Part shown: in pieces, positions 1 to 32,373 of the stretch
Layout of the letters: each line of letters opens with the position of its first letter
Position numbering within the stretch: the stretch's first letter is position 1
NCBI GenBank assembly: GCA_035629175.1
Contig: DASPIL010000054.1
Coordinates: forward strand, 1 to 32,373
Source: Verrucomicrobiia bacterium
GTDB taxonomy: Bacteria > Verrucomicrobiota > Verrucomicrobiia > Limisphaerales > DASXHY01
DNA: 32,373 bases
Direction of reading: 5' to 3'
The notes under the pieces: model-generated
The model's input: the letters and a program-made list of their open reading frames with translations, nothing else
Databases searched by the model: none
Told to the model about the DNA's origin: nothing
Made by a program: the position numbers and the translations under genes

Positions 1-18
1 ACCCGTTGGCAAACGGGA

Positions 19-480
19 TTTGAACAGGAGGACGCAGAGATAGCGGAGGAAGATGGTTGGTGAGGCAGATGAAAAGATGAAACGTTCCTCCTCCCCCCGG
101 CCCCCTCCTCCGGCTGCGCTCGGAAGAGGGGGAGAGGGACACGGATTGAAAGGGAAACGGTTTTACGCCAATTACGCTGATTTCGTAAGTTTCCAATCCG
201 ATTTCGTGTGGTTGGTGTGATTCGTGGTTTTCTAATTCCCTGCTGACCCCTGGGAACGCGGACTTTTGAACAGGAGGACGCAGAGATAGCAGAGGAAGAT
301 GGTTGGTGAAGTAGATGGAAAAATGAAACGTTCCTCCTCCCCCCGGCCCCCTCCTCCGGCTGCGCTCGGAAGAGGGGGAGAGGGAACACGGATTGAAAGG
401 GAAAACGGCTTTACGCGAATTACGCGAATTTGCGCGAATTGCCTGCTGCCGATTTCGTGTGATTCGTGTGATTCGTGGTT
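19..480. repeat. Two diverged direct-repeat copies in a gene-free region
   Basis: Positions 19-230 and 265-480 are two copies of one sequence in the same orientation, differing by scattered substitutions and small indels. Each copy has three parts: a purine-rich stretch starting TTGAACAGGAGGACGCAG, a C-rich/G-rich inverted repeat (about 101-132 and 347-378, arms CCCTCCTCCGG and CGGAAGAGGG), and a tail rich in short phrases such as TTACGCGAATTACG and GATTCGTG. The rest of 1-656 (481-656) shows nothing I can name. No ORF here looks protein-like. The arms resemble those in the 20740-21146 repeats, and the TTACGC tail resembles the palindrome at 12932-13001, so I read this as a lineage-specific intergenic repeat family. 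Confidence 0.8.
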
Positions 481-656
481 ATCCATTTCGTCTGCGATCC
501 GTCAGCATCAGGGCCGCGCGGGTCGGTTTGATACGTTTTGGTTTCGCGCGTCTCAGTGCCCGAGACGCGCACATTCCGGGTCGTTGAGGAGGTCTTGGCC
601 AGGGCATCCCAAATCCCTCTGGCCACTGCCGTTGAATTCCACTAGGTTGCGGCACA

Positions 657-1592
657 ATGACAATTCCGCTGCCGCGACCTGACGTCATCATGACGCATGA
701 AAGCGATCTCGATGGTTTGCTTTCAGGCGTCCTGTTGCAGCGTCTCGCCAGGCACATCTTCAATTCCGATGTCCGCCTCGAGGCTTATCACTACAATTTC
801 TGGAAGCAACGGGAGCTGCGCGAGCGTTCCGCATGGGTCGCTGACTTTGCATTCGAACAACGGATGGATCGCGAGAACTGGGTAGTCATCGATCATCACG
901 CGACTGAAACGGCACCCAAGACCGCGCACCTGATCCACGACCTCAACAAGTCCGCCGCGCTCCTCTGCTACGAATTGTGCCAGCATCACGGCCTGGGCTC
1001 GCCCGAGCTCGACCGCCTGGTGCGGCTCAGCAACATTGCCGATTTATTCCTCGAGGACGATCCGGATTTCGCGCTCGCCACTGATTATGCGAACCTCGTG
1101 AAGATCTATCAGTTCTGGAATCTCCACGCCCTGCTCAACGGAAAAATCGAAAAGCTCCTCGATCACCCACTGCTCGAAGTGATGGAAGTAAAACGCCGCG
1201 TGGAAAATCCGCTCGGGTTTGAATGGAGCAAATCGAACGTCACGGAAATCAGTCCCATCGTTGGGTTTGTGGAAACCATCATTGGCAACAACAACCTCAT
1301 CGTGCACCAACTCCTCGAACGAGAGGTCACACGCTTTCCCGTCCTCGTCACGTTGTTCAAACGTCCTAACAACCTTGTCATCGCCAGCTTCCGCAGCCGC
1401 AATGGTGAAGCGCTTAAAATCGCGGAAAAATTGCAGGGCGGCGGCCACGCGAATGCGAGCGGGGCCACGCTGCCGAAATCCGTGCGGAACGTACAGGATG
1501 GAATCAATTATCTGCGCCAGGTGTTGAACCCAAAAAAGGAAGCACCGTTGAACAGCCTGGAGTCGTTGTTCAACTCACTCGATCCCGCGTAA
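657..1592 (+). CDS. DHH/DHHA1 family phosphoesterase
   Basis: A protein of 311 residues with the two-domain layout of DHH phosphoesterases, which use metal ions to hydrolyse phosphodiester bonds in short oligonucleotides or cyclic-dinucleotide products. The N-terminal motif I at about residues 12-20 reads HESDLDG, a variant of the usual acidic metal-binding motif. The signature DHH is present in VVIDHHAT near residue 80. The C-terminal DHHA1 substrate-binding motif GGGHANASG lies near residue 262. The length fits the NrnA-like group, but the spacing and motif I are not those of classical NrnA, so I give no symbol. The ATG at 657 is used because it opens directly into conserved sequence. No strong ribosome-binding site is visible. 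A membrane protein gene follows after 24 bp in the same direction. Confidence 0.85.
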   Translation: MTIPLPRPDVIMTHESDLDGLLSGVLLQRLARHIFNSDVRLEAYHYNFWKQRELRERSAWVADFAFEQRMDRENWVVIDHHATETAPKTAHLIHDLNKSAALLCYELCQHHGLGSPELDRLVRLSNIADLFLEDDPDFALATDYANLVKIYQFWNLHALLNGKIEKLLDHPLLEVMEVKRRVENPLGFEWSKSNVTEISPIVGFVETIIGNNNLIVHQLLEREVTRFPVLVTLFKRPNNLVIASFRSRNGEALKIAEKLQGGGHANASGATLPKSVRNVQDGINYLRQVLNPKKEAPLNSLESLFNSLDPA

Positions 1593-1616
1593 CCGCTGCA
1601 ACGTTTCGACTCATCC

Positions 1617-2246
1617 ATGGTCTCCGAACAAAGTTATCGGAACGGTGCCATCCTGGTGTTTCTGCTGGTCACCGCCCTCGCAACGACGTTGTGGTTTCTG
1701 CCCAACAACCAGGGCGTGGCGCTCACCACTGAGGGATCGCTCATCGAAAGTCTTTCGGTTGCGGTCATCGCCGCGGGCGCCGTGGGAGCTGCCTGGAAGG
1801 CGACGCGCTCGCATCCGCGGCTGTGGATCGCCGTCGCAGTCCTCTTTTGCTGGATGTTTCTTCGTGAACTCGATTACCAAAAGATGTTCACGGTGCGCTC
1901 GATTGAATCGATCGGCTTCTACTCCAACCCGCGGGTCCCGATCGCGACGAAGTTGATTGCCCTTGCCGCCCTCGCGCCATTCGTGCTGGCAGGCGTCTAC
2001 CTCGCGTTGAAAAGTTTTCGTCTCCTGAAACGGCTGCCTGCCTTGCGGCGTTTCTGGCTCCCGCCCGCTGTCTGCGCGATGGTTCTTGCTGCGATTGCGC
2101 TCGCAGTCGAGAAGTTGCTCGGCCACAAATTCCAGATCGTCGAGGAGTGCGCCGAACTGGGGATCGCCTGCCTGATTGTCTTCGTTGCACTTCGCAGCCA
2201 CTGGCCGGAAGACATGGACACGAGGGTCCGCCCTTCTCGGTCGTAA
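1617..2246 (+). CDS. Multi-pass membrane protein of unknown function
   Basis: A 209-residue, strongly hydrophobic protein with about six predicted membrane segments (roughly residues 11-28, 43-60, 69-84, 112-132, 148-166 and 178-193). Charged loops separate them, including RELDYQKMF after segment 3 and an acidic EECAEL just before the last segment. I do not recognise the family and see no catalytic motif. It lies 24 bp after the DHH phosphoesterase and 31 bp before the GH43 gene on the same strand, so co-transcription is possible, but the three products suggest no shared pathway. The long opposite-strand frames over it look like shadows, because this frame has the clean hydrophobic periodicity. 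Confidence 0.7.
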   Translation: MVSEQSYRNGAILVFLLVTALATTLWFLPNNQGVALTTEGSLIESLSVAVIAAGAVGAAWKATRSHPRLWIAVAVLFCWMFLRELDYQKMFTVRSIESIGFYSNPRVPIATKLIALAALAPFVLAGVYLALKSFRLLKRLPALRRFWLPPAVCAMVLAAIALAVEKLLGHKFQIVEECAELGIACLIVFVALRSHWPEDMDTRVRPSRS

Positions 2247-2277
2247 CCGACTCCACCTTTTTCGCATCCGCAAACCT

Positions 2278-4146
2278 ATGAACCATTGCGCCGCCTTCCT
2301 TTTTTCCGCGCTGATGATCAGCGCCAGCCCTGCGGCAACATGGACTGCTGACAACGGCAACGGCACCTTCACCAACCCGTTGTTCTATGATGAGTTTTCC
2401 GATCCTGACCTAATCCGCGTGGGCGATGATTTTTACCTGACGGGCACCACGATGCACACGATGCCCGGGCTGCCTGTGCTGCATTCGAAGGATTTGGTGA
2501 ATTGGAAACTGATGTCGTATGCCGCCGAGAAGCTCGACTTTGGACCCGAGTTTCGATTGGAAAACGGCCAGGCGGTGTACGGCCAGGGCATCTGGGCACC
2601 GAGTTTTCGCCACCACAAAGGCCGCTTCTACATTTTCAGCAACGTCAATCGGCACGGCACGCAGGTGTATACCGCAACGAATGCCGCGGGCCCGTGGGAA
2701 CATCGGACAATGAAGCGCTCGTTCCATGACCTCTCCGTGTTGTTTGATGACGATTCAAAGACCTACGTCGTGTGGGGTTATCGCGATCTCCGCTTTGCTG
2801 AGTTGAACGACGCGCTCGATGACATCGTGCCGGGAACGGAGAAAGTGCTGATCCAGCGCGATGCGGGGATCGGCGAAGGGGTGCACTTTTATAAAATTGG
2901 CGGGAAGTATTATATTCTGAGCGCGTGGTATGAAGGCCGGATGCGAATGCCGTGCGCGCGTGCTGACCGGCCTGAAGGTCCTTACGAAGTGAACCTCGAG
3001 ATCAGCGCGGACGAGGAATTTGGGATTCCCGAGGGCAATCGCCTTGGCCGGGTCACGCCCGCGGACCCTTATCCCATTGTTCCCGTGAACCCGGGTGCAG
3101 TCGGCCGCATGTCGCTGCATCAGGGGGGAATCGTCGATACGCCCACGGGCGAATGGTGGGGTTTTTCGATGATGGATTACAATTCAGTCGGGCGGCTCAC
3201 CTGCATCTCACCGATCACCTGGAAAGACGGCTGGCCATACTTCGGGCTGCCTGGAAACCTAAAGCGCACCCCGCGAACCTGGGTCAAGCCAAACACGGGT
3301 CACCGTTCCGACCCGTCGTCGCCGTATCAGCGAAACGACGATTTCTCGGGACCTGAGCTCGCCAACGTCTGGCAATGGAACCATTTGCCGCTGAATGAAA
3401 AATGGTCCATCACCGAGCGGCCGGGTTTCCTCCGGCTTCATTCGTTGCCCGCGACCAACTTCTGGTTCGCGCGCAACACGCTGACGCAACGCTCCATTGG
3501 ACCGGAATCCTCACCTGCAACCGAACTGGAAACAGCGGGAATGAAGGCGGGCGACGTGGCTGGTTTGGCTTTGCTGAATTATCCGTATGCGTGGATTGGC
3601 GTGATGCGCACGGGAACTGGATTTGAGTTGCTGCAATACGATCAGAAAACAGGTGAAACAAACCGCGCTCCATTCGCGGGCGGACGCGTGTGGCTGCAAG
3701 CGCACTGCGACTTCCTCAAAGAGACCGGCCAATTGAGCTACAGCACCAACGGCCGAACGTATCAACAACTTGGAAGCGATGTGACTCTCGTGTTTCAACT
3801 GCGCACGTTTCAGGGCGTTCGTTATTGCCTCTTTCACTTCAACCTGGATGGCGAACCTGGCGGGCATGCTGATTTCGACAGCTTCCGCGTGGACGAACCC
3901 AGACCCTCGGGCCTGACGCGGCCGATTCCGGTCGGAGAGTCGATCGTTCTGGAGACTCGTCCCGATAAACGCGTGCTCGTTGCGAAAGGCGAGCATTGGT
4001 TGCTGTGTCCCCTGACGAGGCTGAAGCACAATCTGCTGCCGCGCGATTTGATGTGGTCGATCGCAACTTCGGCCGTGTCGCATTGCGTTCAGCCGGAACC
4101 GACCGGTTCATCACCGTCAATGGCCTGGGCGAACAGAGCAGTGTGA
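2278..4146 (+). CDS. Secreted glycoside hydrolase family 43 protein, C-terminus frameshifted
   Basis: A GH43 enzyme of the beta-xylosidase/arabinofuranosidase type acting on plant polysaccharide side chains. The ATG at 2278 is chosen because it begins a signal peptide (MNHCAAFLFSALMISASPAA), whereas the frame open from 2176 has none. The five-bladed propeller follows: FSDPDLIRVGDDFY carries the general-base Asp, HDLSVLFDDD fits the pKa-modulating Asp, and GEGVHFYKI carries the probable general-acid Glu. From about residue 360 comes the concanavalin-like C-terminal domain typical of GH43 xylosidases, ending near residue 550. At about position 3994 (residue 572) the sense changes: the frame runs 50 residues of unfamiliar sequence to 4146, while the expected beta-trefoil continues in another frame to 4346. 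Export to the periplasm or outside is inferred. Confidence 0.88.
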   Translation: MNHCAAFLFSALMISASPAATWTADNGNGTFTNPLFYDEFSDPDLIRVGDDFYLTGTTMHTMPGLPVLHSKDLVNWKLMSYAAEKLDFGPEFRLENGQAVYGQGIWAPSFRHHKGRFYIFSNVNRHGTQVYTATNAAGPWEHRTMKRSFHDLSVLFDDDSKTYVVWGYRDLRFAELNDALDDIVPGTEKVLIQRDAGIGEGVHFYKIGGKYYILSAWYEGRMRMPCARADRPEGPYEVNLEISADEEFGIPEGNRLGRVTPADPYPIVPVNPGAVGRMSLHQGGIVDTPTGEWWGFSMMDYNSVGRLTCISPITWKDGWPYFGLPGNLKRTPRTWVKPNTGHRSDPSSPYQRNDDFSGPELANVWQWNHLPLNEKWSITERPGFLRLHSLPATNFWFARNTLTQRSIGPESSPATELETAGMKAGDVAGLALLNYPYAWIGVMRTGTGFELLQYDQKTGETNRAPFAGGRVWLQAHCDFLKETGQLSYSTNGRTYQQLGSDVTLVFQLRTFQGVRYCLFHFNLDGEPGGHADFDSFRVDEPRPSGLTRPIPVGESIVLETRPDKRVLVAKGEHWLLCPLTRLKHNLLPRDLMWSIATSAVSHCVQPEPTGSSPSMAWANRAV

Positions 4147-4346
4147 CGCTGCAGCGGCATGTTCCTGCTGGCGGGGTGCAGGAATTCCAATGGACCGAGA
4201 TGCCATTCGGCGACATCGTCCTGCTCTCGCTGGAGAGCCATCGGCACCTGCGGGTGGGAGAAGGAGGCAAGGTGTCCGCCGATGCTCCGGGGGCTCAGTT
4301 TGATGGCAAGAATGGCGCTACTTTCACGATTCGGATGACGCGCTGA
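3996..4346 (+). pseudogene. Out-of-frame C-terminal beta-trefoil (fascin-like) part of the GH43 gene
   Basis: This frame gives 116 residues that continue the GH43 protein once one base is restored near 3994-3996. On the left side RPDKRVLVAKGEH is in the GH43 frame, and on the right LVAVSPDEAEAQSAAARFD is in this one. Together they read as a fascin/actin-cross-linking-like beta-trefoil with the repeated strand phrases RVALRSAGTDRFITVNG and HRHLRVGEGGKVSAD. There is no ribosome-binding site and no plausible independent start, so it is not a separate gene. Restored, the protein would be about 689 residues. It is either a real truncating mutation or a sequencing/assembly error. Confidence 0.75.
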
Positions 4347-4434
4347 GAAAAACGCACAGGGGACTCGTTCTGTGCTCGAAAATTCCGGGGAACACCCTAT
4401 TTTACAAACAGCAACCCACTGGAATTCTGGCGCT

Positions 4435-4704
4435 ATGCGAAACAAAACCGAAAACGGCCACACGACCGCCAATCTCGAAAAATTCCTGCACGACATCAAA
4501 ACAGTTGTTGAAGATGGCGAGGAGCTATTGCGGGCTGGGGCGACGGAACTTAAAGGGCGCGCTGTCGAGGGCGCGAAGTCAACGGATCGCCTCGTTCGGA
4601 GTCATCCCTATCAAACGCTTGGAATCATGCTCGGGCTGGGATTGATCGTCGGACTGATTGCGACGGGTGCGTTCAGCAACGGCGGCAGCGAGGAGGAAGA
4701 ATAG
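4435..4704 (+). CDS. DUF883-like (ElaB/YqjD type) membrane-anchored protein
   Basis: An 89-residue protein with the layout of the DUF883 family: a charged amphipathic N-terminal helix (LEKFLHDIKTVVEDGEELL), a linker, the phrase RSHPYQTLGIMLGLGLIVG leading into a single C-terminal membrane segment, and a short acidic tail. E. coli relatives ElaB and YqjD sit in the inner membrane, and YqjD binds ribosomes in stationary phase. Whether this one does is unknown. The ATG at 4435 is preferred to the GTG at 4372, which would add an unrelated 21-residue tail. There is no clear Shine-Dalgarno. It stands alone between the GH43 gene and the phosphoribosyltransferase fusion. Confidence 0.8.
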   Translation: MRNKTENGHTTANLEKFLHDIKTVVEDGEELLRAGATELKGRAVEGAKSTDRLVRSHPYQTLGIMLGLGLIVGLIATGAFSNGGSEEEE

Positions 4705-4777
4705 CACCGTTTTCTCAACTTTCTCGGGCCGTCCATTCCGCCAATAACCCACGAACGCAGGTTGGGACGGAATCGAA

Positions 4778-6763
4778 ATGATTGTTTTTGGCGATCCCGA
4801 GTTTTCCCGTCCAGCGCGAGTGGTTCTGATGTCGCTCCGCGCCCAGGTGGAACGTTCCGCCGCGAACTCGCTGGACGATCTTCGCACACTCCTTATCCAG
4901 GCGGGCCAACTGGAACAAGCCGTCGAAGATGCGGGTTCGGCTGAAATAGACGAAGGGCTTCTCAACAGGATCCGGGAGGTTACAGACCGCGCTGCGACGG
5001 CGTTCTGCGATCGATGGTTTTCCGCTGCCTTCCTGCGTTTGAACGGCGCCGAGAAGAACGGTTCCAGCCACACTGTTGCTTCCGAATGCATGGCGCAGAT
5101 TTCTGCGGCGCTGTTGGAAATTCAGTTTCCTGACACGCTTGCGCTGCGGATCAAAGTTCCCGAAGGATTCCAATTTTACGCCCTTTATCCCGAACAGTAT
5201 TGCGCCTCAGCGGTCAAGTGGGCCGAGGCCAATCCCGATTACGAACGCGCGTTGGTGGTTGGAATCCGCAGCATCGGCACCGCCCTTTCAGCCGTCGTGC
5301 GGGCCACTCTGCTGGCAACGGGAAGATCAGTGGATCGGTGCACCGTCCGCCCGAGCGGGCATCCTTTCGAACGCGATGTCGCGCTGCCGGCGCTCAATGC
5401 TTTTCAATACCGGCATGCGTTGATTGTGGACGAGGGTCCTGGTCTTTCGGGAAGTTCCATGGTCGCAACGGCTCGCGCAGTGCAGAATGCCGGGATCGAA
5501 TCGATCGCGCTGTTGCCGGGACACGATCACGCGCCTGGATCGTCGGCGTCCGCGGAAACCCTGGACATTTGGCGAAACACACCGCGCCACGTGACCGCGC
5601 TGGATGAACTGCGCTGGCACCGGTGGTCACTGATGGAAAGCCTTCCGCGCGAAGCGTCGCGCATCTTTGCAGCGTCAACGGGCGCGGAACCTGGCGATCC
5701 CGACCGGCCGGAAGTGCATCCCGCCTGGCGGTTCATCTACAGCCAGGCCGTGCAGACATTGTATGGCATCGTTCCCGAATCCGAGGGGACGGGAACGTTC
5801 GACCTTGTCCAGGATTGCAGCGGCGGACTTTGGCGGCGTTACGCTTTCCATTCCGAATCCGACTGGCCTCCGGTTGCGGCGCAATTCGAGCGCATGAAGT
5901 TTCGCTGCGCGGATCATCAGGGTGGAGCCGTGTTGTGGAAATTCTGCGGCCTCGGGGCCAACACCGGAGACGGCGGCGGCAATGCAGCCTTGATGCAGCG
6001 GTTGTACCGGCTCTCCAATCTCGGTTTCACAGTCGCACCGCTCGGAGCGTTCCGGGGGTTCATCGCGCAGCCGTGGATAGAAGGCGTGCGGCTTACCATC
6101 GCGGACGGCATCGACGTTCATATTCTGAAACGGGTTGGCGAATACATCCTGGCGGCTGCAGATCCGCGGCTGTCGGAGCTGGAAATGCGCGCGTCTGTTT
6201 CGCGATTGAGCGACGTCCTTTACTGGAACACGCACGAGGCGCTGGGCGAACCGATGGCGGAACGCACGCGCGAACTGGTGCAGGCGGTGGGTGCTTTGGA
6301 ACCCGTACTGGGGGCCGGCGATGGACATCTGGCGCCACACGAATGGATACTTTCGGCCGCTGCGCGGCATGTGTTGAAGCTGGATTGCGAAGGACACGGC
6401 GCCGATCACACCATTGTCGGGCGGCAGCCCATTCATTGGGACGTGGCGGGAGCGATCGTGGAATGGGACCTCGACACTGCATCTGCCGCGCCCCTGCTCG
6501 CGCCGTTGGAAAACGGCGGGACATTCATCGAGCCCACCGCGCTCCCGTTTTTCGTCGCGGCGTATTCCGCGTTTCGCATGGGATTGATGTCGCTGACCCT
6601 TGATGCAACGACGAATCCCGCTGAGCGGGCGCGTCTGCAGCATGCGTTTTATTTCTACCAGAACAAACTCGCGCAGATTCTCAACACGCTGCCAGCGGCG
6701 AGCCGGGCGGTGCATTCAGTGCCGTTACCTTCACCGACCAGTCATCAATCTCCAGGGCACTGA
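4778..6763 (+). CDS. Phosphoribosyltransferase-like / kinase-like fusion protein
   Basis: A 661-residue soluble protein with two recognisable halves. Residues about 155-250 form a type I phosphoribosyltransferase-like core: RALVVGIRSIG, then RPSGHPF, then the PRPP-loop-like VDEGPGLSGSS (217-227) and IESIALLPGH. Residues about 385-575 resemble the protein-kinase/aminoglycoside-phosphotransferase fold: LWKFCGLG could supply the ATP-binding Lys, GDGHLAPHEWI (514-524) matches the catalytic loop, and HWDVAGAIVEWDLD matches the metal-binding segment. I recall similar uncharacterised proteins elsewhere, with no assigned reaction. A second in-frame ATG lies at 4829. The longer start is kept because the extra residues look conserved. 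The 3' end overlaps the convergent phosphatase gene by 83 bp. Substrate unknown. Confidence 0.7.
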   Translation: MIVFGDPEFSRPARVVLMSLRAQVERSAANSLDDLRTLLIQAGQLEQAVEDAGSAEIDEGLLNRIREVTDRAATAFCDRWFSAAFLRLNGAEKNGSSHTVASECMAQISAALLEIQFPDTLALRIKVPEGFQFYALYPEQYCASAVKWAEANPDYERALVVGIRSIGTALSAVVRATLLATGRSVDRCTVRPSGHPFERDVALPALNAFQYRHALIVDEGPGLSGSSMVATARAVQNAGIESIALLPGHDHAPGSSASAETLDIWRNTPRHVTALDELRWHRWSLMESLPREASRIFAASTGAEPGDPDRPEVHPAWRFIYSQAVQTLYGIVPESEGTGTFDLVQDCSGGLWRRYAFHSESDWPPVAAQFERMKFRCADHQGGAVLWKFCGLGANTGDGGGNAALMQRLYRLSNLGFTVAPLGAFRGFIAQPWIEGVRLTIADGIDVHILKRVGEYILAAADPRLSELEMRASVSRLSDVLYWNTHEALGEPMAERTRELVQAVGALEPVLGAGDGHLAPHEWILSAAARHVLKLDCEGHGADHTIVGRQPIHWDVAGAIVEWDLDTASAAPLLAPLENGGTFIEPTALPFFVAAYSAFRMGLMSLTLDATTNPAERARLQHAFYFYQNKLAQILNTLPAASRAVHSVPLPSPTSHQSPGH

Positions 6764-7292
6764 TCGAGGCGGGACTCACTTCCAGCCGCGGAATGAAATC
6801 CAGCGGCATCCCCAGGTAAAAACAAAGTACGGACCGAAGTGGATCTCCGTGGCTCACAAGCGCGATCCGCTGTTCGGCAAACTTTCGCCGCAGCATGTCG
6901 ATTGCGCGCACCATGCGCGCCTGAATCTCATGAATTGTTTCGCCGTTGGGAATGCGAACGCCGGTGCGGAATGTGTTCCATTGCCTCCACAAGTCAGAAC
7001 CCGTGAGACCCTCGAGTTCCAGCCCGGTCCAATCGCCAAATTGGATCTCATTTAATTCCTCGAGCACCTGAACCTGCAGTCCCAACCGCCGCGCAATCGG
7101 CTCGGCAGTTTCCCTGCAACGCTCCATTGGGCTGCTGAAGACGAGGTTGATTTGAGAAGCGGCGAGGCCGTCCGCAAGGCGTTCTGCCTCGGCCTTTCCT
7201 GCTTCGTTCAAGTGAACCCCGGCGCGCCTGCCCACCAGCGATTTGCCGACGAAATCATTGGCGCCATGTCGAATGAGGAAAAACGTGGTCAT
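6681..7292 (-). CDS. Histidine phosphatase (phosphoglycerate mutase-like) family protein
   Basis: A 203-residue branch-1 histidine phosphatase. The catalytic LIRHGAND is at residues 6-13 (phospho-accepting His 9), the second arginine region is SSPMERCRETAEPIA, the acid/base Glu sits in NEIQFGDWTG, and the second His is in LVSHGDPLR. These enzymes remove phosphate through a phosphohistidine intermediate. The substrate cannot be told, with sugar phosphates, nucleotides or cobalamin/inositol intermediates all possible. It is the last of three same-strand genes after inositol-3-phosphate synthase and the GH-A protein, so an inositol-phosphate or glycosyl-phosphate role is conceivable but not shown. 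The last 83 bp overlap the convergent gene. Both reading frames look genuine up to near their ends. Confidence 0.85.
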   Translation of the reverse strand: MTTFFLIRHGANDFVGKSLVGRRAGVHLNEAGKAEAERLADGLAASQINLVFSSPMERCRETAEPIARRLGLQVQVLEELNEIQFGDWTGLELEGLTGSDLWRQWNTFRTGVRIPNGETIHEIQARMVRAIDMLRRKFAEQRIALVSHGDPLRSVLCFYLGMPLDFIPRLEVSPASISALEIDDWSVKVTALNAPPGSPLAAC

Positions 7293-7349
7293 GGAGGACT
7301 CGGTACTGCTTTCGTATTCCGGAGCGCCGGCGTGCGGGCTGGGCGTGGA

Positions 7350-8285
7350 TCAAGCCCCGGCGGAAACGACAGATGCGGCGGCCTGCTTCGTTTTCCGCGC
7401 CGGCCAATCCGTCACGTAGCGTTGCACCACCGCCGCTGCGAATTCGGCAAACTCCTCCGGCACCTGCGGTGGACTCGTGCAATTCGGTGCCTTGCCCCGC
7501 GAAGGCGGAGTGAAACAAAGAGTGATCGTTGTATCGAAATCGTCCAGCGCGTGCATCTGCCTGTCGAACCATCCGCGCGCGCCCGGCCGATGCCAGTCCG
7601 CCCAGCTGATTCCCGTCCGCAGCTTCTTCACGCCCAGTTTCTTCAACCAGTCCACTGCGAAGTCGAGGCGGTGATCTTCAAAGTGAAACCATTGGCAGAT
7701 ACCCATCGCCGGGTTGAAATGGTTCAACGCGGGTTTTGGGGTGCCGTCAGCGCGAATCAACCCGAGATAGAAATGCCGGTAATAGGCGCTCCCTTCGCTT
7801 TCCTTGTGGCGCGTCGTCGCTTCCCACGCCGGGGGCAAATCCATGAGGCTGTACCAGAAGATGCGGTCCACCTTCCCGAGCAGCAGCTCTTCCGTTCGCT
7901 TCAAGCCAAACACCTGCACTTCGTCGGCACCAAACGTCGAGACGCCGACCTCCGTCACCCAGATCGGCAGGTCCGTCACTGCGCGAATTTCGTCCAGCTT
8001 TTTGGGCCAGTCATTGATCTGCCAATGGTTCCAGTCGAGCGGGAAACCATGCACCGCGACGGCGTCGAGATGGTCGAGCAGCCCATTGTGTTCCAGCAGC
8101 GTGATGAAGATGGGATCAATCGGCGAAATGCCGCCCAGTATCAGCGGCAGGTCCGGCGCTTGCCGCCGAATCGCCGTTGCCCCGAGCCGTATCATTTCCG
8201 AAAACTCGCGCCACTGGGGATCCATCGTGAAGTCCCAGTGGGAGAGATTGTTGGGCTCGTTCCAGAGTTTGATGGCTTCGATCAT
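7350..8285 (-). CDS. Clan GH-A glycosidase-like protein with barrel halves in swapped order
   Basis: A 311-residue frame holding an entire clan-A (beta/alpha)8 barrel in unusual order. Near the N-terminus is IKLWNEPNN (strand 4, presumed acid/base Glu 10), followed by [11 protein letters not shown] (strand 5), [11 protein letters not shown] (strand 6), [11 protein letters not shown] (strand 7, presumed nucleophile Glu 112) and [11 protein letters not shown] (strand 8). Then from residue 194 come [11 protein letters not shown] (strand 1), [12 protein letters not shown] (strand 2), [11 protein letters not shown] (strand 3) and a helix ending VVQRY, which normally leads straight into strand 4. 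The start at 8285 has a good GAGGAA site. It is either a circular permutation or a rearranged or misassembled gene. The start lies inside the end of the inositol synthase frame. Confidence 0.7.
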
Positions 8286-9402
8286 GGTCGGATTCCTCGT
8301 TGCGAATAAAAGCCTGCACCAGTTCACGCGCGCGATTGTCGGTAAACTGCTGCGGCGGGGATTTCATGAAGTAACTCGACGGCCCGATCAGCGCACCTGC
8401 CATCCCCCGCTCCATCGCGAGTTTCGCGCAGCGGACCGCGTCGATGACAACGCCCGCGGAATTGGGCGAGTCCCAAACCTCGAGCTTCAACTCGCAGTTG
8501 AGGGGGACATTGCCGAACGTCGTGCCTTCCATGCGGATGTAGCACCATTTGCGATCCTCCAGCCACGGCACGTAATCACTCGGTCCGACATGCGCCTGCG
8601 CGTCCGACATTGCAAAATCCAACTGGCTCGTTACGGCCCGCGTCTTTGAAATCTTCTTTGACTCGAGCCGTTCCCGCTCGAGCATGTTCATGAAGTCCGT
8701 GTTCCCGCCGAAGTTCAGCTGATACGTGCGATCCAGGTGCACGCCGCGTTCGCGGAATAGGTTTGTGAGGACACGATGCGTGATCGTCGCGCCCACCTGC
8801 GACTTGATGTCGTCGCCAATGATCGGCAATCCGCGATCCGCGAATCGCTTCTGCCAGTAGGGCTGCGACGCGATGAAGACTGGAATGCAGTTGATGAACG
8901 CGCAGCCCGCTTCCAGGATCTGTTCGACGTACCACTTGGTCGCCATTTCCGACCCCACGGGAAGATAGGAAACCACGACGTCAGTTTTCGTTTCCTTGAG
9001 GATGCCCACGATGTCGGCCGTGGGCCCGGGCGCCTTGATCACGACGTCCTGCAGATATTTTCCCAAACCGTCATGGGTCATTCCGCGATGCACCTTGACG
9101 TTCAGGTGCGGCACTTTGGAGAACTTGTAGGTATTGTTCGGCTCCGCAAAGATGGCTTCCGAGAGATCCTTCCCCACCTTGGTGACATTGACGTCGAAAG
9201 CGGCGGTGAATTCGATGTCCCGAACGTGATAGCCGCCGAGCGTGACGTGCATGAGCCCGGGGACTGATTCCGACGGGTCGGCATTTTTATAAAACTCGAC
9301 TCCCTGGACGAGCGACGAGGCGCAATTGCCTACGCCGATCAGGGCGACCCGGATTTTCTTCGCACGACCGTTGTCGAGGCGGTCCGCGCGAATAGTGTTC
9401 AT
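8116..9402 (-). CDS. Inositol-3-phosphate synthase (myo-inositol-1-phosphate synthase), run-on C-terminus
   Basis: Converts glucose 6-phosphate to inositol 3-phosphate with bound NAD, the first step of inositol synthesis. Visible are the N-terminal dinucleotide-binding [12 protein letters not shown], then [39 protein letters not shown] and [13 protein letters not shown], all characteristic of the family. The family sequence seems to end about residue 372 with [11 protein letters not shown]. The frame then continues some 56 residues over the neighbouring glycosidase gene, and that tail looks like a shadow of the glycosidase frame. A missing stop codon at this point suggests a rearrangement junction. 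The ATG at 9402 is used, and a GTG at 9411 is also possible. It is probably co-transcribed with the two genes downstream. Confidence 0.88.
8293..8298 (-). promoter_or_regulatory. Ribosome-binding site for the GH-A gene
   Basis: GAGGAA on the minus strand, seven bases before the ATG at 8285. It decides this start over the upstream in-frame codons to 8327, which only translate the antiparallel frame of the inositol synthase tail. It lies inside the end of the inositol synthase coding region. Confidence 0.5.
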
Positions 9403-9444
9403 TGGCTCCACGGTCCGAAACCATGTCCCAACAATTCGCAGAAT

Positions 9445-9939
9445 TCATTGGGGTGAATCCATGCCTTCGAGGCGCGGTGATCCGCCGGCGGTCAAGGGAT
9501 TGAGAAGCGCGCGGAGCATGGCGGAAAGCTGCACGGAGGGGCTGGGCTCCTGGGAATCCCAGCGCTCATCAAACGGGAACGGATCATCAGCCCATTCGCT
9601 GAGTTGCATGGAACAGGTTTCCGCCAGCTGCCGAATTTGCCGAAGCGCGCTGGCGTAAGGCGCGATGCCGGGTCGATCGACGAGCATGGCGATCATGGAC
9701 TGCACTTCGCCCAATGAGCCGCGGCCGGCGGAAACGATTGCCACGAGATCCTCCGCGCTGCTGCGTTCGAATGCTTCGGCAATGCAGTTCGAAGCGGAGA
9801 TCACGGCGCGATCGAGGCGGTCGCGAAAGCCGGTGGACAGTGGAATTTCACTTTCACCGAGAAGGTCTTGAACTGCGTTGTAGAGCTGTTTGGTTTCCTG
9901 CCAGACTGGAAGTTCCTCGAAGCTTTGATAATCCCTCAT
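9445..9939 (-). CDS. Four-helix bundle protein (23S rRNA intervening-sequence family)
   Basis: A 164-residue protein of the S23/IVS four-helix bundle family. The N-terminal ELPVWQETKQLYNAVQDLL and the following GFRDRLDRAVISASNCIAEAFER are typical of the family, whose members were first seen inside 23S rRNA intervening sequences but often stand alone. No biochemical role is established. The start is put at 9939, where MRDYQSFEELPVW begins, with a purine-rich AAAGGG upstream. The longer frame to 10230 translates intergenic DNA. The C-terminal 40 residues are Pro/Ser-rich and not family-like. It stands upstream of the inositol synthase on the same strand, 42 bp away, with no rRNA nearby. Confidence 0.82.
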   Translation of the reverse strand: MRDYQSFEELPVWQETKQLYNAVQDLLGESEIPLSTGFRDRLDRAVISASNCIAEAFERSSAEDLVAIVSAGRGSLGEVQSMIAMLVDRPGIAPYASALRQIRQLAETCSMQLSEWADDPFPFDERWDSQEPSPSVQLSAMLRALLNPLTAGGSPRLEGMDSPQ

Positions 9940-10238
9940 ACCCTTTTTCCCTTTCCCTTGTTTCCCTACCCAACCTCGCTTGATGTTACCGCCTGCACTC
10001 GCGCGAGGTGTTGCGAGCACGCGCTCTGTGTTACCAAAACCAGTTGGGGAAGCAATCGGAAAGTTTACGCGCGGGCTCGGAATCTGCGCGCGATAAACAG
10101 AGACGCTCCCATGGCGGCGAGTGCGCCTTTGGTCGCATGGCGGGAACCGGTTGAAAGCTGGTTCTACTACCGGCGGCGTATGGTTCGTTTTTGCGCCAGG
10201 TGCTAGAACACACTTATTCAATTCAACCACCTGACACC
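9940..10238. other. Divergent intergenic region
   Basis: About 300 bp between the divergent four-helix-bundle gene and the unknown operon. It must hold promoters for both. A weak candidate for the rightward operon is TTGCGC (10191-10196), 17 bases, then TTATTC (10214-10219). The inverted pair GAACC/GGTTC near 10145-10165 may form a small hairpin. I see no gene here. Confidence 0.35.
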
Positions 10239-10661
10239 ATGATCGCCCTGAAACAACTTATCGAAGCTCCGGAATCAGACGCTTCCACGCTCTACGAAAC
10301 TCTTGCCTACGTTGATGGTTTCGATGCCGTCCAGAACTGCGATTACGCGTTTGTCGCCTACAAGGAAACGTGCCGCGATTCAGGAAATTGGCGCGTGCGC
10401 ATTCGTTCGTCCCAAACCGCGGGTGCGGTGTTTGAGCCGGGCATTATCCAATCAACCGCACGTTCCATCGCCGCCCAGGGAAGACCGTGGTTTCTGTGGG
10501 GCTATAGCTTCGATCCAAGCCCAGGCGACCCCCGCAAGATCCAATTCCGCGTCCATGTCAGCGACGGCGAACCGGCCAAAATCGAAATGCTGGTCCAGTT
10601 GCGCAACTTCGACGGAACGGCCGACGGTCTGCGATCGGTGAAGTTCGCCTGGCCCAACTGA
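10239..10661 (+). CDS. Hypothetical soluble protein, first gene of an unknown operon
   Basis: A 140-residue protein without membrane segments or signal peptide. It contains MIALKQLIEAPE at the start and a beta-rich central part with WRVRIRSSQ and WGYSFDPSPGDPRKIQF. I do not recognise the family. The ATG at 10239 is preferred to the TTG at 10191, which would add an unlikely tail. The next gene starts six bases after its stop, so these are almost certainly translated from one message with the membrane proteins that follow. No catalytic residues stand out. Confidence 0.65.
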   Translation: MIALKQLIEAPESDASTLYETLAYVDGFDAVQNCDYAFVAYKETCRDSGNWRVRIRSSQTAGAVFEPGIIQSTARSIAAQGRPWFLWGYSFDPSPGDPRKIQFRVHVSDGEPAKIEMLVQLRNFDGTADGLRSVKFAWPN

Positions 10662-10667
10662 AGCCGC

Positions 10668-11207
10668 ATGAACCGCTGGGCCACTTATTTACTGGGACCC
10701 GAAACCGTGCTGACGATCATCACGTTCGTCATCTTCACTGTGTGCGCACGGCATTCGTCTGGCGAAGGGAAGGATGTGGAGCTATTGGAGAAAATCCTGA
10801 TGGGCCTGGCGTTCTGGGTTGTGCCACTGGTGTTTGCTACGGTCTCTGTTCCCGGCGCGCGAAACTGGTGGTGGCTCGGCCGCGCAATTGGTCTCACATC
10901 GATCATGCTGCTGGTGATCGCCTGCCGGCTGATCAGCGGATTCGGAACCGGCGCAAAAGGACAAGACGCCGCGTTCATCCTGGTGATGATTCTCGGGATC
11001 GTCATGATTTCACTTTGCGCAGCGGTGAGCGGCGGATGGATTCTGTTTGATTTGCGCCCCGGATTCGCAAATTGGTTTCGGAATCATCGCTTTGTGGGCT
11101 CGCTGCTCGTGGCCGCGGGTGCGATCCCGATCGCGATAGCGCTGGGTCTTGTTCAAATCGCAGGCGTCACACTGGTGGCAAGCGTCTGGAGCAGCTTCAA
11201 ACGTTGA
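10668..11207 (+). CDS. Hypothetical membrane protein
   Basis: A 179-residue hydrophobic protein with about five membrane segments (roughly residues 8-26, 44-62, 68-92, 102-128 and 143-172). The conserved-looking polar residues are few (RHSSGEGKDVELLEK in the first loop). It is followed after three bases by the next gene, so tight translational coupling is likely. I recognise no family. It may be a small membrane partner of the larger protein encoded next. Confidence 0.65.
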   Translation: MNRWATYLLGPETVLTIITFVIFTVCARHSSGEGKDVELLEKILMGLAFWVVPLVFATVSVPGARNWWWLGRAIGLTSIMLLVIACRLISGFGTGAKGQDAAFILVMILGIVMISLCAAVSGGWILFDLRPGFANWFRNHRFVGSLLVAAGAIPIAIALGLVQIAGVTLVASVWSSFKR

Positions 11208-11210
11208 CCT

Positions 11211-12530
11211 ATGCAGTTATTCCGTTCGCACCCGGTCCTGCTCGTCTGGCTGATCATCCTCACACTGGCCGGATTGCTTTGCGCAATCATCGGAATTGCG
11301 ATGAGCCGTTCCGGCATGTCCCTCCGGCCCCTGTATTGGTTTGCGGGATTCTTCATGATTATCGGCGTGCCGCAGGTCATCGGCATTCTCATCCTTGCCA
11401 GGATCACTCTCAAAACAGAAGCGCCACGAGCCCGAGCGCTGGAACAACTCGCGACCAGCGCGGATCCCGTGACACGGTCCCCTGCCGCACAACTGCTGTT
11501 CGGATCCGATGCAGACGCCGACCTGGTTCGCGACGCAAGATCGCTTTTCGGCGAGGCGACTGCGAAATCAAAACGTGCGCAGTTTGCGGTGTTGCCTGGC
11601 GGAGAGACGGTTTTAATCGCGCAGTTCAATGGCGCTTCAAAGGCATCCAATGCGTGGTTTCATTACCTGCGGGATACTGGATTGAACCAGCTTGGCGGCA
11701 GAGGCGATTCGCAACGTGGGTACGCTGTGACGCGGCCGCAAGGCGATCGGGCCTACGTCGTCCAGTTGAACAGCCTCCTCGGCGTTTGGACGGGCAGCGA
11801 CGACGCAGCCATTCGCCGTCGCATGGCAGCGGCCGGATTCAAAACGCCTGCGCGCGCGCCGTTGGAATCTGCAACCCTCCCACCGCAAAACGGCAGACGG
11901 GGCATTCGAACCAATCAAATGTTTGGTAAACTTGCGATCGCGAGCGGCTGCGCAGTTTATGTCCTCATCGTTGCTGGGTATTTCTTCAAAGGCAGTGCGT
12001 GGGCAAGCGGCGCCGAACCACGACCCGGCGTCGCTCCATTGAACATCGCGGAACTCGCCGAAAACCTGGAAGCCCTCAATGCATCGGAGGCGCCGTATGA
12101 AATCGTGCGCGGATCCAAACCCAACGAGTGGTTTGCCACGTGGCGATTTGCGGATGCACGCTGGATCGACCTCGCACGCGCGCGCGGCATCCGGCGTGTG
12201 TTTCGGATCCAGCTAACCCTGAACGAAACCGCGCGTCTCGTGCGCGCAACTGATTACAGCGCGCGCCATGACTGGTCGGCTGGAAGCGGCGGCGCTGACA
12301 TCCGATGGAAAGCATCGATGGGAATCCTCTTCTTTCAGGCCGAGCGCGCGAACGTCGCTGGCGTGCAACTGGACGACGCTGGCAAACCGACAGGCGGCAT
12401 TTCTTACGCGTATCAGTTTAATGCGGGTGAATTGAAGGAGCCGCTGAAGGCGATTGTTACAAGCGCTGGATGGCGATGGCGTCCAGTCGCGTGGCAGGGC
12501 CCAAAAGCGCTTCGCTGGCTGACGGAATAA
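11211..12530 (+). CDS. Hypothetical membrane protein with large soluble domains
   Basis: A 439-residue protein with two hydrophobic segments at the N-terminus (about residues 8-29 and 40-64), a soluble part of about 170 residues, a third membrane segment near 240-262 (FGKLAIASGCAVYVLIVAGYFF), and a C-terminal soluble domain of about 170 residues rich in beta structure and tryptophan. The last residues RWRPVAWQGPKALRWL look like a strand-rich tail. I do not recognise it. Start at 11211, three bases after the previous stop. The operon context (a soluble protein, a small membrane protein, this one and a helical protein) suggests an envelope complex, without proof. Confidence 0.6.
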   Translation: MQLFRSHPVLLVWLIILTLAGLLCAIIGIAMSRSGMSLRPLYWFAGFFMIIGVPQVIGILILARITLKTEAPRARALEQLATSADPVTRSPAAQLLFGSDADADLVRDARSLFGEATAKSKRAQFAVLPGGETVLIAQFNGASKASNAWFHYLRDTGLNQLGGRGDSQRGYAVTRPQGDRAYVVQLNSLLGVWTGSDDAAIRRRMAAAGFKTPARAPLESATLPPQNGRRGIRTNQMFGKLAIASGCAVYVLIVAGYFFKGSAWASGAEPRPGVAPLNIAELAENLEALNASEAPYEIVRGSKPNEWFATWRFADARWIDLARARGIRRVFRIQLTLNETARLVRATDYSARHDWSAGSGGADIRWKASMGILFFQAERANVAGVQLDDAGKPTGGISYAYQFNAGELKEPLKAIVTSAGWRWRPVAWQGPKALRWLTE

Positions 12531-12561
12531 ATCGATAACAACGCCCGAGCTCAATACACAT

Positions 12562-12882
12562 ATGGAGAATCCGAACCCGACACAGTGGTGGAAGGAGGCA
12601 TGCGACCTAGAAATGAACGGGCAAATAAGGGAGGCGGAGGAGGCGATCCGCAACGGCTGCCAGCACATGGCATATGCGATGGCGACCGCCGACCTTTATC
12701 GCCGGCGCATGTTGCGGCTGAAATCCGAAGGCGATGTCGCGGGCGCGGAGGAGGCATTTCAAAACGCGAGTCGATGGTCGGCGTCCTACGCGAGCATGGC
12801 AACGAGCGGCGGCGAAGGTGCGGCCCTTTCGCTTCAGCGGGACAAGTTTCAAGCGCGGCTGACGCGAGAGTTCCGGCTGTAA
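12562..12882 (+). CDS. Small helical (TPR-like) protein
   Basis: A 106-residue protein, almost wholly helical, with paired helices resembling tetratricopeptide repeats: WWKEACDLEMNGQIREAEEAI and MLRLKSEGDVAGAEEAFQ each have the small-residue and acidic pattern of a TPR hairpin. Such repeats mediate protein contacts. It follows the membrane protein by 31 bp and may be the last gene of that operon. The opposite-strand and alternative frames here are shadows. Confidence 0.6.
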   Translation: MENPNPTQWWKEACDLEMNGQIREAEEAIRNGCQHMAYAMATADLYRRRMLRLKSEGDVAGAEEAFQNASRWSASYASMATSGGEGAALSLQRDKFQARLTREFRL

Positions 12883-12931
12883 TCAAAAGCTGGCACGCCC
12901 GGCGAACTTTGTACGGATGGGGGACAGAAAA

Positions 12932-13001
12932 ACGGATTTACGCGCATTACGCTAATGTTCGCGAAGTACAAAGGACATTACCGTAATTCTCGTAAACCCG
13001 T
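12932..13001. repeat. Palindromic intergenic element
   Basis: A 70-bp imperfect inverted repeat. The left arm starts ACGGATTTACGCGCATTACG, and the complement of the right arm reads ACGGGTTTACGAGAATTACG, with further pairing toward the centre (GCTAATGTT against GGTAATGTC). It lies between the convergent ends of the unknown operon and ilvD, where a hairpin could help end both transcripts, but it has no T-run. The same TTTACGC.AATTACGC wording is in both repeat copies in the first 480 bases. Confidence 0.7.
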
Positions 13002-13052
13002 GTTGCCCCTTCCCGTCTTGGTTGCGGCTCTGCCGCGCTGTGTCTGGAGGGC

Positions 13053-14789
13053 TCAATCCACTTTTTTCAGGTTCAAGTCCGTGACGGCGCCAAGCGAGGC
13101 GGAGGTCACGGTGGCGGCATATTTCGCCAGCACACCTCGCTCATAACGCGGACGCGGCGCTTTCCACGCGGCCCGACGCTGCTTCAGTTCGGCAGCATCA
13201 ACCTCCAGATTGATTGATCCGTCTTGAGCATCAATCGTAATGACGTCGCCATTCTTCACGAGCGCAAGAGGTCCACCCACGTAGGCTTCGGGAGTGATGT
13301 GCCCGACAACAAAACCATGGCTGCCGCCCGAGAAACGGCCGTCCGTGATGAGCGCCACATCTCTCCCCAACCCTTCACCCATGATGGCGGAAGTCGGTGC
13401 AAGCATCTCCCGCATGCCCGGTCCGCCGCGAGGTCCTTCGTAACGAATCACAACGACATCTCCCTTACGGATCGCGCCCGCAAGAATCTTTGCCATGGCT
13501 TCCTCCTCCGAATTAAACACACGGGCCTTGCCGCTGAATCGCAGTCCTTCATGTCCCGTCAGCTTCGCCACCGCACCTTCCGGCGCGAGGTTTCCGTAAA
13601 GAATCACAAGGTGGCTTTCCTTCTTCAGGGGCTCTGTTATCGGCGCGATGATCTTCTGCCCGGCAGGATACGGGCGCACGGCCGCCAGCGTTTCAGCCAT
13701 TGTCTGGCCTGTCACGGTGAGGCATTCGCCATGCAGCAAACCTGCGTCGAGCAAGGTTTTCATGAGCGGCCGAATCCCGCCGATGGCAACCAACTCCGAC
13801 ATCAGGTGCCTCCCGCTCGGTTTCAAATCGGCGAGCACGGGGACTCTCTTGCCAATGCGCGTGAAATCGTCCAGTGAAAGTTTCACGTTTGCCGCGTGTG
13901 CCATGGCGAGCAGGTGCAGCACGGCGTTGGTGGAACCACCCAGGGCAATGACCACGGTGATCGCGTTCTCAAACGCGCGGCGTGTCATGATGTCGAGCGG
14001 ACGCAATCCCTGCTGCAACATTTGAAGAACAGTCGCACCCGCGCGCCGGCAATCCTCCTTCTTCGCGGCGGAAGTCGCGTTCTGAGCTGAACTGTTCGGC
14101 AAACTCATTCCGAGCGCCTCGATCGCGCTCGCCATCGTGTTGGCGGTGTACATGCCGCCGCACGATCCAGGCCCAGGAACCGCGCAGGACTCCACTGCGT
14201 GCAATTGCTTGTCTGTGATCCGTTGCTTTGCGTGGGCTCCGACGGATTCGAACACGGAAACAATATCGAGCTTGGTCTTGTCTCCCGTGATGCATCCCGG
14301 CAGCGTGGTTCCGCCGTAAACGAACACGGCAGGGCGATTTAACCTCGCGATCGCCATCAGCGCTCCCGGCATGTTTTTATCGCATCCTCCAATCGCGACC
14401 AATCCGTCCATCCCCTGGCAGCCGACGACCGTTTCAATGGAATCCGCAATCACCTCGCGCGAGACAAGAGAATACTTCATTCCTTCGGTTCCCATCGAGA
14501 TGCCGTCAGAAATCGTGATTGTTCCGAAAATGATCGCCTTGCCGCCTGCCGCGTTGGCGCCCTCCTCGCTTTCGCGGGCAAGCTGATCGAGATGCATGTT
14601 GCAGGGGGTGACCATGCTCCACGCGGACGCGACGCCGATTACGGGCTTCGAAAAATCTTCGGACTGAAAGCCGACGGGATAAAGCATTGCGCGGCTTGGC
14701 GCGCGCTCGGGGCCATCCAGCACTTGTGACGAGTAATGCCGGGGCGACATCGGCTTGCCAGCGGGTCCGGTCGATTTTCGTGTTTTCAT
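13053..14789 (-). CDS. ilvD: Dihydroxy-acid dehydratase
   Basis: A 578-residue IlvD/Edd family enzyme that dehydrates 2,3-dihydroxy-isovalerate and -methylvalerate to the 2-oxo acids of valine and isoleucine synthesis, using an iron-sulfur cluster and magnesium. The three cluster cysteines appear as TPCNMH (Cys 63), GGCDKNMPG (Cys 136) and [14 protein letters not shown] (Cys 210), with [14 protein letters not shown] between. The C-terminal half has [16 protein letters not shown]. The length is normal, and the layout fits IlvD rather than the Edd branch. It is transcribed alone, with no other ilv gene in the window. The start at 14789 gives a short Lys/Arg-rich leader before the conserved part. 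Confidence 0.95.
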
Positions 14790-14871
14790 TTGTCCTATAG
14801 AATCTGTTGTGCGAAGGTGTCGCCGCCTAAGGCTTCCGTTCAGCTCTGCTGAAATTCCCGCGAAGCCGCGC

Positions 14872-14900
14872 AGGGGGCCGGGAGGCCCCCTTCCTTTTTT
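14872..14900 (+). terminator. Strong hairpin with T-run, facing the rightward direction
   Basis: Eight-base-pair stem AGGGGGCC/GGCCCCCT (14872-14879 with 14884-14891), loop GGGA, followed by TTCCTTTTTT. It reads as a rho-independent terminator on the plus strand, yet both neighbours (ilvD and moaA) are on the minus strand. For moaA, whose stop is at 14899, the hairpin lies just downstream but without a following T-run, so termination there is uncertain. Confidence 0.5.
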
Positions 14901-15957
14901 ATCCGCCGATGCAACTCATCGAGCGTGATGCGGGCACAAAGTCGGGCTCGCCAATCCGATGCCGCGCTTCCTTCTGCCAGACGATCTCGGTTAACGCAGT
15001 GCTGATTTCGGCATCCGTCGCGCCGCCGCGCAATTTTCCGCGCAAGTCGTGTTCCGTCACGCTGAAGAGGCACGTGCGGATTTTGCCGTCGGCGGTGAGC
15101 CGAATGCGGTTGCAATGACCGCAGAACGGTTCACTGACAGGAGCGATGATTCCAATTTCTCCCCGGCCATCAGCGAACTTCCAGACGCGCGAAGTGGAAG
15201 CCGGGTTGCTCGATGGAACCGGATGCAGCGCAAAGGCGGACTGAACGCGTTCCAGAATCTCGCGCCCCGTCACCACCATGTCACGCAGCCAGGCGCGCGC
15301 GGAATCAAGCGGCATGAATTCGATGAAGCGCATGCTGATGTCCCGCTCGCGCGCAAAGTTCGCAAGCGCCGGCAATTCGTGATCGTTGATTCCCCGGATG
15401 ACGACGGCGTTGACTTTGACGGGTGTGAAACCGAGGTCCTGCGCCAGTTGAATTCCATCAAGTACCTGTTGCAAGCCATCGCGCCCTGTCATCTTCCGGA
15501 AATTTTCCGCGTCGAGGGAATCGAGGCTGAAGCTGATCCGATGCAATCCGGCATCGCGGAGCGCGCGCGCCTTTTGCTGGAACAGAAAACCGTTCGTGGT
15601 CATTGCGAGATCTTCAATGCCCTCGATGCGTGCGATGCGGGAGACGAGAAGTTCCACGTCGTGCCGCAGAAGAGGTTCGCCCCCGGTCAAGCGAACCTTG
15701 CGAACACCGCGGTTCACGGCGATGCGCACCAGCCGTTCGATTTCCTCAAAGCTGAGGAGGCTTGTGCGGGGGACCCATTGTTGCGTGATGGGCGCGGAGT
15801 TCGGCATGTTGGCCCAGCGCCCGCGATAAAAATTCTGCGCCGCCTCCGTTTCGGGCAGGCAATAAAGACAGCGGAAGTTACACCGGTCGGTAATGCTCAC
15901 CCGCAGGTCGCGCAGGACGCGGCCATGCGAATCGATGAGGACCGGCGCGTCGGTCAT
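14899..15957 (-). CDS. moaA: GTP 3',8-cyclase (molybdenum cofactor synthesis protein A)
   Basis: Radical SAM enzyme that, together with MoaC, turns GTP into cyclic pyranopterin monophosphate in molybdopterin synthesis. It is 352 residues long. The radical-SAM cluster motif is CNFRCLYC (Cys 26, 30 and 33), [11 protein letters not shown] follows near 90-100, and the C-terminal second cluster is in [19 protein letters not shown]. The protein ends in Gly-Gly, as needed for activity in MoaA. About 25 extra residues (roughly 37-62, Asn/Arg/Trp-rich) separate the first cluster from LLSFEEI. It overlaps the preceding coiled-coil gene by four bases (ATGA), so the two are co-translated. No other moa gene is in the window. 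Confidence 0.95.
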
Positions 15958-16757
15958 TTGGTTGCCTGGGGAAGAGCGGCAGGCGCGTTGGTGGCCGGAG
16001 GAATCACGCGCACTGAACCGTCAGAGCCGACTTCAACGTTGAGATCATAGTTCGGCTTTTGACGTTGCGCAGGCTCCTGAACGGACCGCGCAGCCATGTT
16101 CATCAGCTTCTCTGCACCCTTCTGGGAATCCGAGGTGAAGAGCCCGCGGCGGATCCAGTCGAGGCGTCGGGCGATATTCAACTCTTCCTTGAGTTTCGCG
16201 ACTTGCGCGCGCAGCACGACGATGTCGTTAAACTGCCGCTCGAGTTCAGCCTTCTCTGCCATCAGGCGCTGCAACTCCTTCTGCAGGAACGCGCGATCGC
16301 CATCGGAAGCCAGCAGCTTCCGTTCGGTGTCCTGGATCTGCACGGTGAGATTCGTGATTGAGGCGCTGAGGTCGAGTGCGCGCTGGTCGAGAGCCTGGTT
16401 CTGAGATTCGAGTTCCGAAATGCGCGCGTCTCGTTGCGCCACTTCGCGGGCCATCTCTTCGCGCGTTGACTTCAGCGCTGCGGCGGTTTTGTCGAGGCTG
16501 GAAGCAGTTTCGGTATAAAGGTTTGTCAAGGTATTCAGGGCCTGTTTCTGGCGCGAACGATCGCCTTCCAGTTCGCCGTTCACCTGCACCTGTTTTTCGA
16601 GATCAGCCCGTGTGTTCACGAGCTGGTTGGAAAGCGTATTGATGCGACCGACGTTGGAAACATGTTGTTCTGTCGCAGACTTTTGCGTCCAGATCCAGCC
16701 GATACCGAGACACACACAGATCAGGATCAATACGACAAATCCCATTCGATTTTTCAT
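15954..16757 (-). CDS. Membrane-anchored coiled-coil protein
   Basis: A 267-residue protein starting MKNRMGFVVLILICVCLGIG, one N-terminal membrane segment, then about 170 residues of coiled coil (for example NQLVNTRADLEKQVQVNGEL and AEKLMNMAARSVQ after it), and a Pro/Ala-rich C-terminal tail. The ATG at 16757 is preferred to the longer frame to 16820, because it places the hydrophobic segment at the N-terminus. It is probably anchored in the inner membrane with the coiled coil outside or in the cytoplasm, undecided. Its stop overlaps the start of moaA by four bases. The functional link to moaA is unclear, since such coiled-coil proteins are common in this lineage. Confidence 0.8.
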   Translation of the reverse strand: MKNRMGFVVLILICVCLGIGWIWTQKSATEQHVSNVGRINTLSNQLVNTRADLEKQVQVNGELEGDRSRQKQALNTLTNLYTETASSLDKTAAALKSTREEMAREVAQRDARISELESQNQALDQRALDLSASITNLTVQIQDTERKLLASDGDRAFLQKELQRLMAEKAELERQFNDIVVLRAQVAKLKEELNIARRLDWIRRGLFTSDSQKGAEKLMNMAARSVQEPAQRQKPNYDLNVEVGSDGSVRVIPPATNAPAALPQATK

Positions 16758-16804
16758 AGCGATGACAAGAATGTAGGCGTAGAACACCTTTGGCAAGCGC
16801 CTGC

Positions 16805-16832
16805 TTGAATTAAAGCCCACGGACTCTAGATT
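16805..16832 (+). promoter_or_regulatory. Weak promoter candidate upstream of the Lon-domain gene
   Basis: TTGAAT, 16 bases, then TAGATT, ending six bases before the ATG at 16839. A transcript from here would have almost no leader. It lies in the 81-bp divergent gap with the coiled-coil gene, so promoters for both must be close by. This is a pattern match only. Confidence 0.2.
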
Positions 16833-16838
16833 AGCAGC

Positions 16839-17501
16839 ATGAAGTTACCCCGCGAAACAGCTGTCATGACTCTGCCGAACGTAACGCTGTTTCCGCAGTC
16901 GCTGCTTCCGTTGTACATCTTCGAACCCCGTTATCGCCAGATGCTTGCCGACGCGCTGAACACCAGCCGCCTGTTTGCTGTCGCAATGCAAAAGCCGAAT
17001 CACTCGCGTGAAGTTCCGCTGCCGGTCGCGGGGCTCGGGCTCGTGCGGGTAGCCGTCGGGCACAAGGATGGGACATCGCACCTGATTCTGCAGGGCGTGG
17101 CGCGGGTGGAATTGCAACAGGCGGTGAAATACAAGCCGTTCCGCATTCACAAAATCAAACCGCTGCAAACACCCCCATGCGACAGCGTCGCAACGGATGC
17201 CCTGCTTGAGAAGGTTCGAGAATTATTGCACGAGCGAATCAGGCTGGGTCTGCCATTTACTTTTCCCGTCATGCCATCGATCGATGCCGCGGAAACTTCT
17301 CCCGCGCTGTCCGCAAAGGAAATCCTGGGTTACCTGGTTTCAATCAACGAGCCGGAACAAGCCGTTGACCTGGTCTCGTGCGCTGTCCTGCCAAGCGCAA
17401 CCGAACGGCAGCGGATTCTGGAAACCATAGACGTGGAATCGCGACTGCGCGTTTTGATACAGTTTCTGCTGGCCGAGATCAAAAAGCGTCAGAAGAAGTA
17501 G
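16839..17501 (+). CDS. LON substrate-binding domain (PUA-like) protein
   Basis: A 220-residue protein consisting of the N-terminal domain of Lon protease without the ATPase or protease parts. The opening LPNVTLFPQSLLPLYIFEPRY is the family signature, followed by LPVAGLGLVRVA and the helical second half LVSINEPEQAVDLVSCAVLP. Stand-alone versions are widespread in bacteria, with no established function. They may bind unfolded substrates. The start at 16839 has no strong ribosome-binding site. The gene is divergent from the coiled-coil gene and convergent with the TPR gene 35 bp after its stop. Confidence 0.88.
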   Translation: MKLPRETAVMTLPNVTLFPQSLLPLYIFEPRYRQMLADALNTSRLFAVAMQKPNHSREVPLPVAGLGLVRVAVGHKDGTSHLILQGVARVELQQAVKYKPFRIHKIKPLQTPPCDSVATDALLEKVRELLHERIRLGLPFTFPVMPSIDAAETSPALSAKEILGYLVSINEPEQAVDLVSCAVLPSATERQRILETIDVESRLRVLIQFLLAEIKKRQKK

Positions 17502-17510
17502 ACGTTCACG

Positions 17511-17530
17511 CGGCGGCAGGTTTCCCGCCG
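17511..17530. terminator. Hairpin between convergent genes
   Basis: CGGCGG and CCGCCG (six base pairs, eight-base loop) in the 35-bp gap between the stop codons of two convergent genes. There is no proper T-run, so it is a weak terminator candidate for either direction. Confidence 0.35.
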
Positions 17531-17536
17531 TCCCGA

Positions 17537-18061
17537 TTATTTCCAGGTTCGGATTTCGTCCCACAGCGGCTGCAGGTCCGGATCGGCTAACGCCATCTCC
17601 CGAATTTGTTCCAGGTCTCCGATGATGAAGGCACGATGCAAGTAAGCTCGCGCATCGTCGAGCAGGTTCATCTGGCAGGCGTAACAGGCGAGGTTGTAGG
17701 GAATTGTGGCCTCCTTGGGAAAGCGGTTGCAGGCCGGCAACAAGGCTTCCCAGGCCATTTCCAATCCGCCATTGCTCGCGCGGCGCAACGCGTACGCCAT
17801 GTGCAGCCAGCCTGACGCCCGGCTTGGAGCCATCTTGAGCAGCGAACGCGCGATTTCCAGGGCGGGATCCCATCGTTGCTGGCGCGCAAGAATTGTCCAT
17901 CGCACCTCCAGGACGTCGGGATGACACTGGCGGACAGCCGAGACGCGATTCAGATCCTTCTCGGCTTCCTCAAGGTTGCCCAGTTCCGCCCATCCGACGG
18001 CGGCGGACAGGTGGTGTATGTCGGGCGCTTCCAGCGGCTGCATGGCACTCATGTTGTACAA
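17537..18061 (-). CDS. Tetratricopeptide-repeat protein
   Basis: A 174-residue soluble protein of about four helical hairpins in TPR style. Phrases such as AAVGWAELGNLEEAEKDLNR, PALEIARSLLKMAP, GWLHMAYALRR and YNLACYACQMNLLDDARAYL carry the small-Gly/Ala and Pro pattern at TPR turn positions. The final DLQPLWDEIRTW is typical of the end of such proteins. It is likely a protein-binding scaffold in the cytoplasm, as no signal peptide is seen. Partner unknown. It is divergent from the YihY-family gene. Confidence 0.8.
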   Translation of the reverse strand: MYNMSAMQPLEAPDIHHLSAAVGWAELGNLEEAEKDLNRVSAVRQCHPDVLEVRWTILARQQRWDPALEIARSLLKMAPSRASGWLHMAYALRRASNGGLEMAWEALLPACNRFPKEATIPYNLACYACQMNLLDDARAYLHRAFIIGDLEQIREMALADPDLQPLWDEIRTWK

Positions 18062-18291
18062 TCCGTTCCAATGAGCAACAGCAGTGCCATTCTTAAGGGC
18101 GCCTCGCTGTGGGGTGAATGCATCAAGTGACGTGAAATGGAGGCATTTCCGTGTCGAAAAGACGCTGCGATGGCGTGATTCCCACGCTCAGGCGGGTCAA
18201 AGTTGTTAACGTGTCGGGCTGCGCTCCCAACTTGGTATTCTTGGGGAAAGTGCCCACTAATCCGGCTTCGCCACCGGATGTAGGATGGCAC

Positions 18292-19329
18292 ATGGCAGCA
18301 ATGTTGAAGAACACCTGGGGCCTGTTCAAAACCGCAGGGGCGAACTGGCTGGAGGATAAAGCGCCACGCCTTGGCGCCGCGGTTTCCTATTATACCATTT
18401 TCGCAATCCCGCCGCTGTTCGTCATTGTCCTTTTTCTCGTCAGCCTCGTCGTGGATCAATCCAAAGTTCAAACGCTGCTCTTTTCGGAAATTGGCGGGTT
18501 GATTGGCGATAAAAGCTCGGAAGCCCTGCAGGGCGCCATGGCCGCGCAATCGCAGCACAACAAGGGTCTGATCGCGAGCGTCATCGCCATTGGAACGCTC
18601 GTTGTCACCGCCACGGGGTTGTTCATCGAACTCCAGGACGCCTTGAACACCATATGGGGCGTAAAGGAAAAACCGGGGCAGGGCATCATGGGCTTCGTCA
18701 AGAACCGCCTGCTGTCGTTTACGATGGTTATCGGCATCGGGTTTCTCCTGCTGGTGTCGCTGGTTGTCAGCACCGCGCTGAGCGCGCTGAACAAATACGT
18801 CAGCGCACTCGTTCCCGGTCTGGATGTTCTCTGGACCATCACCAACGTGGTGGTTTCGTTTGCCGTCATCACGCTGCTCTTCGCGATGATTTTCAAGGTG
18901 CTGCCTGATGTGAAGATCCGATGGCGTGACGTTTGGGTGGGTGCGGTGACCACAGCCGCATTGTTCACGATCGGAAAGTTCGCGCTTGGAATGTACATCG
19001 GAAAGAGCTCTGCGGTATCGGCCTACGGCGCCGCGGGATCGCTCGTGCTGGTCCTGTTGTGGGTTTATTACTCGGCGCAAATCCTTTTCTTCGGAGCGGA
19101 GGTGACCGAAGTGTATGCGAACCGATACGGCAGCCACCTTGAGCCCGCCAGCAATGCGCAATGGATTCATTCCGAAGCCCAACAGAAATCCAAGCCCGCG
19201 CCCTCCGGAAAACCCCGGCGTTCTCGTCGCGCGGAACTGGACGGAGTCCCCACTGCAGACCGCCGTCAGCGGTTGATGTCGGACCTGCGCAACGAAGTGG
19301 AATCGCTGCGCGACCTTGTGGAACGTTAA
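18292..19329 (+). CDS. YihY/BrkB-family inner membrane protein
   Basis: A 345-residue membrane protein of the YihY/virulence-factor BrkB family. It opens with LKNTWGLFKTAGANWLEDKAPRLGAAVSYYTIF-type sequence, has about six membrane segments up to residue 275, and ends with a charged tail that continues past the usual family end (KPRRSRRAELDG). The family is widespread and its transport or other role is not settled. There are two start choices. The ATG at 18292 has AGGA six bases upstream and matches family starts. A GTG at 18151 has a better GGAGG (18139-18143, seven-base spacing), but the 47 residues it adds do not look like the family. It is followed by rsmD after 50 bp. Confidence 0.88.
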   Translation: MAAMLKNTWGLFKTAGANWLEDKAPRLGAAVSYYTIFAIPPLFVIVLFLVSLVVDQSKVQTLLFSEIGGLIGDKSSEALQGAMAAQSQHNKGLIASVIAIGTLVVTATGLFIELQDALNTIWGVKEKPGQGIMGFVKNRLLSFTMVIGIGFLLLVSLVVSTALSALNKYVSALVPGLDVLWTITNVVVSFAVITLLFAMIFKVLPDVKIRWRDVWVGAVTTAALFTIGKFALGMYIGKSSAVSAYGAAGSLVLVLLWVYYSAQILFFGAEVTEVYANRYGSHLEPASNAQWIHSEAQQKSKPAPSGKPRRSRRAELDGVPTADRRQRLMSDLRNEVESLRDLVER

Positions 19330-19379
19330 TCCGCGCGATTCCGTTTTCCAACGCGCGCGGCCTCTCTTAATCTGCGTTC

Positions 19380-19961
19380 ATGCGCATTACAGGCGGAAAA
19401 GCAGCCCGCACCATTTTAAAGGTTCCCAAGGGGCTCGACGTTCGCCCGACGCCCGACCTCGTCAAGCAGGCCATTTTCAACAGCCTCGGGGAACGTGTTG
19501 CGGGAGCTCGCGTGCTGGAACTTTTTGCAGGGACGGGAGCGCTCAGCCTCGAAACGCTGAGCCGTGGCGCGGTTTCAGTTCTCTGCGTGGAAAAATCGGC
19601 GCGGCACGCGGATGTGTTGCGCCAGAACGCGGTGGCTGCCGGTTTCGAGGGAAGCAATGTCGAGGTGCGCGTGCAGGATGTCTTCCCCGTGATCAACCAC
19701 CTGGCGGAAAGCAGCCGGCAGTTTGATCTCATCCTCGCTGATCCGCCCTATGGGGAAAAGAACGTTGGGCGCCGCTCGACTTCGTTTGCGCAAAAACTCC
19801 TCGATCATCCGCTGCTGCCGCGGCTTCTGGCGCCGGGCGGATTGTTTGTGCTGGGGCACACCAAGCGCGACACGCTGAGCTTTCCCGAAGTATGGCAGGA
19901 ACGCAAAACGCTGAAGCACGGCGACACCATGATGCGATTCCTGTTCGTCGAATTGGATTGA
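19380..19961 (+). CDS. rsmD: 16S rRNA (guanine(966)-N2)-methyltransferase
   Basis: A 193-residue SAM-dependent methyltransferase that modifies G966 in the small-subunit rRNA. The start MRITGGKAAR, the fold motif VRPTPDLVKQAIFNSL, the SAM-binding VLELFAGTGALSLE, the acidic CVEKSARHADVLRQN and the catalytic ILADPPYGE are all family hallmarks. The length is normal. It is in the same direction as the gene before and after it, with short gaps, and may be co-transcribed with the aldolase. The pantetheine-phosphate adenylyltransferase gene that often follows it is absent here. Confidence 0.93.
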   Translation: MRITGGKAARTILKVPKGLDVRPTPDLVKQAIFNSLGERVAGARVLELFAGTGALSLETLSRGAVSVLCVEKSARHADVLRQNAVAAGFEGSNVEVRVQDVFPVINHLAESSRQFDLILADPPYGEKNVGRRSTSFAQKLLDHPLLPRLLAPGGLFVLGHTKRDTLSFPEVWQERKTLKHGDTMMRFLFVELD

Positions 19962-20021
19962 AAACCAACACGCGCTTCCGCTGAAATGGCGCGGCGCCAC
20001 GCGTCTGCCGCGCCGAATCAT

Positions 20022-20678
20022 ATGCCAACAAAAGCCGAGATCATCTCACGCCTCAAGAACCCTGGAATCATCGCAGTCGTTCGCGCCCAGAAAGCCGAGC
20101 AGGTCCTGCCGCTTTCCGAAGCGCTGCTGGCGGGCGGAGTCATTGCCATTGAAATTACGATGACGACGCCGAACGCGATCGAGGCAATCCGGGAGGCGAG
20201 CCGCAAGCTGGGCGATCGCGCGCTGATTGGCGTGGGAACCGTGCTGGATGGCGACACCTGCCGCGCCGCGATTGATGCGGGCGCGCAGTTTGTGGTTAGC
20301 CCGATTGGCCGGCGCGAACTCGTTCCCATTGCTGCGGCCGCGGGAAAACCGATCATGCTGGGCGCCTACACGCCAACTGAAGCGCAGCTTGCGCATGAGG
20401 CGGGCTCGGATTTCATCAAGATTTTTCCAGCCGACACCTTTGGACCCAATTACATTAAGGCCCTCAAAGCTCCCCTGCCCCATTTGAACATCGTCCCGAC
20501 TGGCGGCGTGGATGCGGGGAACGTTGCCGATTGGTTCAAGGCGGGCGTGGCTGCTGTGGGCGCGGGCTCGTCGCTCGTTTCGGCGAAGATTCTTTCTGAC
20601 GCCGCATGGCCGGAGCTCACGCGCCGCGCTGAGGAATTTGTGAAGGCGGCGATGCAGGGCCGGACGAAAACGGCTTGA
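20022..20678 (+). CDS. eda: 2-dehydro-3-deoxy-phosphogluconate / 4-hydroxy-2-oxoglutarate aldolase
   Basis: A 218-residue KDPG/KHG aldolase, a trimeric class I enzyme that splits KDPG to pyruvate and glyceraldehyde 3-phosphate. The catalytic residues are visible: Arg 21 in IIAVVRA, Glu 44 in AIEITMTTP and the Schiff-base lysine Lys 133 in DFIKIFPAD, with the phosphate-binding VPTGGV after it. The ATG at 20022 gives the usual length, and an ATG at 19986 would add a short unrelated leader. No other Entner-Doudoroff gene is present in the window (the ilvD here is the Ilv branch), so the true substrate may be another 2-oxo sugar acid. It precedes the tandem repeat region. Confidence 0.9.
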   Translation: MPTKAEIISRLKNPGIIAVVRAQKAEQVLPLSEALLAGGVIAIEITMTTPNAIEAIREASRKLGDRALIGVGTVLDGDTCRAAIDAGAQFVVSPIGRRELVPIAAAAGKPIMLGAYTPTEAQLAHEAGSDFIKIFPADTFGPNYIKALKAPLPHLNIVPTGGVDAGNVADWFKAGVAAVGAGSSLVSAKILSDAAWPELTRRAEEFVKAAMQGRTKTA

Positions 20679-20739
20679 TTCGAAAGGCGCGCGGCGTTCA
20701 CACCGCTTCACGGTTCGCAAGCGCAACACGCCAGCAAAT

Positions 20740-21146
20740 GCCCAGATGCTTACTACTGCAGGCTCATTCTCAAATCCCTCTCTTCCGCTCGGAGCGGAGG
20801 AGAGGGCTGGGGAGAGGAGGAGCGTTTAAACCTGAAAAGACATCACGCTGTAGAATGGATCAGAGCACCCTCTCCCCCGGCCCCTCTCCCGCTCCTGCGT
20901 CGCAGGCGAGGGGGGAATGTGTAGCCTGAACGAGCCCAGATGCTTACTACTGCAGGCTCATTCCAACTCCCTCTCTTCCGCTCGGAGCGGAGGAGAGGGC
21001 TGGGGAGAGGAGGAGCGTTTAAACCTGAAAATGACATCACGCTGTAGAATGGATCAGAGCACCCTCTCCCCCGGCCCCTCTCCCGCTCCTGCGTCGCAGG
21101 CGAGGGGGGAATGTGTAGCCTGAACGAGCCCAGATGCTTACTACTG
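20740..21146. repeat. Tandem 194-bp repeat, 2.1 copies, with internal palindromes
   Basis: Copy 1 is 20740-20933, copy 2 is 20934-21127, and the first 19 bases of a third follow to 21146. The copies differ only by a few bases, including balancing small indels, so the duplication is recent. Each contains a near-perfect 31-bp palindrome (20776-20806 and 20969-20999; arms CCCTCTCTTCCGCTC and GAGCGGAGGAGAGGG, one mismatch) and a second C-rich/G-rich inverted repeat around GCTCCTGCGTCGCAGGCGAG. The arms resemble the hairpins in the first 400 bases. The rest of 20679-21279 shows no gene. Small frames here are shared by both copies and look like repeat shadows. Confidence 0.88.
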
Positions 21147-21279
21147 CGCCCAACACAACCTCTCGTGCCCAAGCGTCCTGAAGGCACGCGCTCCGTTCAA
21201 CGGGCGCAGCGGGCTCGGGCGGAGTCCTTCCATTTTTATCTTGGGCTCCCGGCTGCTTGCCAGTTTACTTTGCGCCGAC

Positions 21280-22338
21280 ATGAAACAGAAAGCTTACGCC
21301 CGCGCCGGCGTGGACATCGATCTCGGCAATAAAGTCAAAGCCACCCTGCCTCAGTTGCTGGCTGCGACCCATCGTCGGGAGGTCATGGGCAAGGTGGGCG
21401 GGTTCGGCGGCCTGTTCGCTCTTGATGTTCGCAAATACCGCCAGCCGATTCTTGTTTCGTCCGTGGATGGCGTTGGGACGAAGCTCAAGCTGGCATTCGC
21501 CATGGACCGCCACGACACCATCGGCGCCGATCTCGTCAATCATTGCGTGAATGACATCGCAGTTCTCGGTGCCGAGCCATTGTTCTTTCTCGATTACCTC
21601 GGAACCGGAAAACTCGAACCGCACGTGTTCACGGATATCATCAAGGGCTTTGCGCGTGCCTGTTCCGAAAACAAGTGTGCGCTGATTGGCGGCGAAACCG
21701 CGCAGATGCCGGGCTTCTACCAACCTGGCGAGTATGACGTGAGCGGCACCATTGTTGGCGTGGTGGAGAAGTCCCGGATGTTGAACGGCCAGAAAACTGT
21801 GCGGCGCGGGGACGTTGTCATCGGCATTGCGTCGAGCGGATTGCACACGAACGGTTATTCGCTGGCCCGCAAGATCCTGTTCGAAGATCTGGGATTGAAA
21901 ACCAGCAGCCGCGTGCCTGGATTGAAGAAGAGGCTCGGGGATGAACTGCTGAAGGTTCATGTCAGCTATGGCCCCCTGGTGCAGGCGCTTCTGAAGAAAT
22001 TCAATTCAACGAGGAACTCGCATCTTCCCATCAAGGCATTCGCGCACATTACAGGCGGCGGGTTTGTGGACAATATTCCACGCGTGCTGCCGTCCCAATG
22101 CGATGTCGTCATTCGCAAGGGAAGCTGGGACATGCTGCCGATTTTTAAGTTCCTGGCGGAACGCGGCGGGGTGCCTGATGACGAATTGTATCAGGTTTTC
22201 AATATGGGAATTGGAATGGTTGCTGTCGTTGCCGCAGCGAAGGCCGAACACGTCTTGCAGTTCATTCGCGCAAGCCGCCACGAAGCCTGGCGCATCGGCG
22301 AAGTCGTCAAAGGCAGCGGCAAGGCGCGGGTCGAGTAA
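21280..22338 (+). CDS. purM: Phosphoribosylformylglycinamidine cyclo-ligase (AIR synthetase)
   Basis: A 352-residue enzyme of purine synthesis that closes the imidazole ring of FGAM with ATP. The start at 21280 (MKQKAYARAGVDIDLGNK) matches the family N-terminus. Signature pieces are SSVDGVGTKLKLAF, DIAVLGAEPLFFLDYL and LIGGETAQMPGFY. The C-terminal half has AHITGGGFVDNIPRVLP and FNMGIGMV. The length is normal. It lies 24 bp before proS on the same strand, so the two are probably one transcript. The upstream region is the tandem repeat, so its promoter must lie in the 130 bp after it. Confidence 0.95.
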   Translation: MKQKAYARAGVDIDLGNKVKATLPQLLAATHRREVMGKVGGFGGLFALDVRKYRQPILVSSVDGVGTKLKLAFAMDRHDTIGADLVNHCVNDIAVLGAEPLFFLDYLGTGKLEPHVFTDIIKGFARACSENKCALIGGETAQMPGFYQPGEYDVSGTIVGVVEKSRMLNGQKTVRRGDVVIGIASSGLHTNGYSLARKILFEDLGLKTSSRVPGLKKRLGDELLKVHVSYGPLVQALLKKFNSTRNSHLPIKAFAHITGGGFVDNIPRVLPSQCDVVIRKGSWDMLPIFKFLAERGGVPDDELYQVFNMGIGMVAVVAAAKAEHVLQFIRASRHEAWRIGEVVKGSGKARVE

Positions 22339-22362
22339 CGTGGTTTCAAGGAAGATTCCTTT

Positions 22363-24081
22363 ATGAAGTGGACGAAGACATTCATTCCGACTCTCAAGGA
22401 AACGCCCGCCGAGGCGGAGATCGTTTCCCACAAGCTGCTGCTGCGCGCGGGATTGATCCGCAAACTGACCGGCGGACTGTACACTTTCCTGCCGCTGGGA
22501 CTGCGGGCGCTGCGCAAGGTTGAGCAGATTGTGCGCCAGGAAATGAACCGCGCGGGCGCGATTGAGGTGCTGATGCCGGCACTGCAACCGCCTGAAATCT
22601 GGCAGCAAACGGGCCGATATGAAACCGCGGCCGACGTTCTCTACAAGGTCCGGGACCGCGCGAAGAAGGAATGGGTGCTCAGCCCAACCGCGGAGGAAGT
22701 CATCACCACCCTTGCGGCCAGCGAACTCAATTCCTACCGCCAGATGCCCGTGAATTTCTACCAGATCAGCATCAAGTTCCGGGATGAAATCCGTCCGCGT
22801 TTCGGCCTCATGCGCGCGAAGGAATTTATCATGAAGGACGCCTACAGCTTTGATGTCAGCGATGACGCGGCGATGGGAAGTTATCGCAGGATGTATGACG
22901 CGTACGCGCGGATTTTCAAGCGCTGCGGCCTTAAGAGTTTCCCCGTGGAAGCCGACACTGGCGTCATTGGCGGCAACTATTCCCACGAGTTCATGGTGCC
23001 CGCCGACACGGGCGAAAACGACGTGGTGTTCTGCGAAGGCTGCGGCTATGCCGCGAACGTTGAGAAAGCGTCGAGCGGAGTTCCCCCGACCGCAGCTCGC
23101 GAAATCGGAGCGGCGATCGAGAAATTTCCAACGCCAGGTGTTGTGACCATCGAAGCGTTGTCGAAGGCTCCCTACAGCGTAGCCGCAAATCGGCAGATCA
23201 AAACGCTTGTTTACATCGCCGACAGCAAACCTGTGCTGGTGTTGATTCGCGGCGACGATCAGCTCAACGAAGCCAAACTCGCGGGCGTGCTTGGAACAAC
23301 GATTTTCCGTCCCGCCGAAGCCGAGGAAATCTTTGCAGCGCTCGGCGCGCATCCAGGAAGCCTGGGTGCCATCGCGGTTTCGAAGCACAGCGTATTCGCC
23401 GATGAACGTCTGCGCGGCGCCAATGAAATGACCACAGGCGCGAACGAGGATGGCTTTCATTATCGCAACGTGTCTATGGAGCGCGACATTGCGGTGACCC
23501 GTTGGGCGGATTTGCGCACCGTAAAGGCAGGCGAGCCTTGTGCGAAATGCGGAAAGCCACTGAAGGTGCAGCGCGCAATCGAGGTCGGGCATGTGTTCAA
23601 GCTCGGCACGCAATACAGCGAAGCGCTGAACGCCCAGTTCCTTGCCGAGGACGGGCAAAGGCATCCCTGCGTCATGGGCTGCTATGGCATCGGAATCACG
23701 CGCACTTTGCAGGCTGTGATCGAGCAGAGCAATGACAAGGATGGCATCGTGTGGCCGATGAGCGTCGCACCCTACACGGTTTGCATCACGCCGCTCAGCG
23801 TCGCGCCCGACGGACCCGTGATGCAGCTTGCGGAAAAGATTTATGCCGAACTCGCGGCGCGCGGCGTGGACGTGCTCCTGGACGATCGCGACGAGCGTCC
23901 TGGATTCAAGTTCAAGGACGCTGACCTGGTGGGTTTTCCGATTCGCATTGCGATTGGCGAGAAATCCCTTGCGAAGGGGGAAATCGAGATCAAGCCGCGA
24001 AGCGGCGCGGTGACTTCGATCAAACCCGAGCAAGCTGTGGATCACGTTCTTGCACTGATGAACAGCGCACCCAACGCGTAA
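22363..24081 (+). CDS. proS: Prolyl-tRNA synthetase (bacterial type, with editing domain)
   Basis: A 572-residue class II aminoacyl-tRNA synthetase that charges tRNA-Pro. The N-terminal catalytic part begins with TPAEAEIVSHKLLLRAGLIR and contains motif 2 around FRDEIRPRFGLMRAKEFIMKD. A long insertion between motifs 2 and 3 (about residues 230-400) is the YbaK-like editing domain found in bacterial ProRS, which clears mischarged alanine. Motif 3 follows at MGCYGIGITRTLQAV, and the C-terminal anticodon-binding domain ends the protein. AAGGAAG lies about eight bases before the ATG. It probably shares a transcript with purM. A 732-codon frame on the opposite strand is a shadow. Confidence 0.96.
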   Translation: MKWTKTFIPTLKETPAEAEIVSHKLLLRAGLIRKLTGGLYTFLPLGLRALRKVEQIVRQEMNRAGAIEVLMPALQPPEIWQQTGRYETAADVLYKVRDRAKKEWVLSPTAEEVITTLAASELNSYRQMPVNFYQISIKFRDEIRPRFGLMRAKEFIMKDAYSFDVSDDAAMGSYRRMYDAYARIFKRCGLKSFPVEADTGVIGGNYSHEFMVPADTGENDVVFCEGCGYAANVEKASSGVPPTAAREIGAAIEKFPTPGVVTIEALSKAPYSVAANRQIKTLVYIADSKPVLVLIRGDDQLNEAKLAGVLGTTIFRPAEAEEIFAALGAHPGSLGAIAVSKHSVFADERLRGANEMTTGANEDGFHYRNVSMERDIAVTRWADLRTVKAGEPCAKCGKPLKVQRAIEVGHVFKLGTQYSEALNAQFLAEDGQRHPCVMGCYGIGITRTLQAVIEQSNDKDGIVWPMSVAPYTVCITPLSVAPDGPVMQLAEKIYAELAARGVDVLLDDRDERPGFKFKDADLVGFPIRIAIGEKSLAKGEIEIKPRSGAVTSIKPEQAVDHVLALMNSAPNA

Positions 24082-24276
24082 ACTGCACGGGACGCACGCA
24101 AGGACGATGCGGGGCGCGCCGTTCATGAATCCATTGCTCGCAATCGGATCCATTGGATCGATTCGCCAGTGCGCGCGCCAAAGGGCAGGAATGCCGTGCT
24201 CCACAAATCTTCCTGCAGTCGAAAAGGGGGGAAGTCCCCATTTCTTAATCTGTCGGCGCTACTCAGACTCGCTGCC

Positions 24277-24825
24277 ATGAACTCTCTAAAACAACTTGCA
24301 GCAGCACTTATCGCATTGATAGCTACCGGGCTTGCGGCGCAGGCGCAGCAGGAACGCTTTGAGATTGAATTGCGGGGAGCGTACTGGACCACGAACGACG
24401 CCGGAAATATGGTCCGCCAGATCGTCACGCACAACACGTACAAACGCGAATGCATCGTCGACCTTGGGATCACGAATCGCATCCGCACCATGCTCGTTTA
24501 TCACGCCGGAGCGGATTTCAACGGCGACATCATCGAAGTGGTGCAGCGTGGCAATGACCAGGTGCTTTGCCAGAAGTTGCGTTTGTTGTTCCCAACGACA
24601 CTCGCGAACAATAGCGGATCAGAAGTTCGGAAGCTTGTGCGTGTGTTCACGGTGGGCGGTAATGACCACGTCGGCGAAGGCCTGGTGACACGCAAGGTAA
24701 CCCGCAACGGGCGTGTTCTGCTGGGCGGTGACATTACCTTTGAACTTCCGGCGGACGGCACCAACGGCGTGCGGCTCTGCCGCGTGCGATTCAACTCCGT
24801 CCGGCAGCTGCCAGCCACGGATTAG
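24277..24825 (+). CDS. Small exported protein of unknown function
   Basis: A 182-residue protein with a signal peptide (MNSLKQLAAALIALIATGLAAQAQ) and a beta-rich mature part containing RGAYWTTNDAGNMVRQIV and LVRVFTVGGNDHVGEGLV. No membrane segment after the signal and no known domain. It is likely periplasmic or secreted. The start at 24277 is chosen for the signal peptide, since the frame open from 24169 has none. The stop codon overlaps that of the convergent histidine kinase gene by four bases. Confidence 0.7.
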   Translation: MNSLKQLAAALIALIATGLAAQAQQERFEIELRGAYWTTNDAGNMVRQIVTHNTYKRECIVDLGITNRIRTMLVYHAGADFNGDIIEVVQRGNDQVLCQKLRLLFPTTLANNSGSEVRKLVRVFTVGGNDHVGEGLVTRKVTRNGRVLLGGDITFELPADGTNGVRLCRVRFNSVRQLPATD

Positions 24826-27176
24826 CCGCGGCCGATCAACTCGGTGGCTTCGGCCACCTGAAACAGAGTTCCACCCTGGTCCAGCCGGTTTCTCACCGCG
24901 CGGGCCAGGGTTGATCGCGTATAGGGCTTCTGCAGGAACAGCGCGGCATCGTGCTGGAACATTTCGGTGTCGAATTGATCCACACAATATCCGCTTGTGA
25001 AGAGGATTCTCAGATCCGGATTGGCCGCGGCCAGTTGTTCGGCAAGGTCCAATCCGCAAATACCATGCGGCATGATCATGTCGGTCAATAGGAGGTCGAT
25101 CTTTCCTTCGAACTGGTTCCAGACTTCCAGCGCATCCAGGCCTGACGCCGCTTCGATGACCTTGTATCCGCAGTCCTGCAGGATCATGCGTCCAAGCGCG
25201 AGCACTGAGGGTTCATCTTCGACCAGCAGGATGGTTTCGCTTCCGCCTGTCGCTTCCGGGGCGGCCAGTGCGCGCCCTGCTTGAGCAGATGGCGCCTTGG
25301 AATCTGCGGGAAAATGCAACACGAACGTTGTTCCGTTGCCATAGTCGCTGGTGACTTCAATCCAGCCGCGGTGCTGCTTGACCACGCCGTAGACCGTGGC
25401 GAGGCCCAAGCCCGTTCCCTTTCCCGGCGGCTTGGTGGTGAAGAACGGCTCAAAGATGCGCGCCATCGTCTCAGGCTTCATGCCGTGACCGCTGTCGCTC
25501 ACCGTCACCCGCACGAAATCCCCTTCATGGGCATCGGGATGCGTGGCGACATACTCCGATTCAATTTTTGCATTCGCGACTGAAATCCTGAGTGTTCCGC
25601 CCATCGCCATCGCGTCACGTGCATTGACCGCGAGGTTCATGATGACTTGTTCGAGCATGGCGGGATCCGCATGTACCATGAACAGCTTCTCCGGCGGTTC
25701 GAATTCGAGCGAGATGGATTCCCCGAGCAACCGTTTCAAGAGCTTCACCATCGCGGTGATGATCTCCCTGACATCAAGAAATCTCGGTTGAATGACGCTC
25801 TTGCGACTGAACATGAGCAGCTGGCGGGTGAGGCTCGCCGCCCGTTCGGCTGCAAACGAAACAGATTGGACGGAATCACGCAGTTCAGGCGCGAGAGCCG
25901 AACGCGTCATCAGGATTCCCGCATGGCCTTGGATCACGGTCAACATGTTATTGAAGTCGTGCGCCACCCCCGCGGCGAGCTGGCCGACCGATTCCATTTT
26001 CTGCGACTGCCGCAACTGCTCCTCAAGATTCAGGCGATCGGTGATGTTGCTGATGTAGCAATGCACCACACGGGTTCCGGGCAGCGGGTGGAGCGAAACC
26101 GAAAGGACATGGTTGTCGACGCGGAATTCGCGATTCAAGAGGGTGTCCCCCGTGGCGAGGCAGGATTTCACTTCGGCTTTCAGCTCGGCTGGAAGCAACG
26201 CGGCAGGTGCCTCTTTGCCGGCTGATTGCGCAAGTTGCAATGCTGCATCGTTGCTGTAAGTGATGGCTCCCTCGTGATCAAGTTCCAGGGCAGGATTGGG
26301 ATTCAGGCGCGCGAAGTCAGCGACCTTGTGCAGCTCGACGGTGGACCGGGAATGTTCCATCGCAGCGGCCAGCACGTTGGCGGTTGCGAGCAGGAACTGG
26401 ACTTCGTCATTGGTGAACTCGCGGCGAAACACTGTGTAGATGGCCAGCACACCATAAGTCTGGCCGCGGCTCGCAATGGCCACGGACGCCCCGCTCACCA
26501 CGCGGTGTTCGCCCAGCATGGGATCGTTGCTGAATCGGAATTCACGGCGCACGTCCGAGATCACAACGGGTTCTCCTGATTCCAGCGTGAACCCTGCCTG
26601 GGAACGCGGGTCGCCATCGATCAATGCAATTCCGACAATTCCCTTTCTCCAGCCGGTGCCCGCGCGCAGGAGCATTGAATTGCCGTTCGGCAAACGTTCG
26701 AGAATTCGACAGAAGGGCACTTCCAGAGTCTGCGAAACCAGGTTCGCTGCCTGGGTCAAAAGAATGTTGATGTCTGAAGACGTCAGGGCGCATTGGCCGA
26801 TGGCGGCGACAGCTGCCTGCTGCAGTGCACGATCGAGGGACCGCTGTGTTTCTTTTTCGAGCTCGCGGGTGCGCTGCTCGAGGGACGCCGCCATGCGATT
26901 GAATTCCTCCGCGAGCGCCGCGACTTCGTCGCACCGCGCGACGAGCGATGTGCGCGCCGACAAATCGCCGCTGCGCAACCGCTCCGCAGTGCCCATGAGC
27001 AGGCGCAGGTCGCGCAGCAGAAAATGATGAATGCCCCAGGCCGTCGCAATGGCGGCCAGAACGGCGGTGCTCCATGCCAGCCATGTTGTTCCCGTAATGG
27101 ACAACGCCGCGAGCGGCGGAACAATTGCAACCAGGATTGTCCCGGCAAGGCGGAAGCGAAGACCCGATGGACCCAT
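24822..27176 (-). CDS. Hybrid sensor histidine kinase with receiver domain
   Basis: A 784-residue membrane sensor kinase fused to a response-regulator receiver. Domains in order: two N-terminal membrane segments (about 11-30 and 32-53), a HAMP-like linker (54-107), GAF (128-277), PAS-like (282-382), the HisKA helix pair with [10 protein letters not shown] (phosphorylated His 406), the ATPase domain with [17 protein letters not shown] and GTGLGLATV, and a receiver (648-767) with phosphorylated Asp 699 in LLTDMIMP and Lys 750. The start at 27176 opens directly before the first membrane segment, while the longer frame to 27350 is unlikely. It has no DNA-binding output, so it must pass phosphate onward or act through an unseen partner. 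It lies alone on this strand. Confidence 0.9.
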
Positions 27177-27186
27177 AGTCAATCTC

Positions 27187-27199
27187 GTAAACTGTTTAC
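27187..27199. promoter_or_regulatory. Perfect palindrome upstream of the histidine kinase
   Basis: GTAAACTGTTTAC, six-base arms around one central base, ending eleven bases before the kinase ATG. Size and position fit an operator for a dimeric regulator. The rest of the 348-bp gap (27200-27461) shows no gene. Confidence 0.4.
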
Positions 27200-27461
27200 A
27201 ACGCACGTGTACGGAGGCCATTGAGCGAGTTTGCTGCCATCGACCGCATTCAGGCTCCGCTTCGTTCAAGTGCCCGGCAGGCTGTGCGATGCATATCCAT
27301 TTGCGGGAGCGCCACGCGGTGCACCGCGCGAATGTCTTCCGACGAGACACACAGGCCGGGAATTGGACGCTCCCAATTCCAGCGTGGATCTGAACAGCCG
27401 GCGGGCAGGCCTGAATTCAAAACGCGGCTCCGACGCGAGAAGGGCATCGCGTATTCAGCAG

Positions 27462-27481
27462 GAAAATTTCAAAAAATTTTC
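27462..27481. promoter_or_regulatory. Perfect AT-rich hairpin upstream of the His-rich gene
   Basis: GAAAATTT and AAATTTTC, eight-base arms with a four-base loop, 43 bases before the ATG at 27525. It stands out in a GC-rich gap and may be a regulatory site or part of the promoter. Confidence 0.3.
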
Positions 27482-27524
27482 AAACGCTTGAAGCAGCCTT
27501 CGGGACACCCGTCTGATCTTGCGT

Positions 27525-27857
27525 ATGAAAAAACTAATTCTGATTGCAGGTCTTCTCACCGCTGGGGTGGCGGTTAGTCAGGCTGGCGTTCACCTCAACA
27601 TCGGAATCGGATTTCCGCCTCCGCCGCGCGTTATCGTGAGTCACCCGGCTCCTGTATACTGCCCGCCGCCCGTGGTGGTTGCTCCGCCGGCATGGACGCC
27701 CGTCGTCGTGGCGCCCCATTGGCACGGTGGCTATCACGGACGAGTGCACCACCGGCACGGCCACAGCCACGGGAAATACCGTTATAAGGAACACGGGGGC
27801 CACGGGCACGGGCACGGCCATGGCCGGTATGTTTATCGGGAACGCGGACGCTGGTAA
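27525..27857 (+). CDS. Exported histidine- and glycine-rich small protein
   Basis: A 110-residue protein with a signal peptide (MKKLILIAGLLTAGVAVSQA) and a mature part in two sections: a Pro/Val-rich stretch (PPPVVVAPPAWTPVVVAP) and a C-terminal section with many His-Gly/His-Arg pairs (HGGYHGRVHHRHGHSHGKY). The His clusters suggest metal binding or a surface role, but no family is recognised. The ATG at 27525 is set by the signal peptide. It has its own promoter space and ends in a clear terminator, so it is likely a single-gene unit. Confidence 0.8.
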   Translation: MKKLILIAGLLTAGVAVSQAGVHLNIGIGFPPPPRVIVSHPAPVYCPPPVVVAPPAWTPVVVAPHWHGGYHGRVHHRHGHSHGKYRYKEHGGHGHGHGHGRYVYRERGRW

Positions 27858-27874
27858 TTGGGCAGGTTCAACAC

Positions 27875-27904
27875 AGCCGGGCAGTCATCCTGCCCGGCTT
27901 TTTT
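27875..27904 (+). terminator. Rho-independent terminator of the His-rich gene
   Basis: Ten-base-pair perfect stem AGCCGGGCAG/CTGCCCGGCT (27875-27884 with 27890-27899), five-base loop, followed by TTTTTT. It lies 17 bases after the stop codon of the His-rich protein gene. The convergent gene ends at 27903, so the hairpin may also affect it. Confidence 0.92.
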
Positions 27905-28400
27905 ATTCAGGGAAGTTGACGACCCCGTGCTGTTCTCCCTCCTGGACGTGCGGGCGGGTTCCCCGGGCATAAGCTTTTGCGGCCTCAAAGAGATACTTCA
28001 CGCTTTGGAATCCGCCGGTATCCCAGTACTCGCCTGATTCTGCCTCAGCGTGAATCAACACCAGCTCGGGATCCTGCACGCCCCCGGGAAACCAGGTGCG
28101 ATACGATTCCTTCCATAGTTCCGCGGCTTTATTGCGATCGAAGATCAACCTGGCTGTTGCGTGCAGCACGAGGTAGCGGCTCATCTCATTCTGGCAAACA
28201 ATCAAAACCCGCTGGTCATTTTCAATTTCATGCACCTTGGCGCTGTGGCGCCCCGTAAAGAACCACACGTCGCAATTCGATTCCACTCGCGCGAGCGCCA
28301 TCGGCCGCGCGTTGAAAGGCATCCCGTCGCCCCGCGTCACGAGCAATGCGCTGTCAAACCCGGCCAAAAGTTCACGAAACTTATTCACGTCATTGTCCAT
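27903..28400 (-). CDS. Pyridoxamine 5'-phosphate oxidase-like flavin-binding protein
   Basis: A 165-residue protein of the PNPOx-like split-barrel family, close to general stress protein 26 types. Typical features are the N-terminal LLAGFDSALLVTRGDGMPFNARPM, then DVWFFTGRHSAKVHEIENDQRVLIVCQ and YLVLHATARLI, which form the flavin or F420 site. The exact substrate is unknown, and it is not PdxH, which is longer with other C-terminal motifs. GGAGGA stands directly before the ATG at 28400. It is single on its strand. Confidence 0.88.
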   Translation of the reverse strand: MDNDVNKFRELLAGFDSALLVTRGDGMPFNARPMALARVESNCDVWFFTGRHSAKVHEIENDQRVLIVCQNEMSRYLVLHATARLIFDRNKAAELWKESYRTWFPGGVQDPELVLIHAEAESGEYWDTGGFQSVKYLFEAAKAYARGTRPHVQEGEQHGVVNFPE

Positions 28401-28620
28401 AAATCCTCCGGTTACCCTCCACGCTCCGCCATGCCTCTCCCCCGGTCAATGGGTCACTTTCGGGGGACGCAGCGACTGAGCAGGATAATTGCTTTTGTCA
28501 ATGGGCATATGCCGGTGGAAAGATGCGCTAACTGTGGTAGTCTGGTGCTCTTTGTATTTGGCAAAGAAGTTCATCGGCCATGACGGCAGGTGCGAAGCAA
28601 GAGTCACAAGCAGCGTAAGT

Positions 28621-30714
28621 ATGATGTGTCGGTATCGCGGAATTTCATTGGCGTCGAGGAGTGCATTCCTGGCGTTTTGGTCACTCTTTATTTTCATCCA
28701 GGCCTCGCCCGAGGGCTGGGCAGCGCCGCGGGAATTCCGTCCAGGCGCCCTGTCGCAGGTGCGAGAACTCCCGCGCGGACGCCTGCAGGAAAGATTGAAC
28801 CGTCTCCCGCCACAGGCCCGCGCGCGGGCGCTTGGCTGGCTGCGAAACTTTCATTTCACCGAGGCCGATGTGGATTCACTGCACGCGGATGCAGAAGGCG
28901 CCATCTATTACGTGGATCATTTTCCCGGCGCGGCGTCGACGGCACTGCAAGCCGCAGAACCGGTCACTTCGGAAGCAGCAGTTCCGGTATCGCCTTTTCC
29001 GCCGAACCTTCAGCTGCACAGCCGTCCCGGTGCGCCCAACGTGATCTATCTCAACTTTTCGGGCGAATCGATCAGCAATACCGCCTGGAACAGCTCCACA
29101 GGCCGTTCGGTGATTGAGGCCCTTCCGTTCAGCAGCGACAGCGATTACTCGACCTTCAGCGATTCGGAGCAGGCAGCGATTCGAAAAGTGTGGCAGCGCG
29201 TGTCGGAGGATTTTGCTCCATTCAACGTGGACGTGACGACCGAGCGTCCCCCCGCGTTCACCAGCCGCACTGCAATGGCATTGATTACGCGCAGCTCGGA
29301 CGCGACGGGCGGGGCAAACCCCTCCGCCGGCGCGGGCGGCATTGCCTACGTGAACGTTTTTGCGTCCGGAAACTATAACACTTTCCGCCCCGCGTTTGTT
29401 TACCATGACAACCTCGGCCATTCAGAAGCGCACATTGCGGAAGCGGCCTCGCATGAAGTGGGTCATAACATGGGGCTCAGCCATGATGGCTTGACCAGCG
29501 GCGCGAGTTATTACGGCGGACACGGCAGCGGCGAAACATCGTGGGGACCGATCATGGGAACTGGCTATAACCGTAACGTCACCCAGTGGTCGAAGGGAGA
29601 ATATTACCTGGCGAACAATACGCAGGACGATCTTGCGTTGCTCGCGAGCAAGTTGTCCTACATTCCCGACGATCACGGCAACGGCCTCGCCACCGCAAGC
29701 GCGCTGGAGATCGACGGTACAAACATTGCGTCGACCACGCCCGAGACGGATCCGACCAACATGCGCACGATCAACAAAGGCGTCCTGCACGGAAACGGCG
29801 ATGTGGACGTGTTCTCCTTCACAACAGGCCCGGGTGAAATCACTTTGACAGTCAAACCGTGGGTGAATGCCTCGGGCATGCGCGGTGGGAACCTGGATGT
29901 ATCAATTGAGTTGCGCGATGAATTCAATGAACTGGTTGCCACCAATAATCCCGATTCCCAAACCAGCGCGCGCATCGAAGCGGTTGTGCCGCAGGGCAAA
30001 TATTTTGTGGTTGTGGGAAATGCCGGGATCGGGTCTCCCGTTACAGCCAGCCCTTCAGGTTACACATCGTACGGCAGCATCGGGCAATACTTCATCAGCG
30101 GATCGATCCAATCGCCAGATTTGGTGCCTGTGAATGTGCAGATCACAGCAACGCCGAACAATCCCGAGTGGGGAAGCGTGACGCCCGCGACTGCGACGGC
30201 GGTCGTTGGCACGACGGTGCAACTTGCGGCGATCCCCGCCCCGTTTTATGAATTCGTCGGCTGGACCAACGGTGCGGTGGGCACCGAGAATCCACTCACG
30301 CTTGTCGTAACCGACAGCACCGCCGTCCAGGCGGTCTTCCACGAACGCCTCACGACCAACTCACCCACCCCCGTGTGGTGGCTTGCGGAACATGGATTCA
30401 ATCAACCTGAGGCAGCTGTCGATGACATCGGCGCAAACGGGATCGCCGTCTGGAAATCGTATGTAGCCGGGCTCGATCCAACTGATCCAACAGACCAACT
30501 GCGGGTCACGATCGATCGGTTTCCCGGCATTGATGTGGTGCATTGGAATCCAAGGTTGGGCCGCACCTACAACGTGTTGAGCAGCGAATCCATTGATGGA
30601 CCCTATTCGTTCCTGCCGAACGGGAGAAATGTGCCGGCATCAGCCACCAGCATGACCAACACCGCTGGAATTGGCAGTTCACGATTCTATCGCGTCGAAG
30701 TGAAGCTGCCCTGA
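28621..30714 (+). CDS. Secreted metzincin-like zinc metalloprotease
   Basis: A 697-residue exported protein. The start at 28621 gives a signal peptide (SAFLAFWSLFIFIQA core), while the longer frame to 28489 does not. No good ribosome-binding site is seen. After a propeptide-like stretch comes the catalytic region with HEVGHNMGLSHD (about 278-289), the zinc signature HExxHxxGxxHD of metzincins, and a Met-turn-like GPIMGTGY (about 312). The middle has a beta-sandwich like the pre-peptidase C-terminal type. Residues about 503-575 (VQITATPNNPEWGSVTP onward) resemble an InlB-like B-repeat. The C-terminal 120 residues (KSYVAGLDPTDPTDQLRVTI) are like modules at the ends of many verrucomicrobial exported proteins. 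Confidence 0.88.
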   Translation: MMCRYRGISLASRSAFLAFWSLFIFIQASPEGWAAPREFRPGALSQVRELPRGRLQERLNRLPPQARARALGWLRNFHFTEADVDSLHADAEGAIYYVDHFPGAASTALQAAEPVTSEAAVPVSPFPPNLQLHSRPGAPNVIYLNFSGESISNTAWNSSTGRSVIEALPFSSDSDYSTFSDSEQAAIRKVWQRVSEDFAPFNVDVTTERPPAFTSRTAMALITRSSDATGGANPSAGAGGIAYVNVFASGNYNTFRPAFVYHDNLGHSEAHIAEAASHEVGHNMGLSHDGLTSGASYYGGHGSGETSWGPIMGTGYNRNVTQWSKGEYYLANNTQDDLALLASKLSYIPDDHGNGLATASALEIDGTNIASTTPETDPTNMRTINKGVLHGNGDVDVFSFTTGPGEITLTVKPWVNASGMRGGNLDVSIELRDEFNELVATNNPDSQTSARIEAVVPQGKYFVVVGNAGIGSPVTASPSGYTSYGSIGQYFISGSIQSPDLVPVNVQITATPNNPEWGSVTPATATAVVGTTVQLAAIPAPFYEFVGWTNGAVGTENPLTLVVTDSTAVQAVFHERLTTNSPTPVWWLAEHGFNQPEAAVDDIGANGIAVWKSYVAGLDPTDPTDQLRVTIDRFPGIDVVHWNPRLGRTYNVLSSESIDGPYSFLPNGRNVPASATSMTNTAGIGSSRFYRVEVKLP

Positions 30715-30727
30715 AATCGTAGCAGAA

Positions 30728-30771
30728 ACGGGGCATGCAGCTTGTCGCGCCGAGACGCCGCCGTGCCCCGT
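30728..30771. terminator. Inverted repeat between convergent genes
   Basis: ACGGGGCA and TGCCCCGT, eight-base arms separated by 28 bases, between two converging genes. The inner part is GC-rich and may fold further. There is no T-run, so termination in either direction is only possible. Confidence 0.35.
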
Positions 30772-30779
30772 CGCAACCG

Positions 30780-32246
30780 TTATCGGACCTTCAATGGCAA
30801 CTGGGTCAGTTGCGCATGCAACGCTGAAAGGACATCGCCCGTGCGCTGCGCTCGAACGTCGTTTCCAAAACGGAACGTCGCGCCAGGATCAAATCCCCGC
30901 ACGACGAGGCAGTAGTCGGGATTCACCATCACGCCCAGCAGTTCCCCGGTTTTGCTGAACACAAGGTCACCGCGTGAAGGATTGAATTTGCCGAACAAGC
31001 CGCGAACGAAACTGTTATCGAGCCGGACGTAATCAGGAGTGGTCAGGTCAATCTGAAAGCGGCACTCGCCGTAGTAACCCTCCTCGGCGCCGACCAGCAC
31101 GGCATCCTGGAACTTGTAAGGCTTGGGCGACATCACGAATGGCCTGCTGCCAAGCGTGCGAACCTCCGCCTGCGACAGCGGAATCCACACAATGCGCGGG
31201 TCGCGAAAGTTGAAAGACAACGAACGGATCGGGACCTGCGCGCCCTTTCGGCTCAGCACACCCGTGAGCGATTCCCACTGCGTTCCCGGACTGACAATGT
31301 TGATGGGCGTGTCCTGCACGTGGCATAGAGCGTAGGAGTTGGTTCCATCGGTCACCAGGATTGTGGTGGTCGCCCGATTGCGGACGGCTTCAGTTCCAAG
31401 CATGCCGGGACGGGAGGCGCTGATCCGCGCCTCGACACGGTTTGTCGCAAACTGATTGAAGATGGTATTCGGCGCCAGCGGCCGGTTCTCACGAATCTCC
31501 TGCACGAGTTCAGTGGATTTGTTGGCGAGGACCTTGACACCTTCTGCAAGACGGGCTCGCTCCTCGCGTTCCACCTTCACCTGCTCCTGCATTGCAGCAG
31601 CTTGTTCGGCGGCATGCCGGCGTTCCACCTCGGCAACTTGCAGGCGGGTGGCAAGCTGTTGCCGTTCGTTCAGCACCATTTGATTGCTGCGGGCCAGTTC
31701 CGCCAGCGCGCGCTGCAAGGCCGCTGCCTGCTCAGCCTGCCGCCGTGCTTCGGCTTCGGTCTGCGACAAGCGTTCGCGCGTCTGCGAAACCTCCCCTGAC
31801 GTGCTGCGCAATTCCTGGTTCAACTTCTGGATATTGGTCTGGGCTGCGGAAAACTGCTGCTCGAGTGCGAGCTGCTGTTGAGCCAGATGTTCCGCCTGCT
31901 GCTGGCGCACCTGCAACTGTTGCTGCAATTCCGTGGCCTGCTGCTCGCGCGATTGCAACCGCTGCTGCAAGGCGCGCGCCTGCGATTCCCGATCGGCCGC
32001 CGTGCTGCGAACGCGTTCCAGTTCGCCCAGCAACTGCTCGCGGCTCCGACGCTCCTCATCCAGCGCCAGCTGCATCATCGCCGCGAGATCGCCGCGTCCG
32101 CTTGCTTCCACGCGATTGGTTGCCGTCTCCGTCCGGGCTGTTGCCTGCGCGCCTTCCTCGGCAACCTTGTTGATATCGACGCTTGAAAACGCCAGCAGGC
32201 TGATCAGCAGGAAATCGCAAATGACGATGAGGATGCTGCGGTTCAT
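30780..32246 (-). CDS. Membrane-anchored coiled-coil protein with C-terminal beta domain
   Basis: A 488-residue protein starting with one membrane segment (MNRSILIVICDFLLISLLAF). A very Gln/Ala/Arg-rich coiled coil of about 200 residues follows (for example LQQQLQVRQQQAEHLAQQQL), then a C-terminal globular part of about 230 residues. The latter has ILVTDGTNSYALCHV and GDLVFSKTGELLGVMV, which resemble the strand pattern of trypsin-like folds, but the Ser motif GDSGG is not there, so it is probably not an active protease. The start overlaps the stop of the gene before it by four bases (ATGA), so they are co-translated. Its function is unknown. Confidence 0.75.
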   Translation of the reverse strand: MNRSILIVICDFLLISLLAFSSVDINKVAEEGAQATARTETATNRVEASGRGDLAAMMQLALDEERRSREQLLGELERVRSTAADRESQARALQQRLQSREQQATELQQQLQVRQQQAEHLAQQQLALEQQFSAAQTNIQKLNQELRSTSGEVSQTRERLSQTEAEARRQAEQAAALQRALAELARSNQMVLNERQQLATRLQVAEVERRHAAEQAAAMQEQVKVEREERARLAEGVKVLANKSTELVQEIRENRPLAPNTIFNQFATNRVEARISASRPGMLGTEAVRNRATTTILVTDGTNSYALCHVQDTPINIVSPGTQWESLTGVLSRKGAQVPIRSLSFNFRDPRIVWIPLSQAEVRTLGSRPFVMSPKPYKFQDAVLVGAEEGYYGECRFQIDLTTPDYVRLDNSFVRGLFGKFNPSRGDLVFSKTGELLGVMVNPDYCLVVRGFDPGATFRFGNDVRAQRTGDVLSALHAQLTQLPLKVR

Positions 32247-32371
32247 AGCGACGTCGCGAAAGGATTGGCGGGCTGCTGCTGTTGCAGCGCGCTCTCCGCC
32301 TCAAGCAGCAGCTTGCGGCGGGTCGGCCGAAGATGAACGACCTTGAACAACACAACAAACAGGATGCCGAA
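32243..32371 (-). CDS. C-terminal end of a membrane protein gene, cut by the window edge
   Basis: The last 42 residues of a protein whose start lies beyond the window. It reads FGILFVVLFKVVHLRPTRRK, a membrane segment followed by a basic stretch, then a Gln-rich tail ending FATSL. The stop overlaps the ATG of the coiled-coil gene by four bases, so the two form an operon. Its identity cannot be told from this part. Confidence 0.6.
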   Translation of the reverse strand, partial: FGILFVVLFKVVHLRPTRRKLLLEAESALQQQQPANPFATSL

Positions 32372-32373
32372 AG

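Follow-up and report, generated by a model that had tools for sequence, protein, structure and literature searches.

A phosphoribosyltransferase-fold and kinase-fold fusion protein encoded with inositol-phosphate and sugar enzymes in unrelated bacterial phyla

Ribosylation in two steps, by a phosphoribosyltransferase (PRTase) and then a phosphatase, is an established strategy, exemplified by BtrL/BtrP of butirosin and by CobT/CobC. The phosphoribosyltransferase (PRT) fold also serves other ends: PyrR is an RNA-binding regulator built on this fold, and PRPP synthetases use two PRT-like halves. In the mycothiol pathway, whose biosynthetic set comprises Ino1, MshA, the phosphatase MshA2, MshB, MshC and MshD, an inositol phosphate is glycosylated and then dephosphorylated (PMC4360819). 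The locus described here shares features with these systems and departs from each of them.

The window, by which we mean the whole stretch of 32,373 nucleotides that was analysed, comes from a Verrucomicrobiia bacterium. It contains a real single open reading frame whose product, here called PRTK, is a fusion protein. Most homologues share a conserved N-terminal M-[IL]-V-Y-G-D, which backs the start codon, and the host genome carries one copy of the gene. AlphaFold models the full-length protein with a mean pLDDT of 89 and a pTM of 0.90, and the following regions can be delimited:

4778..6763, + strand: PRTK, PRT-kinase fusion of 661 aa (open reading frame; homologues in at least 79 genome loci and 89 plasmids; AlphaFold)
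4778..5119, + strand: N-terminal, mostly helical region, residues 1-114 (DSSP of the AlphaFold model)
5120..5677, + strand: PRT-fold domain, residues 115-300 (domain-alone model; PyrR structural match)
5801..6697, + strand: kinase-fold domain, about residues 342-640 (structural and profile matches to LicA)

In the model, residues 1-114 form a possible hood, or cap, of the PRT domain. An earlier note on this DNA had read PRT-like and kinase-like domains in one chain with no assigned reaction, and had reckoned with the chance that structure prediction would show neither fold. Both folds are recovered by structure prediction, and the protein has no family match in Pfam, NCBIfam or PADLOC and no significant relative in the PDB by phmmer. 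The architecture joins two well-known enzyme folds and is recognised by none of the family libraries used. Scans of the window found no RNA element in Rfam, and the promoter and terminator signal did not rise above that of shuffled sequences.

Folded alone, residues 115-300 reach a pLDDT of 93.3. The resulting model has the fold of type I PRTases, matching PyrR (2igb; Z 13.7, rmsd 3.6, 137 residues aligned) and, further, UPRT, HPRT, APRT and PRPP synthetase (3mbi, Z 13.4). Three segments of this domain are candidates for the loops of a PRTase active site:

5261..5281, + strand: GIRSIGT, residues 162-168, candidate pyrophosphate-binding loop (G162, I166 and G167 in 80/80; R164 in 79/80)
5345..5374, + strand: VRPSGHPFER, residues 190-199, candidate flexible/catalytic loop region (R191 and R199 in 80/80)
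5426-5458, + strand: PRPP-loop-like VDEGPGLSGSS, residues 217-227 (DEGxGxSG core invariant in 80/80)

The last of these had already been singled out in the earlier note; D218, E219, G220, G222, S224 and G225 are each present in 80 of the 80 rows of our alignment, and the acid pair and S-G-S-S show little or no variation. Judged by the anatomy of type I PRTases, GIRSIGT is a candidate counterpart of their pyrophosphate loop, and VRPxGHPFxR presumably corresponds to their flexible loop, which it resembles. Like PyrR, UPRT, HPRT and APRT, PRTK combines the fold with a PRPP-loop-like segment that has an acid pair and S-G, and with a G-I-R-S-I-G loop. Unlike them, it has a longer loop, a fused kinase and a gene context of sugar and inositol enzymes, and it falls below the cut-off of PF00156: the window protein has no match at E 10, and only 3 of 80 relatives match, at E 0.13 or worse.

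The longer loop bears on whether this domain is catalytic. Relative to the classical PRTase signature, an acid pair with T/S-G-x-T/S, we take PRTK to carry one extra residue between the acidic pair and S-G, which counts against an active transferase. The main rival to catalysis is a PRT domain that senses PRPP or a nucleotide and switches the kinase on or off with the supply of ribose phosphate. The displaced signature would suit such a sensor, as would the place of PyrR among the top structural matches and a permanent fusion, which fits allosteric control; on the other hand, the loops at 162-168, 190-199 and 217-227 are all near-invariant, which is more than sensing strictly needs. We consider a sensor unlikely.

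The C-terminal part of the model superposes on the choline kinase LicA (Z 19.1, rmsd 4.3, 262 residues aligned, model residues 283-639), thereby showing the bilobal kinase fold of the choline kinase/APH superfamily; glucosamine kinase, homoserine kinase and maltokinase follow at Z 16-17. An 80-sequence profile also finds LicA by sequence (E 9e-4, weak support), and one homologue matches the kinase family NF041256 at E 2.7e-7, under that family's cut-off. The window protein itself has no match at E 10 to the choline kinase/APH families of Pfam. The segments expected of a kinase active site are as follows:

5813..5836, + strand: DCSGGLWR, residues 346-353, candidate Gly-rich phosphate loop (W352 in 79/79, R353 in 78/79, G350 in 77/80)
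5939..5941, + strand: K388, candidate ATP-anchoring Lys (K in 67/80, R in 12/80; its LicA counterpart lies in the VKF strand)
6317-6349, + strand: catalytic-loop-like GDGHLAPHEWI, residues 514-524 (D515 in 79/79)
6377..6442, + strand: metal-Asp segment LKLD...WD, residues 534-555 (K534 in 78/78, D536 in 74/78, D555 in 78/79)

The earlier note had put GDGHLAPHEWI some 290 residues beyond the PRPP-like loop and paired it with a downstream Asp segment; the distance is 297 residues, and the segment resolves into LKLD, with Asp536, and then WD, with Asp555, both conserved. In the 80-sequence profile, D515, D536 and D555 align with the catalytic Asp, the IDW (LIDW) segment and the WDLA segment of LicA, so that the catalytic and the metal-binding Asp are both in place. 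The loss of the PRPP loop and the catalytic Asp from most homologues, which the note had named as fatal to its reading, is not seen; both are kept. The Asn metal ligand is the exception. Its LicA position is held by Glu522 in 73 of 79 sequences and by Asn in one, and this replacement counts against an active kinase. PRTK thus resembles LicA, homoserine kinase and maltokinase in fold, catalytic Asp, metal Asp and WDxA helix, and differs from them in the Glu that replaces the metal-ligand Asn, in a catalytic loop two residues longer, in lacking a Pfam match and in its fusion to a PRT domain. Since membership fails at the level of sequence, PRTK is better said to work like PF00156 and APH proteins than to be one of them.

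PRTK is an unannotated protein that is widespread in bacteria. It was matched in 10 of 320 genomes of the window's order, and in a class sample of 384 the window's own genome was the sole carrier; tblastn found it on 89 plasmids, mostly of Sinorhizobium, with alignments that cover almost the whole protein at about 30% identity. From species genomes, a profile-guided scan yielded 358 relatives, the best 79 loci of which were retained. These include Verrucomicrobiota, Pseudomonadota, Acidobacteriota, Gemmatimonadota, Chloroflexota, Fibrobacterota, Bacteroidota, Ignavibacteriota, Myxococcota, Planctomycetota and Actinomycetota, although many lie on MAG contigs, so contamination is possible in single cases. 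In the tree, sequences group broadly by phylum, and the clade that holds the window protein is mixed. Loci were fetched with three peptide patterns, two in the PRT half (one being the PRPP loop itself) and one in the kinase half, which biases the conservation counts of the 80-row alignment; the same motifs are invariant in 14 homologues from ordinary tblastn-type searches that used no motif pattern.

The PRT-kinase fusion is permanent among the relatives studied. Both halves are present in 76 of the 79 genome loci (the best 79 of 358 relatives), the remaining three stopping at a contig end, and plasmid searches with each half separately returned the same 89 records, by genus and in the same numbers, the lone extra being an 80-aa kinase fragment on a Comamonadaceae plasmid. 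A viral origin was rejected, as the viral contigs and phages searched held no relatives of PRTK, and a role in anti-phage defence was rejected for want of a PADLOC match.

The earlier note had regarded the gene as standing alone. This does not hold for the window, where three genes adjoin it on the other strand, nor for the wider survey of genome context, in which the neighbourhood recurs in unrelated phyla:

6681..7292, - strand: histidine phosphatase, 203 aa, conserved partner (PF00300, E 3.7e-50)
7350..8327, - strand: GH-like 'beta-xylosidase', 325-aa open reading frame, strictest partner (58-78% identity in partner loci)
8116..9411, - strand: inositol-3-phosphate synthase, 431-aa open reading frame, conserved partner (PF01658, E 5.8e-36)

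The phosphatase gene is convergent with PRTK and overlaps its 3' end by 83 nt. Its nearest NCBIfam models are TIGR03848 and cobC, each under cut-off. The resemblance to BtrL/BtrP and CobT/CobC lies in the pairing of a PRTase with a phosphatase, here one that resembles CobC below cut-off. The window copy of the GH protein has no significant Pfam match; its homologues match Glyco_hydro_cc weakly, and elsewhere the protein, 58-78% identical across phyla, is annotated as a beta-xylosidase. The synthase falls short of the INO1 equivalog TIGR03450 (E 1.9e-163, 543.7 bits against a cut-off of 638). The GH and synthase reading frames share up to about 210 nt. Two other loci (L037 and L043) also show long overlaps, and the arrangement may be a conserved one. 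Beyond the synthase, on the - strand at 9445-10230, lies a homologue of the 23S rRNA intervening-sequence (four-helix) protein, and a glycosyl hydrolase family 43 protein with a GH43_C2 domain is encoded at 2176-4146 on the + strand.

The same partners flank PRTK homologues in Azospirillum, Roseomonas and Sinorhizobium, where the clusters also hold glycosyltransferases, epimerases, a zinc dehydrogenase, a Gfo/Idh enzyme, a pyruvyl transferase, an FrhB-like protein and a TIGR04290 methyltransferase. Of the 79 loci, 46 have one or more of GH, phosphatase and synthase at E<1e-25, and among the 54 with at least 5 kb on both flanks 38 do; these loci span Verrucomicrobiota, Alphaproteobacteria, Chloroflexota, Bacteroidota, Fibrobacterota and others. 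Sequence is better kept in the partners than in PRTK: measured against the window copies, median identity reaches 64% (GH), 70% (synthase) and 43% (phosphatase), and PRTK itself has 32%.

Co-occurrence extends to genomes in which the genes are dispersed. In 25 genomes PRTK lies apart from its partners, meaning that the DNA around it either lacked any partner or carried one that was truncated or distant; all 25 encode a GH orthologue (60-68% identity), and 21 encode the synthase. The synthase was not detectable in four acidobacterial PRTK genomes, and inositol phosphate may therefore be dispensable as a substrate. Strong GH orthologues (at least 76%) occur in 6 of the 320 genomes of the window's order, all within the 10 that are PRTK-positive, an overlap that random placement would give with a probability of about 1.5e-10 (our own arithmetic, which ignores kinship).

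Some contexts are of another kind. In the window, a 110-aa DUF883-like gene, slightly under cut-off, lies directly 5' of PRTK. In Microvirga (L048, L051, L055, L060, L063, L071, L089 and L094), PRTK lies apart from its usual partners, on an island with PrkA, DUF444, SpoVR, BrkB and catalase genes. Both observations favour a stress or nucleotide-salvage enzyme akin to Ter-type PRTases, which would yield a nucleoside-like compound. Against such an enzyme, sugar and inositol enzymes dominate the neighbourhoods, the Microvirga genomes encode the GH and the inositol synthase elsewhere, and neither the window protein nor the 80 domains match Ter-type PRTase families in Pfam. No tellurium-resistance neighbours are annotated around the subset of homologues whose neighbourhoods were read, and a search of the host for the Ter-type PRTase_3 gave no match, though the control was equally silent. 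We judge this explanation improbable. A shared general-stress promoter of the EcfG type (GGAAC-N-CGTT) was rejected as well: the conserved hits upstream of 11 Rhizobiaceae homologues fall within the reading frame of the divergent inositol synthase, on its NEPVP codons.

On plasmids, the genus counts of the GH mirror those of PRTK, with additional records from Paracoccus, Bradyrhizobium and Sphingobium. The three of these additional plasmids that were read have a GH cluster but no PRTK in it and no PRTK match elsewhere on the plasmid, which counts against the reading that we prefer, namely that PRTK acts in one pathway with its partners. In one such cluster, on a Bradyrhizobium plasmid, a phosphopentomutase gene (L139:9966-11171) overlaps the GH gene, and a homologue of it (62%) lies within a PRTK-bearing Beijerinckiaceae cluster (L109). 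The presence of phosphopentomutase in both GH and PRTK clusters is a weak hint that the pathway involves ribose phosphate. A ribose-phosphate diphosphokinase or phosphorylase, which would make or break PRPP and feed the kinase or a later NDP-pentose step, could draw on the close structural match to PRPP synthetases (3mbi) and on the phosphopentomutase or NUDIX-like hydrolase of related clusters without PRTK on the plasmid. PRTK has a single PRT-like half where PRPP synthetases have two, and we think such an enzyme very improbable.

Based on the folds, the conserved active-site residues, the fusion, the partner linkage, the co-occurrence and the pentose-phosphate link, we propose that PRTK probably catalyses two steps of a sugar/inositol pathway that is so far undescribed. 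Its two folds, conserved active-site residues, fusion and genomic linkage are shown by the analysis. More specifically, PRTK may unite PRPP-dependent transferase and small-molecule kinase activities in one bifunctional enzyme of an inositol-linked glycoconjugate pathway, a reading from sequence and models to which we give about an even chance. We infer the activity of both sites, the use of PRPP, the acceptor, the order of the steps and the product. The PRT domain would bind PRPP or another 5-phosphoribosyl compound and transfer the phosphoribosyl group to a pathway-specific acceptor, and the kinase domain would phosphorylate a small alcohol or sugar, which could be that acceptor or the product. 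Inositol-3-phosphate synthase would supply inositol phosphate. We further propose that the histidine phosphatase acts before or after these steps to remove a phosphate, perhaps the 5-phosphate of the ribosylated product, that the intracellular clan-A-like glycosidase acts in the same pathway, and that glycosyltransferases, epimerases and a methyltransferase join it in most hosts. A bolder version, to which we assign a low probability, has one chain perform both PRPP-dependent ribosylation of inositol, an inositol phosphate or an inositol glycoside and phosphorylation, as the core of an undescribed glycoconjugate pathway of soil bacteria in about ten phyla, including Sinorhizobium pSymB-type replicons.

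These data mark a conserved, uncharacterised gene set, made up of PRTK, the histidine phosphatase, the GH and inositol-3-phosphate synthase with glycosyltransferases, which is present in model organisms such as Sinorhizobium meliloti and is thus directly testable. We found no literature on the cluster or on its SMb locus tags, the latter a weak negative because the locus-tag numbers were guessed. An active PRT half would add a ribosylation step that lies outside the metabolism of nucleotides, cofactors and aminoglycosides.

The proposed pathway is like that of mycothiol in clustering a synthase of the mycothiol-Ino1 kind with a phosphatase and, in some phyla, with PIG-L, GNAT and glycosyltransferases. 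It differs in that the window's matches to TIGR03450 and TIGR03848 lie below cut-off and in that PRTK and the GH have no counterpart in the mycothiol pathway. Five clusters (L052, L058, L075, L097 and L102), from Bacteroidota, Fibrobacterota, Ignavibacteriota and a deltaproteobacterium, encode a PIG-L deacetylase, a nucleotidyltransferase, a GNAT protein and glycosyltransferases and are reminiscent of mycothiol-type assembly.
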